Source of the DNA: Bryobacterales bacterium F-183
Lineage (GTDB): Bacteria; Acidobacteriota; Terriglobia; Bryobacterales; Bryobacteraceae
Direction: 5' to 3'
Assembly (NCBI GenBank): GCA_016865505.2
Contig: AP025252.1
Location: 4,424,137 to 4,488,136 of the forward strand
DNA length: 64,000 nucleotides
Shown here one piece after another: positions 1 through 64,000 of the stretch. The first letter of the stretch is position 1; the number at the start of each line of letters is the position of its first letter. Made by a program: the position numbers and the translations under genes. The notes beneath the pieces were generated by a model, which did no database searches, was not told the DNA's origin, and saw nothing but the letters and a program-made list of their open reading frames with translations.

Positions 1-833
1 CAGCGCTATCCTCATCGGATCGAGCGCGATCCTTGAGCAAGGGCAAGATGTCGGGATCGTCCTTCCAGCCGCGCGCCAACTCCTCCACCGCCGCTTGCCG
101 CACAGCGCTATCCTCATCGGAGCGAGCGCGATCCTTGAGCCAGGGCAAGGTGTCGGGATCGTCTTTCCAACCGCGCGCCAACTCGCGCAGTGCCGCTCGC
201 CGGCCAAATTCGTCTTCATCGCAGCAAGCGAAATACTTGAGCAAGGGCAAGGTGTCGGGATCGTCTTTCCAGCCGCGCGCCAACTCCCCCACCGCCGCTC
301 GCCGGACTGCGGAATACTCATCGGAGCGAGCGCGATCCTTAAGCAAGGGCAAGGTGTCGGGATCGTCTCTCCAGCCGCGCGCCAACTCCTGCACCGCTGC
401 TAGCCGGACAGCGTACTTGTCGTCGGAGCGAGCGCAATCCTTAAGCCAGGGCAAGGTGTCGGGATCGTCTCTCCAGCCGCGCGCCAACTCCTGCACCGCC
501 GCTAGCTGCATAGCGAAACTGCCATCGACGCGAGCGCAATCCTTGAGCCAGGGCAAGGTGTCGGGATCGTCCTTCCAGCCGCGCGCCAACTCCTGTACCA
601 CCGCTAGCTGTACAGCTAAACTGTCGTCGACGCGAGCGCGATCCTTGAGCAAGGGCAAGGTGTCGGGATCGTCTCTCCAGTCGCGCGCCAACGCCAGTAC
701 CGCCGCTGCCCGGACATCGCCGTCTTCATCGGAGCGAACGCGATCCTTGAGCAAGGGCAAGGTGTCGGGATCGTCCTTCCAGCCGCGCGCCAACTCCTGC
801 ACCGCCGCTTGCCGGAGAATCGAGCCACTCCCG
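1..833 (-). repeat. Tandem array of 102-bp (34-codon) repeats encoding HEAT-like units
   Basis: The marker TCGGGATCGTC recurs at 51, 153, 255, 357, 459, 561, 663 and 765, a spacing of exactly 102 bases, so eight complete units are visible and the array continues beyond base 1. The coded consensus includes ELARGWKDDPDTLPLLKD. Bases are nearly identical between units. Changes cluster at a few codons: the residues between SDED and the following AA, and LLKDR versus WLKDC. Such arrays change copy number by recombination, and the variable positions are candidates for a recognition face. Confidence 0.93.
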
Positions 834-3028
834 GCGTCTGCGAGGGTGTTCTGCAGCCACGGCTTTGATTCGGATGGCCAAATGGAGATGTAGAGGCTGA
901 CACCTGCGCGCCGTGTTGTGCCCACCTCTTCCTCGGACATCCACCGATCATAGTAGTAGGGCGGATCATAGGACACCACTTTGGCGAGCACAGCATTCCG
1001 TACCGTGGACTCGATGGAGGATAGTCCGGCGCGGTTCCGGATCTCATTTAGACACTCACCGGCTAACAGTACGTTCGATTGCCGGTAATCTCGCCCATCT
1101 TGCTGGAGCAACACCTTGATCAACTCGGCGGCATGATTTTGCTCGACCAGGCCTGCGATGAGCCGGAGAACCTCATGCCAGCGTTCGTTCTTCCAGCGCG
1201 TGGTGAAGAGATCCTTCAGCGGCTCAAGGTTCAGTTCTTTGTTGAGCCTCTTGTGCCAGGCGTCCGCGCAGTAAAACTCGAGGAACGTGCGATGTACAAA
1301 GCCCAGCCGGTTACCGCCGGCCGCACATAGAATGAAGTTTCGCTCCATGAGTTGGGCGAGCAGCTTTTTCGCTCCTTGGCGAGGGTCGATGTGCTTCTTT
1401 TCGGTAAGGTATTCGTGAAATAACCTCTTCAGGTCCTCGCTTGTGACCACGTTGCCTTCCAAGCCCCCGGCTGTGTCCTGCATCTTGTTTGCGAGGCGGC
1501 GGAGCAGTTCTTCCTTCTCTTCGCGATCAAAATCCGAGCCAAGTGCCAATCGAGCGTCCCAGTCATGCAACAGAACGCGGCTTGCTTCGCGGTACAACTC
1601 AACGCGATCGCGCGGGAGTTCCTGATTTCGATTCAGGATTGCCATCATCGTCAACAAAAGCGGATTGCCCGTGAGCGAACGGACAGCGCGGGAACGTTCA
1701 ATGGCCACAGTCATTCGCTGCTGCAGCCTGTGCTGCTCCTTTGGATCTGGTTCGGCGACCTTGTGCCACAGTTCTACGAACTCCGGCACCTGCTTTTCAT
1801 CGAAATCCTCCAGCGTGGCGTGGCGGAATCCGGCGTTGCGGAGACGTTCTGGCTCATAGCCGATGATCCGCGTGGTCACTACGATCTTGGCGGTGCTGTA
1901 GCGGGCTGCGATTCCCTCGATCTGCTGGATTACGCCATTGCGCAGGCCGATGTCGAAAATCTCGTCGAGTCCGTCGATGTAGAGCGTCGCGTTGCCCGCC
2001 TTGAGACGTTCATGGATCTGGTTCGCATCCAGCGCGAAGCCAGACCGATCGGAGGACAGGTAGGCGAGCAGGTCCAGAGCCTCATGCCGGTTCGCTTCGG
2101 CGAACTCGCGGAGCTCGATCCAAAGCGGCACGGAATTTTTGTCATCGGGCTTCGCTGCTTGCTTCAGCCATTGATAGAGACACTGCTTCAGAAGCGACGA
2201 TTTGCCAGAGCCAGGATCGCCAGCGATTACGACCAGACGCTCACGTCCCAGAATCTCAAGGACGGGTCCCGACGGGCTCTCTCGATAGCTGCGGCACAGG
2301 TCCTGGTACTGAGCCTCAGTGGGTTCCCCGCTGATGTGGCCTTCTTCTTTGAGCTGCTTCCAGACTTCTCGCGGGAGGCTTGGGGCAGGCACCGATTCGC
2401 GGGCGTTCTGCGCGACGAAGACGCTCCAGAGTTCGATCTTACGGTCGTAAGCGGTTTTGTGAAGGGTCGCCAGCGAAAGGGACCGGCAGCGACCATGCAG
2501 GAAAGTACGATATCCGGCAAGGTCGAAACCGAGATCCGGCCCGGCTATCCGCTTTTGCAGCTCAGTCTGCTGTTCGAGTAGGGCAGTGTTAAGTTTCTCT
2601 CGAAGATCTGGCGTATTTCTGACGTATTTGCCCACCTCCCTTCCGAATTTCTTTTCGACAATTTCCCAATCAAAATCTTCGGGTAGAGGCGGGTAATGAG
2701 GTGAGGTCCACATGTCGCCGACCAAATGGAGGTCGACAGCACCAGGTTCAGGTTGCAGCCAGCACGTGATGAACGGTGCAGCGGTTTCAACAAATCGAAT
2801 GAGGAGTTGGCGATAGCCGTCCATCGCAAACTCAAAGCCCGTCTCGTTGAGTTCCTCAAGAAAAGCCTTCGTAAATAACTCTGCAGCCTTCTTCGCCGCT
2901 TCCTCTTGCTGAGTTGGTTGCAGTAAGCGGGTGAGGTTCTTGATACCTTTTGGGCCATGCTCCTCAACAAGGTTCAGGCAAACTTCGCGCCAGTTGACAC
3001 CTGAAATTACTTCGCGGACCTCCGGCAT
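1..3028 (-). CDS. NACHT-family STAND NTPase with C-terminal HEAT-like 34-aa repeats (3' end beyond window)
   Basis: A minus-strand reading frame stays open from an ATG at 3028 to the window edge (about 1009 residues) and has no stop inside the window. Around residue 267 it has a Walker A loop (GDPGSGKSS), around residue 350 a Walker B of NACHT type (LYIDGLDEI), then a VVTTR sensor-like motif, NPLLLTMMA and a winged-helix motif FVHRTFLEFYCA. From about residue 730 it becomes a tandem array of 34-residue HEAT-like units. This order (N-terminal region, NACHT, repeats) is that of bacterial NLR-like STAND proteins, several of which are antiphage sensors; the ligand here is unknown. GGAG is 6-8 bases before the ATG at 3028, favouring it over the ATG at 3034. 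The next gene downstream is outside the window. The NACHT assignment is secure; a defence role is inferred. Confidence 0.88.
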   Translation of the reverse strand, partial: MPEVREVISGVNWREVCLNLVEEHGPKGIKNLTRLLQPTQQEEAAKKAAELFTKAFLEELNETGFEFAMDGYRQLLIRFVETAAPFITCWLQPEPGAVDLHLVGDMWTSPHYPPLPEDFDWEIVEKKFGREVGKYVRNTPDLREKLNTALLEQQTELQKRIAGPDLGFDLAGYRTFLHGRCRSLSLATLHKTAYDRKIELWSVFVAQNARESVPAPSLPREVWKQLKEEGHISGEPTEAQYQDLCRSYRESPSGPVLEILGRERLVVIAGDPGSGKSSLLKQCLYQWLKQAAKPDDKNSVPLWIELREFAEANRHEALDLLAYLSSDRSGFALDANQIHERLKAGNATLYIDGLDEIFDIGLRNGVIQQIEGIAARYSTAKIVVTTRIIGYEPERLRNAGFRHATLEDFDEKQVPEFVELWHKVAEPDPKEQHRLQQRMTVAIERSRAVRSLTGNPLLLTMMAILNRNQELPRDRVELYREASRVLLHDWDARLALGSDFDREEKEELLRRLANKMQDTAGGLEGNVVTSEDLKRLFHEYLTEKKHIDPRQGAKKLLAQLMERNFILCAAGGNRLGFVHRTFLEFYCADAWHKRLNKELNLEPLKDLFTTRWKNERWHEVLRLIAGLVEQNHAAELIKVLLQQDGRDYRQSNVLLAGECLNEIRNRAGLSSIESTVRNAVLAKVVSYDPPYYYDRWMSEEEVGTTRRAGVSLYISIWPSESKPWLQNTLADAGSGSILRQAAVQELARGWKDDPDTLPLLKDRVRSDEDGDVRAAAVLALARDWRDDPDTLPLLKDRARVDDSLAVQLAVVQELARGWKDDPDTLPWLKDCARVDGSFAMQLAAVQELARGWRDDPDTLPWLKDCARSDDKYAVRLAAVQELARGWRDDPDTLPLLKDRARSDEYSAVRRAAVGELARGWKDDPDTLPLLKYFACCDEDEFGRRAALRELARGWKDDPDTLPWLKDRARSDEDSAVRQAAVEELARGWKDDPDILPLLKDRARSDEDSA

Positions 3029-3075
3029 TTGCATTTCTCCAGGATAAATGCAAGGCCGGAACTTAATTGGAGGAC

Positions 3076-3867
3076 TTACTGAATCGGACGCCGCTCCGGA
3101 ATGCGGAACTCCAGGCCACGCTCCTCATTCAACCGCATCGAAAACGAGCGATCCACACGATCCAGCGACACGCGATTATGGTCGCTATCCCGCGTGATGT
3201 AGTTCAGCGTGTCATCCTCCACCCAGTACGACAGCGCCGGCATGATGTTCCCATCCTTCATCGCAATCAAAAAGATGGTCGGCTTGTCGTCCTGCTTCGG
3301 CAGGTTCTGATACACCTTCAGCGACGACTCCTGCTGTTGCTGCTGCTGAGACGGAGCAGGCAAATTCGTGTACTCGCGGACCTGAGGGTTGATCGTATCC
3401 GGCTGATACGCCTGATTGATGATCACCACCGGAGGCTGCTGGGCGACCGGTTCAACCGGCATCGTGACGGGCGTCGAAGCGTAAAACGGATCATACCCAT
3501 AACCGAAACCACCGCCAAACACCGGAACTGCATAAGGAAGAATAATCGTCCGCTGCGGTTGGCGTCCACCGCGATAGTTGCCGTACCCGAACCCAGGGCG
3601 CCCCGGCGCGACACCACCGTAGTTGGGCGGCACACCACGCACCGTCGCACCCAACGCCGTCGCATGACCCGGTACGCCACCAGGAAACAAGGAATTACCA
3701 AAGCCCGCAGGAGAAATACCGTAGGAACGCGGTGCCGGAGGCGCGACGATGACTGGACCGCCCCCTCCTCCTCCACGCATTCCACCACCACCGCCACGCT
3801 GCGCAAGCGCGCTAGGAACCGCAACAACCATCAACATCGTGAAGAGCAAAAACCGTTGCTTCGTCAT
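3076..3867 (-). CDS. Exported glycine- and proline-rich protein of unknown function
   Basis: 263 residues starting MTKQRFLLFTMLMVVAVPSA, a clear Sec signal peptide with cleavage likely after ALA (residues 20-22). The mature protein opens with glycine-rich runs (RGGGGGMRGGGGGG), continues through a Gly/Tyr/Pro-rich middle (residues 45-140) and a short polyglutamine run (about 174-179), and ends in a more ordered 75-residue domain with KPTIFLIAMKDGNIMPALSYW and a repeated R-x-S-x-D pattern. That end resembles a small beta domain seen in acidobacterial exported proteins, but I cannot name a family. It lies between the NACHT gene and the beta-propeller gene on the same strand, with 45 bases to the latter, so it may be co-transcribed with it. 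The start follows AGGTCC at a short distance. Confidence 0.75.
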   Translation of the reverse strand: MTKQRFLLFTMLMVVAVPSALAQRGGGGGMRGGGGGGPVIVAPPAPRSYGISPAGFGNSLFPGGVPGHATALGATVRGVPPNYGGVAPGRPGFGYGNYRGGRQPQRTIILPYAVPVFGGGFGYGYDPFYASTPVTMPVEPVAQQPPVVIINQAYQPDTINPQVREYTNLPAPSQQQQQQESSLKVYQNLPKQDDKPTIFLIAMKDGNIMPALSYWVEDDTLNYITRDSDHNRVSLDRVDRSFSMRLNEERGLEFRIPERRPIQ

Positions 3868-3912
3868 GATACGGACCTCCCAGTCACTCTCTGCTCAGAG
3901 AGTACCACTCGA

Positions 3913-6066
3913 TTATTTGACGTTGGGATAGATCTTCACGTTGTCATAAAAGACGCCAAATTGCGCATCGGCAAACAGCCCTGCGGCGCCCTTCAGATTG
4001 GGGATCTGGTCGTTCATCTCCACAGACCATTTCTCAGGCTCCGGCTCGGACGCCAACCATGCCTTACCCTGCACCTTGGTCGACTTCCCGTCCGGCGCAT
4101 TCTGCACCCGCAGCTTCAGCCGGTACCACGTGTCCTTCTTCCACTCCACCGGCACTCGGACCGTACGCTCCGTCTCGGGCTGCCACGGCTGCAACTCCAG
4201 CGTCCCTTGGCTGCCAAAAATCATCAGCGCATACCGCTGCGCCACGATCCCGGCATCCCCCATCTGGCGGCGGCGCTCCGTCATCCGGATATCCGCCTCC
4301 ATTGTGTAGTTCTGCCAGTCCCAAGGACCAAAGAACACACGCATACGCTTGAACAGCGTCTCATCCGGAGCCTTGGCAAACACCTTGTTGCCTTCCAGAT
4401 CCTGCACCGCGAACTTGCCCGCAATCGTACTCACCCAGGCAGCAGGCTGCTTGCCCACCTCGTAGCTATCAAACGTCTCGTTCCAAGGCATCGGCGGGAT
4501 GATGCGTACGCGAGCCTCGCCAGCCAGCGCGTCCACCTTCGCCTTGATCAGCCCTGCCTGCCCCAACTTCGGCGACCCCACGGTGAACGTACCGTCCTGT
4601 GCGATCGTCCCATCCAGACCCGGGATCTCCCAGGTGGCCTTGGACTCACGAAGGAAGCGGCCCTGCGCATCGTACAGCCGCGCCGTGAACTTGACCTTGT
4701 CGCCAGGCTTCGCCGTTACTTCCGTCGGCACCACCTGTACCCACGTCGCAGGACCCTGTCCCGCTGGCGGCTTGGCGATCACCGTCGGCGCTGCCGCAGC
4801 ATTCCGCTTCGCGCCAATTGCGTACAAATTATCCATCGATGCAAAGTACACACGGCCATTCGAAATCGCCGCAGACCCGATGACTTGCTCGTCCTGCGCC
4901 AACGTATGTTCGGCCAGAACCTCGCACCGGTCCTGATGCGGCTTCAGGATAAAGAACTTGCCGGACTCCGTCCCCACGTAAATCTTGCCGTCGCCATAGA
5001 CAACCGACGCCTTCTGTACCGTGCCCAGTTGCTGCTTCCAAAGCTGCTTGCCGGTGTTGACATCAAACGCGAACAGGTTGGACCCATTGTCCACCTGCAG
5101 CACTCGATCGCCATCCACGATCGGAGAAGAGAAGCCGCCCTGAAATCCCGGCGTCTTCCACTTGATCTGCGCCGGTCCAACCTCGCCCTTCGCTGTGGCG
5201 TCGATTGCAGCCAGCAAGCCCATTTCGTTGGTATCCAGATTCTCTTCCGAATGCGACACAAGCGCCGTGTTGCCGTTCATGACGACAGCCGTATTGATGC
5301 CGCGCTTGGCCATGTTGAACTTCCAAACGGGCTCGCCCGTCTGCGGCTTCATCGCATGTACAGCCCCATCACCGGCACCCGCGATCAACAACCGCGTACC
5401 GTTGACATTCGCAATAATCGGCATCGAGTACGTCGTGTCGTACGGCCGCCCGCCGGGAGTAGACACCCACATAATCTGCCCATTCGCCTTGTTCACGCCG
5501 TAGAAGCGATGCGTACGATTGGCCTGCGCACCCCAGGTCGACGTCGGACCGCTGACGATCACCAGATCTCCATCGATAATCGGCGAGACCGTACGTCCAC
5601 CATGCGTGGTGAACAGCGCGAACTCTTCGGTAAACGAGCGTTCCCAAAGCAGCTTGCCTTCTTTGCTCAGCGCCAGCAGCGACCCTCCTACACCGTACAC
5701 ATACACGTTGCCGGTAGCGGTATCCACAGCCGGCGACGCCCAGCCCACGCGATGCGCCGGTACGTCCGATTGGAAGACATTGAACTTGTACTCCCAAAGC
5801 ACCTTGCCGGTATCGGCATCGAAACACATAATGCGCTCCTGCTCCGTCGGACCCTTGCCGGCGGTGTTCTGCAGGTACACACGATTGCCGACAACCAGGG
5901 GCGCGGATCGGCCACCGTAAGGAGCCTTCCAAGCCAGTTCCCACTTTTCCGGCAGCCCTTTCTCGTCGGAACGGCCGTCGCGGTTAGGACCACGCCACTC
6001 GGGCCAATCAGCCGCAAAGAGGACGGTAGCAGAAGCAAGTACAAAGGTGAGTCGCAGCAACGTCAT
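3913..6066 (-). CDS. Exported BamB-like beta-propeller protein with C-terminal LamG/DUF1080-like domain
   Basis: 717 residues. Residues 1-19 are a signal peptide. WPEWRGPNRDG follows, the usual opening of the PQQ-like propellers of planctomycetes and acidobacteria, then repeated blades with the pattern DxxTGKxLWxxxF to about residue 430 (for example FDADTGKVLWEYKF, FDVNTGKQLWKQQL). Residues 450-520 look like an Ig-type beta sandwich (TAKPGDKVKFTARLYD). Residues 530-717 resemble the concanavalin-like fold of 3-keto-disaccharide hydrolase (DUF1080) proteins, with YDNVKIYP at the end. Such proteins act outside the inner membrane and may bind or process carbohydrate, but no catalytic site is obvious. 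It is divergent from the ankyrin/quinoprotein operon, with a 116-base shared promoter region. Confidence 0.85.
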   Translation of the reverse strand: MTLLRLTFVLASATVLFAADWPEWRGPNRDGRSDEKGLPEKWELAWKAPYGGRSAPLVVGNRVYLQNTAGKGPTEQERIMCFDADTGKVLWEYKFNVFQSDVPAHRVGWASPAVDTATGNVYVYGVGGSLLALSKEGKLLWERSFTEEFALFTTHGGRTVSPIIDGDLVIVSGPTSTWGAQANRTHRFYGVNKANGQIMWVSTPGGRPYDTTYSMPIIANVNGTRLLIAGAGDGAVHAMKPQTGEPVWKFNMAKRGINTAVVMNGNTALVSHSEENLDTNEMGLLAAIDATAKGEVGPAQIKWKTPGFQGGFSSPIVDGDRVLQVDNGSNLFAFDVNTGKQLWKQQLGTVQKASVVYGDGKIYVGTESGKFFILKPHQDRCEVLAEHTLAQDEQVIGSAAISNGRVYFASMDNLYAIGAKRNAAAAPTVIAKPPAGQGPATWVQVVPTEVTAKPGDKVKFTARLYDAQGRFLRESKATWEIPGLDGTIAQDGTFTVGSPKLGQAGLIKAKVDALAGEARVRIIPPMPWNETFDSYEVGKQPAAWVSTIAGKFAVQDLEGNKVFAKAPDETLFKRMRVFFGPWDWQNYTMEADIRMTERRRQMGDAGIVAQRYALMIFGSQGTLELQPWQPETERTVRVPVEWKKDTWYRLKLRVQNAPDGKSTKVQGKAWLASEPEPEKWSVEMNDQIPNLKGAAGLFADAQFGVFYDNVKIYPNVK

Positions 6067-6122
6067 GGTCGGAACCTCTAGCGTATCGTGAATGGATATT
6101 CGACTGGTTCGGCAGTGGAATG

Positions 6123-6145
6123 GTTACGGCACGATTGTCCGTAAC
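6123..6145. promoter_or_regulatory. Inverted repeat in the divergent intergenic region
   Basis: GTTACGG and CCGTAAC form perfect 7-base arms separated by 9 bases, in the 116-base gap between the divergent genes starting at 6066 and 6183. The place and symmetry suit an operator controlling one or both genes; it could also be an RNA hairpin in a leader. No regulator gene lies beside it. Confidence 0.35.
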
Positions 6146-6182
6146 TTTCGTCTGTGTGTAACGTACTCTGGAAAGATCCGCT

Positions 6183-6971
6183 ATGCGCATATTCATCCTC
6201 ATCGCTATAGCCCTGTCACTAACCGTACCGACCTTTGCCGCCGACGAACTCGGCGAACAACTCCTCGCCGCCACCCGCAAAGGCGACCTCGCCGCCATGA
6301 AAGCCCTCCTCGACAAGGGCGCCGACGTCAACACCAAAACCCGCTACGGCTCAACACCCCTCTTCTTCGCCTGCGACCGCGGCAACGCCGAAGCCGTCAA
6401 ACTCCTCATCGACCGTGGCGCGAACCTCAACGTCAAAGACACGTTCTATAACGCCACCGCCCTCGGCTGGGCGATGAGCAAAAAACATGAGGACATCATG
6501 GTGCTCCTCATGGAACGCGGCGTCGACCTTACAGACGCATTGCTCGGCGCCGTCCAGGAAAATGACCAAAAGCTCTTCCAACTCGCCATGGACAAAGGCA
6601 AGCTCACCGGACCCGCACTCGACAGCGCGCTCCTCGCTGCCAAGTTCTACAAGCGCGACCCCATGGTCAAAGCGCTACTCGACAAAAGCGCGCACGACAT
6701 TGAGATTCAAGTCCCCGCAGACCAACTGCCCGCCTACGCAGGCAAGTACGCCGAAGGCGAGATGACCGTCCAGTTCGGCACCAAAGACGGCAAGCTGAGC
6801 TTTCAACCACAGAACAACGGTGGCACGCCGCTCGCCGCCATCGGCAAGGATAAGTTCCGCCTCATTCCCCAGCAGCTCGACTTCAACTTTGTGCGCGACG
6901 CCAACGGCGCCGTCGAGTCTGTACGTTTTGAAAGCCGTGGCGGCGAAGTGGAGTTGATGAAATCCAAATGA
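6183..6971 (+). CDS. Exported ankyrin-repeat protein
   Basis: 262 residues with a signal peptide (MRIFILIAIALSLTVPTFA). Residues 20-130 hold ankyrin repeats: LLAATRKGDLAAMKALLDKG, the TPLFFACDRGNAEAVKLLID pattern, and a third, more diverged unit. Residues 175-262 form a beta-rich module (YAGKYAEGEMTVQFGTKDGK) resembling the C-terminal DUF3471-type domain found after hydrolase or ankyrin modules. The protein probably binds protein partners in the periplasm. Its stop overlaps the start of the next gene (ATGA at 6968), so it heads a three-gene operon with two quinoprotein-like genes. Confidence 0.82.
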   Translation: MRIFILIAIALSLTVPTFAADELGEQLLAATRKGDLAAMKALLDKGADVNTKTRYGSTPLFFACDRGNAEAVKLLIDRGANLNVKDTFYNATALGWAMSKKHEDIMVLLMERGVDLTDALLGAVQENDQKLFQLAMDKGKLTGPALDSALLAAKFYKRDPMVKALLDKSAHDIEIQVPADQLPAYAGKYAEGEMTVQFGTKDGKLSFQPQNNGGTPLAAIGKDKFRLIPQQLDFNFVRDANGAVESVRFESRGGEVELMKSK

Positions 6972-8308
6972 CCTTAACAACAAGCGCTCTTTTGTTTGCT
7001 CTTCTTTCGGCAGACCAGAATTGGCCCAGCTTCCGCGGCCCTAGCGGCACCGGTGTACAGCAAACAGCCACTCCGCCCCTTCAGTTCAGCGGCAAAGAAG
7101 GCACCAATCTTGCCTGGAAAACCCCAATTCCCGGTCTCTCCGTCGCATCGCCAATTGTTTGGGGTAACCGTGTCATTGTCGTAACCGCCATCTCCAGCGA
7201 TCCTCAACCCTTCCGCCACGGCCTGTACGGCGATGTCGAGCCGTCCAAGGACGTCGCCAAGCATACCTGGAAGGTCTACGCGCTCGATCGCTCCACCGGC
7301 AAAATCGTTTGGGAACAGGTGGCGTCCGAAGGCGCACCCAAAACCAAGCGCCATCCCAAGTCCAGCCAAGCCACCTGTACGCCCGCGACCGACGGCAAGT
7401 ATGTCGCCGTATGGTTCGGCTCCGAAGGACTCTTCGTTTTCGACTTCGCCACTGGCAAGCCGCTCTGGAAGAAGGACCTCGGCCTGATGAACGCAGGCTG
7501 GTTCTACGATCCCGACTATGAATGGGGCGTCGGCGCCTCGCCCGTCATCTACAAGGATTCGGTGATCGTGCAGGCCGACATCCAGAAGAACTCGTTCCTC
7601 GCGGCCTTCGACGTCAAGACCGGCAAAGAAAAGTGGCGCACCTCGCGCGACGAGATCCCATCGTGGGGCACCCCGACCGTGTACGAAGGTAAGGCCGGCG
7701 CCGAGATCATCACCAACGGCACCAACGCCCTCCGCGGCTACGACTTCGCAACCGGCAAGGAACTCTGGTCCATCAGCGGCGAAAAGTTCAACTCCGAAAT
7801 CACCATCGCCGTACCTTACGTTGCCGACGACCTGATCTACATCTCAGCAGGCTATCCGCCAGCACAACCCATCTTTGCTATCAAGCCCGGCGTACGCGGC
7901 AAGGTTACCGTCACCGATGCGCCGAACCCCGAAGTCTTCGCCTGGAAGACCAAGCGCGGCGGACCCTACATCCCAACCTCCATCGTCTACCAGGGCATTC
8001 TGTACACCGTGCAGAACAACGGCATCCTCGCTGCGTACGAAGCCAAAACCGGCAAGCGCCTCTATCAGAACCGCGTCAGCACTAAGAGCAGTGCGCACTC
8101 CGCGGCCCCTGTAGCGGCGGACGGCAAGCTGTACTTTGCAGCGGAAGATGGCGACGTCTTCGTCGTCAAGGCCGGACCCACGTTTGAGCTGCTGGCCAGC
8201 AACGAAATCGGCGAGGTTCTCATGGCCACCCCGGCCATCGTTGATAATATGCTCATTGTTCGCGGGCAGAACCACGTCTTTGCGTTCACCAGCGCCGCAT
8301 CCAAATAA
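6968..8308 (+). CDS. Exported BamB/PQQ-like beta-propeller repeat protein
   Basis: 446 residues. A short signal-like N-terminus (MTLTTSALLFALLSADQ) precedes NWPSFRGPSGTGV, and blade motifs such as LDRSTGKIVWEQVA, FDFATGKPLWKKDL and YDFATGKELWSISG run throughout. This marks a seven- or eight-bladed propeller of the outer-membrane-assembly / PQQ-like superfamily. No cytochrome domain is present, and no enzymatic function can be assigned. It starts inside the stop of the ankyrin gene and its TAA is followed directly by the ATG of the dehydrogenase, indicating translational coupling. Confidence 0.85.
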   Translation: MTLTTSALLFALLSADQNWPSFRGPSGTGVQQTATPPLQFSGKEGTNLAWKTPIPGLSVASPIVWGNRVIVVTAISSDPQPFRHGLYGDVEPSKDVAKHTWKVYALDRSTGKIVWEQVASEGAPKTKRHPKSSQATCTPATDGKYVAVWFGSEGLFVFDFATGKPLWKKDLGLMNAGWFYDPDYEWGVGASPVIYKDSVIVQADIQKNSFLAAFDVKTGKEKWRTSRDEIPSWGTPTVYEGKAGAEIITNGTNALRGYDFATGKELWSISGEKFNSEITIAVPYVADDLIYISAGYPPAQPIFAIKPGVRGKVTVTDAPNPEVFAWKTKRGGPYIPTSIVYQGILYTVQNNGILAAYEAKTGKRLYQNRVSTKSSAHSAAPVAADGKLYFAAEDGDVFVVKAGPTFELLASNEIGEVLMATPAIVDNMLIVRGQNHVFAFTSAASK

Positions 8309-10414
8309 ATGACCATCGCACTTACCCTGGCAGCCGCCGCCGCACTCCTTGCCCAGCAGCAGACCCACACTACTTGGAAGGAGTACGGCGGCACGCCAGA
8401 CGCCTCGCAGTTTTCGGCGCTCAAGCAGATCGACAAATCCAACGTCGCCAAGCTAAAGAAGGTCTGGACCTACTCCACCGGCGACAACAACAAGTACTCG
8501 TTCCAGCCCATCATCGTCGGCAACGTGATGTACGTGATGGCGCGCAAGAACCAGATCGTCGCGCTCGACGCCGCTACCGGCAAAGAGCTCTGGGCGCACG
8601 TCCCGCCGCCCGACACGCGCATCATCACCAACCGCGGCATCAACTATTGGGAAAGCAAGGACGGCAAAGAACGCCGTCTGCTGTACGCTTCGAATCACGA
8701 ACTCCGCGCCATCAACGCCGTCGACGGCAAGCCCTTCACGGACTTTGGCGTCAACGGCAGCGTGAACCTCAAAGAGGGCCTCGATCGCGACCCCAAGACC
8801 ATCGCCCTCGTACAATCCACCACCCCCGGCCGCGTCTTCGAGGACCTCATCATTTTGGGCTCAGCCACCAATCAAGGTTACGGCTCCGCCCCCGGTGACA
8901 TCCGCGCCTTCAACGTACGCACCGGCAAGCTCGCCTGGACCTTCCACACCGTTCCGCGCCCCGGCGAGTACGGCTACGAAAGCTGGCCGCCCGATGCCTG
9001 GAAGCGTGTCGGTGGCGCCAACGTCTGGGGCGAAATGTCGCTCGACATGCAGCGCGGCATTCTCTACGCTCCCACGGCCAGCCCCAAGTACAACTTCTGG
9101 GGTGTCGACCGCGCCGGCGACAATCTGTTCAGCGATTCGCTCCTCGCCCTCGACGCACGCACCGGCAAGCGCCTCTGGCACTTCCAGATGGTCCACCACG
9201 ACATTTGGGATTACGACGACGCCACCGCCCCCAAACTGCTCACCATCAATCACGAAGGCAAGCGCGTGGACATCGTGGCGCAGGTCACCAAGCAGGGCTT
9301 TATCTGGGTCTTCGATCGCGTCACCGGCAAGCCCATCTGGCCGATTGAAGAGCGCCCGGTCCCCAAGTCCGACCAGCGCGGCGAAAAGGTATCGCCGACG
9401 CAGCCCTTTCCAACGAAGCCGCCACCCTTCTCACGCCAAAAATTCACCGTCGACGACCTCAGCCCCTACCTGAGCCCGCAGGATCGCGCCAAGTTCCGTG
9501 ACGACATCCTCTCCGCCCGCAACGAAGGTCTGTTCACGCCGCCTTCGCGCAAAGGCACGGTACAGATGCCCGGCAACAACGGTGGCGCCAACTGGGGCGG
9601 GGCAGCCGTCAACCCCAACGAAGGCATGCTGTACGTCGTCTCCAAGGACCTTCCGGCGATGCTCAAGCTCGAACCCGAAGGTACGCCCATTCCCGGCCAG
9701 AACGACTATCCCGAACAGCGTGGACTCGCGCTCTACACCAACAACTGCCAGGGCTGCCACGGCGAAAAGCGTACCGGCAACCCCGCCCGCGGCGTACCTT
9801 CGCTCTTCGATGCTGCCGCCCGCATGACCAAAGAGGAAATCGCCAAATTGCTCGCCGAAGGCAAAGGCAAGATGCCCAAATTCGAGCAACTCACGCAGAC
9901 CCAGCGCGAAGAAATCGCACTCTTCCTTGCCAACCCCGGACGCGCCGAGAAGAACATCCCCATCACCGACGACACCCGCTTCTATTCCGGCTTCGGCTTC
10001 ATGATCGCCAGCGACGGCTTATCGGCCATCAAACCGCCATGGTCCTCGCTCACCGCCTATGACCTGAATCAAGGCGTCATCAAATGGCAGATCCCGCTCG
10101 GCGACGTACCGATGCTTGCAGAGAAGGGAATCAAAGCCACCGGCTCTCATTACCCAAAGCTAGGCCCAATTGTGACAGCGACAGGCCTCATCTTCACCGG
10201 CACACGCGACAAATGGGTACGCGCGCTTGATGCCGCTACGGGCAAGCCGCTATGGGAAGCAGAAGTAGACGCCGCGCTGGAAGGCATCCCGGCCATGTAC
10301 GAGGTCAACGGCAAGCAGTACATCGTCTTCTGCGCCGCCGCACAGGTCGGCCTCACTGCATCGACGCAAGCCCCTATCAAAGGCTCATATGTCGCATTCG
10401 CTCTTCCGGAATAA
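8309..10414 (+). CDS. PQQ-dependent dehydrogenase with inserted cytochrome c domain
   Basis: 701 residues with a signal peptide (MTIALTLAAAAALLAQQ). The propeller starts TTWKEYGGTPDASQFSALKQ, typical of the glucose/alcohol quinoprotein dehydrogenases, and includes HHDIWDYDDATAPKLL, a family hallmark. A mono-haem cytochrome c motif CQGCH sits near residue 480 with a following methionine-containing segment (GKMPKFEQLT), inserted before the last blades (residues 560-701, TGTRDKWVRALDAATGKPLW). Electrons would pass from substrate through PQQ to the haem in the periplasm. The sugar or alcohol substrate cannot be read from the sequence. No PQQ biosynthesis gene is in the window. Last gene of the 6183-10414 operon. 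Confidence 0.88.
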   Translation: MTIALTLAAAAALLAQQQTHTTWKEYGGTPDASQFSALKQIDKSNVAKLKKVWTYSTGDNNKYSFQPIIVGNVMYVMARKNQIVALDAATGKELWAHVPPPDTRIITNRGINYWESKDGKERRLLYASNHELRAINAVDGKPFTDFGVNGSVNLKEGLDRDPKTIALVQSTTPGRVFEDLIILGSATNQGYGSAPGDIRAFNVRTGKLAWTFHTVPRPGEYGYESWPPDAWKRVGGANVWGEMSLDMQRGILYAPTASPKYNFWGVDRAGDNLFSDSLLALDARTGKRLWHFQMVHHDIWDYDDATAPKLLTINHEGKRVDIVAQVTKQGFIWVFDRVTGKPIWPIEERPVPKSDQRGEKVSPTQPFPTKPPPFSRQKFTVDDLSPYLSPQDRAKFRDDILSARNEGLFTPPSRKGTVQMPGNNGGANWGGAAVNPNEGMLYVVSKDLPAMLKLEPEGTPIPGQNDYPEQRGLALYTNNCQGCHGEKRTGNPARGVPSLFDAAARMTKEEIAKLLAEGKGKMPKFEQLTQTQREEIALFLANPGRAEKNIPITDDTRFYSGFGFMIASDGLSAIKPPWSSLTAYDLNQGVIKWQIPLGDVPMLAEKGIKATGSHYPKLGPIVTATGLIFTGTRDKWVRALDAATGKPLWEAEVDAALEGIPAMYEVNGKQYIVFCAAAQVGLTASTQAPIKGSYVAFALPE

Positions 10415-10447
10415 GAGGAAAAACTTCTACTTTATAGAACGGTGGTA

Positions 10448-10511
10448 GCGGAATTCCGCACGCTTCAGCTGCATTACAAAACATCACTCACTGAAATTAC
10501 TACGGAGTGAT
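10448..10511. promoter_or_regulatory. Two symmetrical elements upstream of the S41 peptidase gene
   Basis: A perfect 12-base palindrome GCGGAATTCCGC lies at 10448-10459, and ATCACTC/GAGTGAT form 7-base arms at 10483-10489 and 10505-10511 with a 15-base loop. The first is 34 bases after the quinoprotein stop and may aid termination; the second is 47 bases before the next start and may be an operator or leader hairpin. No convincing promoter boxes were found. Confidence 0.3.
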
Positions 10512-10557
10512 ATAGATTGCCTCGCAGCCGGAATTGTTTCCAGCTACCATCGTTTCC

Positions 10558-12267
10558 ATGCAATTCCGCCTAAAGCATCTTGCGATCGCTTTTCTGTCCG
10601 CGGCATTCTGTATTCCCGCTTTTGCTGATTTGTCACGGGAACAACGCCGCGCGGACTTTACTCAAATCGCCTCCGTATATTGGAGGCAGTACGGCCCCTA
10701 CGAATGGAAAAAGGAGGTCGCCGGCTTCGATCTCGCCAACCTGAAACCTTGGTTGGAGCGTATCGACCGCGTCAATAACGACCTTGAGTACCTGGAAATC
10801 TGCCACCAGTACGTCAACTCCCTCAAGGACGGCCACGTCTCCTTCCGCTTCCCCAGCAACTTTGTTACCCAGGCGCCCATCCGCGTGGATATCTACGACG
10901 GCAAGCCCACCATCGAAAACCTGAGCGCCGCCATGATCGCCCTCGGCCTCCGCGCCGGGGATGAGATCCTCACCTTCAACGGCGAGCCTGCCGACAAAGT
11001 GATCGAAAGCCTCTACCCGTACACGGGCTACGGCTCCAATCCGCGCGGCGAACGCCGCTGGGCCTCCGATTACCTTTTCTTCCGTCCGCAGTCCGTCTTC
11101 CCGCGCGCCCCCCAGTTGCCGGACACTTCCACCGTCACCGTGCGCCACGCCGACGGCACCGAAGCCACCGTGGAAGTCCCCTGGACCAAAACCGGTGAAC
11201 CCTTTGTCACCTACGGAACCGTGCCGGAGTTCTTCACGGGCCTCGGCCGCTCTACCGCCTCGGTCGACGCCGTCAACGGAACCATGACCAGTCCGTTGCC
11301 GGAAGACGCCCAGGAATGGGAAAAGGGCATGATGGCTCTTGGACACTCGGCCCGCCCGGCCACCGAGTATGATCGCGGCGTGCGCAACTACGGCGCCTTT
11401 GCTCCGGCGTATTCCCTCCCCACCGGCTTCGTCCTGCGCCGCGGTACCCTCGCTTCCGACCCGTTCGTTACCGGTTGGTATCCCGCCGGCACCAAGCGCA
11501 TCGGCTACATCCGCCTGCCCAACATGTCGCCCGCCAGCTTTGCTGGTGCTCTTCAGATCCTCGAACAGGAAATTCAGTTCCTCCAGGAAAACACCGATGG
11601 CTTGGTCGTCGACGTCATGCGCAACACGGGCGGTATTATCATCTACGGGCATGAGGTCGCACGCCGCTTGATCCCCACGCCCTTCCGCGGCATCGGCTTT
11701 GAGCTTCGCGCCACGGCAACCCGCCTCGCGTCGTTGTCCGCGGAACGCGCAAGCCTGGCCAATAGTGGTGCCCCGCAGTGGGCGCTCGACCACTACGACG
11801 CCCTCATTGCCGATATCCGCGAGGCCATCAAAGGCACCCGCCAGCGTACCGGTCCCCTTCCGCTCAACATGCCCAGCCTCGACGTACAGCCCGCTGCAGT
11901 CGTCTACACCAAGCCCCTGATCGTGCTGATCGATGAGTTCTCCGTCTCCACGGCGGACCTCTTCCCGGCACTCATTCAGGACGCTGGTCGCGGCACTCTC
12001 GTCGGCTGGCGCACCGGCGGCCTCGGCGGTACCAACGGCGCGTACTCAGCCGGTGCCTTAACCGAAAGCCAGGTCGGCGTGACGTTCGGCTTGATGGTTC
12101 GTCCCAAGGCGATCGCCTCGGAATACGGCACCACCAACTACATCGAAAACGTCGGCGTACGCCCCGACATCGAATTGGACATCATGACCAATGAAAATCG
12201 CGCCACTGGCGGTCGTCCCTTCGTGAACGCGTTCACCGACATCATCCTCGATAAGATCGGTCGCTAG
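10558..12267 (+). CDS. S41-family (C-terminal processing) peptidase, exported
   Basis: 569 residues from the ATG at 10558, chosen because MQFRLKHLAIAFLSAAF begins a signal peptide; an ATG eight codons earlier would disrupt it. Residues 15-60 are an N-terminal helical part, a PDZ-like segment with GLRAGDEILTFNG lies near residue 135, and the tail-specific-protease core covers the C-terminal half: GYIRLPNMSP, GLVVDVMRNTGG, and VLIDEFSVSTADLFPALIQD, where the serine of FSVSTAD is the expected nucleophile, followed by GWRTGGLGGTNG. The family cleaves peptides from the C-terminal side in the periplasm. It stands alone and converges on the PdeM gene with a shared terminator. Confidence 0.85.
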   Translation: MQFRLKHLAIAFLSAAFCIPAFADLSREQRRADFTQIASVYWRQYGPYEWKKEVAGFDLANLKPWLERIDRVNNDLEYLEICHQYVNSLKDGHVSFRFPSNFVTQAPIRVDIYDGKPTIENLSAAMIALGLRAGDEILTFNGEPADKVIESLYPYTGYGSNPRGERRWASDYLFFRPQSVFPRAPQLPDTSTVTVRHADGTEATVEVPWTKTGEPFVTYGTVPEFFTGLGRSTASVDAVNGTMTSPLPEDAQEWEKGMMALGHSARPATEYDRGVRNYGAFAPAYSLPTGFVLRRGTLASDPFVTGWYPAGTKRIGYIRLPNMSPASFAGALQILEQEIQFLQENTDGLVVDVMRNTGGIIIYGHEVARRLIPTPFRGIGFELRATATRLASLSAERASLANSGAPQWALDHYDALIADIREAIKGTRQRTGPLPLNMPSLDVQPAAVVYTKPLIVLIDEFSVSTADLFPALIQDAGRGTLVGWRTGGLGGTNGAYSAGALTESQVGVTFGLMVRPKAIASEYGTTNYIENVGVRPDIELDIMTNENRATGGRPFVNAFTDIILDKIGR

Positions 12268-12280
12268 AAAACACCCGGGT

Positions 12281-12312
12281 GGCTACCGGCGGTATCGCAT
12301 CCGCCGGTAGTC
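12281..12312. terminator. Bidirectional terminator-like hairpin between convergent genes
   Basis: CTACCGGCGG (12283-12292) and CCGCCGGTAG (12301-12310) form a perfect 10-base stem with an 8-base loop, extendable by a G-U and a G-C pair. It starts 16 bases after the S41 peptidase stop and includes the last codons and stop of the opposing phosphoesterase gene. It can form in RNA from either strand; there is no long U tract. Confidence 0.6.
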
Positions 12313-13053
12313 CTTCGGTCTCGTACCCTCCGCCGGCGACACCAGCCTCGCCAGCGGCCCCAGATGCACCGTACGCGTACCCGTAGCCGCCACGGCATCA
12401 AACTCAAAGTTCGCCAGACATTCCGGCTTCTGCCGCCACACATCCAGCCCCGCCGCAAATGGTGAAAACGCCGGCAGGATGATCATCTGCGGGCTCGTCA
12501 AAAACACTCGTATCCTCTGCCGTACCCCCGCCGCATCCACCACTCCAATCGCCGGATGCAGATGCCCCAGCAGCAGTACCTCATGCGCATCCGGTTCCGG
12601 CCATGCCTGATCGCCGTGCAGCGCAATTACCCCGCACGCCCTCCACTGCACCTGCGTCGGAAAGTTGAAGTCAAACGTCAGCGCCCGGTCGTGATTGCCG
12701 CGAATGAACACAAACTCCGCACACTCCCGCCACCGTGTGAACTGCGCCGTGATCCATTCCCGCTCAACGGCAATCGGCGACGGCGCATGTACGGTATCGC
12801 CCAGCAGCACCACTTGTGCGGGCCTCAACTCGTCGAGCACCGCATCGAGCTTTGCCGCAGTCTGATCGTCGAGCAGCGGACCAAGCTGTCCCCTCCGCCG
12901 CTGCGCGAACCCGTACCCCAGGTGCAAATCGGCGATGTACAAAAGGCGATGCTCGGGCGACCACAGCGCACCGCTGGGATGCGCGTGGAGGCCCGAGTGC
13001 AAAAGTGTTAGGTTGTTCGTATTCGCGGTGGCGATACTTTTATTTTGCGCCAA
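12283..13053 (-). CDS. pdeM: PdeM-like metallophosphoesterase (ligase-associated type)
   Basis: Up to 256 residues. Calcineurin-type metal motifs appear in order: YIADLHLGYG (D-x-H), LLGDTVHA (GD), IRGNHDRAL (GNHD), IALHGDQA and LLGHLHPAI (GHxH). This is the layout of YkoQ/PdeM-type phosphoesterases, which in other bacteria often accompany a DNA ligase and a Lhr-like helicase and are thought to process DNA damage. Neither partner is in the window, so the symbol is a family label. The start is uncertain: the longest frame uses TTG at 13053, overlapping the transporter gene by 14 bases, and no ATG is available nearby. Probable third gene of the DUF47-PiT operon. Confidence 0.75.
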   Translation of the reverse strand: MAQNKSIATANTNNLTLLHSGLHAHPSGALWSPEHRLLYIADLHLGYGFAQRRRGQLGPLLDDQTAAKLDAVLDELRPAQVVLLGDTVHAPSPIAVEREWITAQFTRWRECAEFVFIRGNHDRALTFDFNFPTQVQWRACGVIALHGDQAWPEPDAHEVLLLGHLHPAIGVVDAAGVRQRIRVFLTSPQMIILPAFSPFAAGLDVWRQKPECLANFEFDAVAATGTRTVHLGPLARLVSPAEGTRPKDYRRMRYRR

Positions 13054-14071
13054 ACATTTGGATGATGATCGCCATGGTCACACCGCCAACAATTGCGGAG
13101 GCGGGAATGGTCATCACCCAGGCCCACAGGATGTTCGCCGCAACGCCCCAGCGTACCGCCTTGAGACGTTGGATCGATCCCACGCCGGCAATCGCGCCAG
13201 CGGTAACGTGAGTCGTCGACACCGGCAGATGCAGATGCTCGGTGGCAAACATAATCGACAGCGCTGCCGCCGCTTCCGCGCAGAACCCACTACGAGGCTT
13301 CAAGCGCGTCAAACGGCCGCCCATCGTATGCACGATCTTCCAGCCGCCGCTCATCGTACCCAGGCCGATCGCCGTATAAGCCGACCAAAGCACCCAGGTC
13401 GGAACCTCAAACTTATCCAGATAATTGCCGGACACCAGGACGCCCGTGATGATCCCCGCCGTCTTCTGCGCGTCGTTACCGCCGTGCGAAAAGCTCAGCA
13501 GGGCGGAGGACAGCAGTTGCAAGCGCCGGAACCACACGTCCATCGTCTTCGGTGAAGCATTGCGGAACGCCCAGTACACACCAATCATCAGCGCGTACGC
13601 CATGGCCATGCCGATCATCGGCGCCACGACAATAAACGCCAGCGTCTTGGTCCAACCGCTGATCACCAGAGCCTCCAGCATATGGCTCGGGCCCAGCGTC
13701 ATCCCCACCTTGATCATCGCCGCGCCAGCGTAGCCGCCCATCAACGCATGCGACGAACTGGTCGGCAGTCCCCACCACCACGTCAGCAGATCCCAGACAA
13801 TGGCCCCAATGAGCCCGGCAAGAATCACCTTGGGTGTAACAATTTCCAGGTTCACCATACCGGCGCCCACCGTCTTGGCGACACCAGTACCGATAATGAA
13901 CACGGCGGAGAAGTTGAACACAGCCGCCCACAGCACGGCCTGAAACGGACTCAGAACGCGCGTGGCAACGATGGTAGCGATGGAGTTTGCCGCATCGTGA
14001 AACCCGTTGATGAAGTCAAAACCAAGCGCCACTAAGACGATGACTGCAACGAGTAAGAAATTGTCGTCCAT
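13040..14071 (-). CDS. PiT-family inorganic phosphate transporter
   Basis: 343 residues, mostly membrane helices. The N-terminal family signature GFDFINGFHDAANSIATIV (residues 18-36) and its C-terminal counterpart STTHVTAGAIAGVGS (around residue 293) show the inverted-repeat architecture of the PiT/PHO-4 family. FxxGxNDxxK-like polar motifs (SHGGNDAQKTAGII) are also visible. It imports phosphate (or metal phosphate) through the inner membrane by ion symport. It lies 12 bases after the DUF47 gene, a standard pairing in which the DUF47 protein is thought to modulate transport. Confidence 0.93.
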   Translation of the reverse strand: MDDNFLLVAVIVLVALGFDFINGFHDAANSIATIVATRVLSPFQAVLWAAVFNFSAVFIIGTGVAKTVGAGMVNLEIVTPKVILAGLIGAIVWDLLTWWWGLPTSSSHALMGGYAGAAMIKVGMTLGPSHMLEALVISGWTKTLAFIVVAPMIGMAMAYALMIGVYWAFRNASPKTMDVWFRRLQLLSSALLSFSHGGNDAQKTAGIITGVLVSGNYLDKFEVPTWVLWSAYTAIGLGTMSGGWKIVHTMGGRLTRLKPRSGFCAEAAAALSIMFATEHLHLPVSTTHVTAGAIAGVGSIQRLKAVRWGVAANILWAWVMTIPASAIVGGVTMAIIIQMFGAK

Positions 14072-14083
14072 GCAGTAGTAGGG

Positions 14084-14698
14084 CTAGCTGTTCTTGGCGG
14101 CGACGTACTGCAAAGCGACCGCCACGGCAAGGCAGGAATCTGTGGTGGCTTCCAGAAACTCGTAAATTTCCCGCTGCTTCATCACCAGAATCGGATTCGG
14201 CTCCGTATCGAACAGACGGGAAACGGCGGACCGGTCCACAACGTCGGCACGCTCTTCCAGCCGGATGATCTCCTGGCAGAACTCGCCGTACGCCTGGTCC
14301 TTGCTCAGAGCGGCCAGCGCTGCCTTCAAAGCATTCGCCTGCGCCAGGATGATGTCACACTGCTCCAACATAGGAGCGGGTACCGGGTGAACCTTGTATG
14401 CCACCAGACGGTGTGCCGTATCTTCGATGCCGTTCAGCACCGAGTCCATGCGGCTCGAAATCGTTTGTATGTCTTCCGGATCGATCGGCGTAATGAAAGT
14501 ATCGCCTAAGGTCTTGGAAAGGTTCGAGCTCAGCTCGTCACCCTCTTCCTCCAGGACTTGAATACGGGCGGCTGCCTCAGGCAGCTTGTGGAGACCGTTC
14601 TGGACTCCCTCACGCAGCAACGTTGCTGCTTCGGCAATAAGGCCAGCTTGTTTGTTGAATAGTGCAAAGAACTTCTCTTCGCGGGGAAGGAACTTCAT
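14084..14698 (-). CDS. DUF47 family (PhoU-like) regulator of phosphate transport
   Basis: 204 residues, all helical, starting MKFLPREEKFFALFNKQAGL, the typical opening of YkaA/DUF47 proteins. The PhoU-like D-x-x-x-D/E metal-cluster positions occur in LEEEGDELSSNL and EDTAHRLVAY and again in RLEERADVVD. The protein is cytoplasmic and probably regulates the PiT transporter encoded 12 bases downstream. It is first in the DUF47-PiT-PdeM operon. Confidence 0.9.
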   Translation of the reverse strand: MKFLPREEKFFALFNKQAGLIAEAATLLREGVQNGLHKLPEAAARIQVLEEEGDELSSNLSKTLGDTFITPIDPEDIQTISSRMDSVLNGIEDTAHRLVAYKVHPVPAPMLEQCDIILAQANALKAALAALSKDQAYGEFCQEIIRLEERADVVDRSAVSRLFDTEPNPILVMKQREIYEFLEATTDSCLAVAVALQYVAAKNS

Positions 14699-14783
14699 AG
14701 GTTTGGTTTAGGGCGGAGTAGGTGTATCGCCGTCACCGGATTTATCTTCTCACTCGGCTCGCTTCAGTTCAATTACCAAAATG

Positions 14784-15581
14784 TTACGATTCGGTTAAAA
14801 TAGGAAACAACTCACGGTTATCCACAGACTCTTCAGTGCCTTCCAAGTCCAGGTAACGAACGTCGAGCAGACGGGAGGGGTCCAGATTCCCCATAGCAGA
14901 AAGCAAACTGTCCTTCATCCGGGGATATTCCTTTTCCAAATCGGCGAAGGCGGACCGCAAGGTCTTGCGAACCGTGCCGGTACGTTGGGAACATCCGCAG
15001 GGAATGACAGGCGCGCCCATAGAGGCGGCAAACTGCGTTGTGAGGTCCTCCGTGACAAATACGAGGGGACGAATCAGGCGGAACTCGCGCTTGCGGGAAT
15101 AGGTCACCGGGGGCAGCGCGCTAACCCGGCCGGTAAACATCGCATTGCGTAGAAAAGACTCACAGAAATCGTCGGCCGTATGCCCAAACGCGATCACATT
15201 CGCGTTCAGCTTACGCACCACTTCGTACACCGCGCGGCGCCGGAACCGGCTGCACATGTCGCAACCATGGTCGGGCTGTTCTTCCAGCAAATCGAACGAC
15301 GCGCCATCGCGAAAGTACGTCCAGTCAATGCCGCGCCCGCGCATATACTCGCCCATCGCATCGAAGGGCTGCAGGAACTTGCCCTGTTCGATCGTGAACG
15401 CGCACACAGAAAAGTCGATCGGCGCACGCTTTTGCAGCAACAGCAGCGCTTCAAGCAACGTAACGGAGTCCTTGCCGCCGGACAATCCAACGGCCACGCG
15501 ATCCCCGTCGCGAATCATCTTGAATCGCGCAATCGCCTCACCGACTTTGCGCAGTATGGTCTTTTCGAGCTCCAAACTCAC
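14784..15581 (-). CDS. ttcA: TtcA-like tRNA 2-thiocytidine synthetase
   Basis: 265 residues. The PP-loop ATP-binding motif SGGKDS is at residues 34-39. Cys107 and Cys110 (CDMC) plus a cysteine in CGCS (195/197) provide the three iron-sulfur cluster ligands of the TtcA group; FGHTADDFCESFL is the second family motif. The enzyme activates C32 of certain tRNAs by adenylation and transfers sulfur, in the cytoplasm. The CxxC is N-terminal to the third cysteine as in TtcA, arguing against TtuA/Ncs6-type enzymes with extra zinc fingers. Monocistronic; divergent from the PAP2 gene. Confidence 0.88.
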   Translation of the reverse strand: MSLELEKTILRKVGEAIARFKMIRDGDRVAVGLSGGKDSVTLLEALLLLQKRAPIDFSVCAFTIEQGKFLQPFDAMGEYMRGRGIDWTYFRDGASFDLLEEQPDHGCDMCSRFRRRAVYEVVRKLNANVIAFGHTADDFCESFLRNAMFTGRVSALPPVTYSRKREFRLIRPLVFVTEDLTTQFAASMGAPVIPCGCSQRTGTVRKTLRSAFADLEKEYPRMKDSLLSAMGNLDPSRLLDVRYLDLEGTEESVDNRELFPILTES

Positions 15582-15712
15582 ATTGTACCGTCGAATGGCC
15601 AGCAGACTGCAGGAAAGAATCTCACAGAAATTTTTTCCACAACATATGAACAGTAGGATGTTTTTCGCCGTATGTTCATCGGGATGTCATTACAGGAGCC
15701 TAAGGTAAGGAC

Positions 15713-16264
15713 ATGGCGGTTCTGACCCGAGTCCCGATGACCGTGCTGGAGCGCATCGCGCACGGCGACCATACGCTCATGCGCCGCGTCCACCGTTGGC
15801 GTGCCCCGCGCTGGATTCGCCTCTGGATGGTATGCGCTACGCGCGGCGGCGACGGCTGGCTCTGGTACGCCCTCTCGCTCGCCGTCCTGATGTTCGGCGG
15901 TCCCGAGGCTTACCTCGCCATCGCCAACGCCGGCCTCGCCACGGGCTTGGGCATCGCGCTCTTTTTGTTTGTAAAGCGGACGGCCAAGCGTCGCAGACCC
16001 TGCGCGATTGAGCCGCATTGCTGGTCCACTTTGTTGCCGCCGGACCAATTTTCGTTTCCCTCCGGACACACCATCACGGCCTTTGCCATGACGGTCTCCC
16101 TTGGTTTGTACTACCCGATGATCTCGCCCGGCCTCTGGTTCTGCGCGGCGAGCATCGCCATCTCCCGCGTCGTACTCGGCATGCACTTCCTGAGCGACGT
16201 CATCGTCGGCGCAATCCTCGGCTCGGGTCTCGGCTACTTTGCGTTCTCTTTGTTGAACGCGTAG
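15713..16264 (+). CDS. PAP2-superfamily membrane phosphatase
   Basis: 183 residues with about five membrane helices. All three signature motifs are intact: KX6RP (Lys88, Arg95-Pro96), PSGH (116-119), and SRX5HX3D (Ser151-Arg152, His158, Asp162). The catalytic histidine is in the third motif. Substrates of this family are lipid phosphates, such as undecaprenyl pyrophosphate or phosphatidylglycerol phosphate; the exact one is not predictable. AAGGT before the ATG serves as ribosome site. The last 31 bases overlap the opposing deaminase-family gene. Confidence 0.9.
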   Translation: MAVLTRVPMTVLERIAHGDHTLMRRVHRWRAPRWIRLWMVCATRGGDGWLWYALSLAVLMFGGPEAYLAIANAGLATGLGIALFLFVKRTAKRRRPCAIEPHCWSTLLPPDQFSFPSGHTITAFAMTVSLGLYYPMISPGLWFCAASIAISRVVLGMHFLSDVIVGAILGSGLGYFAFSLLNA

Positions 16265-17160
16265 CGAAACCCGTTCTCCGCAATCTGCGCCAGCTCTTCC
16301 TGGTTGAACCCGAACTCTCTCCACGCCACTTCGTACTCATCCCCAAGGCAGGACCCGAAGAGAGCCGGATCGTCCGTGTTCAGCGTCACCGGAACTCCAG
16401 CGTCGAACAGTTTGCGTATGGGATGTGTCGCAAGTGACGGCACAGCGCCCGTACGCACATTGCTCAGAATCGAGATCTCGAGCGGGATCGCATGCTTCGC
16501 CAGATGCTCCACCAGCACCGGATCTTCTATCGCACGAATCCCATGTCCGATGCGTTCCGCGCCGATCTCTAACGCCCCCCAGATACTCTCCGGCCCACAG
16601 GTTTCGCCCGCATGGCAGGTGAGCCGCATGCCGTGCCGTTGAGCAGATCGATACACGCCGTCAAAGTCCCTCGCCGGTCCGCCAGCCTCATCGCCGCCCA
16701 ACCCAAAGCTCATCACAACGCCATCCCGAGGCAGGGAACTGGCCATCGTCACAACCTCCCACGCCTTCTCGATGCCCCACTGGCGTACAGCGTCCAGATT
16801 CCACACCACCGGAAACGGGGCGGGTACGCTTTGCAGCGCCCGCCAGACTTCGGCAAGATCCTGCCCTTTCCAAAGCACCACGCCGGCCGAAAGGATCACT
16901 TCCACGTGCCGTACGTTCTGCCGCTCAAGAGCCGCAAATAGCCGCCGCGCAGCGAGCGCGTAATGTTCCGGCGTAGTAAGTCGCTTGGCCGCAAACGCAA
17001 AGCTCTGCAGAAAGCCCGCAAAGTCCGAGTACACATACCCAGCCCGTGCCGACTCGATCGTCAGCGACGGATCGATCTCGCACAGCGTCTCCGCTGTCAC
17101 CGACCCTTCCAGATGTACATGCAATTCCGCCTTAGGCAGGCTATCGATCCACGCGCGCAT
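16234..17160 (-). CDS. Adenosine deaminase family amidohydrolase
   Basis: 308 residues. Metal and catalytic motifs of the family are present: HVHLEG (His14, His16), CHAGE (near residue 190), RIGHG (near 213) and LNTDDP (near 273). The segment that usually reads E-x-C-P-x-S-N is EISILSN here, so the conserved Cys-Pro is replaced, and the protein is shorter than most adenosine deaminases. It may therefore act on adenine, a modified adenosine or another aminopurine. Cytoplasmic hydrolytic deaminase of purine salvage. The C-terminus overlaps the convergent PAP2 gene by 31 bases; the start is 17 bases from the glgB start on the other strand. Confidence 0.85.
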   Translation of the reverse strand: MRAWIDSLPKAELHVHLEGSVTAETLCEIDPSLTIESARAGYVYSDFAGFLQSFAFAAKRLTTPEHYALAARRLFAALERQNVRHVEVILSAGVVLWKGQDLAEVWRALQSVPAPFPVVWNLDAVRQWGIEKAWEVVTMASSLPRDGVVMSFGLGGDEAGGPARDFDGVYRSAQRHGMRLTCHAGETCGPESIWGALEIGAERIGHGIRAIEDPVLVEHLAKHAIPLEISILSNVRTGAVPSLATHPIRKLFDAGVPVTLNTDDPALFGSCLGDEYEVAWREFGFNQEELAQIAENGFRYAFNKENAK

Positions 17161-17177
17161 CTATATACTAGTGGAAC

Positions 17178-19337
17178 ATGACCCAGATGGACCTCGACGC
17201 CATCGTAGGCGGATACCACGCAGATCCGTTTTCGATTCTCGGCCTGCACGACGGGCAGATTCGAACCCTTCAGCCCCACGCGGCTACTGTCGAGGCGATC
17301 CTGGACGGGCAGGCCTTTCCCATGCGCCGCGTCCACCCCGGCGGACTCTTCGCCGTCGATTGGCCGTCAGAACAGCGCAACTACAAACTCCGCGTCCACA
17401 CCGGGCAGGGCAATACCTACGAGATCGAAGACCCCTTCCGCTTTCCTACCCTGCTCACGCCCTTCGAACTCCACCTACACGGCGAAGGCACCAACTACGA
17501 AAGCTACCGGACCCTCGGCTCTCACCTCACCGTATGCGAAGGCGTACCCGGCGTCCGCTTCGCCGTCTGGGCTCCCAATGCAGAAGTCGTAGCACTCACA
17601 GGCGACTTCAACGGCTGGAACCTCACCACCCACCCCATGCGCCGTCGCGAAGGCGGCATCTGGGAATTCTTCTACCCGAACCTCGGCGAAGGCGCCATCT
17701 ATAAGTACTCCATCCACCACGCCGGAGGCCGCAAGCAACTCAAGGCCGACCCCTACGCGTTCGCGTCAGAAGTCCCGCCGCAAACCGCCTCCATCGTCCA
17801 CGACCTCAACAAGCCGTACCACTGGGGCGACACCAACTGGATCGAGCATCGCAGCAAAACGGACTGGCTCAAGCAGCCCATGTCTATATATGAGGTCCAC
17901 CTCGAAAGCTGGATGCGCGACTCTGCTACCGGCAAACCCCTCAGCTACCGCGAACTCGCCCACAAACTCACCGAGTACGTCAGCGGCATGGGCTTCACCC
18001 ACGTCGAACTGATGCCCATCGCCGAGTACCCATACTCTGGCTCCTGGGGCTATCAGGTCACCGGCTACTACGCCCCCGCCTCCCGCTTCGGCTCCCCCGA
18101 CGACTTCAAGTACTTCATCGACCATCTCCATCGCGCTGGCATCGGCGTCATCGTCGACTGGGTGCCCGCGCACTTCCCCAAGGATGCCCATGGCCTCGCC
18201 CGCTTCGACGGTACGGCGCTTTACGAACACGCCGACGCCCGCCAGGGCGAACATCGCGACTGGGGTACCTTCATCTTCAACTTCGGACGCAATGAGGTCC
18301 GGACGTTCCTGATCTCCAACGCCCTGTTTTTCCTGAAGGAGTATCACGTGGACGGCCTGCGCGTGGATGCCGTAGCCTCCATGCTCTACCTCGATTACTC
18401 ACGTAAGGAAGGCGAGTGGATCCCCAACAAGTACGGCGGCCGCGAAAACCTGGAAGCGATGGACTTCCTCCGCAAGTTCAACGAACTCGCCCACACCGTC
18501 CCTGGCGCCATCACCATCGCTGAAGAATCGACCTCGTTCCCGCTGGTGTCACGCCCTGTCTACACCGGTGGGCTCGGCTTCACCATGAAGTGGAACATGG
18601 GCTGGATGCACGACATGTTCAAGTACTTCCAGCAGGATCCGGTCTATCGTAAATACCACCATAACGAAATCACATTCAGCTTGGTCTACGCCTTCAGCGA
18701 GAACTTCGTCCTGCCCGTCTCGCACGATGAAGTCGTCCACGGCAAGTCTCCGCTCATCGGCAAAATGCCCGGCGACGAGTGGCGCCGCTTCGCCAACGTA
18801 CGCGCCTTCCTGGGCTACATGTTCACTCATCCCGGCAAAAAGCTCATGTTCATGGGCTGTGAAATCGGCCAGACCACCGAGTGGAACTACCAAACCAGCG
18901 TGGCCTGGGATCTCCTGCAGTACCCCGCACACCAGGGTTTGCAACAGTTTGTACGCGATCTCAACGCACTCTACCGCGACGAACCTGCTCTATATGAGGT
19001 GGACTTCCACTGGGAAGGCTTCGAATGGGTCGACTTCCACGACGTCGATGGCTCCGTCATCGCCTTCCACCGCCTCGCAAAAGATCGTGAAAATATACTC
19101 TTGGTTGTCTGCAACTTTACGCCGCTCCCCCGATATGACTATGAGTTGAGCGTTGAGCACAGCGGAGAGTACCGCCAGATTCTAAACAGCGACGAACCCA
19201 GGTACGGAGGCAGCGGCATCAGCAACCCGCCGGTGATTTACTCCGAACCTCGGAACCATCCGGGCCGGCCGTACCGGATACGGCTTACGCTTCCCCCGCT
19301 TGCGGTGGTGGTGTTTCGTCTTACGCGTAAAAAATAA
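17178..19337 (+). CDS. glgB: 1,4-alpha-glucan branching enzyme GlgB
   Basis: 719 residues. Two N-terminal CBM48-type modules (residues 1-95 and about 105-205, with [20 protein letters not shown]) precede a GH13 catalytic barrel. The barrel motifs are [18 protein letters not shown] (nucleophile Asp near 396), [10 protein letters not shown] (acid Glu near 449) and [14 protein letters not shown] (near 515). A C-terminal beta domain ends at [12 protein letters not shown]. It forms alpha-1,6 branches in glycogen in the cytoplasm. No other glycogen gene is adjacent. Size and module order match full-length GlgB. Confidence 0.96.
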
Positions 19338-19686
19338 AACTAGAGTGATCCGATATTTTCGTAGTTCGCGCTTATAGTTGTGAATGACATCCGGCGGCAT
19401 GCTAACGTTGTGCATCCGGGTGTGGAATTAGAGGGATTGTAGCCCTGCGGTTGGAGTGGCTTGACTCGCACGAAGGCCGTATATACAATCTTTTGGCAGT
19501 TCCCATCCGGAGGTCCGATGGGCGCCGGCGCGCGCCCCGGCAGGACTCGAAGGACGGCGCGCCAGGAAACTCTCCCGGGTATCGGAGACTTCCAACAAAT
19601 TGGTTCCGCGATAGCAGGGACTTCGAATAAAACCGGCTCCGCCACGGAAGGTGGGGACGGATGGAAAACGAATCGAGGCACACAAG
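19338..19686 (+). other. 349-base leader region of the T6SS locus
   Basis: No convincing gene. After the glgB stop come about 120 AT-richer bases, then the promoter at 19461-19489, then roughly 190 bases of transcribed leader before tssB. The leader has GC-rich self-complementary stretches, for example GGGCGC (19520-19525) pairing with GCGCCC (19532-19537). A short frame at 19461-19700 has no ribosome site and reads as low-complexity Gly/Arg, so I do not call it. A long structured leader leaves room for post-transcriptional control. Confidence 0.45.
19461..19489 (+). promoter_or_regulatory. Sigma-70 type promoter upstream of tssB
   Basis: TTGACT (19461-19466), a 17-base spacer and TACAAT (19484-19489) match the sigma-70 consensus at five of six positions in each box with ideal spacing. 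Transcription would start near 19496, about 190 bases before the tssB start, and would drive tssB-tssC-hcp. No -24/-12 sigma-54 motif, common in other T6SS loci, was seen here. Confidence 0.65.
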
Positions 19687-20199
19687 ATGGCGAAAGCTAG
19701 CACACAGCACAAGCTTGACCGGGTCCGCCCGCCGCGCGTGCAGATCACTTACGACGTAGAAGTCGGAGACGCAATTGAAATCAAGGAACTCCCGTTCGTC
19801 ATGGGCGTTCTCGGAGACTTTAGCGGCCAGCCCACCGAACCGCTGCCGCGTTTGAAGGATCGCAAATTTGTCGAAGTCACGCCGGACAACTTCGATAGCG
19901 TTCTCGAAGGCATGAAGCCTCACCTGGCCTTCAACGTCGAGAACAAGCTCAGCGAAGACTCCGATGCACCTCAACTCAAGGTGGATCTGCACTTCAAGAG
20001 CCTGGAAGACTTTGAACCCGAGCGTGTTGCGCGCCAGGTCAAGCCGTTGCGTGAATTGCTGGACCTGCGTACCCGCCTGTCGGATCTTCGCGGTAGCCTC
20101 CAGGGCAACGACAAGTTGGATGAAGTGCTGCTCAGCACCGTGCAGGACTCCTCCAAGCTCGACAAGCTCCGCGCCGAACTCAAGGGGGAAGGTGAATAA
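19687..20199 (+). CDS. tssB: T6SS contractile sheath small subunit TssB (VipA)
   Basis: 170 residues from the ATG at 19687. Family features are the early block RVQITYDVEVGDAIEIKELP, FVMGVLGDFSG, RKFVEVTPDNFDSVLEGM and LKVDLHFKSLEDFEPERVA. Together with TssC this subunit builds the tubular sheath whose contraction drives the Hcp tube. An upstream in-frame ATG (19651) would add twelve residues unlike the family, so the later start is preferred. Two bases separate its stop from the tssC start, consistent with equimolar translation. Confidence 0.95.
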   Translation: MAKASTQHKLDRVRPPRVQITYDVEVGDAIEIKELPFVMGVLGDFSGQPTEPLPRLKDRKFVEVTPDNFDSVLEGMKPHLAFNVENKLSEDSDAPQLKVDLHFKSLEDFEPERVARQVKPLRELLDLRTRLSDLRGSLQGNDKLDEVLLSTVQDSSKLDKLRAELKGEGE

Positions 20200-20201
20200 C
20201 C

Positions 20202-21686
20202 ATGTCTGACGCACAGCGTGCAGCAAAAAGCACGACAGAAACTGTACTCGAAGGCAGCCTTCTCGACCAAATCGTAAACGAAGGCCGCATTGCCAAGGAC
20301 GAATCGACCAAAGAACGCGGTAAGGAGCTGGTGAAGGAATTCATCAGCCAGGTTCTCGAAGGTTCGATGACCGTCAGCCGCGACGTCGAGGCGATGATCA
20401 ACGCCCGCATCGCGCAGATCGACCACCTCCTGTCGATCCAGTTGAACGAGATCCTGCATCACCCGCAGTTCCAGAAGCTCGAAGGCACCTGGCGCGGCGT
20501 GAAGTACCTTTTGAGCCAGTCGGAAACCTCCGACAAGCTCAAGATCAAGCTCTTCAACGCCAATAAGAAGGAACTGCTTCGCGACCTGCAGCGCGCCCCC
20601 GAATTCGATCAGAGCGCGTTGTTTAAGAAGGTGTACGAAGAAGAATACGGCATGTTCGGCGGCGCTCCGTTTGCCGCTCTCATCGGCGACTACGAATTCG
20701 GCCGTGGTCCTGAGGACATCGAACTGCTGGAACGCGTTTCGCAGGTGGCGGCGGCGGCTCACGCTCCGTTCCTCTCCGCGGCAACGCCCGAACTGTTCAA
20801 CCTCGACAGCTTCACCCAGCTCGACGCTCCCCGCGATCTCGCCAAGATCTTCGACACCACCGAGTACGCCAAGTGGAAGAGCTTCCGCCAGTCGGAAGAT
20901 GCCCGCTACGTCGGCCTTACGCTGCCCCACGTGCTGGTTCGCCAGCCCTACGGCCGCGACGGTGTCTCGATCGAAGGCTTCGCCTACGAAGAGGGTGTCG
21001 ACGGTACCGATCACAGCAAGTATTTGTGGGGCAACGCCGCCTATGCTCTGGGCGCCCGTCTCACCAATGCATTCGCCATGCACGGCTGGTGCGCGGCCAT
21101 CCGCGGCGTAGAAGGCGGCGGTCTCGTAGAAGGTCTGCCGGTCCACAACTTCTATACCGATGAAGGCGACGTGGCTCTGAAGTGCCCGACCGAAGTCCCG
21201 ATCACGGACCGCCGTGAAAAGGAATTGGCCGACCTGGGCTTCATTCCGCTCGTGCACTGCAAAGGCACCGACTACGCGGCGTTCTTCTCCGTACAGTCCT
21301 GCCAGAAGGCCAAGCTGTACGACAAGGACGCGGCCAACGCCAATGCGCGCCTGTCCACCCAGCTTCCGTACATCTTTGCCGTGTCCCGCTTTGCGCACTA
21401 TCTGAAGTCGATGATGCGCGACAAGATCGGCAGCTTCATGTCCCGTACGGACTGCGAGAAGTGGCTCAACCAGTGGATTCTGAACTACGTGTTGCCGGAT
21501 GACTCCGCGTCGCCGCACTACAAGGCCCAGAAGCCGTTGCGCGAAGCCGCCATCCAGGTGGCCGAAATCCCAGGCAAGCCCGGCGCTTACCGCGCTGTCG
21601 CCTTCCTGCGCCCGCACTTCCAGTTGGACGAACTTTCCGTTTCTCTGCGTCTCGTGGCGGAACTCCCCGCTTCGGCCCGCAAGTAA
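20202..21686 (+). CDS. tssC: T6SS contractile sheath large subunit TssC (VipB)
   Basis: 494 residues, the usual length. Diagnostic blocks include LEGTWRGVKYLLSQSET, GAPFAALIGDYEFGRGPEDI, FLSAATPELFNLDSF, a W-K-SFR-x-SEDARYVGL stretch, YLWGNAAYALGARL and, near the C-terminus, CEKWLNQWILNYV. TssC forms the outer sheath layers and carries the ClpV-accessible architecture of the contracted sheath. AAGGGGGAAGG overlaps the end of tssB and serves as ribosome site. Confidence 0.97.
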   Translation: MSDAQRAAKSTTETVLEGSLLDQIVNEGRIAKDESTKERGKELVKEFISQVLEGSMTVSRDVEAMINARIAQIDHLLSIQLNEILHHPQFQKLEGTWRGVKYLLSQSETSDKLKIKLFNANKKELLRDLQRAPEFDQSALFKKVYEEEYGMFGGAPFAALIGDYEFGRGPEDIELLERVSQVAAAAHAPFLSAATPELFNLDSFTQLDAPRDLAKIFDTTEYAKWKSFRQSEDARYVGLTLPHVLVRQPYGRDGVSIEGFAYEEGVDGTDHSKYLWGNAAYALGARLTNAFAMHGWCAAIRGVEGGGLVEGLPVHNFYTDEGDVALKCPTEVPITDRREKELADLGFIPLVHCKGTDYAAFFSVQSCQKAKLYDKDAANANARLSTQLPYIFAVSRFAHYLKSMMRDKIGSFMSRTDCEKWLNQWILNYVLPDDSASPHYKAQKPLREAAIQVAEIPGKPGAYRAVAFLRPHFQLDELSVSLRLVAELPASARK

Positions 21687-21730
21687 CCGGACGACTGAAC
21701 ACGCAGATAAACACAAGCCTACCCAAACCC

Positions 21731-21770
21731 GGCGGCAGGTTCGCAGTGACCCACAAGCGAACCTCGCCGC
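21731..21770 (+). other. Strong RNA hairpin between tssC and hcp
   Basis: AGGTTCGC (21737-21744) pairs perfectly with GCGAACCT (21757-21764) around a 12-base loop; GCGGC (21732-21736) with GCCGC (21766-21770) extends it past a one-base bulge. It lies 45 bases after tssC and 46 before hcp. There is no U tract, so partial termination or processing and stabilisation of the hcp message are both possible. Confidence 0.55.
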
Positions 21771-21815
21771 ATCGGGACGGGAAGGGTGTGACCCAATCCT
21801 ACAAGGAATACTCGA

Positions 21816-22304
21816 ATGGCATCCTCAGATTATTTGCTTAAGATTGACACGATCGACGGTGAGTCGAGCCAGAAAGGCCACGAAAAGTGGATGGAATTGC
21901 AGAGCTGGAGCTGGGGCGAATCCAACTCCGGTTCGTCGGGCACCGGTTCGGGCGCAGGCTCCGGCAAGGTGTCGATGCAGGACTTCCACTTCGTCATCAG
22001 CTACGGCATCAGCTCGCCCAAGCTGTTCCTGGCTTGCGCCAGCGGCCAGCACATCCCGAGCGCCGAACTGCACATCCGCAAGGCCGGTGGTGACCAGCAG
22101 GTGTTCGTAACCTGGAAGTTCACCGACATTCTGATCTCCAGCTACCAGACCGGTGGCCACGGTGGCAGCGATGTCCTCCCGACCGATCAGGTGTCGTTCA
22201 ACTTCACCAAGATCGAAATGGAATACAAGCCGCAGAAGGCGGATGGTACGCTCGGCGCAGGCATCAAGGCCGGCTACGACATCAAGAAGGGCCAGAAGGT
22301 CTAA
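21816..22304 (+). CDS. hcp: T6SS tube protein Hcp (TssD)
   Basis: 162 residues of the Hcp1 family: YLLKIDTIDGES at the start, a short strand WMELQSWSWGESN, then DFHFVISYGISSPKLFLACASG, VFVTWKFTDILISSYQTGG and VSFNFTKIEMEY. Hexameric rings stack into the tube inside the sheath and carry effectors. A Ser/Gly-rich loop after WGESN (residues 36-50) is longer than in many homologues and may face the tube surface. AAGGA lies 7 bases before the ATG. The gene is bounded by hairpins on both sides, which suits high separate expression. Confidence 0.96.
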   Translation: MASSDYLLKIDTIDGESSQKGHEKWMELQSWSWGESNSGSSGTGSGAGSGKVSMQDFHFVISYGISSPKLFLACASGQHIPSAELHIRKAGGDQQVFVTWKFTDILISSYQTGGHGGSDVLPTDQVSFNFTKIEMEYKPQKADGTLGAGIKAGYDIKKGQKV

Positions 22305-22328
22305 CTCACCTTTGGCTGCTGGTGCTTG

Positions 22329-22440
22329 GGCTGCCGGTACACCTGGCAGCCAGAGCACAACGCATCAACATGGCAGGCAAGGCGGTGTTTCCCGGCGTGG
22401 CGTTTTCGAAAACGGGCGCGCGCCCCGGCTACACCGCCTT
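22329..22440 (+). terminator. Structured hcp 3' region: nested hairpins, possible terminator
   Basis: GGCTGCC/GGCAGCC (22329-22335 and 22345-22351) form the first hairpin. Then AAGGCGGTGT (22379-22388) pairs perfectly with ACACCGCCTT (22431-22440), enclosing the palindromes CGTTTTCGAAAACG (22401-22414) and GGGCGCGCGCCC (22414-22425). The outer arms are followed by CTTGCC. The element fills most of the 220-base hcp-tagJ gap and precedes a possible promoter, so it probably ends or protects the hcp transcript. A small palindromic mobile element is an alternative. Confidence 0.5.
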
Positions 22441-22470
22441 CTTGCCGTTCAGTCCGCGATTTGGCGCGGC

Positions 22471-22479
22471 TGATACAAT
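22471..22479 (+). promoter_or_regulatory. Possible extended -10 promoter upstream of tagJ
   Basis: TGATACAAT at 22471-22479 combines a TG extension with a good -10 hexamer; no clear -35 box is present at 16-18 bases. A start near 22486 would give a 39-base leader to the GTG at 22525. Its place just after the structured hcp 3' region supports re-initiation of transcription for tagJ-tssA and following genes. Confidence 0.35.
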
Positions 22480-22524
22480 TTGACATTTCCAGGCAGACAA
22501 GCAAACTAGAAGGGATCAATTGCT

Positions 22525-23268
22525 GTGAAAGCACAAGCGCTGTACAAAGAAGGCAAGCTACAAGAGGCCATTCAGAGTCTTGCCGCTGAATTGCGGGATA
22601 ACCCAAGCGACGCCAAGCGGCGCACGTTCCTGTTCGAACTGCTTTGCTTTGCCGGAGAGTACGAACGCGCCGACAAGCACCTCAATCTGCTTGCCGACGT
22701 CAGCGGCGAAGCCAAGATGGGCGCCGTCCTTTACATGTCGGCCCTCCATGGCGAACGCATCCGCCACAAGACCTTCGCCGAAAAAGATTTTCCCACCACT
22801 CCCATCGACGACTCGAAGCTCTTCGGCGGTAAAGTGACCCTCAACAACGGGGAGGTCAAGGACTTCGAGTGGTTCGAGGATTCCGACCCTCGCGTCGGCG
22901 CCCGCATGGAACTGTTTGCCGCCGGCGCCTACCTCTGGATGGGCCTCGAACACATTGAAAGCATCGAGTTCCAGCCCGTCACCAAGCTGCGGGACCTGCT
23001 GTGGCGCCCGGCCTTCATCCGCACCGGCCCGTCCTTCAAGGGCACCGAACTCGGCGAAGTGTTGGTCCCCGCGATCTTCCCGTTCTCGCACAAGCAGGCC
23101 GACGACAACGTCAAGTTGGGCCGCATGACCATCTGGGACACCTCCGGCGAAGACCCCATCCCCTACGGCATGAAGACCTTCCTGGTCGACAACGAAGACT
23201 ATGCCGTCATGGACTTCACCAAGATCGAATTCAACCCCGATCCCAACGCCAAGCCCGACGAGGACTAA
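22525..23268 (+). CDS. tagJ: T6SS accessory protein TagJ (ImpE/SciE type)
   Basis: 247 residues starting at GTG 22525 with AGAAGGGA about 10 bases upstream. A TPR-like N-terminus (ALYKEGKLQEAIQSLAAELR, then RRTFLFELLCFAGEYERADK) leads to the ImpE domain, with FEWFEDSDPRVGARMELF, YLWMGLEHIESIEF, LRDLLWRPA and GEVLVPAIFPFS. ImpE/TagJ proteins bind the TssB sheath subunit and modulate sheath recycling in the subtypes that have them; the gene usually neighbours tssA, tssB or tssC, as here. Confidence 0.92.
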   Translation: MKAQALYKEGKLQEAIQSLAAELRDNPSDAKRRTFLFELLCFAGEYERADKHLNLLADVSGEAKMGAVLYMSALHGERIRHKTFAEKDFPTTPIDDSKLFGGKVTLNNGEVKDFEWFEDSDPRVGARMELFAAGAYLWMGLEHIESIEFQPVTKLRDLLWRPAFIRTGPSFKGTELGEVLVPAIFPFSHKQADDNVKLGRMTIWDTSGEDPIPYGMKTFLVDNEDYAVMDFTKIEFNPDPNAKPDED

Positions 23269-23304
23269 CAGAAGCAAAGCCAGCAGCCGAATAGCAGGGT
23301 ACAG

Positions 23305-25101
23305 ATGCCGATCCTCCGCGAAGATATTCTCAATCCAATCCCAGGAGACAACCCTGCCGGGGCGAATCTGTACTACGACCCGGTAATGGACAAGTTGAAG
23401 GAGGCGCGCCGCGAAGACGACGACGCGCCCGCCGGAGACTGGGAACGCGAACTCAAAACCGCCGATCACAAAACTGTGATCAAGCTCGGTAGCGAGACCG
23501 TCGCCACCCGTTCCAAGGACCTGCAGATCGGCGCCTGGCTCACCGAATCGCTCCTCAAGGTCCACAGCTACCCCGGCCTGCGCGAAGGTCTCGACCTTCT
23601 GCGCGGCATCTTGGACACCTTTTGGGACGGCTGCTATCCGGAGATCGAAGACGGCGACCTCGAACTGCGCGCAGCCCCGCTCGACTGGGTCGGCGCGCGT
23701 CTCGAACTTCCCATCCGGCAGTCGCCTCTTCTCAAGAACGGCTACAACATCCTGGTCTACCAGGAGTCGCGGAAGATCCCGCTCGAAGCCGATCTCGACG
23801 GCGACGAAAACAAAACCAAGATCCGTTCGGAAGCCATCGCCGACGGCAAGGTCACGCCAGAAGAGTGGGAAGTGGCCGACAAAGCTACGCCCAATGAATT
23901 TCTGCAAGCTGTTGCCGCCTCGCTCGATGGCTGCCTCGAGGCGGTGGATCAGCTCGGCGCGGTGGCCGACGAGAAGTTCGGCAACCAGGCCCCCAGCTTC
24001 GGTCCGCTCAAGACCCAGCTCACCGAAGTACGCCACACGGTCAAGCAGTGGCTCAAGGCTCGCGGCATCACCGATGGTGCGCCGGGCGGGGAAGACGACG
24101 CGGCCTCCGACGATCCGGCAATGGCCGAAACCGCCGGTGGAGCAGTCTACGGTGGTGGCGGCGGACCCCGCGGCATTACGGTCACCGGCGTCATCCCAGC
24201 CAGTAAAGAAGAAGTGGCCATCCGCCTCGAAGCCATCTGCAAGTACCTTCGCGAGCAGGATCCCGCCAATCCCGGCCCCTATATGATGTTGCGTGGCTTC
24301 CGCTGGGGCGAACTCCGCGGACTCGGCTCGGAGCCCGATCAGCGCGAACTCGTCGCACCGCCGACCGAACAGCGCCAGAACGTCAAACTGGCTTTCCTGA
24401 ACGGCAATTGGAGCGAGTGCCTCAATGCGTCAGAGGCCGTCATGGCTGGCCCCGGCGGACGCGCCTGGCTCGACGTACATCGCTACGCCGTCAAAGCCGC
24501 CCAGGAACTCGGCTACGACCTCGTCGCCAACGCCATCAAGAACGACTTGCGAGGCCTCCTCGCGGACCTTCCGGAACTCCCCCGCTGGCAGTTGCTCGAC
24601 GACTCGCCGACGGCTAACACCAAGACCCGCGAATGGCTCGAAGAGATCGTACAGGAACAGCCGCTCGCGCCTCGCGTCATTCCGGACACGCCGCCCGAGC
24701 CTCCGCCGCCACCCAAGCTGTCCGGACGCGACGCCTTTGAGGTCGCCAAGGATTACTACCGCTCCGGCAGCCTGTCGAGCGCCATCGGCCACCTCAATGC
24801 GCAGTTGGCCAAGGAATCCACCGGCCGTGGACGTTTCGAACGCAAGGCCCAAATCGCCTGGCTGCTCGTCGAAAGCAACAACGACGTGCTCGCGCAGAGC
24901 TATGTCGAGGAGTGCCTCGCCCAACTCGAAGCGCACAAGATCGAGGATTGGGAATCCGGCCCCTGGCTGGCAGAATTCCTCGTATCGTTCCTCACCGTGC
25001 TCGAACGCCGCGGCGCAGACTGGGAAGTGCGCAACAAGCTGTACAAGACCATCGCCCGGCTCGACCCGGCCAAGGCCTTGTCCATTGCAGTGCCAAGCTA
25101 A
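23305..25101 (+). CDS. tssA: T6SS baseplate/cap protein TssA
   Basis: 598 residues. The N-terminal ImpA domain is clear: ILNPIPGDNPAGANLYYDPV, AWLTESLLKVHSYPGLREGL, LRGILDTFWDGCYPEIEDGD. A glycine-rich linker (residues 275-295) precedes a helical repeat C-terminal part (370-598). TssA coordinates baseplate docking and tube/sheath growth, or caps the distal sheath end, depending on its C-terminal type. The type here cannot be fixed by eye. It follows tagJ by 36 bases and precedes tssE by 30. Confidence 0.92.
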   Translation: MPILREDILNPIPGDNPAGANLYYDPVMDKLKEARREDDDAPAGDWERELKTADHKTVIKLGSETVATRSKDLQIGAWLTESLLKVHSYPGLREGLDLLRGILDTFWDGCYPEIEDGDLELRAAPLDWVGARLELPIRQSPLLKNGYNILVYQESRKIPLEADLDGDENKTKIRSEAIADGKVTPEEWEVADKATPNEFLQAVAASLDGCLEAVDQLGAVADEKFGNQAPSFGPLKTQLTEVRHTVKQWLKARGITDGAPGGEDDAASDDPAMAETAGGAVYGGGGGPRGITVTGVIPASKEEVAIRLEAICKYLREQDPANPGPYMMLRGFRWGELRGLGSEPDQRELVAPPTEQRQNVKLAFLNGNWSECLNASEAVMAGPGGRAWLDVHRYAVKAAQELGYDLVANAIKNDLRGLLADLPELPRWQLLDDSPTANTKTREWLEEIVQEQPLAPRVIPDTPPEPPPPPKLSGRDAFEVAKDYYRSGSLSSAIGHLNAQLAKESTGRGRFERKAQIAWLLVESNNDVLAQSYVEECLAQLEAHKIEDWESGPWLAEFLVSFLTVLERRGADWEVRNKLYKTIARLDPAKALSIAVPS

Positions 25102-25131
25102 CAACTGAGAAACGATTAGACTAGAGGATCG

Positions 25132-25620
25132 GTGGCAAGAGAGTTCGAAGGCAACATAACGCAATCGGTGGTGGACCGGCTTCTGGACCTGGAACCTCGT
25201 GAGCTGGTGGACCCGCAGTTTTCCCGCGCCAAGATGCTCAAAGAGTACCGGGCAGCCGTGCGACGGGATTTGCAGTGGCTCCTCAACACGCGGCGAATCA
25301 ATGAAGCGGCCGGTGATGATCTGCCGGATTGCAAGAAGTCCCTCTACAACTACGGGCTGCCGGACTTCACCACCTACAGCCTCAACTCAGCCAACGACCG
25401 TACCGAGCTTTCCGGCCACATCGAGGACACCATCAATCAGTTTGAGCCTCGCCTCAAGGATGTCCGCGTCACCGTCCTCGACTCCGAATCCGGCGACACC
25501 CGTATTCTGCGTTTCAAAATCGAAGCCCTGCTGGTCATGGACCCCGCCCCCGAACAGATCTTCTTCGACGGCGTCCGCGATCCCGGCAACGGCGAGTTCC
25601 AATTGATGGGGGAGAAGTAG
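25132..25620 (+). CDS. tssE: T6SS baseplate protein TssE (gp25-like)
   Basis: 162 residues, probably from GTG 25132 preceded by AGAGGA. The gp25-like fold is recognised from SVVDRLLDLEP near the start, YRAAVRRDLQWLLNTRR (the E/D-W-LLN motif), NYGLPDFTTYSL and LRFKIEALLVMDPAPEQIFF at the end. TssE joins the sheath to the TssFG wedge of the baseplate. Six bases separate it from tssF. Confidence 0.94.
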   Translation: MAREFEGNITQSVVDRLLDLEPRELVDPQFSRAKMLKEYRAAVRRDLQWLLNTRRINEAAGDDLPDCKKSLYNYGLPDFTTYSLNSANDRTELSGHIEDTINQFEPRLKDVRVTVLDSESGDTRILRFKIEALLVMDPAPEQIFFDGVRDPGNGEFQLMGEK

Positions 25621-25626
25621 CTTCCA

Positions 25627-27525
25627 GTGCGCGACGAACTTCTTCTCTACTACGAACGCGAACTCTCCTTCATGCGCCAGATGGGCGCCGAGTTCGCACA
25701 AAAGTACCCCAAGATTGCCGGGCGCCTCCTGCTCGACGTCGACAAGTGCGAGGACCCGCACGTCGAACGCATGGTGGAAGCCTTCGCCTTTATGGCGGCT
25801 CGCGTCCACCTCAAAATCGACGACGAGTTCCCGGAAATCACTTCGGCGCTGCTCAATATCCTGTACCCGCATTACCTGCGGCCAGTCCCCAGCTCCTGCA
25901 TCGTCGAAATGCATCTGGACGCCGACAAAGGCGGCATCACCGCGCCCCAGCAGATCAAGAAGGGGTCGCCTCTCAAGTCGCGCCCCGTCAACGGCGTACC
26001 CTGCGAGTTCCAGACGTCGTATGAAACCACCGTCTGGCCCGTCACCGTCAGCGAAGCCGAATGGAAGACGCCGGACCGCTTAACGCCTCCCGTCAAGATG
26101 AATGAGGCCATCGGCGCCCTGCGCATCGAACTCAAGGCTCCCCAAGGTGTTCAGTTTTCCAAGCTGAACATGAAGACCTTGCGCTTCCACATCGCCGCCG
26201 AGCCGACCCTCGCCAACACCATCTACGAACTCCTGTTCTGCAATTGCGTGCAGATCCTGGTTCGCGACCCCTCCGTCAACTCGCGCGTCCAGCCCACTAT
26301 CCTCCGCCCGGAAGACCACCTGCGCCCCGTCGGCTTTGACAGCAACGAAGCCATGCTGCCGTACCCGCGCCGGTCGTTTGAAGGCTACCGCCTGCTCCAG
26401 GAATACTTCGCGCTCCCCGAAAAATTCCTGTTCTTCGATCTGTCGGGTGTCGAACTCGCCTGGATGAAGGGCATCAAGGACCGCGCCGAGATCGTGTTCC
26501 TCATCTCGCCGTTCGAACACTTCGAACGCCGCCAGAACCTCGAGCTTGGCGTCAACGCCAAAACCTTCCGGCTCAACTGTACCCCGGCCATCAACCTCTT
26601 TCCGCAAACTGCCGAACCGATTCTGCTCGACCAGCGCAAGTTCGAGTACTTCGTCATTCCCGACGTCCGCCGTCCCATGGCCACAGAGGTCTTCTCGATT
26701 GAAGACGTCATCTCGACGGACACCAACACCAACGAAGTCCTGCGCTTCCACCCCTTTTATTCATACCGCCACGGCACCGTGAAGGATTCAAACGAAACCT
26801 TCTGGCTCGCCCATCGCCACCGCTCCGCCCGCAAGAACGACGAAGGTACGGACGTCTCGCTCTCCATGGTCGACCTCTCGACCCGGCCCGTGCGTCCCAA
26901 CGTCGACGTCCTCACGGTCCGTACGCTCTGCACCAATCGCGACATTCCCTCGCGCCTGCCGTTCGGTAGCGAGTTTGGCGATTTCGAACTCGAAGGCAGC
27001 GCCGCCGTCAAGCGCATTGTCGCGCTCGGCAAGCCCACCAATGCCGTACGCCCGCCCATGGGCAAAGGTGCCTACTGGCGCCTCATCTCGCATCTCACTC
27101 TGAACTACCTCTCGCTCAACGAAGATCCGAAGCGCACCCAGCAGCCTACCGAAGCGACGGCGCATCAGAATCCGCCACCTCCGGCCGAATCGTTCCGCGA
27201 AATGCTGAAGCTGTACAATTATGCGGGTACGGCGTTTACGGAAAAGCAGATTTCGGGAATCCTCAAAATGCAAGGCAGCCGCCAGTTTGCCCGCGTATTT
27301 TCGGAAAACGGCATCGCCTTTGTGCGCGGCACAAGGGTCGAAATGGAACTCGACGAAGAGCAGTTCGTAGGCGGTGGCGCACTTCTGTTTTCGATGGTCA
27401 TTGAGCGCTTCCTGGCCCTCTACGCCTCGATGAACAGCTTTACGCAGTTGCATGTCCGCACCCGGCAGCGAAAGGAGCCTCTCAAGGAATGGCCTCCGAG
27501 AGCGGGGCAGAAGATACTGCTCTAA
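25627..27525 (+). CDS. tssF: T6SS baseplate protein TssF
   Basis: 632 residues from GTG 25627. The start RDELLLYYERELSFMRQMG and the following EFAQKYPKIAGRLLLD are the family hallmark; DPHVERMVEAFAFMAARVHLKIDDEFPE and LLNILYPHYLRPVPS continue the conserved N-terminal domain. Further blocks include HPFYSYRH and YWRLISHLTLNYLSLNE. TssF pairs with TssG in the baseplate wedge around the VgrG hub. Its last 37 bases overlap tssG. Confidence 0.96.
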   Translation: MRDELLLYYERELSFMRQMGAEFAQKYPKIAGRLLLDVDKCEDPHVERMVEAFAFMAARVHLKIDDEFPEITSALLNILYPHYLRPVPSSCIVEMHLDADKGGITAPQQIKKGSPLKSRPVNGVPCEFQTSYETTVWPVTVSEAEWKTPDRLTPPVKMNEAIGALRIELKAPQGVQFSKLNMKTLRFHIAAEPTLANTIYELLFCNCVQILVRDPSVNSRVQPTILRPEDHLRPVGFDSNEAMLPYPRRSFEGYRLLQEYFALPEKFLFFDLSGVELAWMKGIKDRAEIVFLISPFEHFERRQNLELGVNAKTFRLNCTPAINLFPQTAEPILLDQRKFEYFVIPDVRRPMATEVFSIEDVISTDTNTNEVLRFHPFYSYRHGTVKDSNETFWLAHRHRSARKNDEGTDVSLSMVDLSTRPVRPNVDVLTVRTLCTNRDIPSRLPFGSEFGDFELEGSAAVKRIVALGKPTNAVRPPMGKGAYWRLISHLTLNYLSLNEDPKRTQQPTEATAHQNPPPPAESFREMLKLYNYAGTAFTEKQISGILKMQGSRQFARVFSENGIAFVRGTRVEMELDEEQFVGGGALLFSMVIERFLALYASMNSFTQLHVRTRQRKEPLKEWPPRAGQKILL

Positions 27526-28685
27526 ACCGGGTTGCCGGAGACGGCTTGTTGGACAACGGCGACGGCGAAGACGGCCTGCTGCGCGAAGACGATATCGCGC
27601 CACCGTCAGCAGCCGCCGGCGCAGAGGCACGTTGGCGCTACAACGAAATTCGCGAGCTGCTCGAAACCGACGAGCGGCGCCGCCCCCAGTCCTATACTCC
27701 GGAATTCAAATTCTTTCAGCTCATCCGGCTGCTCGAACGCATGCAGCCCGGACGCGCGCCCGTCGGCCGTTTCAATAGCCCCGGGCGCGAAATCGTGCGT
27801 TTCAGCGTCCACCAGAACCTCGCCTTCCCCGCCAGCCAGGTGCAGGAACTCCGCTGGCCCAAACCCGAAGAAAACCGCTCCCCGGTCATGGTCGTCAACT
27901 TCTTTGGACTCACCGGTCCAATGGGCGTCCTCCCCCACTACTACACCGAACTGATCCGGGACCGTCTGCGCGTGCGCGACCGCACGATGCAGGACTTCTT
28001 CGACATCTTCAACCACCGCATGATCTCGCTGTTCTATCAGGCGTGGGAAAAGTACCGCTTCACCATCGCCTACGAACGCCCGCGCCTCGGGCACAGCGAT
28101 GAACGCGACCGGTTCTCCCGCATCCTGATGGACATAATCGGCATCGGTACCCAGGGTTTGGCCGACCGGCAACAGGTCAGCGACGATTCGCTCCTCTTTT
28201 ACGCCGGTCTCCTGTCGATGCACACGCGTCCGGCCGCCGGGTTGAAGCAGATTCTCTGGGATTACTTCGATGTGCCGGTGGAAATCGAACAGCTCATGGG
28301 CGCCTGGTACCCCCTGGAGATCCCCAACCAGTGCAAGTTCGACCGCGCCAACTCGATCTCTGAGCAAATGGGCGTCGGCGCCATCGTCGGCGACGAAATC
28401 TGGGACCAGCAGAGCGGCGTTCTTGTCCGCCTCGGCCCCCTTACCTTAAAGCAATACCTGGACTTCCTGCCGACCGGCTCGGCCTATCAGCCCTTGCAGG
28501 CGATCCTGCGCTTCTACGCCGGCTGGGAGTTCGACTTTCAGATTCAGCTCGTCTTAAAGCGGGATGAGACCCCGCCCTGCGAGCTAGGAGCGTTGGGCGA
28601 CGAAAGCCCAAGGCTTGGTTGGGTGTCCTGGTCGAAGAATCAGGCGATGAATCGCGACCCGGATGATACGATTTTGCGGATTTAG
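27489..28685 (+). CDS. tssG: T6SS baseplate protein TssG
   Basis: 398 residues from ATG 27489, inside the 3' end of tssF. An acidic, disordered extension of about 55 residues precedes the family domain, which begins at FKFFQLIRLLERMQPGR and contains RFSVHQNLAFPASQVQEL, FFGLTGPMGVLPHYYTELI, FFDIFNHRMISLFYQAWEK and ILWDYFDVPVEIEQLMGAWY. TssG completes the TssE-F-G wedge. The overlap implies translational coupling; a later start could remove the extension, but no better ribosome site was found. Confidence 0.93.
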   Translation: MASESGAEDTALNRVAGDGLLDNGDGEDGLLREDDIAPPSAAAGAEARWRYNEIRELLETDERRRPQSYTPEFKFFQLIRLLERMQPGRAPVGRFNSPGREIVRFSVHQNLAFPASQVQELRWPKPEENRSPVMVVNFFGLTGPMGVLPHYYTELIRDRLRVRDRTMQDFFDIFNHRMISLFYQAWEKYRFTIAYERPRLGHSDERDRFSRILMDIIGIGTQGLADRQQVSDDSLLFYAGLLSMHTRPAAGLKQILWDYFDVPVEIEQLMGAWYPLEIPNQCKFDRANSISEQMGVGAIVGDEIWDQQSGVLVRLGPLTLKQYLDFLPTGSAYQPLQAILRFYAGWEFDFQIQLVLKRDETPPCELGALGDESPRLGWVSWSKNQAMNRDPDDTILRI

Positions 28686-28775
28686 CCGCGTGTACGTTTG
28701 GAACAGGTTGACTTTCGAGCGCTTTGAATGCCGTTTCACGCTTATAGTTGAGCAGGATCCAAACGACCCACGCGG
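28686..28775 (+). other. Imperfect long inverted repeat between tssG and clpV
   Basis: The sequence directly after the tssG stop, CCGCGTG (28686-28692) then CGTTTGGA (28695-28702), pairs with TCCAAACG (28758-28765) and CACGCGG (28769-28775), 15 pairs in all around a 55-base loop. The transcript between tssG and clpV can therefore fold into a long stem 50 bases before the clpV start. It may tune clpV expression or mark a transcript end. Confidence 0.4.
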
Positions 28776-28826
28776 GTGTAGACAACAGACAAGGAAGACG
28801 GCGAGCCTGCGGAGGCCAACGAATAT

Positions 28827-31463
28827 ATGACAGGTAATCTAAAGTCACTTCAACAACGGTTGAACAAGACTACTCTGGAAGCGGTGAACGGTGCGATTGC
28901 ATCGTGTATGTCGCACACCAACTACACCGTCGAAGTCGAGCATTTGCTGCTAAAGATGCTCGGCATCGCGGACAGCGACTTTGCCAGAATTTTGCATCAG
29001 TTCGGCGTTGACGGCTCACGCTGCCAGGCTGAGCTGCAAAATGCTGTAGATAAGTTCAAGCGCGGAAGCGACCGGCCGGACATCAGCCCTCGCATTATGC
29101 GTATTCTGACGGACGCCTGGACCTACGGCAGCCTCGAATACAACAGCCAGCGCATCCGCACCGGCTACATCCTTGTCGCCCTCTTGAGCGATGAAGATCT
29201 CGCCCGGCGCACCCGTGAAATTTCCCGCGAACTGGGCAAGATCCAGCTCGACGCCCTCAAGAAGGACTTCCGGAGCTACGTCTCGGCCAGCGCCGAAGAA
29301 GCCGAAGAAGCGCGCGCCGCAGCCTCCGCCGGACCCTCGGGCAGCCAGCCCGGCCAGGTCAAGCCCGGCTCCAAGACCCCCAATCTCGACCAGTTCACCG
29401 TCAATCTCACCCAGCGCGCCAAAGACGGCAAGATTGACCCCGTCCTCGGCCGTGACGAAGAGATCCGCAAGGTGGTCGACATCCTCATGCGCCGCCGCCA
29501 GAACAACCCCATCCTCACCGGTGAGGCGGGCGTTGGTAAGACGGCCGTCGTCGAAGGCTTCGCCATCCGCGTCGCCAACAAGGACGTTCCCCCCGCTCTG
29601 CAAAACGTCGTCGTCCACACCCTGGACCTCGCCCTCCTGCAGGCCGGCGCCAGCGTCAAAGGCGAATTCGAAAACCGCCTCAAGGGCCTGATCGAAGAAG
29701 TCAAGAACTCCCCCGTACCCATCATCCTCTTCATCGACGAAGCGCACACCATGATCGGCGCCGGTGGACAGGAAGGCCAGGGCGATGCCGCCAACCTCCT
29801 GAAGCCCGCTCTCGCCCGTGGCGAACTGCGTACCCTCGCCGCCACCACCTGGGCCGAGTACAAGAAGTACTTTGAAAAGGATCCCGCTCTTGCCCGCCGC
29901 TTCCAGGTGGTCAAGGTCGAAGAGCCCACCGAAGAAGTCTGCGCCGTCATGCTGCGCGGCATCGTCGGTTCGCTCGAAAAGCACCACGGCATCCGTATCC
30001 TCGATGAAGGCATCAACGCGGCTGTGAAGTTCTCGCACCGCTACATCGCCGGACGCCAACTGCCCGACAAGGCCGTCAGCGTACTCGACACCGCCTGCGC
30101 CCGTCTCGCCCTCGGCCAGAACGCAACTCCCGGCCAGATCGAAGACGCCCGCCGCAAGCTCGAGGACCTCGAAGTCCAGCAGCGCGTCCTCACTCGCGAA
30201 TCCAACACCGGTCACGATCACTCCGAACGCCTTGACCTGATCGCCAAGGACATGGAGAAGACCCAGGCCAAGCTCAAGGAACTCGAAGAGCGCTTTGAGA
30301 AGGAGAAAGAGTACATCACCAAGATCCGCGAGCTCCGCAACAAGCTCGAGGACGCCAAGCCCGAAGACGACACGACGGCGGACAAGGCCGAATACCAGAA
30401 GCTCAACGCCGAACTCGACGCGCTACAGGGCGAAACCCCGATGATGCGCGCCAGTGTCGACCAGCAGATCGTCGGCGACGTCGTCTCCGCCTGGACTGGC
30501 ATCCCGCTCGGCAACATGCTGCGCGACGAAGTCGAAACCATCCTCAAGCTGGAGCACATTCTCAACCAGCGCGTCATCGGTCAGGACCACGCCCTGGCTG
30601 CCATCGCCCAGCGCATCCGCACCAGCAAGGCGCGCCTCGAAGATCCCGACAAGCCCATCGGCGTCTTCATGCTCGTCGGACCCTCCGGCGTCGGTAAGAC
30701 GGAAACCGCCATCACCCTCGCCGACCAGCTCTATGGTGGTGAGACCAACATGATCACCATCGCCATGTCGGAGTTCCAGGAAGCGCACACAGTGTCGACC
30801 CTCAAGGGTTCGCCTCCCGGCTACGTGGGCTACGGCGAAGGTGGCGTTCTCACCGAAGCTGTCCGCCGCAAGCCCTACTCGGTCGTCCTGCTCGACGAAG
30901 TCGAAAAGGCGCACCCCGACGTACTCGAACTCTTCTTCCAGGTCTTCGACAAAGGCCGCATGGAAGACGGACAAGGCCGTGAAATCGACTTCAAGAACTG
31001 CATCATCCTCTTGACCTCGAACGCCGCCACCGACACGCTCATGAAGCTCGTGGCCGACCCCGAAACCATGCCCTCTCCGGAAGGCATCGTCAAGGCCATG
31101 AAGCCCGAACTCGACAAGGTCTTCAAGCCCGCGTTCCTCGGCCGTATGGTCATCATCCCGTACTACCCGGTGCGCGACGAAAACCTCAAGAAGATCATCC
31201 GCCTCAAGATCAACAAGATCAAGAAGCGCATCGCACTCAACCACAAGATCAACCTCACCTACACCGAAGCGTTGGTGGACGAGGTAGCCAAGCGCTGTAC
31301 CGAAGTCGAATCGGGCGCCCGCAACGTCGACAACATCCTCACCAACACGATGTTGCCCGACATGTCGCGCAAGATCCTCGAATCGATGGCATCGGGTGAG
31401 AAAATCACCACGGTGAACGTCACCGTCGGCGAAGACTCCAACTTCGTCTACGAGCAGTCGTAA
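28827..31463 (+). CDS. tssH: T6SS sheath-disassembly ATPase TssH (ClpV)
   Basis: 878 residues, a class 1 Clp/Hsp100 protein. An N-domain (residues 1-150) begins LKSLQQRLNKTTLEAVNGAI; AAA module 1 has Walker A GEAGVGKT near 232 and Walker B IILFIDEAHT; a coiled middle domain covers roughly 410-530; AAA module 2 has GPSGVGKT near 618 and VVLLDEVEKAHPDV. The N-domain and place in a T6SS cluster distinguish it from the disaggregase ClpB. ClpV unfolds contracted TssBC sheath so that subunits can be reused. GGAGG is about 10 bases before the ATG. Confidence 0.95.
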   Translation: MTGNLKSLQQRLNKTTLEAVNGAIASCMSHTNYTVEVEHLLLKMLGIADSDFARILHQFGVDGSRCQAELQNAVDKFKRGSDRPDISPRIMRILTDAWTYGSLEYNSQRIRTGYILVALLSDEDLARRTREISRELGKIQLDALKKDFRSYVSASAEEAEEARAAASAGPSGSQPGQVKPGSKTPNLDQFTVNLTQRAKDGKIDPVLGRDEEIRKVVDILMRRRQNNPILTGEAGVGKTAVVEGFAIRVANKDVPPALQNVVVHTLDLALLQAGASVKGEFENRLKGLIEEVKNSPVPIILFIDEAHTMIGAGGQEGQGDAANLLKPALARGELRTLAATTWAEYKKYFEKDPALARRFQVVKVEEPTEEVCAVMLRGIVGSLEKHHGIRILDEGINAAVKFSHRYIAGRQLPDKAVSVLDTACARLALGQNATPGQIEDARRKLEDLEVQQRVLTRESNTGHDHSERLDLIAKDMEKTQAKLKELEERFEKEKEYITKIRELRNKLEDAKPEDDTTADKAEYQKLNAELDALQGETPMMRASVDQQIVGDVVSAWTGIPLGNMLRDEVETILKLEHILNQRVIGQDHALAAIAQRIRTSKARLEDPDKPIGVFMLVGPSGVGKTETAITLADQLYGGETNMITIAMSEFQEAHTVSTLKGSPPGYVGYGEGGVLTEAVRRKPYSVVLLDEVEKAHPDVLELFFQVFDKGRMEDGQGREIDFKNCIILLTSNAATDTLMKLVADPETMPSPEGIVKAMKPELDKVFKPAFLGRMVIIPYYPVRDENLKKIIRLKINKIKKRIALNHKINLTYTEALVDEVAKRCTEVESGARNVDNILTNTMLPDMSRKILESMASGEKITTVNVTVGEDSNFVYEQS

Positions 31464-31482
31464 AGCAACAAACCAGCAGCCG

Positions 31483-31513
31483 TTGCCGGGGAGCACATAA
31501 ACCTCCCCGGCAA
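31483..31513 (+). other. Strong hairpin and A-rich leader upstream of vgrG
   Basis: TTGCCGGGGAG (31483-31493) and CTCCCCGGCAA (31503-31513) form a perfect 11-base stem with a 9-base loop, 20 bases after the clpV stop. No U tract follows. Between the stem and vgrG, about 31551-31580 is almost pure purine, dominated by A, striking for this genome; then GAGGAG lies shortly before the ATG at 31602. The hairpin could limit read-through from clpV, and the A-rich single-stranded tract could enhance ribosome (S1) loading on vgrG mRNA. Confidence 0.55.
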
Positions 31514-31601
31514 TCGCCGCAAGCAGTACCCGTAGTAGATGCAGCAAAAAAAAGAATTAAAAGAAAAAGAAAACAACAAGGAACACTGAGGAGAAACGAA
31601 A

Positions 31602-34600
31602 ATGCCGCCGGCCGAACAATACCTAACAACACCACGCGCTTTATATTTGAGCACCCCGCTTGGGAGCGACAAGCTCTTGCTCAAAACCTTCTCCGGCTAC
31701 GAGGCAATTTCTGAGCTCTACCGTTACCAGTTGGAAATGCAGGCCAAGAATGAGACCGCTGTCAACTTCGACCAGCTCATTGGCAAGGACATTTCCTTCG
31801 GCCTCAACCCAGGCAAGCCAGGCAAACCGGCACGCCATTTTTCAGGCATTTGCATTGAGCTTTCCCGCGGTACCCAAGGCACTGAACTCACCGAGTACAG
31901 CATGGTGGTGGTGCCCCGCATCTGGACCCTCACCCAGAAGTACCGCAGCCGTATCTTCCAGCAGATCACCGTCCCCGACATCCTCCGCATGGTCTTCACC
32001 GGCGTCGATGTCGAATACCAGCTCGACGCGACCTACGAACAGCGCGAATACTGCGTCCAGTACCGCGAAACGGACTTCGACTTCGCCAGCCGTCTGATGG
32101 AAGAAGAGGGCATCTACTACTACTTCAAGTTCACCCCCGGCGCCCAAAAACTAATCGTCACCGACAAGGAACGCCTCACCGTTCCCGTCGAAGATTTCCC
32201 AACCATCAAATTCGACCCCATGGGCGGCGGCGGCGAAGGCGAAACCGAAGAGATGCGCATCTCGGACTTCCGCCGTACCCAAACCTGGCGCAGCGGCAAA
32301 GTCACACTCTGGGACCATCACTTCCAGCTCCCCCACCGCCATCTCGAATCCGAGAAACAGGTCATCGACACCGTGCAGGCCGGCACCGTCAGCCATAAGC
32401 TCAAGCTCAACGGCAACGATGCGTTCGAGATCTACGATTACCCCGGCGACTACGCCAAGTTCTTCGACGGCATTAACAAATCCGGCGGCGAACAGAACGA
32501 CAAGCTCAACAAGGTCTTTACCGACAACCGTCGCATCACGCAGATCCGCATGCAGCAGGAAGAAGCGCAAATGCTGCTGATTCTCGGCGCCAGCGACTGC
32601 CGCCAGCTTGTCCCAGGCTTCAAGTTCGACCTCCAGGAACACTTCGACGGCAACGGCGCCTACATCGTCACCAGCGTCTCGCACACCGCGCGCGAAGGCG
32701 GCTACCGTTCCGGCGAAGACCAATCCAGCTTCTACGAAAACACCTTCACCTGCATCCCCCAGGCCTTGAAGTTCCGCCCCACTCGCCGTACCCCCAAGGC
32801 CCGCATGGCCGGCTGCCAGACCGCTGTTGTCGTAGGCCCCGGCGGCGAGGAGATCTTCACCGACAAGTACGGCCGCGTCAAAGTCCAGTTCCACTGGGAT
32901 CGAGACGGCCGCAACGACGCCGACTCCTCCTGCTGGCTGCGCGTTGCCACCCATTGGGCGGGTAAAAACTGGGGAACCATCTTCATCCCCCGCATGGGCA
33001 TGGAAGTTTTGGTCGACTTCCTCGAAGGCGACCCAGACCGTCCCATCATCGTCGGCGCGCTCTACAACGCCCAGGAAATGCCGCCCTACACTCTGCCCGA
33101 CAACAAAACGCAGAGCGGCATCAAGTCCCGGTCGTCCAAACAAGGCTCCAACGACAACTACAACGAACTTCGCTTTGAAGACAAAAAGGGCGAAGAAATG
33201 ATCACGTTCCATGCCGAAAAGGACATGGAACGCGAGGTCGAACACGACGACCGCATCGACATCGGTAACGACCAGAAGTTCGACGTCCACCACGACCGCA
33301 CCAAAACCGTCGACAACGACGAAAAGGTGGAGATCAAGAACAACCGCACCAACAAGATCGGCCAGAAGCACCAGGAAGAAATCGGCGGCGATCATCTTCA
33401 GGACGTGAAGATGAACAAGAAGGTCAAGGTCGGCCAGAACTACAACGTCGAAGCCGGCATGAATATGACCATCAAGGCCGGCATCGGATTGAACATTGAG
33501 TCCGCCATGTCGCTGACCTTGAAAGCCGGCGGAAGCTCCATCCAGATCAACCCGGGCGGTATCCAGATCGCTGGCACCCCGATGCTGATGCTCAACTGCC
33601 CCGGCGCACCTCCGCCTCCGATCGCCCCGGTAATCATCCCGCCGCTGATGTCTGCGATGGCCGCGCCGGCTACCAATGCTCCCGCTGCCCCCGCGGCGCC
33701 AGCAGCACCATCGGCTCCCTCCGCACCATCGGCGCCATCGGCTCCCTCTGCCCCCTCCATGCCATCCGTACCCCCAATGCCCGCCATGCCCGATCCCGGC
33801 GCGATGGCATCGCAGGTGACGGATATGGTCGGCGCTGCCCTCGAGACCGGAACAAACGTCCTCAGCAACATGGCCAACACCTTCATGGATCAGGTCACCG
33901 CCACGGCCCAGACCCTCATGAACGGGGCGACTCAGGCAGGTGCAGCCGCAGCGGCAGCCGCCGGACAGGTCGTCAACCAGGTCGAGCAGGCCGTGAACGA
34001 GGCCAAGGAACAGATCCAGGACGCAGTTGAGGACGCCAAGAGCCAGGTCGAAAACGCAGTCAACGAAGTCCAGAACCAGGCCAATGAGGCCCTCGCGGAC
34101 GTAGCCGAGGGCGTCGCGGACCTGCAGAATCAGGCCACGCAGGCCCTTGATCAGGTCCAAGGCCAGTTGCAAGACGCTGCCGCTCAGGCCCAGCAGCTCG
34201 CCAATCAGGCGATGGAGCAAGGCCAGGAGGCGCTCGCTCAGGCCTCGCAGGCTGCCAACGAGGCTGCACAGCAGGCGCAGGAAGTCGCTTCCCAGGCTCA
34301 GCAACAGTTGCAGGAAGCGGCCGAACAGGCACAGCAGATCGCGCAGGACGCCCAGCAACAGGGACAACAGGCGCTCAACGCCGCGTCCCAACAGCTGAAC
34401 GCCGTCGCCCAGCAAGGCCAGCAGGCCGCAGCAGCAGCCCAGCAGGCCGCAACGCAAGCCGCCGCAGCCGCACAGCAGATGGCCCAGCAAGCCATGGCGG
34501 AAGCACAGGAACAAGCCACCCAAATGGCGAACCAGGCTGCCCAGGCAGCGCAAGCCGCCCAGCAGCAGGCACAGCAAGCCGCCGCAGCCGCACAGCAAGC

Positions 34601-34940
34601 CGCATCGGACGCTGCCAACAACGCCCAGCAGATGGCCCAGCAAACCCAGCAACAGTTGCAGGACGCCACCCAGCAGGCCACCCAGCAGGTACAGCAGGCT
34701 GCCGAACAGGCCGCCCAGCAGGTCGGACAAGCCGCACAGCAAGCTACCCAGCAGGCCGCGCAGGCTGGACAGATGGCCCAGCAGCAGGCCCAACAGGCTG
34801 GCCAGCAGATCGCCAACTCCGCGACCCAGGCTGGCGATCAGGTCGCCAAGACCGCGGATCAGGCCTTCAGCCAGGTCGGCAACACCGCCGATCAGGCCGC
34901 GCAGGGCGTGCAAAACGCATTCAAGGGATTGGGGGCATAA
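31602..34940 (+). CDS. vgrG: T6SS spike protein VgrG with long Ala/Gln-rich C-terminal tail
   Basis: 1112 residues. Residues 1-380 are the gp27-like hub (STPLGSDKLLLKTFSGYEAI near the start, YCVQYRETDFDFASRLMEEE). Residues 385-480 form the OB-fold (KYGRVKVQFHWDRDG, WAGKNWGTIFIPRMGMEVLV, GDPDRPIIVGALYN). A gp5-like beta-helix with repeated V-E/K-x-x motifs follows to about 660. A proline/alanine hinge (APAAPAAPSAPSAPS) spans about 665-740. The final 370 residues are dominated by Ala and Gln in patterns such as QAAQQAQQ, with no recognisable enzyme fold. The protein forms the trimeric needle on the Hcp tube. The tail is far from standard VgrG size (600-700 residues) and is matched by a similar tail in the adjacent PAAR protein. 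Confidence 0.95.
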   Translation: MPPAEQYLTTPRALYLSTPLGSDKLLLKTFSGYEAISELYRYQLEMQAKNETAVNFDQLIGKDISFGLNPGKPGKPARHFSGICIELSRGTQGTELTEYSMVVVPRIWTLTQKYRSRIFQQITVPDILRMVFTGVDVEYQLDATYEQREYCVQYRETDFDFASRLMEEEGIYYYFKFTPGAQKLIVTDKERLTVPVEDFPTIKFDPMGGGGEGETEEMRISDFRRTQTWRSGKVTLWDHHFQLPHRHLESEKQVIDTVQAGTVSHKLKLNGNDAFEIYDYPGDYAKFFDGINKSGGEQNDKLNKVFTDNRRITQIRMQQEEAQMLLILGASDCRQLVPGFKFDLQEHFDGNGAYIVTSVSHTAREGGYRSGEDQSSFYENTFTCIPQALKFRPTRRTPKARMAGCQTAVVVGPGGEEIFTDKYGRVKVQFHWDRDGRNDADSSCWLRVATHWAGKNWGTIFIPRMGMEVLVDFLEGDPDRPIIVGALYNAQEMPPYTLPDNKTQSGIKSRSSKQGSNDNYNELRFEDKKGEEMITFHAEKDMEREVEHDDRIDIGNDQKFDVHHDRTKTVDNDEKVEIKNNRTNKIGQKHQEEIGGDHLQDVKMNKKVKVGQNYNVEAGMNMTIKAGIGLNIESAMSLTLKAGGSSIQINPGGIQIAGTPMLMLNCPGAPPPPIAPVIIPPLMSAMAAPATNAPAAPAAPAAPSAPSAPSAPSAPSAPSMPSVPPMPAMPDPGAMASQVTDMVGAALETGTNVLSNMANTFMDQVTATAQTLMNGATQAGAAAAAAAGQVVNQVEQAVNEAKEQIQDAVEDAKSQVENAVNEVQNQANEALADVAEGVADLQNQATQALDQVQGQLQDAAAQAQQLANQAMEQGQEALAQASQAANEAAQQAQEVASQAQQQLQEAAEQAQQIAQDAQQQGQQALNAASQQLNAVAQQGQQAAAAAQQAATQAAAAAQQMAQQAMAEAQEQATQMANQAAQAAQAAQQQAQQAAAAAQQAASDAANNAQQMAQQTQQQLQDATQQATQQVQQAAEQAAQQVGQAAQQATQQAAQAGQMAQQQAQQAGQQIANSATQAGDQVAKTADQAFSQVGNTADQAAQGVQNAFKGLGA
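33834..34920 (+). repeat. Low-complexity Ala/Gln coding repeat, VgrG tail
   Basis: About 360 codons built mostly from CAG/CAA, GCC/GCA and related codons. The first third is mixed with E, N, D and V (QVEQAVNEAKEQIQDAVEDA), then it turns into almost pure Q/A blocks with occasional M, T and S. It predicts a long amphipathic or coiled-coil helix, not a globular domain. Irregular units rather than exact copies suggest slow divergence rather than a fresh expansion. Confidence 0.8.
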
Positions 34941-34946
34941 CCAGCC

Positions 34947-36506
34947 ATGCCCCCCATGCCAGCGTCGCGCGTCGGCGACATGCACGTCTGCCCGATGGTC
35001 ACCCCGGGCGTACCTCCCATCCCGCACGTCGGCGGTCCGGTGCTCCCTCCCGGCGGCGTTACGGTTCTCATCGGTGCCATGCCCGCTGCCCGCGTCAGCG
35101 ACATGTGCGTCTGCGTCGGTCCTCCTGATGTCATTGCCATGGGCTCGGTCACCGTCATCACCATGAACATGCCGCAGGCCCGCATCATGGACCCTACGGC
35201 ACACGGCGGCATGTTGGTTGTCGGATGCCCCACCGTCATCGTGGGGGACTCGGCCTCGCCCGCGCCCCCTGGAGCTCCCATCGTTTCCGTACCCGGCATG
35301 CCAGCGGTACCGCCGCTTCCCGCGCTGCCCCCGCTGGACCTCCCGCCGATCCCGCTCCCTTCCGTCCCGCCGATCCCGGGCTTCCAGCCTGCGCCGATCC
35401 CGCCGTTCCCCCAGCTGCCGCCATTCCCCAACGTGGCGTCGTACACGTCACAGCTCATGTCCCAGGCCTCCGGAGCCATGAGCCAGGCCCTCGGCAACCT
35501 CCAATCGATGGCGAACAACGTATCGAACGCCGCCGCCGGAGTCGCCGCAGCCGTGCAGGACGCTGCAGCGGCAGCCGCCGCACAGTTTGACCAGGCGTTG
35601 AACCAGATTCAGGAAACGGCAGAGCAGGCAATCAACAACGTCAGCGACGCCGCGCAGGGCGCCATCAACCAGGCTTCCAGCCAGATCTCCAGCCTCGCCA
35701 ATCAGGCCGCCGCGACCGCCAATGCCGCACAACAGCAGGCCGCCGCTACCGTACAGCAACTCACCGACGTCGCAAACCAGGCCGTGGCAGCAGGCGACGC
35801 GGCACTAGCCAAAGCCGCAAATCAGGCTGCCCTCGCGATGAACCAGGCGCAGCAAACCGCAGCCCAGGCGCAGCAGCAACTCCAGCAGGCCGCTGGACAG
35901 GCCCAGCAGATGGCGCAACAGGCCGCCGCCCAGGGTCAGCAAATGGCCAATCAGGCCGCACAGCAGGTCAACCAGACCCTCGCCGCCGCACAGCAAACCG
36001 CAGAAGCCGCGGCCGCGCAAGCTCAGCAAGCGGCCCAACAGGCGCAGCAGGTCGCACAACAGGCCGCGCAACAGGGTATGGCAGCGGCGCAGCAGCTACA
36101 GCAACAGGCCCAGCAGGCCGCTGCCGCAGCGGGACAAGCGGCGGACCAGGCAGCGGCTGCAGCACAAGCGGCTGCCGCAAACGCGCAACAGCAGATGCAG
36201 CAGACCCAGCAGCAGGCCCAGCAGGCCGCTGAACAGGCCGCGCAACAGGTTCAGGCTGCCTCACAACAGGCGGCCAATCAGGTCAGTCAGGCCGCCCAGC
36301 AGGCAGCAGAAGGTGGCTCGCAAGCGGCGCGCGATGCTGCCAATCAGGCGCAGGAAATGGCGCAACAAGGTGCCAACCAGGCTAGCCAGGCGGCTCAGAA
36401 TGCCGCGGATCAGGCAGAACTCGCAGGTCGGCAAATGGCGCAAAACACCCAGAACGCCATGAACAATCTGCCCAAGCCCCCGTCGGGCCCTCCCAAGCTG
36501 TTTTGA
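34947..36506 (+). CDS. PAAR-domain spike tip protein with Ala/Gln-rich tail
   Basis: 519 residues. Residues 1-100 are a PAAR domain: MPASRVGDMHVCPMVTPGVP at the start, GGPVLPPGGVTVLIG, AARVSDMCVCVGPPDVIAMG and ITMNMPQARIMDPTAHGG, with the expected His/Cys metal ligands. A proline-rich stretch (about 105-165, PLPALPPLDLPPIPLPS) follows, then about 340 residues rich in Ala and Gln, very like the VgrG tail, and a short end NLPKPPSGPPKLF. PAAR sharpens the VgrG tip and carries effectors, but no toxin domain is visible. It starts 6 bases after vgrG. Confidence 0.92.
   Translation: MPPMPASRVGDMHVCPMVTPGVPPIPHVGGPVLPPGGVTVLIGAMPAARVSDMCVCVGPPDVIAMGSVTVITMNMPQARIMDPTAHGGMLVVGCPTVIVGDSASPAPPGAPIVSVPGMPAVPPLPALPPLDLPPIPLPSVPPIPGFQPAPIPPFPQLPPFPNVASYTSQLMSQASGAMSQALGNLQSMANNVSNAAAGVAAAVQDAAAAAAAQFDQALNQIQETAEQAINNVSDAAQGAINQASSQISSLANQAAATANAAQQQAAATVQQLTDVANQAVAAGDAALAKAANQAALAMNQAQQTAAQAQQQLQQAAGQAQQMAQQAAAQGQQMANQAAQQVNQTLAAAQQTAEAAAAQAQQAAQQAQQVAQQAAQQGMAAAQQLQQQAQQAAAAAGQAADQAAAAAQAAAANAQQQMQQTQQQAQQAAEQAAQQVQAASQQAANQVSQAAQQAAEGGSQAARDAANQAQEMAQQGANQASQAAQNAADQAELAGRQMAQNTQNAMNNLPKPPSGPPKLF
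35430..36440 (+). repeat. Low-complexity Ala/Gln coding repeat, PAAR tail
   Basis: About 335 codons of Ala/Gln-dominated sequence (QQAAQQAQQVAQQAAQQ and similar), more mixed at the start with S, N and I. Composition, block pattern and length correspond to the tail of the preceding vgrG gene, suggesting duplication of one module onto both proteins or convergent expansion. Confidence 0.8.
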
Positions 36507-36558
36507 GTTGTGTGAGCGAAGTTTGTACAGTATCAGGAAGGCGGCTTAGCGAAAAGAT

Positions 36559-37797
36559 ATGCGCGCGATCTTCGAGGTAGTTGAGGGACCCCTCGCCGGG
36601 CGGCGGATTGAACTGCTCCCCGGGCAGGCTATCGCGTTTGGACGCACCACCAAGTCCGACGTCTCAATCCCGGGCGACGGCTATATGTCCGGCCGTCACT
36701 TTGAGGTGCAGAACGCCGCCGCCGGCTGCGTCGTCCGCGACCTCGGCTCGAGCAACGGCACCTTCGTCAACGGCACCCGCGTCAACGAACAGGTCCTGCA
36801 GCCACAGGACATGATCGCTGCCGGCTCCAGCAAGTTCCGCCTCCACGTCGAGTTCGACACCGAGCCTGACTTCTCCAAAACCAGCACCATCCCGGCGCAA
36901 CTCTTCGACAAGACGATCGAGCAGGGCGGGGGACTCAGTCCCGTACCTCCCCTGCCGCCGCCTCCGTCGTTCCCTCCGCTCCCCGTCACCGGAGCGCCGC
37001 CACCCCTCGCGTCGAGCGCGCCCCCGCCGCCTCCGCCTCTACCTGTCACCGGTGGACCACCACCGCTCGGCGGCTCCTCGCCCTTCTCGCCGATGTTTGA
37101 GCCCCCGGCGCCCGTACCCCCGCCGGTCCCGATGTCGGCCCCACCACCGCCACCTCCACCGCCCATGCCTCCGGGCCTTCCCGCGGATATGTTCGGTGGT
37201 GGACCTCCGCCCGTACCTCCGCCTCCCGTGATGCCGCCCCCGCCGCCGCCAAAACCGGCCGACCCGTGGGACAGCTTCAGTGATCGCGAACGCCGGCTGC
37301 TGCAAAAACTCTTCTCACGCCAGGAACCGCTCTACGCCGTCCTCGACGCCACCAAGGACATGCTCGTCCGCGCCTTCGTCGAGGCTTGCGGCGAGCCCTG
37401 TGTCGCGCTCACCGAAACCCTCGTACAGAACAAGCCCGGCATCGGCTGCTACCTCGTACAGGTATCGCCCACCGCCGTCAAACTGCTGGACTTCCTCATC
37501 CGCGACGGCTGGGGCAAAAACTGGGGCGTCTACTGCACCTCCTCCGCGGGACTCGAAAACGTCGCAACCCATCTCCGCAACGTCATCAACGTCTACACCG
37601 CCACCGGACTCCCGTTCCAACTGCGCCTGCACGAGCCCCCGCTGATGCGCTGCTTCCTCCCGGGCCTGTTGCCCCATGAGGCCACCGCCATCCTAGGGCC
37701 GCTCTCGTCGTTCGTCGTCGAAGGTCCCTCCGGCGAAGTCATCACCATCACCAGCGGCGCCCTTGGCATCCACTCCGAAGTGAGCAAATTGGATTAA
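36559..37797 (+). CDS. FHA-domain protein with proline-rich linker and DUF4123-like C-terminus
   Basis: 412 residues in three parts. Residues 5-95 are an FHA phosphothreonine-binding domain with all key residues: FGR (Arg29), SGRH (Ser44, His47) and SSNGT (Asn66). Residues 125-240 are a Pro/Val/Met-rich linker with runs of prolines. Residues 245-412 (FSRQEPLYAVLDATKDMLVR, then GKNWGVYCTSSAGLENVATH, ALG near the end) resemble DUF4123 chaperones that load effectors onto VgrG. FHA proteins elsewhere transmit threonine phosphorylation signals that activate T6SS; no kinase or phosphatase is in the window. It lies between the spike genes and tssK, 2 bases before the latter. The FHA call is firm, DUF4123 is likely. 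Confidence 0.82.
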   Translation: MRAIFEVVEGPLAGRRIELLPGQAIAFGRTTKSDVSIPGDGYMSGRHFEVQNAAAGCVVRDLGSSNGTFVNGTRVNEQVLQPQDMIAAGSSKFRLHVEFDTEPDFSKTSTIPAQLFDKTIEQGGGLSPVPPLPPPPSFPPLPVTGAPPPLASSAPPPPPPLPVTGGPPPLGGSSPFSPMFEPPAPVPPPVPMSAPPPPPPPPMPPGLPADMFGGGPPPVPPPPVMPPPPPPKPADPWDSFSDRERRLLQKLFSRQEPLYAVLDATKDMLVRAFVEACGEPCVALTETLVQNKPGIGCYLVQVSPTAVKLLDFLIRDGWGKNWGVYCTSSAGLENVATHLRNVINVYTATGLPFQLRLHEPPLMRCFLPGLLPHEATAILGPLSSFVVEGPSGEVITITSGALGIHSEVSKLD

Positions 37798-37799
37798 GA

Positions 37800-39155
37800 A
37801 TGAAACGGCTCCAACCAGTCATATGGATGAAAGGGACGTTCCTCAGTCCGCAGTACCTGCAGACCCAGGACCGCTTCATCGAAAGCTCGCTGCAGTTTCA
37901 ACTGCAAGGCCTCACCTACGCCGGCTACGGCGTACAGCGGCTCGTCATCAATCAGGAAGCGCTCGACGCCGGCTACATCACCCTATCGGAAGCCTCGGGC
38001 ATCCTCCCCGACGGCCTGCTCTTCGACATCCCGGACGCCGATCAGGCGCCGCCGCCCAAGCCCCTCGCCGACGCCTTTGAACAGGACCAGCGCACCTGCG
38101 ACATCTTCCTCGCCGTCCCGCACTATCGCGAAAAGGGCCTCAACGTCTCTCTCGCCAAGAACACGGCCGACACCCGCTATCTCGCCGAAATCGCCATGCT
38201 GCGCGATGAGAATACCGGCCTCTCCGAGCGCCCCATCCAGGTTGCCCGCAAAAACTTCCGTATCCTCGTCGAAGGCGAATCGCAAAAGAATTACTCGGTC
38301 ATCCGCATCTGCCGCGTCCTCAAAACCGCCGCCGGCAAATTCGAAATCGACCCCAATGTCGTCCCCCCGCTGCTGGACTTCTCCTCCAGCGCCCGCATCA
38401 ACGGCATCGCCCGCCGCCTCGTCGAAATCCTCGCGGCCAAAAGCAGCCAGCTGTCCAGCATGCGCCGCCAGAAGAATCTCTCGCTCGCCGAATTCGGCCT
38501 CGCCGACATCGCGAGCTTCTGGCTGCTGTACACCATCAATTCGAACTTCCCGATCTTCCATCACCTGTTCGAATCGCACCGCGGACACCCCGAGCGCCTC
38601 TTCGCCCAGATGCTGTCCCTCGCCGGCAGCCTGACAACCTTCTCGAAGGACCTCCACCCGCGAGACCTTCCCAAGTACGACCACGACGATCTCGGTGCCT
38701 GCTTCGCCAAGCTCGACGAATCCATCCGCTACCTGCTCGAAACCGTCGTACCCAGCAACTTCATCTCGCTCCCGCTCAAGCTGACCCAAACGTCGATCTA
38801 CTCGACGCCGCTCCAGGACGACAAGTACCTGCAGAACACCAAGATGTACCTGGCCATGCAGTGCGAAGCCGACGAGGGCAAGGTCATCTCCAGCGCGCCG
38901 TACCTCGTCAAGGTCTGCTCGGCCAACCACATCGAGCACCTTGTACAACGCGCCCTGCCGGGCCTGACGCTAACCCATATCCCGCGTCCGCCCAGCGCCA
39001 TCCCCATCAAGGTCAACTACACGTACTTCAGCATCAACCAGTCCGGTGCCTGCTGGGAAGCCATCCAAAGGGCCCGCAACCTCGCGGCCCACGTACCCGG
39101 CGATTTCCCCAACCCGAACCTGGAACTGCTGATCCTGTTGCCGGAAGCACGATAA
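37800..39155 (+). CDS. tssK: T6SS baseplate connector TssK
   Basis: 451 residues. The family opening is clear: PVIWMKGTFLSPQYLQTQDRF, followed by YAGYGVQRLVINQEAL and the shoulder-domain region. The C-terminal part contains LAMQCEADEGKVISSAPYLVKVCS and ALPGLTLTHIPRPPSAIPIK, characteristic of TssK, ending in LELLILLPEAR. TssK trimers link the TssEFG baseplate to the TssJLM membrane complex; those partners are not encoded nearby. Two bases separate it from the FHA gene. Confidence 0.95.
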   Translation: MKRLQPVIWMKGTFLSPQYLQTQDRFIESSLQFQLQGLTYAGYGVQRLVINQEALDAGYITLSEASGILPDGLLFDIPDADQAPPPKPLADAFEQDQRTCDIFLAVPHYREKGLNVSLAKNTADTRYLAEIAMLRDENTGLSERPIQVARKNFRILVEGESQKNYSVIRICRVLKTAAGKFEIDPNVVPPLLDFSSSARINGIARRLVEILAAKSSQLSSMRRQKNLSLAEFGLADIASFWLLYTINSNFPIFHHLFESHRGHPERLFAQMLSLAGSLTTFSKDLHPRDLPKYDHDDLGACFAKLDESIRYLLETVVPSNFISLPLKLTQTSIYSTPLQDDKYLQNTKMYLAMQCEADEGKVISSAPYLVKVCSANHIEHLVQRALPGLTLTHIPRPPSAIPIKVNYTYFSINQSGACWEAIQRARNLAAHVPGDFPNPNLELLILLPEAR

Positions 39156-39248
39156 AGGCGAAGTTAAAAGGCCGTAAAATCTCTGGTAACCGAGGGGGGG
39201 TTGACACCCGTCTCTTCAGCAGTCACCATGACGGCAGGAGTGTCCATT

Positions 39249-40391
39249 ATGCGCCAAGGGTTTTTGCCGGCTTTCGCCGCTACGCTCGTGTTAGGATCCG
39301 CTCAGTTGTACGGACAAGCGGTCATCTCCGCCAAGTCCGGCGTCATCAACTATTACGAAGGTGACGTCAAGACTGCTGGGGCCGCCATTGAAAGCAAAAA
39401 CGGCAAGTTCGCCGAATGGCAAAAAGGCCAGGACCTTGTCACCACAGAAGGCCGCGCCGAAGTTCTTTTGACCCCCGGCGTATTTCTCCGCCTCGCCGAA
39501 AACACCAACGCGGTTATGGTCGACAATCGCCTCTCGGACACCCGCGTACGCCTGGTCAACGGCGCTGTACTGTTGGAATGCGCGGAACTCCTCGAAGGCA
39601 ACGCCGTCACCTTGATGTATAACGGCTATGAATTCGCCGTACGCAAGGCTGGCCTCTACCGCCTCGATTCCGAAACCGGCACGGTCAAGGTCTTCGAAGG
39701 CGAAATGCTCGTCGCCGGCGGCGGCCAGACCCTCACCCTCAAGAAGGGCAAGATGGCGCAGATCGGCGGCGTGCTCGTCGCCTCCAAGTTTGACTCGAAG
39801 CAAAATGACTCCTTCTACCGTTGGGCCGCGCGTCGCGCCGAACCCCTCTCGGTAGCCAGCTTCTCCTCCGCCCGCAGCATCTACACCGGCGGAACAGCCT
39901 GGAACTACGGTGGCTGGGCTTTTAATCCGTACTTCGGCTTCTACACCTTTATCCCTGGCCGCGGCTTCTACAACAGCCCCTTCGGCTATCAGTTCTACAG
40001 CCCGGTCGTCGTCAACGACCTCTACAGCAACCTCGTGTACGCCCAGGCTTATCGCAATGCCAACGCGATGTCCCAGAGCGCTGCTCTCGCTAACCGCGAA
40101 GCAGGCTTTGCCGCAGGCCGCGAAGCGCTCTCCAGCCGTGGCGCGATGATGCGCGGCGGGTCGGACTCGTTCGGCGCCAACGGCGGCTTTAGCGGCCGTG
40201 GCAGCCTCGGTGGCGGCGGCTACAGCGGTGGTGGCTCGTTCGGCGGCGGCGCCGTATCGGCCCCCTCCAGCGGCGGTGGCTTCGGTGGTGGCGGTGGCGC
40301 CACCCGCGGCGATGCCGGCGGCGGCGGTGGTCTCTCTGGTGGCGGCGGCTCGGGCCGTGGCGGCGGCAGCGCCGGCGGTAGCGGTCGCTAA
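39249..40391 (+). CDS. Exported FecR-like protein with glycine-rich C-terminus
   Basis: 380 residues from ATG 39249, chosen because GGCAGGAG precedes it and MRQGFLPAFAATLVLGSAQL is a signal peptide; two upstream in-frame ATG-type starts lack a ribosome site. Residues 25-190 resemble FecR-type beta modules (EGDVKTAG, VTTEGRAEVLLTPGVFLRLA, TGTVKVFEGEMLV). The middle is Tyr/Phe-rich (FNPYFGFYTFIPGRGFYNSP), and the last 90 residues are Gly/Ser repeats. Probable envelope protein of unknown function; no sigma factor is adjacent. TTGACA at 39201 could be a -35 box, but no good -10 follows. Confidence 0.75.
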   Translation: MRQGFLPAFAATLVLGSAQLYGQAVISAKSGVINYYEGDVKTAGAAIESKNGKFAEWQKGQDLVTTEGRAEVLLTPGVFLRLAENTNAVMVDNRLSDTRVRLVNGAVLLECAELLEGNAVTLMYNGYEFAVRKAGLYRLDSETGTVKVFEGEMLVAGGGQTLTLKKGKMAQIGGVLVASKFDSKQNDSFYRWAARRAEPLSVASFSSARSIYTGGTAWNYGGWAFNPYFGFYTFIPGRGFYNSPFGYQFYSPVVVNDLYSNLVYAQAYRNANAMSQSAALANREAGFAAGREALSSRGAMMRGGSDSFGANGGFSGRGSLGGGGYSGGGSFGGGAVSAPSSGGGFGGGGGATRGDAGGGGGLSGGGGSGRGGGSAGGSGR

Positions 40392-40424
40392 TCGCCCCCT
40401 CAACCAACGAACACAACGACGGCA

Positions 40425-41465
40425 ATGGACATTCTGCAGCAACTGGGCACCGCGCTCGGTCTCGGATTCCTGTCTGGCATCCGGCTGTACCTCACCACTC
40501 TCTTGATCGGCGCAGCCATTCGTCTGGAATGGCTGCAGCTCTCCGATTCCTATTCCGGCTTGAACATCCTGGCAGACTGGCGTGTCCTCGCCTTTAGCGG
40601 CGTCGCCTGCCTCATCGAATTCATCGCCGACAAAGTCCCATGGGTCGATTCCGCCTGGGATTCCGCCCATACCTTCATCCGGCCCGTCGGAGCCGCGCTC
40701 CTTGCCTCAGGAGCCTTCGCACACACCGAACCCGCCATCAAAGCGATGCTCATGATCCTCTGCGGCGGCATCGCCCTCACAGGACACTCGGCCAAGTCGG
40801 CTACGCGCCTCGCCGTGAACCAGAGCCCCGAACCTTTCAGCAACTGGGCCCTCAGCCTTGCGGGCGATGCCTTGGTCCCGGTCGCGACGTGGTTTACCTT
40901 CCAGTACCCCATCGCGATGCTCACCATCGTGTCCGTCTTCGCCATCATCGTATGGTGGGGCTCACCCAAGATCTTCCGCCTGATGCGCGTAGAAACCACA
41001 GCGCTCACCTCGGCCATCTCGCGCTGGCTCTCGCTCAATAGCGAACTCCCGCCGTCGGTAAGCGTACTCGCATCGCTCCCGGCCATGAGCCCGGAAGCCA
41101 AAGCCCATCTGCGAGCCATCCCGCTACCCTTGCTCGATGCCCTCAAGAAAAAGGGATATACTACCGCCGGCTATGGCATACATTGCGCGGCGGTCGCCGG
41201 CTCTCGCTCCATCCGCTCCTCCATCGGCTACCTCACTTGGACCCTCGCGGAAGGCAAGCCCGTCTTCATCACGCGCCGCTGGTTCTGCTACCGCGCCGTC
41301 GAACTTCCGCTCGGTTCCATGACCGAAGCCATCTGGGACCGCAACGTCATCGTGGACACCCTCAAGCTCGGCGGCGAGGGCAAAGGCTACCGTTTTTCGG
41401 TCTTTCGCCCCTCCACCACCTCCGATCTCCCCACCCGCAGCGCCGCCACTACCACCGCCGGTTGA
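40425..41465 (+). CDS. DUF4126-like integral membrane protein
   Basis: 346 residues. The N-terminal half has four to five membrane helices in the DUF4126 pattern: LGTALGLGFLSGIRLYLTTL, WRVLAFSGVACLIEFIADKV, the DSAWD-x-x-H-TFIRPVGAAL block, GGIALTGHSAKSATRLAVN and ALVPVATWFTFQYPIAML. The C-terminal third (after residue 200) is soluble-looking, with GYGIHCAAVAGSRSIRSSIG and FITRRWFCYRAVELP, and is not part of the standard domain; I cannot assign it. The rpsA promoter overlaps its 3' end. Confidence 0.8.
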   Translation: MDILQQLGTALGLGFLSGIRLYLTTLLIGAAIRLEWLQLSDSYSGLNILADWRVLAFSGVACLIEFIADKVPWVDSAWDSAHTFIRPVGAALLASGAFAHTEPAIKAMLMILCGGIALTGHSAKSATRLAVNQSPEPFSNWALSLAGDALVPVATWFTFQYPIAMLTIVSVFAIIVWWGSPKIFRLMRVETTALTSAISRWLSLNSELPPSVSVLASLPAMSPEAKAHLRAIPLPLLDALKKKGYTTAGYGIHCAAVAGSRSIRSSIGYLTWTLAEGKPVFITRRWFCYRAVELPLGSMTEAIWDRNVIVDTLKLGGEGKGYRFSVFRPSTTSDLPTRSAATTTAG

Positions 41466-41490
41466 CTTCGGTATCACGCTCCGTCATAAT
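41462..41490 (+). promoter_or_regulatory. Sigma-70 type promoter for rpsA
   Basis: TTGACT (41462-41467), a 17-base spacer and CATAAT (41485-41490) match the consensus well. The -35 box overlaps the stop codon of the preceding gene. Transcription from about 41497 would give an approximately 164-base leader for rpsA, enough for autogenous control by S1. Confidence 0.65.
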
Positions 41491-41620
41491 TCTGAAGTAC
41501 TGATCTATCAACGGTTTGTCAGTCTGAACCGGTAGGCGCAAAACCTTCATTCGCAGTTTCCATGTGGAAACAGGGCCCCTGGCGGCTCTTGCCTGTCGAG
41601 CTTTCCCTGTCATTCTGTTG

Positions 41621-41644
41621 GCCCTGCCTTTGGTAAGGCATGGG
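41621..41644 (+). promoter_or_regulatory. Hairpin just before the rpsA ribosome site
   Basis: TGCCTT (41625-41630) and AAGGCA (41635-41640) form a perfect stem with a TGGT tetraloop, extendable to CCC/GGG across a one-base bulge. The purine-rich GGGAAGGGAG, the likely ribosome site, begins at its 3' side, so folding would affect access. Consistent with, but not proof of, feedback control of S1 synthesis. Confidence 0.4.
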
Positions 41645-41660
41645 AAGGGAGTTCCAGGTG

Positions 41661-43553
41661 ATGGCCGGCACACCAGAAGAACACATACACGAACCAATCC
41701 ACGCAGACAGCAGTAGCAGCAGCAGCAACAACAGGGGTATCCACCAGCAACCGCAGATTCCAGGGCGTCCAGCGCCTCTGGCTCCAGGTCCCACCAGCGA
41801 CCAGGACGACGCGGATGCATCGGCGGACTTCCTCGCTGCGATGAACGCCGAAATGGCCGAGGAAGAGTACGGCCATCTGCTCGATGACTACGGCGGCCAC
41901 CTGGAGCCTCCCGCCACTGGCGAAGTGCTCGAAGGCACCGTCCTCAGCGTCACGCAGAAAGACGTCATCGTCGACATCGGCTACAAGATGGAAGGCGCAG
42001 TGCCGCTCCATCAACTGCTCGATGCCGATGGCAACTGCACGGTCCAGCGTGGCGATGTCATCCACGTCGCCGTCGACAAAGGCGAGCATCCCGAAGGCTA
42101 CGTTGTGCTCTCGCACGACAAGGCCAATCGCCTCAAGAATTGGGACACGCTCGAACGCGCCCATCGCGAAGGTCTGGTCGTATCAGGTCGCGTCACCGGC
42201 CGCACCAAAGGCGGCCTCTCTGTGGACGTTGGCGCCATCGCCTTCATGCCCGGCTCGCAGGTCGACGTACGCCCGGTCCACAATCTCGATGCTTGGCTCG
42301 GGCAGGACATCCCGGTCAAAATCCTCAAGCTCAACCGCCGCCGCGGAAACATCGTAGTGTCGCGCAAAGCGGTCGTTGAAGAGGACGTCACCTTACGCAA
42401 GGGCGCAATTCTCGAAGCCGTAGCAGAAGGCGCGGTCGTCACCGGCACCGTCAAGACGCTCACAGAATACGGCGCATTCATTGACCTCGGCGGTATCGAC
42501 GGCCTCCTCCACGTCAGCGACATGTCGTTCGGCCGCGTCAACCATCCGTCGGAAATGCTCTCGCCCGGCGACCAGATTTCGGTCAAGGTTCTGAAGTTCG
42601 ATCGCGACAAAGAGCGCATCTCTCTCGGACTCAAGCAGCTCAATCCCGATCCCTGGGAAAGCATCCACGAACGCTACCCGGCGGGCGCACGCGTCATCGG
42701 CCGCATCGTCAGCATCACAGACTACGGTGCTTTCGTCGAACTCGAAGCCGGCGTCGAAGGCCTCATCCACATCTCCGAGATGACCTGGTCCCGCCGCATG
42801 AAGCATCCCTCCAAGGTGGTTCGTGCCGGCGATCAGGTCGAAGCCGTCGTACTCGAAGCCAAGCCCAAAGACCGTCGCATCTCCCTCGGCATCAAGCAAC
42901 TCGAAGCCGACCCCTGGACCACCGTCATCGATCGCTACAGCGTCGGCTCTGTCGTAGAAGGCCGTATTCGTAAGCTTTCCGACTTCGGCGCGTTCCTGGA
43001 AATTGAAGAGGGCGTCGACGGTTTGGTCCACGTCTCCGACCTCTCCTGGACCAAGCGCATCAAGCATCCGTCCGAAATGTTGAAGAAGGGGCAGATCATC
43101 CAGGCGGTAATTCTGCGCATCGATTCCACCAACCGCCGCTTGTCCCTTGGCGTCAAGCAGTTGCAGCCGGATGCATGGGAACTCTTTTTCCGCGATCATA
43201 AGATAGGGGACATCGTTCCGGGCCGGGTGTGCCGTGCGGCAAGCTTCGGCGTATTCGTGGAACTGGCGCCCGGAGTGGAAGGTCTCTGTCATCGCTCCGA
43301 AGTGCCCAGCGCCAACGACCGCCGTCCGGACGAACCCGCAATCCCGCTCGGCGACGAGATGAGCTTTAAGATCATCAAGATGAGCGAGGGTGAAAAGAAG
43401 ATTGGCTTGAGCCTGCGAGGCGTTGTAGTAGAAGATCAGGAAAGATCGGCAGCAGCGACAGCAACAACAGCGCGCGACCTCGATTCGGCCGGCGAAGAGA
43501 TGGACAATAGCGAAGATATGCAACTAGGAAAGGACGAAAGCCCAACGTCATGA
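41661..43553 (+). CDS. rpsA: 30S ribosomal protein S1
   Basis: 630 residues from ATG 41661. Six S1 OB-fold repeats are readable: GEVLEGTVLSVTQKD, GLVVSGRVTGRTKGG, GAVVTGTVKTLTEYGAFIDL, GARVIGRIVSITDYGAFVEL, GSVVEGRIRKLSDFGAFLEI and GDIVPGRVCRAASFGVFVEL. The N-terminus has about 55 extra residues of Ser/Gln/Pro-rich low complexity (SSSSSSNN, then QQPQIPGRPAPLAPGP), unlike the short start of E. coli S1. S1 unfolds and recruits mRNA to the 30S subunit. Its stop overlaps the start of the HU/IHF gene (ATGA). Confidence 0.93.
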   Translation: MAGTPEEHIHEPIHADSSSSSSNNRGIHQQPQIPGRPAPLAPGPTSDQDDADASADFLAAMNAEMAEEEYGHLLDDYGGHLEPPATGEVLEGTVLSVTQKDVIVDIGYKMEGAVPLHQLLDADGNCTVQRGDVIHVAVDKGEHPEGYVVLSHDKANRLKNWDTLERAHREGLVVSGRVTGRTKGGLSVDVGAIAFMPGSQVDVRPVHNLDAWLGQDIPVKILKLNRRRGNIVVSRKAVVEEDVTLRKGAILEAVAEGAVVTGTVKTLTEYGAFIDLGGIDGLLHVSDMSFGRVNHPSEMLSPGDQISVKVLKFDRDKERISLGLKQLNPDPWESIHERYPAGARVIGRIVSITDYGAFVELEAGVEGLIHISEMTWSRRMKHPSKVVRAGDQVEAVVLEAKPKDRRISLGIKQLEADPWTTVIDRYSVGSVVEGRIRKLSDFGAFLEIEEGVDGLVHVSDLSWTKRIKHPSEMLKKGQIIQAVILRIDSTNRRLSLGVKQLQPDAWELFFRDHKIGDIVPGRVCRAASFGVFVELAPGVEGLCHRSEVPSANDRRPDEPAIPLGDEMSFKIIKMSEGEKKIGLSLRGVVVEDQERSAAATATTARDLDSAGEEMDNSEDMQLGKDESPTS

Positions 43554-43864
43554 CGAAGGCGGAATTGATCGAAGAAGTCTCCCGCGTGGTGGAGATGACG
43601 AGGAAAGACTCGGAAGTCATTGTCGAAGCGATATTCGACAGCATCGTCAAGTCTCTGCGAACCGGAGACAAGATCGAAATCCGCGGGTTCGGAAGCTTCC
43701 GCACGCGCAAACGCCAGCCGCGCATCGGCCGCAACCCCAAAACCGGCGCCAAGGTCGAAGTCCCGGCCAAGCGGATTCCGTACTTCAAGCCCAGCAAGGA
43801 ATTGAAGGACCTCGTGAACCCCAACGGCGACGGTGCTCCTGCCGCATCGCCCATAGCCGACTAA
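43550..43864 (+). CDS. HU/IHF family DNA-binding protein
   Basis: 104 residues: MTKAELIEEVSRVVEMTRKD, GDKIEIRGFGSFRTRKRQPR, and GRNPKTGAKVEVPAKRIPYF, the beta-arm with the intercalating proline, as in IHF subunits and HU. A short Asn/Ala/Pro tail follows. It bends DNA and compacts the nucleoid. The 4-base overlap with rpsA recalls the rpsA-ihfB order of proteobacteria, so an IHF-beta-like role is reasonable, but HU cannot be excluded. Confidence 0.93.
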   Translation: MTKAELIEEVSRVVEMTRKDSEVIVEAIFDSIVKSLRTGDKIEIRGFGSFRTRKRQPRIGRNPKTGAKVEVPAKRIPYFKPSKELKDLVNPNGDGAPAASPIAD

Positions 43865-43915
43865 CCCGGCACTCCTTGCAGTAGTAGCAGTTCTTTATTG
43901 AAGAGGGCGTCCCCT

Positions 43916-45163
43916 GTGCGCACGATCTTCCATCTCGACATGGACGCCTTCTTCGTTTCCGTTGAAGAGCTCTACGACCCATCCCTAAAGGGCAAGCCCG
44001 TCGTTGTAGGCGGCAACGCCCAGGACCGTGGAGTCGTTTCCGCCGCCTCCTACGCCGCCCGCAAATTCGGCGTACACTCCGCGATGCCGCTCCGCACTGC
44101 GGCCCTCCTCTGTCCCCAAGCCATCTTCGTCCCCGGCCACCCCACCCGTTACCGCGAGTCTTCCCAAAAGGTTTTCGAAGTCCTCAACCGCTTCTCCCCC
44201 CGCGTCGAAATGGCCTCCATCGACGAAGCCTACCTCGACCTCACCGGCACCGAACGCCTCATCGGCAAGCCCATGGAAGCCGCCCACAAGTTGCACGAGG
44301 CCATCAAACAAGCGACACAACTCAACTGTTCCATCGGAGTCTCTACATCCAAGCTGGTATCAAAGGTAGCCTCCGATCAAGCCAAGCCCAACGGCATCCT
44401 CTGGATCCAACCCGGCGCTGAAGCGAATTTTTTAGCACCCCTCGACGTCCGCAAGATCCCCGGCGTCGGCAAAGCGACAGAGAAGCACCTCCACGAATGC
44501 GGCATCCGCAAAGTCGGCGACCTCGCCAACCTCGACGAGGCCTTCCTCTCCAAAAAATTCGGCAAGTGGGGACTCGCCCTCGCCGGCAAATCCAAGGGCC
44601 TCGACGCCGGAGGCTGGTTCGATACAGGCTTCTTAATCGGTGACGCCCGCAACGCCAAATCCGTCAGCCACGAACACACCTTCGGCGAGGACACCGCCAA
44701 CCCCGAAGTCCTCGAAGCCACCCTCGCGCACTTATCGGAAAAGGTAGGCCGCCGCGTCCGCGAAGGCGGAGTCTACGCCACCAACATCCACATCAAACTG
44801 CGTTACTCAGACTTCAGCACCTTCACCCGTTCCCGAACTCTAAAGAACGCCACCCAACTCGACATCGACATCTTCGAAACCGCCCGCGACCTCTTCTACG
44901 AAGCCTGGCGCAAAGGCGAAACCATCCGGCTCCTCGGCGTCTACGCCGGAGGCTTCGACCACCACGAAGGCCAACTCGACCTCATCGAGTCCGACCGCAA
45001 GGACCGCTGGAGCAAAGCCCTTCAAGCCGCCGACAAACTCCGCGACAAGTACGGCGAAAAGACGGTAGCTCTAGCCGCCGGCATGAAGGGCACGTTCCGC
45101 GAAAGAGTCCACGAAAACCCCGCCGGCCTCCCCGGCAGCAAGCGATCAGAAAAGAGGCAATAG
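43916..45163 (+). CDS. dinB: DNA polymerase IV (Y family)
   Basis: 415 residues from GTG 43916 (AGAGGG about 9 bases upstream; a TTG six codons earlier is less likely). Catalytic motifs are intact: FHLDMDAFFVSVEELY (Asp8, Asp10) and SIDEAYLDLTG (near residue 102). GVSTSKLVSKVASDQAKPNG, the helix-hairpin-helix IPGVGKATEKHLHECGI and the little-finger domain (YATNIHIKLRYSDFSTFTRS) follow. It performs low-fidelity translesion synthesis. No SOS box was recognised upstream. The C-terminus lacks an obvious clamp-binding motif. Confidence 0.95.
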   Translation: MRTIFHLDMDAFFVSVEELYDPSLKGKPVVVGGNAQDRGVVSAASYAARKFGVHSAMPLRTAALLCPQAIFVPGHPTRYRESSQKVFEVLNRFSPRVEMASIDEAYLDLTGTERLIGKPMEAAHKLHEAIKQATQLNCSIGVSTSKLVSKVASDQAKPNGILWIQPGAEANFLAPLDVRKIPGVGKATEKHLHECGIRKVGDLANLDEAFLSKKFGKWGLALAGKSKGLDAGGWFDTGFLIGDARNAKSVSHEHTFGEDTANPEVLEATLAHLSEKVGRRVREGGVYATNIHIKLRYSDFSTFTRSRTLKNATQLDIDIFETARDLFYEAWRKGETIRLLGVYAGGFDHHEGQLDLIESDRKDRWSKALQAADKLRDKYGEKTVALAAGMKGTFRERVHENPAGLPGSKRSEKRQ

Positions 45164-45171
45164 TTGCCTCT
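45153..45171. terminator. Compact hairpin spanning the dinB stop codon
   Basis: AGAGGCAA (45153-45160), the TAG stop as loop, and TTGCCTCT (45164-45171) make a perfect 8-base stem. It may terminate or stabilise the dinB message. It also covers a possible TTG start at 45164 for the next gene, which argues for the later ATG there. Confidence 0.5.
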
Positions 45172-45193
45172 AGCAAACGGCAGGTCCAATCGA

Positions 45194-46204
45194 ATGTCCG
45201 TGTACCTTCAGATCCAACTGCGCAAGCATTTCGAAGCGGCCTGCATGGCGTCCAACCTGAAAGGAGTTTCCGAACCACCGGAGTCGGAACTGCAACTACT
45301 CCTGGGTCTGCCCGCTGAGCAAGCTCTTCCAAAAGCGTCGAAGTTCCTCAAGCATCACCTTAACGGGTTGATCAGCCCGGAAACAACGAAGCAGGTCGAG
45401 ATCGCAAAGGATGTGTTTTCTGGCATGTTCGACGATTGGCGTCGAAGCGCCTTTGGCCGGAAATCGCTGGGGAGGCTGCACGAGGTTGAATCGAAACTTG
45501 GATTTACGCTCGAGGCTACCGCAGCCATGGATCTCCCCCCTTACACTGAATTGCTCGGGCAGCAGCGCGAGTTCCCAATTGCGTTTCGGCACCCAGAGTA
45601 TATGCTGAGTCGCGACGTCGAAGCACTATATAGCATCTTCCATCAGTCGGAGGCGTTGATAGAGAAGATCGACTGGCGAGTCGCTTCCGAAAGGGCGGGT
45701 GCAGCCAGCGAGTGGAACATTTCACTCGCACGTTCTACGATCGTCAGCTGCATTAACCTAGTCGAGTCCTTTGTCTCAGGTCTCGCCGTAGGCTGTCTGA
45801 TGCGCAATCCATCGCACTTAGCCACAAGCCACCAAAAGGAGCTAGAAGCCCTGGAAACGAGCCTGGATAAGCGAATCTTGCGCGTTCCCGCAATCGTTAG
45901 CGACGGCCGCTTTGAACTAAAGAAGAATGACGACTTATATATCAAGTTCATCGATAAGAAACGCCGTCGAAACGCATTCGCCCATTGCAGCCCTGGTACT
46001 AACCCTGATCGGCACGGGATCGTAAAGGAGTTCTTATTGCACGATGTCGACCGCATACAAGTGGACGAAACCGTCTTGATTGTTCATAGACTTATAACGA
46101 CAATCTTCCAGGGAGTGTACGGCAAATCCGGCCCTTATTGGCTCTATAAGCTAGACATAACAGGAACACCCCCATTAGTTGTTCACTCCGGTTGGCAGGG
46201 TTAG
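45194..46204 (+). CDS. Unknown protein with HEPN-like RX4H motif
   Basis: 336 residues from ATG 45194; a TTG at 45164 would add ten residues but lies in the dinB hairpin. All-helical in appearance, soluble, with no signal peptide. Near residue 258-263 the sequence RNAFAH fits the R-X4-6-H ribonuclease motif of HEPN domains, preceded by a helix ending LYIKFIDKKRR, while LARSTIVSCINLVESFVSGL resembles the other HEPN helix. Base composition is visibly less GC-rich than in dinB or the following genes, suggesting acquisition. If HEPN, it could be an RNase in a toxin or defence setting, but no partner antitoxin or nucleotidyltransferase is adjacent. Confidence 0.6.
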   Translation: MSVYLQIQLRKHFEAACMASNLKGVSEPPESELQLLLGLPAEQALPKASKFLKHHLNGLISPETTKQVEIAKDVFSGMFDDWRRSAFGRKSLGRLHEVESKLGFTLEATAAMDLPPYTELLGQQREFPIAFRHPEYMLSRDVEALYSIFHQSEALIEKIDWRVASERAGAASEWNISLARSTIVSCINLVESFVSGLAVGCLMRNPSHLATSHQKELEALETSLDKRILRVPAIVSDGRFELKKNDDLYIKFIDKKRRRNAFAHCSPGTNPDRHGIVKEFLLHDVDRIQVDETVLIVHRLITTIFQGVYGKSGPYWLYKLDITGTPPLVVHSGWQG

Positions 46205-46317
46205 TTTCACAACGGGATTTTTCAGGGATTGAAGAATAGAGACATAGCGACCCGGTTTTCGCCTTCCCAAAGAAAAATAGCCTTGTATTCTCGGAAACCT
46301 CGTGATCTACTCTCCAC

Positions 46318-47013
46318 ATGAAGTCGACTTCATCGACGGCCCAAGTTCGCACCACAATTGTTCTTCTCGTTTGGGTGAGTACAGCACTTGCACAGAGTAC
46401 CTGGGTTGAGTTTCAAGCAACGGAACGAAGCGAGGAACGCAACCTTCTCACGGGAATGACGCATACGCTGAGGGAATCCGTCGGATGGAGAAAAGACGGA
46501 TCTCACGTTCGGATACGAGAACTCGCCAACGGCGTCGCCAGTGGCTTACGAACTGTGGTGGAATTCCAAACTGCCAAGCGCACTGTCGTGGACCCACTTA
46601 CAGAGTCAATCACCACGTACCCTTTGCCCGCACAGGCCGTCGCTAGAATGCGAATAGCACCGCAGCAATGTGCATCCATATCTGGCGGTACTGTAAGAGC
46701 GATACTCGGCTTCGAGACAGTCCAAGTAGTATTCAACGATCCTGCACCGACAACATTGGCAAGCGGCAACCCAGCACCGCTACTGTATCAGGAGCAATGG
46801 GTAGCTCCATCTCTCAACTGTTACCCGTTGTTGACCATCACAACCGTTATCGAGGACGGCAAAGAAATCTCGAAGAAGGTAACAGAGGTGCTTGACGTCA
46901 AGCTGGCCCCACTGCCCGACAGCCTCTTCGCGATACCGTCCCTCTACTCAGAACGATCTCCCTCCGCGGTCCTCGATGAGTACGATCGCCGACGCCACTC
47001 CGACCGTAAGTAA
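46318..47013 (+). CDS. Exported protein of unknown function
   Basis: 231 residues. A signal peptide is probable (residues 1-25, hydrophobic TIVLLVWVSTALAQS). The mature part is beta-rich and includes two isolated cysteines (CASISGG and NCYPLL, around residues 121 and 167) that might pair. Repeated phrases such as TYPLPAQAVARM and VTEVLDVKLAPLPDSLFAIP recall proteins with a small exported domain common in acidobacteria, but I cannot name a family. Base composition is lower in GC than the neighbouring SRPBCC gene, like the preceding orphan. Confidence 0.65.
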   Translation: MKSTSSTAQVRTTIVLLVWVSTALAQSTWVEFQATERSEERNLLTGMTHTLRESVGWRKDGSHVRIRELANGVASGLRTVVEFQTAKRTVVDPLTESITTYPLPAQAVARMRIAPQQCASISGGTVRAILGFETVQVVFNDPAPTTLASGNPAPLLYQEQWVAPSLNCYPLLTITTVIEDGKEISKKVTEVLDVKLAPLPDSLFAIPSLYSERSPSAVLDEYDRRRHSDRK

Positions 47014-47057
47014 TTCATCCTACTAACGCAACGCCGCGCGGTTGTCGATGTTCGCTC

Positions 47058-47993
47058 ATGTCGTATGTGCAAATTCAGAAGGAACTGCCCGTCCACGCAA
47101 AGGCCGAATCCATCCTGAGTTGCCTCCAAGACCCTCTCTTCTGGACCTTCCTCCCCACTACCTACCGCAATCTCGACCTCGCCGCCCGCCCCATTTCACT
47201 CGGCCAAAGCGTACGCCCCAGCATGGAAACCTACCGCCTCGCGGACGTCGGCCAAGATTCGGTCACCTTCCGATCCTCGATTCTTGCGCTCAACTATGCC
47301 GTCGAAAACACCAGCGCCGACACCTCGCAGATAGCGCTCACCATCTCCATCGAAGACCCCTGTCGCTGCACCGAGTTCCTTCTCGACGAAACCGACAAGA
47401 CCTTCCTCGCCATCGCCGAACTGTTCGAAAAGTACCCCCACTACGCCTGGCTCCCCGCGCTCCAGATCCGCGCGGACTTCGCCCCCACCGGCGCCAGCGC
47501 CACCGTACACAGCACCTTCCAACTCCCCTTCCGCCCCGAACAAATCGAAGACGCTCTGATCGGCCAACCCCAACTCTACAACCAGTGGATCGACCCCGAC
47601 ATCCAGAAAGGCGAACTCAAAGTCGACCCCAACTGGCCGGCCCGCAACTCCACCGTCACCTACCGCTACCCACGCGACGTCTGGTTCATCCCGCCCTTCG
47701 GCCGCCACAATGTGGGCACCGTTCAACTCACCGAGTGGATCCCCGGCAAGCGTGTCGTACTCTGGGACCGCACAGAACCCGGAGGCGTCAGCACCCACCG
47801 CACCTTCGACCTCGAAGCCACGGACGAGGCCAACACGTTACTAAGAGTCACGGAAAAGTCAGAGGTCGGCAGTTGGATCAGCAGGACGTTCATGGCCCGA
47901 TTCCTCCGCCAGGCAATTATCTCGGAGGGCGCCAAATCCCTTTGCGAACTCGCCGGAGTCATCAGCAAACAAAACGGAGGCATAGCGGTCTGA
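47058..47993 (+). CDS. SRPBCC (START-like) family protein
   Basis: 311 residues. Two tandem helix-grip segments can be seen: residues 1-140 (VQIQKELPVHAKAESILSCL, then SFRP-like strands) and 145-300 (ATVHSTFQLPFRPEQIEDAL, LTEWIPGKRVVLWDRTEPGG, HRTFDLEATDEANTLLRVTE). The fold forms a hydrophobic cavity for lipids or other ligands; it is also found as polyketide cyclase-like or stress-related proteins. No catalytic site is assignable. Cytoplasmic, alone in its transcription unit or leading the DNA-repair pair 68 bases downstream. Confidence 0.7.
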   Translation: MSYVQIQKELPVHAKAESILSCLQDPLFWTFLPTTYRNLDLAARPISLGQSVRPSMETYRLADVGQDSVTFRSSILALNYAVENTSADTSQIALTISIEDPCRCTEFLLDETDKTFLAIAELFEKYPHYAWLPALQIRADFAPTGASATVHSTFQLPFRPEQIEDALIGQPQLYNQWIDPDIQKGELKVDPNWPARNSTVTYRYPRDVWFIPPFGRHNVGTVQLTEWIPGKRVVLWDRTEPGGVSTHRTFDLEATDEANTLLRVTEKSEVGSWISRTFMARFLRQAIISEGAKSLCELAGVISKQNGGIAV

Positions 47994-48061
47994 CCCCGTT
48001 CCCATGACTTCCCCTATACTAAAGATGTACGCCTTTTATTCGCCCGGCGCATCCAACCATC

Positions 48062-49303
48062 ATGGAGCTCGACCGCAAGCTAGCCATCCTCGCCGACGCT
48101 GCCAAATACGACGCCTCCTGCGCCTCCAGCGGCTCCTACCGCAAACGCGCCGACGGCGGCATCGGCAACACCGAAGGCATGGGCATCTGCCACAGCTACA
48201 CCCCCGACGGACGCTGCGTCTCCCTCCTCAAACTCCTCCTCACCAACTACTGCATCTACGACTGCAGCTATTGCGTCAACCGCATCTCCAGCGACACCCC
48301 GCGCGCCCGCTTCACCCCCGAAGAAGTCGTCAACCTCACCCTCAACTTCTACAAGCGCAACTACATTGAAGGACTCTTCCTCAGCTCGGGCGTCATCCAG
48401 ACCCCCGACTACACCATGGAGCAGCTCATCTCCGTCGCCCGCCAGCTCCGTGAGACCCACAAATTCGGCGGCTACATCCACCTCAAAGCCGTACCCGCCG
48501 CCTCCCCCGAACTCTACCGCCAAGCCGGACTCTGGGCCGACCGCCTCAGCGCCAACATCGAACTCCCCGTCGACCAGGAACTCCGTACCCTCGCCCCCGC
48601 CAAGCGCCACACCGAAATCGAAGGCGCCATGATCCAGATCAAAGGCGGCATCCTCGAGGCCAAGGACAAGACCAACCGGGAAGGGAAGTCGCCCCACTTC
48701 GCCCCCGCCGGCCAAAGTACGCAAATGATCGTCGGCGCCACCCCCGCCCCCGACGCCACTGTACTCCAAAAGGCATCCCAGCTCTACAAAAAGCACAAGC
48801 TACGCCGCGTCTACTACTCCGCCTTCAGCCCCATCCCCCACGCCGATCCCGGACTCCCCATCGAAAAGCCCCCCATGATCCGTGAGCATCGCCTCTACCA
48901 GGCCGACTGGCTCATCCGCTTCTATGGCTTCGACGTCAACGAGATCACCCCAACCACCGCGCCGGACCTCCCCCTCGACAAGGACCCCAAGCTCGCCTGG
49001 GCCCTCCGCCATCGCGAATTCTTCCCCATCGACGTCAACAAGGCTCCCCGCGCCGCCCTCCTCCGTATCCCCGGCATCGGCGTCCGCAACGTCGACCGTA
49101 TGCTCAAAAGCCGCCGCTTCCGAGCCCTCCGCCTCGAGGACCTCGCCCGCCTCCGCGTCTCCATAGCCAAGGCCCGCTACTTCATCACCACCGCGGACCA
49201 CAACCCCGACGCCTTCCAAATCGACACCGTCAAGCTCCCCCAGCGCTTTCAGCCCGAAGCCCAGCAGCTATCTCTGTTCACCGCGGTCACAGGCGAACTC
49301 TAG
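48062..49303 (+). CDS. Putative DNA modification/repair radical SAM protein (TIGR03916-like)
   Basis: 413 residues. The iron-sulfur motif C-x3-C-x2-C appears as NYCIYDCSYCVNR (about residues 62-74). The start MELDRKLAILADAAKYDASC and the block GICHSYTPDGRCVSLLKLLL precede it. The radical SAM barrel is followed by a C-terminal helix-hairpin-helix (ALLRIPGIGVRNVDRMLKSR), which suggests DNA binding. This family is regularly encoded next to the DUF4130/UdgX protein, exactly as here: the stop shares a base with the next GTG start. The reaction is unknown; nucleic-acid repair or modification is inferred from this linkage. Confidence 0.88.
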   Translation: MELDRKLAILADAAKYDASCASSGSYRKRADGGIGNTEGMGICHSYTPDGRCVSLLKLLLTNYCIYDCSYCVNRISSDTPRARFTPEEVVNLTLNFYKRNYIEGLFLSSGVIQTPDYTMEQLISVARQLRETHKFGGYIHLKAVPAASPELYRQAGLWADRLSANIELPVDQELRTLAPAKRHTEIEGAMIQIKGGILEAKDKTNREGKSPHFAPAGQSTQMIVGATPAPDATVLQKASQLYKKHKLRRVYYSAFSPIPHADPGLPIEKPPMIREHRLYQADWLIRFYGFDVNEITPTTAPDLPLDKDPKLAWALRHREFFPIDVNKAPRAALLRIPGIGVRNVDRMLKSRRFRALRLEDLARLRVSIAKARYFITTADHNPDAFQIDTVKLPQRFQPEAQQLSLFTAVTGEL

Positions 49304-50724
49304 TGGCGATCCTAGAAGTCCCCGCCCAAGACTTCGCCTCCTGGCGTACCGCCGCCCGCAAGCTCATCCGCCAGGGCGCAACCCCGCTCGAAGTCCACTG
49401 GCTCGACGGCACCTCCGACGCCGCCCAAGGCCTCCTCGCAGGCCTCGAAGCAGCCCCTCCCGAAGACGACGCCTCGAAAGCCACAACCACAACGAAGGTC
49501 CCCCGCGAATTCCTCTCCCTCGCCGAAACCGTCTCCTGCTTCCGCGACCCTCAGCGTTGGAACCTCCTCTACGAACTCCTCTGGCGCCTCAGCCACGGCG
49601 AACCGCACCTCCTCGACGACCCCGCCGACCCGCTCGTCCGCAAACTCCGCGTGATGGAAAAGGCCGTCCGCCGCGACGCCCACAAGATGCACGCCTTCGT
49701 CCGTTTCCGCGAAGCCGCCGACGGAGCCATGGTCGCCTTCCACAAGCCCGACCACCACATCGTCCGTCGCGAGGCCGACTTCTTCGTCCGCCGTTTCGGT
49801 GCCATGAACTGGGCGATCCTCACCCCTGACGAATGCGCCTATTGGGATCAGAAACAATTGCGCTTCGGCCCGGGTCTGCCACGTGAGAGCGCCCCGTCGG
49901 AGGACGAAGTCGAGGACCTTTGGTTGACCTACTACGGGTCCATCTTCAACCCGGCCCGCGCCAACCTCACAGCGATGACCGCGGAGATGCCAGTCAAACA
50001 CTGGAGCACCCTTCCCGAGTCCAAGCTGATCAACGGCCTCCTCCGCACCGCCGGGGACCGGATGTACGAGATGATTCGCAAACAGCCCAGTTCCGCCGCC
50101 TCCTTCGTACCTTCCGACACAACATCGTTGAAGGTCCTGCAGCAAGCCGCCTGCAACTGCCAAGGCTGTGAGCTATACGAACACGCCACTCAAACCGTAT
50201 TCGGCGAAGGACTCCGCAAGGCCCGCCTGATGCTGGTAGGAGAGCAACCCGGAGACCAGGAGGACCAGCAGGGAGCCCCCTTCGTAGGCCCCGCAGGCAA
50301 GGTTTTGAACGAGGCGCTCGAAGCTGCCGGCATCGACCGCGCAGACGCCTACGTCACCAACGCCGTAAAGCATTTTCGATTCGAGGAGCGAGGCAAGCGC
50401 CGCATCCACAAGAAGCCCGACGGCCGCCACATCTCCGCCTGCAAACCGTGGCTGGAGGCCGAGATCGCCCTGATCAAGCCAAAAGTAATCGTCTGCCTAG
50501 GAGCGACCGCCGCCCAATCATTGGTAGGGCGCGACGTCCGCATCATGCAGGACCGAGGCAAATGGATGGACTCCCTCCACGCCCCCAACCTAATGGTGAC
50601 CGTCCACCCCTCCGCGCTCCTTCGCCTACCGCCCGGCATGTCCTATGAGGAGGAGTTCACAAAATTCGTGCGTGATCTTCGACTTGCCACCGAAGAGGTA
50701 AACGCTCCGTTGTCTAATGCCTAA
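49303..50724 (+). CDS. udgX: DUF4130-UdgX fusion: uracil-DNA-binding glycosylase family protein
   Basis: 473 residues from GTG 49303. Residues 80-250 are DUF4130 (TIGR03915-like): RDPQRWNLLYELLWRLSHGE, HKMHAFVRFREA, FHKPDHHIVRREADFFVRRF and MNWAILTPDECAYWD. Residues 265-465 are a family-4-like uracil-DNA glycosylase with an iron-sulfur cysteine set (CNCQGCELYEHATQTVFGEG), GEQPGDQEDQQGAPFVGPAG near 312, and the UdgX-specific loop KRRIHKKP near 364. UdgX links covalently to uracil sites through the histidine of that loop. It probably acts with the radical SAM protein to which it is translationally coupled. Confidence 0.92.
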   Translation: MAILEVPAQDFASWRTAARKLIRQGATPLEVHWLDGTSDAAQGLLAGLEAAPPEDDASKATTTTKVPREFLSLAETVSCFRDPQRWNLLYELLWRLSHGEPHLLDDPADPLVRKLRVMEKAVRRDAHKMHAFVRFREAADGAMVAFHKPDHHIVRREADFFVRRFGAMNWAILTPDECAYWDQKQLRFGPGLPRESAPSEDEVEDLWLTYYGSIFNPARANLTAMTAEMPVKHWSTLPESKLINGLLRTAGDRMYEMIRKQPSSAASFVPSDTTSLKVLQQAACNCQGCELYEHATQTVFGEGLRKARLMLVGEQPGDQEDQQGAPFVGPAGKVLNEALEAAGIDRADAYVTNAVKHFRFEERGKRRIHKKPDGRHISACKPWLEAEIALIKPKVIVCLGATAAQSLVGRDVRIMQDRGKWMDSLHAPNLMVTVHPSALLRLPPGMSYEEEFTKFVRDLRLATEEVNAPLSNA

Positions 50725-50738
50725 TCTGCGCCTACAAT
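50710..50738 (+). promoter_or_regulatory. Sigma-70 type promoter for the 50746 gene
   Basis: TTGTCT (50710-50715), a 17-base spacer and TACAAT (50733-50738) fit the consensus well. The start point would be near 50745, almost exactly at the TTG that opens the downstream frame, implying either leaderless translation or a start further inside. Confidence 0.55.
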
Positions 50739-50745
50739 AACCGTA

Positions 50746-51723
50746 TTGCGAAATCGAAGAACTCACTACAGACTCTTCGCGGATGGCCTTTGGCAGAGAT
50801 TCCTGTCCACTGTTGAGCTTAGAGACGAGCGAACCTTCAGCAGAGTCGAGAGAAAATTCTTCAAGCTACTCTTACGTGTAATGCAAGGAGTAGCCGACGA
50901 TATGGTGGCCCAAAACACGAAGAGTGATGGTTCGGCCATTGAATGCTACGTCGGCTATTACGATTCAAGCGAAGCGAATGCCGTCGCATTCTCTAGTCAA
51001 GGGCTTCATTGCGTAGGCATTTCCATCGAGATGGTGCGCGAACTTGGGGCAAGAGCACGAAGATTATCCACTTCAGAGTCTTTCCTGTCCACTGCCATTA
51101 GTATTGCGGGCTGGCATACGACCGGCGGTGCACCCGTAGAGTCGTCGCTGCACCAAATTCTTCTTCATTGGCTTCTGTTCCATGAACTCGCCCATCACTA
51201 TCTTGGCGACCCCGGCCCTTCGCACTTGTTTGAGTTCGATCCTGCTGATGGAGATCTGACGACGCAAGGTTGCGAACTGCTCGCGGACGAGATTGCCACG
51301 AATCTAATCGCGACCAATCTACTCTCGATGCGTGCGGGCGAAAAACAACAAATCGACCTAATGACGGACCTGCGCGGAGTGGCATTCGCGATCCTTTACT
51401 CCATGATCGGATTCTTTCTTCTAGCGGGCCTTGGACCGGCGCGTTCGATATCCAGACATCGCCACCCGCCTCCTATAGTTCGCCTACGGTTTATTCTCTT
51501 TCACTTCAACCGCCAGTTAGCTTCAGTCGGGCTTGAGCCTCTTGGCGATGAGATCGTCGCGAGTGCTTTTCATGAGATTGCAAGCACTCTCGGGCTTCAT
51601 GATCAATGGCTACAAGTAGAGGAGTTCTTGGGGACTGAAGACGGCTGGAAATATCTTTATGAGTTGGAACTTAAGCGAAACGAACTTTCCAAGAGACCCC
51701 GCCCTTGGGTAGAACGCACTTAG
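50746..51723 (+). CDS. Putative zinc metallopeptidase (HExxH) of unknown family
   Basis: Up to 325 residues; start uncertain. The frame opens at TTG 50746, with no ribosome site but a promoter immediately upstream. Near residue 145 it has FHELAHHYLGD, an HExxH zinc motif, and about 30 residues later CELLADEIATNL, where the glutamate could be the third ligand as in IrrE/ImmA-like or M48-like gluzincins. A later hydrophobic stretch (FAILYSMIGFFLLAGLG) might associate with a membrane. Base composition is lower in GC than the DNA-repair genes beside it, suggesting recent acquisition. Substrate unknown. Confidence 0.6.
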   Translation: MRNRRTHYRLFADGLWQRFLSTVELRDERTFSRVERKFFKLLLRVMQGVADDMVAQNTKSDGSAIECYVGYYDSSEANAVAFSSQGLHCVGISIEMVRELGARARRLSTSESFLSTAISIAGWHTTGGAPVESSLHQILLHWLLFHELAHHYLGDPGPSHLFEFDPADGDLTTQGCELLADEIATNLIATNLLSMRAGEKQQIDLMTDLRGVAFAILYSMIGFFLLAGLGPARSISRHRHPPPIVRLRFILFHFNRQLASVGLEPLGDEIVASAFHEIASTLGLHDQWLQVEEFLGTEDGWKYLYELELKRNELSKRPRPWVERT

Positions 51724-52088
51724 TCCAGGCGGGTCGGACCAGTGCAAGCATATGTTCCGCCTTCTCACATTCGGACGATCACAAGTTATACCGACAGAGT
51801 TCGTATCGAAGCAACACGTTGTATTGTGGGACCAAGCAAAATAAGATTGATGAGCTTCCACCCAACATCTGAAAGAAAGCCGCAAAAGAGGTCCTGCGAA
51901 AACGATTGATAGCGTCGCTTGAACTAACTGATAGGTGTTTTTGCGCAGGTGACGCCCGCAAGAATTCCACCGAATGAATGCGATTGACTTCGTACCCTTA
52001 AAGGGTACTCAAATACCCATAATGGGTACGACCCCAAAACCCCACCTACTGAAGCAAACACAGGAGGTTAGCCGCACGAACCCCAAAC
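51724..52088. other. 365-base intergenic region between convergent genes
   Basis: No gene supported: frames in it are short, lack ribosome sites and read as low-quality sequence. AT-rich for this window. Its only clear feature is the pair of palindromes at 51992-52028. Confidence 0.5.
51992..52028. terminator. Tandem palindromes with a GGGTA core
   Basis: GTACCC-TTAAA-GGGTAC at 51992-52008, then TACCCAT-A-ATGGGTA at 52014-52028, five bases apart. Both are perfect. They are 61 bases beyond the stop of the minus-strand propeller gene and 268 beyond the plus-strand gene. A terminator for the minus gene is possible, but the short AT-containing stems and paired arrangement also resemble a double operator or a small repetitive element. 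Confidence 0.35.
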
Positions 52089-53507
52089 TCAGGACCCAAA
52101 ACAATACAGCGCATTCGTCGTCCGGACGTAAATCTTGCCCTCCGCAATCGCAGGCGTCGCAAAGATCTCCGCGTCCAATTCCGACGCCGAAAGCTCCTTC
52201 TGCTCCGCACCCGCTTCAAGCACGGTGATCTTCCCGCTGCGGGCGAAAAAGTACACCTTGTTGTCCCCCGCAATGATCGACGCATAGTAGCTATCCGCCG
52301 CCCCCCGAACCCGAGCCGTTTTGAGACCCTTGCCCGTCGCCAGCTCAATCGTATTCAGCACCCCAGCGTCGTTCACCATGTACACAATGCCCTTGTAAGC
52401 CACCAGGGTCGGCAACTGAGGCACCGCTTTGTGGTACTTCCACAACAGCCCGGACTCGGTGATGTCGCCCTTCGCCCCCGTCAGCTTAAAAGCCAGCAAC
52501 CCGTTCTCCGCGCCAAGCACCATCTGGAAAAGCTTCCACTCCTTGGCGTCCAGCTTGCCGTTCTCGTCGATGTCCTCGAACTGGAAATACCGGCGAGTCT
52601 GCTCATTCGGCGACTCCTCCTTCGAGATCATCCCGTCCTTGTCTTTATCGAAGTTGGCAATCACATCGGCCCATTCCGGCAGCTTCATCTGCTTGCCAGG
52701 CTCGTTCTCCGGCGTGTTGTACCCGCTGATTAAAACGCGGTCCCCAACCACCACCGGCACCGACTTCATCTCCGACGCCAACCCGCGCGCAAACCACACG
52801 ATCTCGCCCGTATCGGCATCGTAGGTATCCACCCGGAACGACGCCGGCGCAATCACGTACTTGTTGTTGTAAACCGCAGGCGTAGACGCGCCGCTCAGCG
52901 CTTCCGGCCGGTCCTTCCGCCACTTCAGCTTGCCCGTCCGCTTATCAAAACCGGCGGCGAAGGACCCGATGTTCTGGTCAACAATCAGCACCAGGCTGTT
53001 CCCGGCCAGTACCGGCGACGCGCCGATTCCATACACGTTGTTGAACGGACCCAGCGGCGTCCGCCACTTCTCATTGCCGTCAAGCCCGTAGCTCACCAAG
53101 CCGTAGTCACCGAAAAACACGTACACCGAGTTGCCATCAAGCACCGGCGACGGCGAGGCAGGGGAGTTGCGTTTGTCAATTTTGGTCAACCGGTCGCGAG
53201 GAGCCTCGCGCTTCCAAGCGATCTTTCCGGTCGCCCGATTCAGGCAGATCGTGAGCAGCTTATCGCCCTCAAAGGCAGTGAGAAAAATGCTGTCTTTGTT
53301 CAGCACGGGCGACGAGTAGCCGTTCGGCAGCACAGTCTTCCAGACGGCGTTTTTGGCCGGGTCAAGCGTGGCCGGCAGCGCGCTGCTGTCGTCCACCCCC
53401 GTGCCGTTGGGGCCGCGAAAACGGTCCCAGGTGGGCGGCGCCGCGACGGCGGCAACGGCGCAAAAAAGCGCAAAAGAAAGTATCCGGGCTGTGGCTGTGG
53501 ACATCAT
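52089..53507 (-). CDS. Exported BamB-like beta-propeller protein with inserted EF-hand pair
   Basis: 472 residues from ATG 53507 (53504 equally possible; no clear ribosome site). Signal peptide, then PPTWDRFRGPNGTGV and propeller blades (LNRATGKIAWKREA, FDKRTGKLKWRKDR, YDADTGEIVWFARG). Around residues 285-330 two EF-hand loops interrupt the propeller: FDKDKDGMISKEES and FEDIDENGKLDAKEWK. The blades resume with LLWKYHKAVPQLPTLVAYKG. A calcium-binding insertion in an exported propeller suggests calcium-dependent structure or partner binding. Function otherwise unknown. Confidence 0.85.
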   Translation of the reverse strand: MMSTATARILSFALFCAVAAVAAPPTWDRFRGPNGTGVDDSSALPATLDPAKNAVWKTVLPNGYSSPVLNKDSIFLTAFEGDKLLTICLNRATGKIAWKREAPRDRLTKIDKRNSPASPSPVLDGNSVYVFFGDYGLVSYGLDGNEKWRTPLGPFNNVYGIGASPVLAGNSLVLIVDQNIGSFAAGFDKRTGKLKWRKDRPEALSGASTPAVYNNKYVIAPASFRVDTYDADTGEIVWFARGLASEMKSVPVVVGDRVLISGYNTPENEPGKQMKLPEWADVIANFDKDKDGMISKEESPNEQTRRYFQFEDIDENGKLDAKEWKLFQMVLGAENGLLAFKLTGAKGDITESGLLWKYHKAVPQLPTLVAYKGIVYMVNDAGVLNTIELATGKGLKTARVRGAADSYYASIIAGDNKVYFFARSGKITVLEAGAEQKELSASELDAEIFATPAIAEGKIYVRTTNALYCFGS

Positions 53508-53548
53508 GAAAAGCAAACGATTCCGCTAGGTTATCTTAAATAATACCC

Positions 53549-54628
53549 GTGAGCACACACCAACGTATGTCTGCCGACGAGGCCCGCGCCCGCCTCGATT
53601 CCTGGACTGCAGAGATGATGCAGTGGCATTTCAACCCCGACACCGGGTGCCCGTTCTGGCTGGATTGGGCCGCCAAGGCCGGCTGGGACCCCCGTCACGA
53701 GGTCAAAAATTACGCCGATCTCGACAAGTTCGGCAATTTTCAGGACGAGTGGCTGCGCGGCGGTCCAGTGCGCCGCTGGGTGCCCAAAGGTTTGGCCGAT
53801 AAGCCGATTTACGTTTTTGAAACCGGCGGCTCCACCGGTGTCCCCAAGTCGCGCATCGCGTCCGAAGATTTCCGGATCGATTACGAAATGTTCAGCGACA
53901 CCCTTCCGGACGAGTACTTCCCGAGGGGTTCAGACTGGCTGATGTTCGGCCCGAGCGGTCCCCGCCGTCTTCGTCTGGCTGTCGAGCACTTAGCGCAGTA
54001 CCGCGGTGGCATCAGCTTCTGCATCGACCTCGACCCCCGCTGGGTGATCAAGCTCATCAAGAAGGGCGACATCGCAGGAGCCGAAGCGTACAAACAGCAC
54101 TGTGTCGATCAGGCGTTGACGATCTTGAAAGCGCACGAAATCAAGTGCATGTTCACGACGCCGAAGCTATTGGAAGCGTTGTGCGAGAAGATCTCGCTGC
54201 AGAAAGCGGGCATCACCGGCGTGTTCTGCGGAGGTACGGAGATGACACCGCAGTTCCATCGCTTCGCGGTCGAAGAACTGTGCAAAGGCATCTACTTCGC
54301 CCCTACCTACGGCAACACGCTAATGGGCCTTGCGACCCACAAGCTTCCGTTTGACCCCGCTGACAACTACGCGATCATTTACTATCCGCCGAGCCCTCGC
54401 GCGATGCTCGAAGTGGTGGACTTCAACGACCCGATGAAGGTGGTGGAATACGGTCAAACCGGCCGCGTCCGCCTGACGACTCTCACCCGCGAATTCTTCG
54501 TGCCGAGATTCCTCGAGCGCGACGAGTGTGAGCGTGAAAAGCCCTGCCAGGCCTACCCCTGGGATGGCGTTCGCAACGTTCGTCCGTTCAAAAAGCTCGG
54601 CGGCAACGTCGTCGAAGGCGTGTACTAA
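53549..54628 (+). CDS. PaaK-like adenylate-forming enzyme, C-terminal domain absent
   Basis: 359 residues from GTG 53549. The ATP-binding loop YVFETGGSTGVPKSRI (near residue 92) is typical of phenylacetate-CoA ligase relatives, and GVFCGGTEMTPQFHRF, YFAPTYGNTLMGLA and GQTGRVRLTTLTREFFVPRF match later adenylation motifs including the conserved Y/G-x-T-E region. The protein ends about 70-80 residues earlier than PaaK (about 430), at NVRPFKKLGGNVVEGVY, without the mobile C-terminal domain that supplies the catalytic lysine. It may form acyl-adenylates or need a partner. No frameshift is apparent. Only 41 bases separate it from the divergent propeller gene. Confidence 0.78.
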   Translation: MSTHQRMSADEARARLDSWTAEMMQWHFNPDTGCPFWLDWAAKAGWDPRHEVKNYADLDKFGNFQDEWLRGGPVRRWVPKGLADKPIYVFETGGSTGVPKSRIASEDFRIDYEMFSDTLPDEYFPRGSDWLMFGPSGPRRLRLAVEHLAQYRGGISFCIDLDPRWVIKLIKKGDIAGAEAYKQHCVDQALTILKAHEIKCMFTTPKLLEALCEKISLQKAGITGVFCGGTEMTPQFHRFAVEELCKGIYFAPTYGNTLMGLATHKLPFDPADNYAIIYYPPSPRAMLEVVDFNDPMKVVEYGQTGRVRLTTLTREFFVPRFLERDECEREKPCQAYPWDGVRNVRPFKKLGGNVVEGVY

Positions 54629-54883
54629 CTACCAATTTCCGCCTGTGGCCGCCAAATAACCGCCGACAAAGGCGGTGGCGGCCGCAAGCGCGCCCATCGC
54701 CTGCAGAATCCGCAGGTTTCTCCGCGAAATTGCAATACCTTGCGAATGCATGTGCTGACGCCGAAGGTCGAGGAACAGAATCTGCTCCTCGATGAGCGCG
54801 GCGAGCGCGGCGCTCCGCCGCTGCATGTTCAGTACTTTGCGCCGGATACGGTCAATCTGACCGTCAGGACTGGTGAAGGCCAT
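54629..54883 (-). CDS. Small helical protein with C-terminal membrane segment
   Basis: 84 residues. A charged helical part (IDRIRRKVLNMQRRSAALAA, LDLRRQHMHSQGI) leads to one hydrophobic helix near the C-terminus (ILQAMGALAAATAFVGGYLA), so it is probably tail-anchored in the inner membrane. Its start overlaps the preceding coiled-coil gene by 20 bases, making it the third gene of a tightly coupled operon. Unknown function; an anchor for the two coiled-coil proteins is a natural guess. Confidence 0.65.
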   Translation of the reverse strand: MAFTSPDGQIDRIRRKVLNMQRRSAALAALIEEQILFLDLRRQHMHSQGIAISRRNLRILQAMGALAAATAFVGGYLAATGGNW

Positions 54884-55199
54884 CGGACAGCCCGGTTCCT
54901 TTCTGAATCTGCGACACCGTGTCGCGAATGGATCGAATACCCGCGATCAAGTTCTTCCAAGTCTGCGGCGACGGCGTTGATTTTTCGACGGCCGCAATCC
55001 GCTTTTCGAGCTGCACTTTTTCTTCCTGCAACGAAGCAACCTGTTCCGACAACGTCTGGATCGCGCTGAGTAGCTCCTGGATGTCAGCGCCGGTCGCGTA
55101 GGAGGTGTCCGCCTGGTCGCGGCACGACTCGGCGAGAGACCGCAGGTGCGTCAGATAATCAGCCCTGGATTCCTGCCGTGTGTCGGCCAACGTTGCCAT
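54864..55199 (-). CDS. Coiled-coil protein of unknown function
   Basis: 111 residues from ATG 55199, which has GGAG six bases upstream; an ATG at 55241 with a weaker site would give 125. Residues 40-85 form a strong heptad pattern (LSAIQTLSEQVASLQEEKVQ, then LEKRIAAVEKS), flanked by polar helices. Overlaps the upstream gene by at least 41 bases and the downstream one by 20, so the three products are probably made together and may form one assembly. Confidence 0.65.
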   Translation of the reverse strand: MATLADTRQESRADYLTHLRSLAESCRDQADTSYATGADIQELLSAIQTLSEQVASLQEEKVQLEKRIAAVEKSTPSPQTWKNLIAGIRSIRDTVSQIQKGTGLSDGLHQS

Positions 55200-56823
55200 G
55201 TCCAACTCCTGCGGCACTGCTAAGCTGCTCTGTGGTGTCATCGTTCAAACCTTTCTCTTGTTCGGGGCTGCCGGGCTCGGAACTGTCTGCCGCCGGCGCA
55301 GCGATGCGGGCCGGCGAAAAGGCGGACTGAAACCAGGTGACCAGGCGCTTCACCCGGCCTTCCTCGGATTCATTGCGGTACTCGTCCCCTTCGTTCGAGA
55401 TGTCGCAAATGCCGTGCAACCGTGATGCGTACTCATTGAAGCGTTGCTCAAGCGAGCGAAGAATGTTCTGCTGCTGGTCGAGCGCAGCTTCAAGAGTGGT
55501 GATGAGTCCTTCTTTGGTCTTGACGTCGGCCGTTAGAATCTCAAGGTCCGACTTGTAAGTAGCGAGTTCGCGGCGCGCCTGGTCGCGCTGGTCTTCGAGC
55601 GAGCGAATGGCCGCTTCGGGCGGCGGAATCAATTGGATGGAACGCTGCGCATCCTCCAACTGGGTCTGCAACGCGGCCGCTTCCGCAGCGCGCTTTTGTA
55701 CCTCGGCCTCACGCTTGGCGAGCTCTGTAGCGTGCGTGGTGGACAACTCGAGAATCATCGTTTCGAGCTGGTGGGCGCGGGTTTCGAGCACTTCCGCACC
55801 GGTCTGAAGATCGGCGACGGCAGCTTCCGCCTGGCGCTTTGCCACCTGCAACTCCGCGATTTGCGCGGCGGCTTCCGGTGGCACGCTGTGGGATTCGGCA
55901 ATGACTTCGGCAGTCAGCGTGTCGACTCGGTTCCGAAGATTCTTGACCTCGCCTTCGAGCCGCGTCATGAGTTCCATCGAAAGCACCAGCGCCCGCTGCT
56001 GTTCGGCAAGCACGGTTTCGAGCACACGGCGAGCCTCGACGAGCTCCGCCGTTTGGGCTTCTGCCGCGGTGAGCGCGTCGGACAACTTCTGGTAGCTTAC
56101 TTGCGATTCGTTCGCCTCGGCACGCAACTCTTCGGTCTGGCGGCGAACTTCCGCGATCGCTTGCTCAGACGCATTCTTCTGGCGCTCTAGCTCTTCCTGA
56201 TGAGTAGTGCTAAGAATTTGGCACTGCGCATCGAATCCATCGCGCAGGGCCGTTACGGCCGCTTCGTGCGTGAGGCTCACCTGGGCCAGCCGCGACATGA
56301 AGTCCGCGCGCTCCGTCTCCAGATGGGATTCGAAGTTGGCGCGTTCGGTTTCTAGAGTTGCCTGGAAAGCGGCACGTTCGGCCTCGCGCTCGGCTTGTTC
56401 CTGGGAGTTCTTCTCCGCCATCTCCGCGATTTGACGCTCAGCTTCGGCGTGCTTGGCCTCGACGGTAGAAAGCTGTTGCTGGATCTGTTCGATCTGCGCC
56501 TGCACCTGTTCCTGTTTCGCCGCCAGTTCGTCACGCTGCGCTTCCAACTCGGTCCGCTGGACTTCCATTTGGCTGCGTTGTTCCAGAAGGATGTCGCGTT
56601 GGGTGGCGAGAGCAGAGCGTTCTGCAGTGGCCGCGTCGCGCTCTTGGGCGATCTCATCCCGGAGGGATTCGGCTGCCATTAGTTCCGAGAGCACAAAGTC
56701 AAGGCCCGCGGCTAGTTCGCGCATAGACTGCGGGTCGGGAGGGGTGACCATCTTGGGCGCTTGGCCGGCGCGCCGCGCCGTCGCGGCATCGATGATCTCG
56801 AATTTCAATCGTGTGGAGGTCAT
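55159..56823 (-). CDS. Large coiled-coil protein
   Basis: 554 residues. After a 40-residue start (MTSTRLKFEIIDAATARRAG), residues 45-490 are almost continuous coiled coil rich in E, Q, A and R (AQERDAATAERSALATQRDI, then EVQKRAAEAAALQTQLEDAQ), resembling SMC- or filament-like rods but without ATPase heads, so the match is structural only. The C-terminus (490-554) is disordered and acidic. No signal peptide. First gene of a three-gene overlapping operon; a divergent orphan starts 280 bases away. Confidence 0.75.
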   Translation of the reverse strand: MTSTRLKFEIIDAATARRAGQAPKMVTPPDPQSMRELAAGLDFVLSELMAAESLRDEIAQERDAATAERSALATQRDILLEQRSQMEVQRTELEAQRDELAAKQEQVQAQIEQIQQQLSTVEAKHAEAERQIAEMAEKNSQEQAEREAERAAFQATLETERANFESHLETERADFMSRLAQVSLTHEAAVTALRDGFDAQCQILSTTHQEELERQKNASEQAIAEVRRQTEELRAEANESQVSYQKLSDALTAAEAQTAELVEARRVLETVLAEQQRALVLSMELMTRLEGEVKNLRNRVDTLTAEVIAESHSVPPEAAAQIAELQVAKRQAEAAVADLQTGAEVLETRAHQLETMILELSTTHATELAKREAEVQKRAAEAAALQTQLEDAQRSIQLIPPPEAAIRSLEDQRDQARRELATYKSDLEILTADVKTKEGLITTLEAALDQQQNILRSLEQRFNEYASRLHGICDISNEGDEYRNESEEGRVKRLVTWFQSAFSPARIAAPAADSSEPGSPEQEKGLNDDTTEQLSSAAGVGHGNVGRHTAGIQG

Positions 56824-56896
56824 GACAGCATTTCCGTAGCTTCGGCTCCGGCTTAGTGTAGTAGTGTTATTTGGTAACCGGATTTCTCAGACAAAA

Positions 56897-56910
56897 GCGG
56901 GAATACCCGC
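56897..56910. promoter_or_regulatory. Dyad in the divergent region of the coiled-coil operon
   Basis: GCGGG-AATA-CCCGC is perfect over five bases. The core GGAATACCC recurs about 25 bases downstream (near 56923-56931), giving two similarly oriented copies 74-110 bases before the coiled-coil operon start at 56823. A two-site operator is possible; the rest of the 279-base gap (56824-57102) shows no gene. Confidence 0.3.
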
Positions 56911-57102
56911 AAAAGAACACCCCGGAATACCCTCGCCTTGGGGGGCGTGCACTAAGCATCTTTCCATCATTTCGGTACTTCTCAGATCAATGTGAGGAAA
57001 AAAATAAGAAAAGTACTAAAGCAAATCCAACCGGTTCCGATGCGATAGTTAAGACCGCGAACATCAGACGGTCACACTACGCCGGAAAGGATATTCATCA
57101 CC

Positions 57103-57657
57103 TTGGGAAACACAGAACTAGAACGGAATTACCGGTTGGCATGCCACAAAATGCTGGCTGCCCTCGACACACGCAAGGCCATCAGCGCGGCCAATAACGC
57201 GGTTGCGGGCGCTCATCAGGAAATGATTGGGGACGGCGCGCCGTTCCTCAAAGATTGGGGTACGGGGGACGAGTTGGATCGTTACCGCCGCACCGTTGAA
57301 ATGGTGGTCGAAAAGCTGGACAAGCGCGATCAGTTGCGGTCCACCGACACGTTCCGCGAGGCCTTGTTGTCGCTGCACAGCCTTGGCGAACAGCTTGCGT
57401 ATCCGGGCAAAGGCGAGCATGTCGCAACCAAGCAGCATGGAGCGGAACACCGCGAACAGAAGGCCGATGCGTTTGCTGCCAGCGCTGGTCTGTCGGTAGA
57501 GCCGAAGCGCGGGCGCAAGGCTGCGTTCCAGGACCTGCGCACGATCCTTGAAGCAAATGGCTATGACAGCAGTTCCGACGCGTCCGATGTGTCGCAGCTC
57601 GAGCGCGAATTGGCGGGTTTGCAGAACGAATTGGCCAGTTTTCAGGCCGCTTCCTAA
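57103..57657 (+). CDS. Helical protein of unknown function
   Basis: 184 residues, probably from TTG 57103 with GGAAAGG about 13 bases upstream. Charged helices (RNYRLACHKMLAALDTRKAI, DRYRRTVEMVVEKLDKRDQL) are followed by a polar linker and a final coiled-coil-like helix (SQLERELAGLQNELASFQAA). No membrane segment or known motif. It is divergent from the coiled-coil operon and similar in style, so it may belong to the same system. Confidence 0.6.
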   Translation: MGNTELERNYRLACHKMLAALDTRKAISAANNAVAGAHQEMIGDGAPFLKDWGTGDELDRYRRTVEMVVEKLDKRDQLRSTDTFREALLSLHSLGEQLAYPGKGEHVATKQHGAEHREQKADAFAASAGLSVEPKRGRKAAFQDLRTILEANGYDSSSDASDVSQLERELAGLQNELASFQAAS

Positions 57658-57700
57658 GAAAAACAACAGTCTGAATTGGTGATGATTCCGGGGTGGGGAA

Positions 57701-57732
57701 CCGGCCGCCGCTTGCAAGCTTGCAGCGGCCGG
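57701..57732. terminator. Bidirectional terminator between convergent genes
   Basis: CCGGCCGC (57701-57708) pairs with GCGGCCGG (57725-57732); the loop contains the palindrome GCAAGCTTGC. It lies 43 bases after the plus-strand gene and 7 bases after the end of the opposing LarA-like gene, so it can serve both. Confidence 0.6.
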
Positions 57733-57739
57733 GGAACCG

Positions 57740-59044
57740 CTAATGTGCGGCTGAGACTTCGTACCCTGTCAACTGGCGAAGCTTCTCGTGCAGAAGGATA
57801 TTCTGCAGATTGCCCTCTTCGTCGTACGGCAGATCCCACTCATCGCCCAGGATTTCCAACTCCGGACGCTTCTCAATCTCGGAACGGAATGTCGCGCTGA
57901 GCGCCATGTGCCCGATTTCGAGTGAATTGCCAATCCATCCGATGCGGATGTCGCTCATGTCGAACTTGCCGACGGTCTTCGCGATCACTTCCAGGCACTC
58001 CTTATCGCTGTCGTAGTAGATGGGAATACGTACGGCGGGCGGAGTGGATGAGGTAAGCGAGTTGATCCGGGTCGGAGTCCAATCGACCTTCTTCAGGTAA
58101 CGCGAGTGAATGATGTCGGCCATGCCGACGCCAACACCGTTGCCATAGCTGTGGTCACTTAATCCCCTTAGGAATACCCGCACGAATTTGGGAGCGGTAT
58201 CCCAAGGGTTGTATTCCCCATGTACGCTGCGGTTGACTACCTTGCAATCCATGCCGGCTCCAGAGAACGTCTTGCCGACTTCGTCGATCATGAGAATGTC
58301 GAGGTCGAAGGGAAGGCGGCCCATCCAGCTCTTGACCTGCACCAGCAGTTCTTCTTCCCGCTGTTCCATCACGTCGACGGGGACTGCGGTGAGCTGTGCC
58401 GTGTTGTGATTGCCGTCCTCGAGGATCGCTAAGCCGCCCAGGATCTTGCCGGACTTGATCATCTGGCGTCCAACGTTGCGGATTACCTTCTCCATGCCGA
58501 TGTTGAAGGCCCAGGTGTGATAGCGTTGCGCACCGGCGAACTTACCGAGGCCGATCGCCATCATTTTGAACAAACCGCTTTCGAGTTTTCCCGCGAAATC
58601 GGTGTGCCACTTCACGCGCCCAATGAGAAAGACGCCGTCGCTATCGTAGGCCTGCTTGTCGAGAAAGGCTTCGAGACCGTCCTCGGTCGTACCCACTGAG
58701 ACGACTTCCAACTGCGAGATCACGGGACAGCCCATGGTGGCTTCATGGACGCCGAGGTGCGCCAGCACGTCCGCCTGGCCTTCTGCGGTCGCTGCTCCAT
58801 GGCTTCCCATAGCAGGGAATATAAAGGGTTGAAAACCCTGGGACTTCCAGAAATCGACCACCGACCGTACGATGGTGGCGATGTTGGAAATTCCGCGGGA
58901 GCCGACGCCGATGGCGATACGCGCGCCGGGCTTCAAATTGGCGCCGAAGCCACTTGAGGACAACTGTTTCTGAACTTCACCTGGAATGTCCTTCAGCCGG
59001 CGATCCGGGAAGTGCTGACGGACATAAAGCATGCGGGAAAACAT
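57740..59044 (-). CDS. LarA-like (DUF2088) nickel-pincer racemase family protein
   Basis: 434 residues. [20 protein letters not shown] (near residue 45) and [20 protein letters not shown] (near 80) fit the N-terminal DUF2088 fold of the lactate racemase family; [20 protein letters not shown] and [20 protein letters not shown] follow. LarA uses a nickel pincer nucleotide made by LarB, LarC and LarE, none of which is in the window. Homologues act on various 2-hydroxy acids, and some may have lost the metal site, so substrate and activity are open. Divergent from leuS with 39 bases between starts. Confidence 0.75.
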
Positions 59045-59083
59045 GCATACAGTTTACATGCCCCCGCTATACTGAAGGTTTGT

Positions 59084-61546
59084 ATGCCCGAACGTCCCTA
59101 CGACCATAAAGAGATCGAAGCCAAGTGGCACGCGATCTGGAGCCAGGACCCTAAGCTGTACGCGCCGGAAGAGAACTCCACCAAGCCGAAATACTACGTG
59201 CTGGAGATGCTCCCTTACCCGAGTGGGACGCTGCACATCGGGCACCTTCGCAACTACACGATCGGCGACGCATTGGCCCGCTATAAGTGGATGCGCGGCT
59301 TCAACGTACTGCACCCGATGGGGTGGGACGCGTTTGGTCTGCCGGCGGAGAATGCGGCAATCGACAACAAGCGTCATCCTCGCGACTGGACGCACTACAA
59401 CATCGGCGAGATGAAGCGCCAGCATCAGCGGATGAACTTCAGCTATGACTGGGATCGCGAAGTCGCAACTTGTGAGCCCGAGTACTACAAGTGGAACCAG
59501 TGGTTCTTCCTGAAGATGTATGAGCGCGGCCTGGCGTATCGCAAGACGGCGCTGTTGAACTGGTGCGATGAGTGCCAGACGGTTTTGGCGAACGAGCAGG
59601 TTGTCGATGGTTGCTGCTGGCGTCACGATAAAACGCCGGTGCAGCAGCGGGAGATGGATCAGTGGTTTTTGCGCATCACCGATTACGCGCAGGAACTGCT
59701 GGACGCGACGAAAGAGCTCGAAAACCAGTGGCCGGACCGCGTGCTCACGATGCAGCGGAACTGGATTGGCCGGAGTGAGGGTACTGAGGTCGATTTTACG
59801 GTGGAAGGTACCGAGACCAAGATCCGTGTGTTTACCACTCGTGTCGACACGATTTTTGGTGCCACCTGCCTGATTCTGGCCCCCGAGCATGCGCTGGTGA
59901 AGGAGTTCTTGCCGGGGGATGCCAAGGTCAAGGCGATGGTGGATGATGTCGCGCGCAAGGACCCGGGGAATCTTGAGAAAGACGGCCTATTTACGGGCAA
60001 GTACGCGGTGAATCCATATAGCGGCGAGAAAGTGCCGATTTGGGTCGGCAACTTTGTGCTGATGGGGTACGGCACGGGCGCGATTATGGCCGTGCCGGCG
60101 CATGATGAGCGGGACTTTGAGTTCTGCCGCAAGTTTGGGATCGCGGTCCGGCCGGTGATTCGGTCGGCGGACGGGACGCTGCCGACGGAAGCTGAGATGA
60201 CCGAGGCGTATGTCGAGTTCGATAACGGCGTTACGGAAAACTCGGGACAGTGGAGCGGGTTGCCCGCGCCGGATGCTTGGGAAAAGATGACGGCGTACGC
60301 GGAAGAGAAGGGTTTTGGCAAGCGCGCCATTACGTTCCGCATCAAGGATTGGGGCATCTCGCGGCAGCGGTATTGGGGTACGCCGATTCCGATGATCCAC
60401 TGCGCGACGTGCGGGATCGTGCCGGTGCCCGAGAAGGATCTGCCGGTGGCGCTGCCGTCCGATGTGGAGATCACGGGTAAGGGCGGGTCGCCGCTGCGGA
60501 CGCATCCGTCGTTTGCGAAGGTGACGTGTCCGAAGTGCGGGCGCGAGGATGCGCGGCGTGAGAGCGACACGATGGATACGTTTGTCGACTCCTCCTGGTA
60601 TTTCTATCGCTATTGCGATCCGAAGAATAGCGATGCTCCGTTTGATTCCGCGAAGGTGAATTACTGGTTCCCGATTGACCAGTACATCGGCGGGGTCGAG
60701 CATGCGATTCTGCACCTGATTTATTCGCGTTTTTGGACGAAGTTCATGCGCGATCTTGGGCTGATCAAGAACGATGAACCGGCCGCGCGGTTGTTCACGC
60801 AGGGCATGGTGGTGCTGAATGGCGCGAAGATGTCGAAGTCCAAGGGCAATGTGGTGTCGGCGGACTTTATGATGGACAAGTTCGGGTCCGACTGCGGGCG
60901 CTTGTTTGAGCTGTTTGCTGCGCCTCCCGAGAAGGACATGGACTGGACCGATAGCGGCGCGGAAGGTGCGTACCGGTTTATTGGCCGCGTGTTCCGGTTT
61001 GTGACTCGCAATGCGGATAAGCGTGCGGCCGTGGCGACGGGTCCGGTGACCGACGGCGATAAGCGCGTGATGCGCAAGTTGCATCAGGTGCTGCGCAAGG
61101 TGACCGAGGACTTTGATACCCGCTGGCACTTCAATACGTCGATTGCGAGCATGATGGAGTTGGTGAACGAGATTTACGCGGTTGAGGCGGATCTGTCGCC
61201 GGGGGTGTTGCCGCAATTGCTCGATTCGCTGGTGCTGCTGTTTGGGCCGTTTGCTCCGTATGTCGCGCAGGAGATGTGGGAAGTGCTGGGGCATGAGGGT
61301 CCGGTGTTCCGGCAGAGCTGGCCGGTGTTCGACCCGGAATTGGCCAAGCAGGACGTGGCGGAAGTGGTGATTCAGGTGAATGGCAAGCTGCGGTCAAAGA
61401 TGAGCCTGCCGTTTGGGACCACGCAGGAGGCGGCGCTGGCTTTGGCGAACAACGATCCAAAGGTGACGCCGTTCCTGGAAGGTAAAAGCGTCGCGAAGGT
61501 GATTTACGTCGCGGACAAACTGCTGAATATCGTGGTGAAGGGCTAG
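59084..61546 (+). CDS. leuS: Leucyl-tRNA synthetase
   Basis: 820 residues from ATG 59084; earlier in-frame starts would run into the LarA-like gene. Catalytic motifs are HIGH (residues 51-54, in [10 protein letters not shown]) and KMSKS (near 583, AKMSKSKGN). The editing domain contains [20 protein letters not shown] (near 255) and [13 protein letters not shown]; two C-x2-C pairs (CATCG and CPKCGRED) near 445 and 485 suggest a zinc ribbon. [20 protein letters not shown] starts the anticodon-binding part. It charges tRNA-Leu in the cytoplasm. Confidence 0.97.
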
Positions 61547-61815
61547 CGCGATTGTGACGGGCGGGCGGACTTCCGGCAGTTCAGGTGGGAGTCCGACCAG
61601 CCGTTGCGGCAAACCTGGCGCCAAGACGAATTGCGCCTTTCCCCTTCAGACTCAGCGGCGGAAAAGGTGAGCCCGGATGCCATCATGCATACCGAGCAGA
61701 GTTGCTCTTCTACGAGAGCGATGGTCCGGTCAATTTCAACCAGGCGGTTCTTCAGGTAGGCGAGTTGCCCCCGAAGGTCCTCCTCACAGTTGATTGTCGA
61801 GTGGCTGCGATACAT
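61543..61815 (-). CDS. Possible small protein
   Basis: 90 residues from ATG 61815, supported by GGAGG nine bases upstream (61825-61829). The first 40 residues look genuine: a charged helix ([20 protein letters not shown]) of coiled-coil type. The remainder is Ser/Arg-rich with three scattered cysteines and is less convincing. Its end overlaps leuS by 4 bases. A gene is favoured by the ribosome site, but it could be spurious. Confidence 0.4.
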
Positions 61816-61855
61816 CGACATTTGCCTCCACAATATAGTACAGCGTTTGACCGAA

Positions 61856-61881
61856 GCAATACCCCCGTTTGGGGGTATTGC
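61856..61881. terminator. Strong hairpin downstream of leuS
   Basis: GCAATACCCCC (61856-61866) and GGGGGTATTGC (61871-61881) form a perfect 11-base stem with a GTTT loop. It sits between the upstream end of the small minus-strand frame and the 3' end of the Dabb-like gene (stop at 61921), so it most probably terminates the minus-strand transcript of that gene and also catches leuS read-through. Confidence 0.65.
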
Positions 61882-61920
61882 CTTTGTATGTGGTTGATTT
61901 CGTGTCAGCTACAGACACCA

Positions 61921-62370
61921 CTATTGCCCTAGGATGTCGTAAGTGGTGGTACCGGCGACGCGGACTTTCTCGTAGGTTGCCAACCATTCCTTGTGGTAGG
62001 GATGCTGCGCATAGGCCGTCAACGTGTCGGCATCCTTCATTTCCATGCACATACCGTACTCGCGCTTCGTTAGCGCTAACTTTCCGGTAACGTCCTTTTC
62101 ACCGGTGGTGACGCGCTTACGATCGGCTGCGTCAGCGCCCATGACGAGGTTGAGGGGGGCGCGAAGCTTTCCGTACCATACGCGCTTGATGCCCGGGATC
62201 TTCTTGGGCAGGGCATCGGAAGCCTTTGCGAAGGCGTCCCATTCTGCCTGCGTGGCCGTTGCGATGGGGGTGTAGGCGAAGCAGTGCATCAGCGCCTTTT
62301 CTCCCGCAACGCTCAGCGACCCGGCTAGCATACCCATTGCCAGAACCGGCAACAATTTACCGAAAACCAT
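61921..62370 (-). CDS. Exported Dabb-domain (stress-responsive alpha/beta barrel) protein
   Basis: 149 residues. A signal peptide (LLPVLAMGMLAGSLSVAGEK) precedes a dimeric alpha-beta barrel: HCFAYTPIATATQAEWDAFA, IPGIKRVWYGKLRAP, EYGMCMEMKDADTLTAYAQH, and PYHKEWLATYEKVRV. The Dabb pattern (strand, helix, conserved His in H-P-x-H) is good. Exported members are frequent in acidobacteria and planctomycetes; their function is unknown. Its promoter region contains the nested palindrome at 62445-62466. Confidence 0.78.
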   Translation of the reverse strand: MVFGKLLPVLAMGMLAGSLSVAGEKALMHCFAYTPIATATQAEWDAFAKASDALPKKIPGIKRVWYGKLRAPLNLVMGADAADRKRVTTGEKDVTGKLALTKREYGMCMEMKDADTLTAYAQHPYHKEWLATYEKVRVAGTTTYDILGQ

Positions 62371-62431
62371 GAAAGCTCCTTTGGCCAGTGGGCCGTATCC
62401 CTACAAAGATAGCGTATTGGCCACGCATTGG

Positions 62432-62444
62432 GGGGCAGCGCCCC
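62432..62444 (-). terminator. Short GC hairpin after the TPR gene
   Basis: GGGGC (62432-62436), AGC and GCCCC (62440-62444) form a 5-base stem 46 bases beyond the stop of the minus-strand TPR gene. Possible weak terminator before the Dabb-like gene. Confidence 0.3.
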
Positions 62445-62466
62445 AGTACCGTGACATGTCAGTACT
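62445..62466. promoter_or_regulatory. Nested palindrome upstream of the Dabb-like gene
   Basis: AGTAC (62445-62449) and GTACT (62462-62466) flank the perfect palindrome TGACATGTCA (62452-62461). It is 75-96 bases before the ATG at 62370, a place fit for an operator. Both half-sites are symmetric about nearly the same centre. Confidence 0.35.
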
Positions 62467-62489
62467 AGACAGCTGCCTTGGTAGACGCT

Positions 62490-63782
62490 CTATTCGGGCT
62501 TTTGCGAGTTGGCAGCGTTTCCGCCGCCTGCGTACTTTTCGATCTCGGCCAACTGCTTGGTGACCAGGTCGCGATCCTGGGCCTGGGGATTCCGCTCGAG
62601 GTATTGCTTTAGATGGGCGGTGGCACCTGAGAAGTCGTCGCGGGTTGCCATGACCAGGCCGAGCAGATAGCCTGCGCGGGAGTAGCGCTTTTCGTCCTGT
62701 TCGTAGAGGCTCTTGGCGCTCTTGCCGGCTTCGTCATAGCGCTTGAGTGTGAAGTTGGCTACGGCGTTGAGGTAATAGGCGTTGGGAAAGTCGTAGGGGT
62801 TGAGCTTCAAGAGGCGCGAGGTGATGTCCGCGACATCCTCCCATTTCTGCTCGTCCGCCGCCATCATGTACAGGCGATTGTACGGGTTGACGTACTTGGG
62901 ATCCGCGGTGAGGGCCTGGGCGTAGGCCTTGCGAGCGCCTTCGACATTCTTGCCGGCTTCTTCGAGCAAACCGATCTCGTACCAGGCGGAAGCGAACTTG
63001 GGATAGAGTTCCACCGCCTTGTCGAATTCCTTGCGGGCTTCGGCAGGCTTCTTTTTCTTGACCAGTTCACGGCCTTTTTCTAGCGCCTTTTTGGCGTCCT
63101 TGGGCGCCATGGCGTTGGTGGCGCTGAAGACCGTGCCTTCGCGATTGCCGAGCGGCTTCAGGATAATGGTGCCGACGTCGGGGTTGTCGAGAGCGCTGCG
63201 GTTGGAGAGCATGACGGAACTGGAGCGATAGCCCGGCAGATTGGCACGGATCTCACAGCCGGCGAGGCTGAGCATCATGCCCGTGCCGCCCATGCGGTTG
63301 CCACCCATGCTGCCGATGCCAAAACCGTCGCCGAGACCGTCCGGAGAGCTGCCGGAGGTGCTGGCGTCGGGCAGAACGTTGCCGGCATTGCCCATGCCGA
63401 CGCCGTTTCTACCACTGCTCAAGTTGTAGCTGAAGCGGCCCCTGCTGTCCGTGTAGGCCTGGGGGCGGGGCATACCGTTGCAGACCTGTTCGATGGTGAC
63501 GGGCTCAGTGGGAGCCGTGCCGTCTTCCATCACGACCTTGCCGCTGAAGAACACCGTTTGCGGCATCTGCGGCATTGGCTGCTGCTGTTGGGTAGGGAAT
63601 GGCGAGGTGCCGCGTGAACCACCCGGGTTGGGGCTGGTGGGGCCTGTGGTGGCTCCGCCACCGCCTCCGCCCGTTGTTCCGCCACCACCGCCTGTAGTGG
63701 GCGGAGCCTGTTGCTGCGCCAGAAGAGCAGCCGCCGCGGCGGCTGGCACTAAAACGAACTTTTTCAAGAACAGTTTTCGCAT
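62490..63782 (-). CDS. Exported TPR protein with Gly/Gln-rich leader and carboxypeptidase-like domain
   Basis: 430 residues. Signal peptide (KKFVLVPAAAAAALLAQQ), then glycine and glutamine runs (residues 28-70). Residues 72-215 resemble a carboxypeptidase regulatory-like domain (VFFSGKVVMEDGTAPTEPVT, QAYTDSRGRFSYNL) interrupted by a glycine-rich insert. Residues 225-415 are TPR repeats (AKKALEKGRELVKKKKPAEA, then FDKAVELYPKFASAWYEIGL, RKAYAQALTADPKYVNPYNR). The whole is a common acidobacterial exported scaffold, probably for protein interactions in the envelope. Confidence 0.85.
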   Translation of the reverse strand: MRKLFLKKFVLVPAAAAAALLAQQQAPPTTGGGGGTTGGGGGGATTGPTSPNPGGSRGTSPFPTQQQQPMPQMPQTVFFSGKVVMEDGTAPTEPVTIEQVCNGMPRPQAYTDSRGRFSYNLSSGRNGVGMGNAGNVLPDASTSGSSPDGLGDGFGIGSMGGNRMGGTGMMLSLAGCEIRANLPGYRSSSVMLSNRSALDNPDVGTIILKPLGNREGTVFSATNAMAPKDAKKALEKGRELVKKKKPAEARKEFDKAVELYPKFASAWYEIGLLEEAGKNVEGARKAYAQALTADPKYVNPYNRLYMMAADEQKWEDVADITSRLLKLNPYDFPNAYYLNAVANFTLKRYDEAGKSAKSLYEQDEKRYSRAGYLLGLVMATRDDFSGATAHLKQYLERNPQAQDRDLVTKQLAEIEKYAGGGNAANSQKPE

Positions 63783-63833
63783 GATTCGCGAAACCTCCTC
63801 GATGTTTTCTATTGACCCGATTATAGCCCCAGG

Positions 63834-64000
63834 TTAGGAGGGCTTGAAGCGTAGCACCAAGTATACTCCTGCCGAGGCAAGAACGTAACCGACCCAGAGC
63901 AGCGGGTTGGGCGACTCTTTGGGCGGGTGTACGAGCATGGAGAGTCCGACATTGACGAGGGGTGCTCCACCGAATACCAAAGGCATGACATAGTTCGGCA
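63834..64000 (-). CDS. C-terminal fragment of a membrane protein (start beyond window)
   Basis: The frame ends at TAA 63834-63836 and is open to the right edge, giving 55 residues. It contains two hydrophobic stretches (VMPLVFGGAPLVNVGLSML and WVGYVLASAGVYLVLRF) separated by a short polar loop HPPKESPNP, and ends in RFKPS. Probably the last two helices of a multi-pass inner-membrane protein; the family cannot be named from this fragment. Confidence 0.6.
   Translation of the reverse strand, partial: PNYVMPLVFGGAPLVNVGLSMLVHPPKESPNPLLWVGYVLASAGVYLVLRFKPS

What the first reader, a model, noticed from the sequence alone, without database searches (positions are those of the whole stretch)
1..3028. 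NLR-like NACHT NTPase with a fast-evolving 34-residue repeat array
Seen: NACHT motifs followed by at least eight 102-bp units of near-identical DNA. Differences are concentrated at a few codons (around SDED-xx-xR and LLKDR/WLKDC), which suggests recent duplication and conversion with a variable face. Known: bacterial NACHT proteins include antiphage sensors, and HEAT-type repeats can be ligand-binding solenoids. Inference: this is a candidate immune sensor whose specificity changes by repeat turnover. The gene appears on no simple start-to-stop listing because it runs off the window edge.
Basis: partly seen in the sequence, partly recalled or inferred. Interest (0 to 1): 0.7.

Follow-up and report, generated by a model that had tools for sequence, protein, structure and literature searches.

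The report
Bacterial NLR-like gene, changing HEAT array
A bacterium carries a gene built like an animal or fungal immune receptor, with an ATP switch in the middle and a tail of copied 34-residue units whose number differs strongly from that in its nearest relative, so it may show how bacteria retool infection sensors by copying repeats, although no phage defence has been tested.

Summary
On the minus strand, window 3034 to 2 is an open frame whose stop lies 398 bases outside. Pfam finds NNH2, NACHT and HEAT_2 above cut-off. The 102-bp units share one frame and are 74.5 to 90.2% alike in DNA, so 'near-identical' is too strong.

Units are most like units of their own array in 40 of 43 cases. 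Variation sits at the same unit positions (28-31, 34, 4) in three arrays from different families. A plasmid homologue joins the same repeats to SIR2; another lies beside Hma defence genes.

Against the strong reading: held-out pN/pS at the variable positions is 1.74 here (interval 0.83-4.30), 1.04 and 0.64 elsewhere, so diversifying selection is not shown. Within-species polymorphism, ligand and antiphage activity are untested.

Best reading: a NACHT/STAND sensor of the bacterial NLR-related type whose HEAT array evolves by unit turnover, as in some fungal NLRs. New variant of a known kind.

The parts
2..3034 (-). Coding sequence, 5' 1011 codons of an open frame that continues outside the window and ends at L003:9603 (1143 codons in all if the 302-N run has its true length)
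2459..2953 (-). NNH2 domain (NACHT N-terminal helical domain 2), residues 28-192, in the effector position
   Evidence: PF22734 78.4 bits, cut-off 27
1760..2239 (-). NACHT NTPase domain, residues 266-425
   Evidence: PF05729 39.8 bits, cut-off 26.7
2198..2221 (-). Walker A, GDPGSGKS, residues 272-279
   Evidence: translation; GDPG.GKS invariant in five aligned homologues
1961..1984 (-). Walker B, LYIDGLDE, residues 351-358
   Evidence: translation; DGLDE invariant in five aligned homologues
809..1759 (-). Helical region between NACHT and the array, residues 426-742
   Evidence: mostly helical in the whole-protein model, at low confidence up to about residue 710
2..808 (-). HEAT array: seven complete 34-codon units and 31 codons of the eighth; unit 1 = 808-707, each next one 102 bases lower
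716..727 (-). Hypervariable codons 28-31, unit 1
614..625 (-). Hypervariable codons 28-31, unit 2
512..523 (-). Hypervariable codons 28-31, unit 3
410..421 (-). Hypervariable codons 28-31, unit 4
308..319 (-). Hypervariable codons 28-31, unit 5
206..217 (-). Hypervariable codons 28-31, unit 6
104..115 (-). Hypervariable codons 28-31, unit 7
2..13 (-). Codons 28-31 of unit 8 (cut by the window edge; not in the counts)

Best explanation
This is a one-gene STAND (NACHT) sensor of the bacterial NLR-related type. At rest the NACHT ATPase would be held off by its own C-terminal half. The C-terminal HEAT solenoid would bind an infection cue (a phage product or a disturbed host component); this would free the ATPase to exchange nucleotide and oligomerise, and bring together the N-terminal NNH2 domains, which would start or recruit a toxic response. 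The sensing array lies between a conserved body and a conserved C-terminal cap and changes by gain, loss and homogenisation of 102-bp units, which keeps the helical frame constant while the inter-unit loop and part of the next helix vary. Shown here: the architecture, the HEAT fold by prediction, the shared variable positions, the different unit number in congeneric orthologues, the homogenisation, the exchange of the N-terminal module (NNH2 or SIR2), and defence neighbours in two relatives. Inferred from other STAND proteins: ligand binding, oligomerisation, toxicity, antiphage role.
For: Domains NNH2, NACHT and HEAT_2 above cut-off. A related body (38.5% identical) and the same kind of repeats follow SIR2_2 on an Azotobacter chroococcum plasmid. 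An NNH2-NACHT-HEAT gene on a mobilizable Gloeocapsa plasmid lies beside genes scoring as HmaB and HmaC. In G318 the homologue (NNH2, body 38.2% identical) has a TIR-pentapeptide neighbour with a sub-threshold NACHT match. Patchy occurrence: NNH2 in 2 of 297 Acidobacteriota genomes in an even draw that includes the window's own; two further carriers, SZAS-8 and G049, were not in that list of matches. Entropy along the unit agrees between three arrays (rho 0.54, 0.56, 0.80) and the true register ranks first of 34 circular shifts each time. Array model pLDDT 80.9; matches to importins, alphaRep and other HEAT/ARM solenoids. A profile of five homologues has one PDB match at E 0.001 or better: NLRC4, E 0.00017, around the P-loop, no single stretch passing on its own.
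Against: The best PADLOC match is weak (PDC-S60, E 7.2e-05, 19.1 bits), and the NCBIfam antiphage model EruA scores 39.4 against a cut-off of 1000. Defence genes around the window's own gene were not searched for systematically; its neighbours read to me as metabolic or secreted, and the upstream 263-aa protein has no Pfam match. The G049 neighbours also read as housekeeping. The gene keeps the same chromosomal neighbourhood in two congeneric genomes, unlike a fresh arrival. No match to the array in 50,697 phage records, which is neutral. Held-out pN/pS gives no proof of diversifying selection and its interval lies below 1 in G318 (0.46-0.89). One more distant array, on a Streptomyces anulatus plasmid, does not share the window's pattern (rho 0.12).
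Confidence: 0.6

Rival explanations
1. The variation is passive. The array is a structural or autoinhibitory solenoid; unit number drifts by unequal crossing-over, and exposed positions vary because they are little constrained. It may still be an immune sensor, but the repeats do not retune its specificity.
For: Held-out pN/pS at variable positions 1.04 (0.71-1.63, G049) and 0.64 (0.46-0.89, G318), and 1.74 with interval 0.83-4.30 here. Positions 28-31 are the loop between units and the first turn of a helix in the model, where any HEAT protein might vary. The variability moment at 100 degrees is not above shuffles for helix A (p=0.39) and only marginally for helix B (p=0.08).
Against: The same few positions stand out in three arrays whose bodies are only 33-38% identical. 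In the window's array the held-out positions have a similar pS to the rest (0.214 against 0.179) but four times the pN (0.372 against 0.089).
Confidence: 0.4
2. A STAND regulator of something other than defence, such as development, stress response or transcription.
For: STAND proteins include transcription regulators (established knowledge; also stated in a passage of PMC7159879). The gene is kept in one neighbourhood, next to a gene I read as inositol-phosphate synthase, in two congeneric genomes. Its upstream same-strand neighbour ends 41 bases before its start.
Against: No DNA-binding family above its Pfam cut-off; N-terminal module exchanged with SIR2; relatives on plasmids and beside defence genes; gene order around it is not kept even within the genus.
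Confidence: 0.2
3. The difference in unit number is an assembly artefact: short reads collapse or break such arrays.
For: The window's array touches a 302-N run and the G318 array has three 100-N runs. Short-read assemblies of comparable fungal NLR arrays are unreliable (PMC12222747, passages). SZAS-8 is a MAG.
Against: The two full SZAS-8 units differ strongly from each other (64.7% DNA identity), so they do not look like a collapsed array, and the gene there is complete to a stop and a cap like the one here. The eight units in the window are sequenced without gaps.
Confidence: 0.12
4. A diversity-generating retroelement writes the variable codons.
For: DGRs diversify sensor domains fused to NACHT or nSTAND1 in other bacteria (PMC10907252, passages). 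Five of seven codons at position 30 have the form NNC.
Against: The only reverse transcriptase found in the genome by RVT_1 lies about 1.78 Mb away, reads QGAPTSP and scores highest with the PADLOC models RT_other and RT_outgroup (retron). Third positions of variable codons change as well (codon 29: GAC, GAT, AGT, TAT, AAG). The DGR motif rules used are recalled.
Confidence: 0.02

Closest known systems
Bacterial NLR-related NACHT proteins (bNACHT family; EruA in NCBIfam)
   Same: NACHT core, N-terminal effector-position module, C-terminal sensor-position region; the EruA model's best stretch is residues 322-610. The bNACHT work I saw as passages of PMC12169576.
   Different: Far below the EruA cut-off (39.4 of 1000 bits); no antiphage test; the sensor is an array of closely related HEAT units.
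Fungal NLRs with high internal conservation (het-d/het-e WD40; ANK, TPR and HEAT NLRs)
   Same: NACHT or NB-ARC plus repeats; for WD40 concerted evolution, number polymorphism and a few variable positions per unit (PMC1805685 and PMC4986451, passages).
   Different: Bacterial, HEAT units. Mean unit identity 70.7% in protein misses the 85% used to define the fungal class. Positive selection was shown there for WD40, ANK and TPR units, not here. The fungal TPR and ANK sites map almost all to the concave face; here the strongest lie in the loop between units and on helix A.
Bacterial WRAP beta-propellers on STAND proteins
   Same: Recently amplified repeats at the C-terminus of a bacterial STAND protein, with turnover attributed to innate immunity (PMC9218822, passages).
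   Different: WD40 propeller with near-identical blades, gene coupled to a TIR-STAND gene; here a HEAT solenoid in a single gene.
DGR-diversified NACHT sensors
   Same: NACHT protein with a variable C-terminal sensor (PMC10907252, passages).
   Different: C-type lectin sensor mutated by a reverse transcriptase; here repeats, and no DGR-type reverse transcriptase found.
alphaRep artificial HEAT-like binders
   Same: Fold match (4zv6, Z 16.9, 265 residues at 6.2 A; 6fsq and 7q1f); idealised helical repeats with a few randomised positions that give binders (PMC3754942, passages).
   Different: Designed; bA3-2 binds with its concave face that carries the randomised positions. That these sit on the second helix is recalled.

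Membership tests
NACHT/STAND NTPases | NACHT domain with Walker A and Walker B | tested here: met
   PF05729 39.8 bits, cut-off 26.7; GDPGSGKS and LYIDGLDE, core invariant in five homologues
NACHT/STAND NTPases | ATP-dependent oligomerisation | not testable with these tools
   needs biochemistry
NNH2 (PF22734) | NNH2 domain above the curated cut-off | tested here: met
   78.4 bits, cut-off 27
HEAT repeat proteins | HEAT repeats by profile and paired helices in an alpha solenoid | tested here: met
   HEAT_2 177.1 bits, cut-off 27.7; predicted helices, pLDDT 80.9; importin, alphaRep and other HEAT/ARM matches, Z up to 17.7
Bona fide NLR (leucine-rich repeats) | LRR sensor | tested here: not met
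   no LRR family among the 15 Pfam matches at E up to 1
EruA antiphage protein (NCBIfam NF058535) | score above the equivalog cut-off | tested here: not met
   39.4 bits, cut-off 1000
Bacterial NLR-related antiphage proteins | protects against phage | not testable with these tools
   needs phage challenge
NLR with high internal conservation (definition in PMC4986451) | repeats over 85% identical over at least 100 residues | tested here: not met
   mean 70.7% in the window's array; for comparison 85.3% over four units in the Azotobacter relative
NLR with high internal conservation | units group by array, not by position (concerted evolution) | tested here: inconclusive
   for: nearest neighbour in the same array for 40 of 43 units; against: in the tree only G049 and Azotobacter units form clans, the window, G318 and SZAS-8 units do not
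NLR with high internal conservation | repeat number varies | tested here: met
   between species only: 2 plus cap against 11 plus cap in same-genus orthologues; within one species not testable here
NLR with high internal conservation | positive selection at variable positions | tested here: inconclusive
   held-out pN/pS 1.74 (0.83-4.30), 1.04 (0.71-1.63), 0.64 (0.46-0.89)
DGR target protein | DGR reverse transcriptase in the genome | tested here: not met
   single RVT_1 match in the genome, retron-like; genome 98.6% complete
DGR target protein | template repeat with A-to-N mismatches | not tested
   no template search was run

The most novel reading that the evidence does not exclude
A bacterial counterpart of the fungal het-d/het-e mechanism: one NACHT gene that makes new recognition specificities by gain, loss and homogenisation of a 102-bp HEAT unit between fixed ends, with selection on a ridge formed by the inter-unit loop and helix A rather than on the usual concave groove, and with the effector end exchangeable (NNH2 or SIR2) across phyla.
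Probability: 0.27. Interest if true: 0.72.

Novelty: new variant of a known kind. Interest (0 to 1): 0.45.

Why it matters
How bacterial STAND sensors change what they recognise is open. Routes in print that I saw are recognition of conserved phage proteins by C-terminal sensors and DGR mutation of lectin sensors (passages of PMC10907252). A sensor that changes by unit copying, with one frame, conserved ends and a defined set of variable codons, makes the question testable: unit number and content can be read from strains and swapped in the laboratory. It also warns that such arrays can be broken or misreported in short-read assemblies.

Tried and rejected
DGR origin of the variable codons: rejected on the type of the only reverse transcriptase found; RVT_1 was also searched in four relatives (matches in 3 of 4, none in the same-genus G001), types not followed.

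Positive selection: first counts on positions chosen from the same data looked strong (ratio 1.84); when positions were chosen from the other two arrays the signal did not hold. I rest on the second.

Local duplication order: adjacent units are not more alike than random pairs (window and G049 only).

Direction of the change: I first wrote that the array had expanded here. The calls do not show it; loss in SZAS-8 fits as well, since G049 and G318 have long arrays.

Generality: the Streptomyces anulatus plasmid array has positions 4, 30, 31, 34 among its ten most variable but correlates weakly with the window (rho 0.12, rank 13 of 34), G049 (0.24) and G318 (0.25); S. avidinii correlates with G049 and G318 (0.60, 0.57), less with the window (0.27). 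One of the 14 S. anulatus picks is the P-loop, a false unit that was left in that count. The S. avidinii protein has HEAT_2 but no NACHT at E 0.001. Azotobacter, with four units, gave rho 0.32 to 0.46, rank 2 or 3 of 34. A Streptomyces FR1 protein gave only two weak picks and was left out of the correlations.

Units dropped before counts: the window's partial eighth unit, one 33-residue unit of G049, G318 units that contain N or are not 34 long and its divergent first one, the first divergent Azotobacter unit, and the caps. The far end of the G318 array was not counted.

Phage and viral collections: no phage match to the array at E 1e-5; two viral-contig loci with 24% NACHT similarity only. 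The genome-contig scan returned two loci: SZAS-8 and a 29% NACHT match. Solved structures by sequence: none for the whole protein at E 0.1 or the array at E 1.

Whole-protein structure model: mean pLDDT 50.6, not used beyond the array and the helix outline.

Mapping onto alphaRep: the variable alphaRep positions come from PMC3754942, but its consensus residues, and so the statement that our strongest positions lie off the concave face, rest on my recall and on helix boundaries; no coordinates were available.

Papers: seven searches. In their listings and in the passages I opened I found no description of bacterial NACHT-HEAT arrays with unit turnover; the library lacks most subscription papers, and Kibby 2023 was not held.
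Full report
What is there. The window is G000:C1:4424137-4488136 of a 6.28-Mb genome in four contigs. The minus-strand frame from 3034 runs off the left edge and ends at L003:9603, 398 bases outside the window; the whole frame is 1143 codons if the 302-N run has its true length. Pfam finds NNH2 (residues 28-192), NACHT (266-425) and six HEAT_2 stretches. It is the only NNH2 match in the genome; the only other match to the body there is a SIR2-NACHT-NCH2 protein at 24% identity. Among 61 genomes searched as relatives, the own one included, 17 match the body at E 0.001 and 8 the array; outside G000, only G001 and G049 match the body over most of its length.

The array. Eight units start exactly 34 codons apart. 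The consensus is AAVQELARGWKDDPDTLPLLKDRARSDEDSAVRL. Codons 6-8, 10 and 12-18 show neither a residue nor a codon change in seven units; codons 28-31, 34 and 4 are the main variable ones. From residue 743 to 1143 there is room for 11 full units and a 27-residue cap, most of three units lying in the N-run. In the window's gene and in three other arrays the last, incomplete unit reads W-[KR]-x-D-P-[DQ]-V (SZAS-8, G049, Azotobacter). AlphaFold2 on the array alone (one sequence) gives mean pLDDT 80.9, with helices at unit positions of about 30 to 8 and 14 to 26. Foldseek and VIA-align give HEAT and ARM solenoids: transportin and importins, Integrator chains, Vac8, alphaRep. Best Z is 17.7 at 7.1 A over 305 residues; for repeat proteins Z under about 13 can be common arrangement, so this supports the fold and no function.

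Orthologue and turnover. The same-genus orthologue has 834 residues, 71% identical over the body, with two full units and a cap. Those two units are 64.7% alike in DNA, while units within the window's array average 82.4% and window-to-SZAS-8 units 68.0%. Nearest neighbours lie in the same array for 40 of 43 units from five arrays; the three exceptions are one G318 unit and both SZAS-8 units, whose nearest unit is W1, the unit next to the body. In the tree only the G049 and Azotobacter units form clans (0.98, 0.999); window, G318 and SZAS-8 units do not. This fits gain or loss of middle units between conserved ends, with homogenisation; it does not say which lineage changed, and part of the signal is weak because units are short.

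Shared variable positions. G049 (same order, 1284 aa, 33% body identity, 15 full units and a cap) and G318 (same phylum, 38% body identity, an array broken by three 100-N runs) have units of the same length. Shannon entropy along the unit correlates: window-G049 0.54, window-G318 0.56, G049-G318 0.80, and the true register is the best of 34 circular shifts in each case. Ranked together, positions 30, 29, 31, 28, 34, 4, 26, 25, 23, 19 lead. In the model these are the loop between units, the first turns of helix A, and part of helix B. Two Streptomyces plasmid arrays follow the pattern only in part.

Selection. With the ten positions chosen only from the other two arrays, pN/pS is 1.74 in the window (codon bootstrap 0.83-4.30), 1.04 in G049 (0.71-1.63) and 0.64 in G318 (0.46-0.89); for the remaining positions it is 0.49, 0.31 and 0.37. 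So the variable positions are less constrained than the rest, and diversifying selection is possible in the window's array but not shown.

Context. On the Azotobacter plasmid a related NACHT body and repeats follow SIR2_2. On a mobilizable Gloeocapsa plasmid the homologue (NNH2 217.3 bits) sits near proteins scoring 1134.6 bits for HmaC (next gene) and 873.3 for HmaB. In G318 the neighbour is a TIR-pentapeptide protein with a sub-threshold NACHT match. NNH2 occurs in 2 of 297 Acidobacteriota genomes in an even draw, the window's included; the G049 array as query matched 3 of 396 at E 1e-12. The window's own surroundings look metabolic to me, so the defence context is borrowed from relatives.

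Comparison with print. Fungal NLRs with concerted repeats, number polymorphism and positive selection are described in PMC1805685 and PMC4986451, whose gene set includes HEAT arrays (passages). Recently amplified propellers on bacterial STAND proteins are described in PMC9218822 (passages), DGR-diversified NACHT sensors in PMC10907252 (passages), conflict systems with STAND domains and with HEAT and TPR repeats in PMC7159879 (passages). The present case would combine the fungal mode of evolution with a bacterial NACHT protein and HEAT units. By the 85% definition of the fungal class the window's array does not qualify (70.7%); the Azotobacter array, over four units, averages 85.3%.

Verdict. 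A real NACHT-HEAT sensor-type gene, intact as far as sequenced, with an array whose unit number differs from that of its congeneric orthologue. Probability that it is an immune-type sensor about 0.6; that unit turnover adaptively changes its specificity about 0.27. It is a new variant of a known kind.

Noticed in passing
L003:8157-13034 against L025 (reversed): The NACHT gene lies after the inositol-phosphate synthase-like gene here, but between that gene and its DUF192-like neighbour in SZAS-8, same orientation. In SZAS-8 the heptamer GCTTGAT occurs on both sides of the NACHT gene. Gene names are my reading of the translations.
   Followed up: partly
L003:9699-10000 and L048:3223-3322, 3510-3609, 3783-3882: N-runs inside these arrays: 302 N here, three of 100 N in G318. 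Such arrays seem to break assemblies.
   Followed up: partly
L060:3127-3772 (G005:C28): Two fragments of a related NNH2-NACHT body in different frames (35.6 and 36.8% identity), perhaps a decayed copy in a same-family genome.
   Followed up: partly
G000:C1:2639329-2639919 (L042): A retron-like reverse transcriptase (329 aa), best PADLOC models RT_other and RT_outgroup.
   Followed up: partly
G000:C1:1175967-1176980 (L005): A SIR2_2-NACHT-NCH2 protein elsewhere in the same genome.
   Followed up: no
L039:8509-10329 (G005): A 606-aa protein with units much like these HEAT units (HEAT_2 24.4 bits, below cut-off) and no NACHT match.
   Followed up: no
L048:8330-14000 (G318): TIR protein with a weak NACHT match and pentapeptide repeats, followed by a 525-aa protein without Pfam match and another frame with pentapeptide repeats: a possible defence cluster.
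   Followed up: partly
window 34406-36064: Several short repeats rich in CAG and GCA units (periods 12-33) within two large ORFs.
   Followed up: no
G429:C1:1728924-1729475: A further match to the G049 array at 31% identity in a 990-aa frame in the same class.
   Followed up: no
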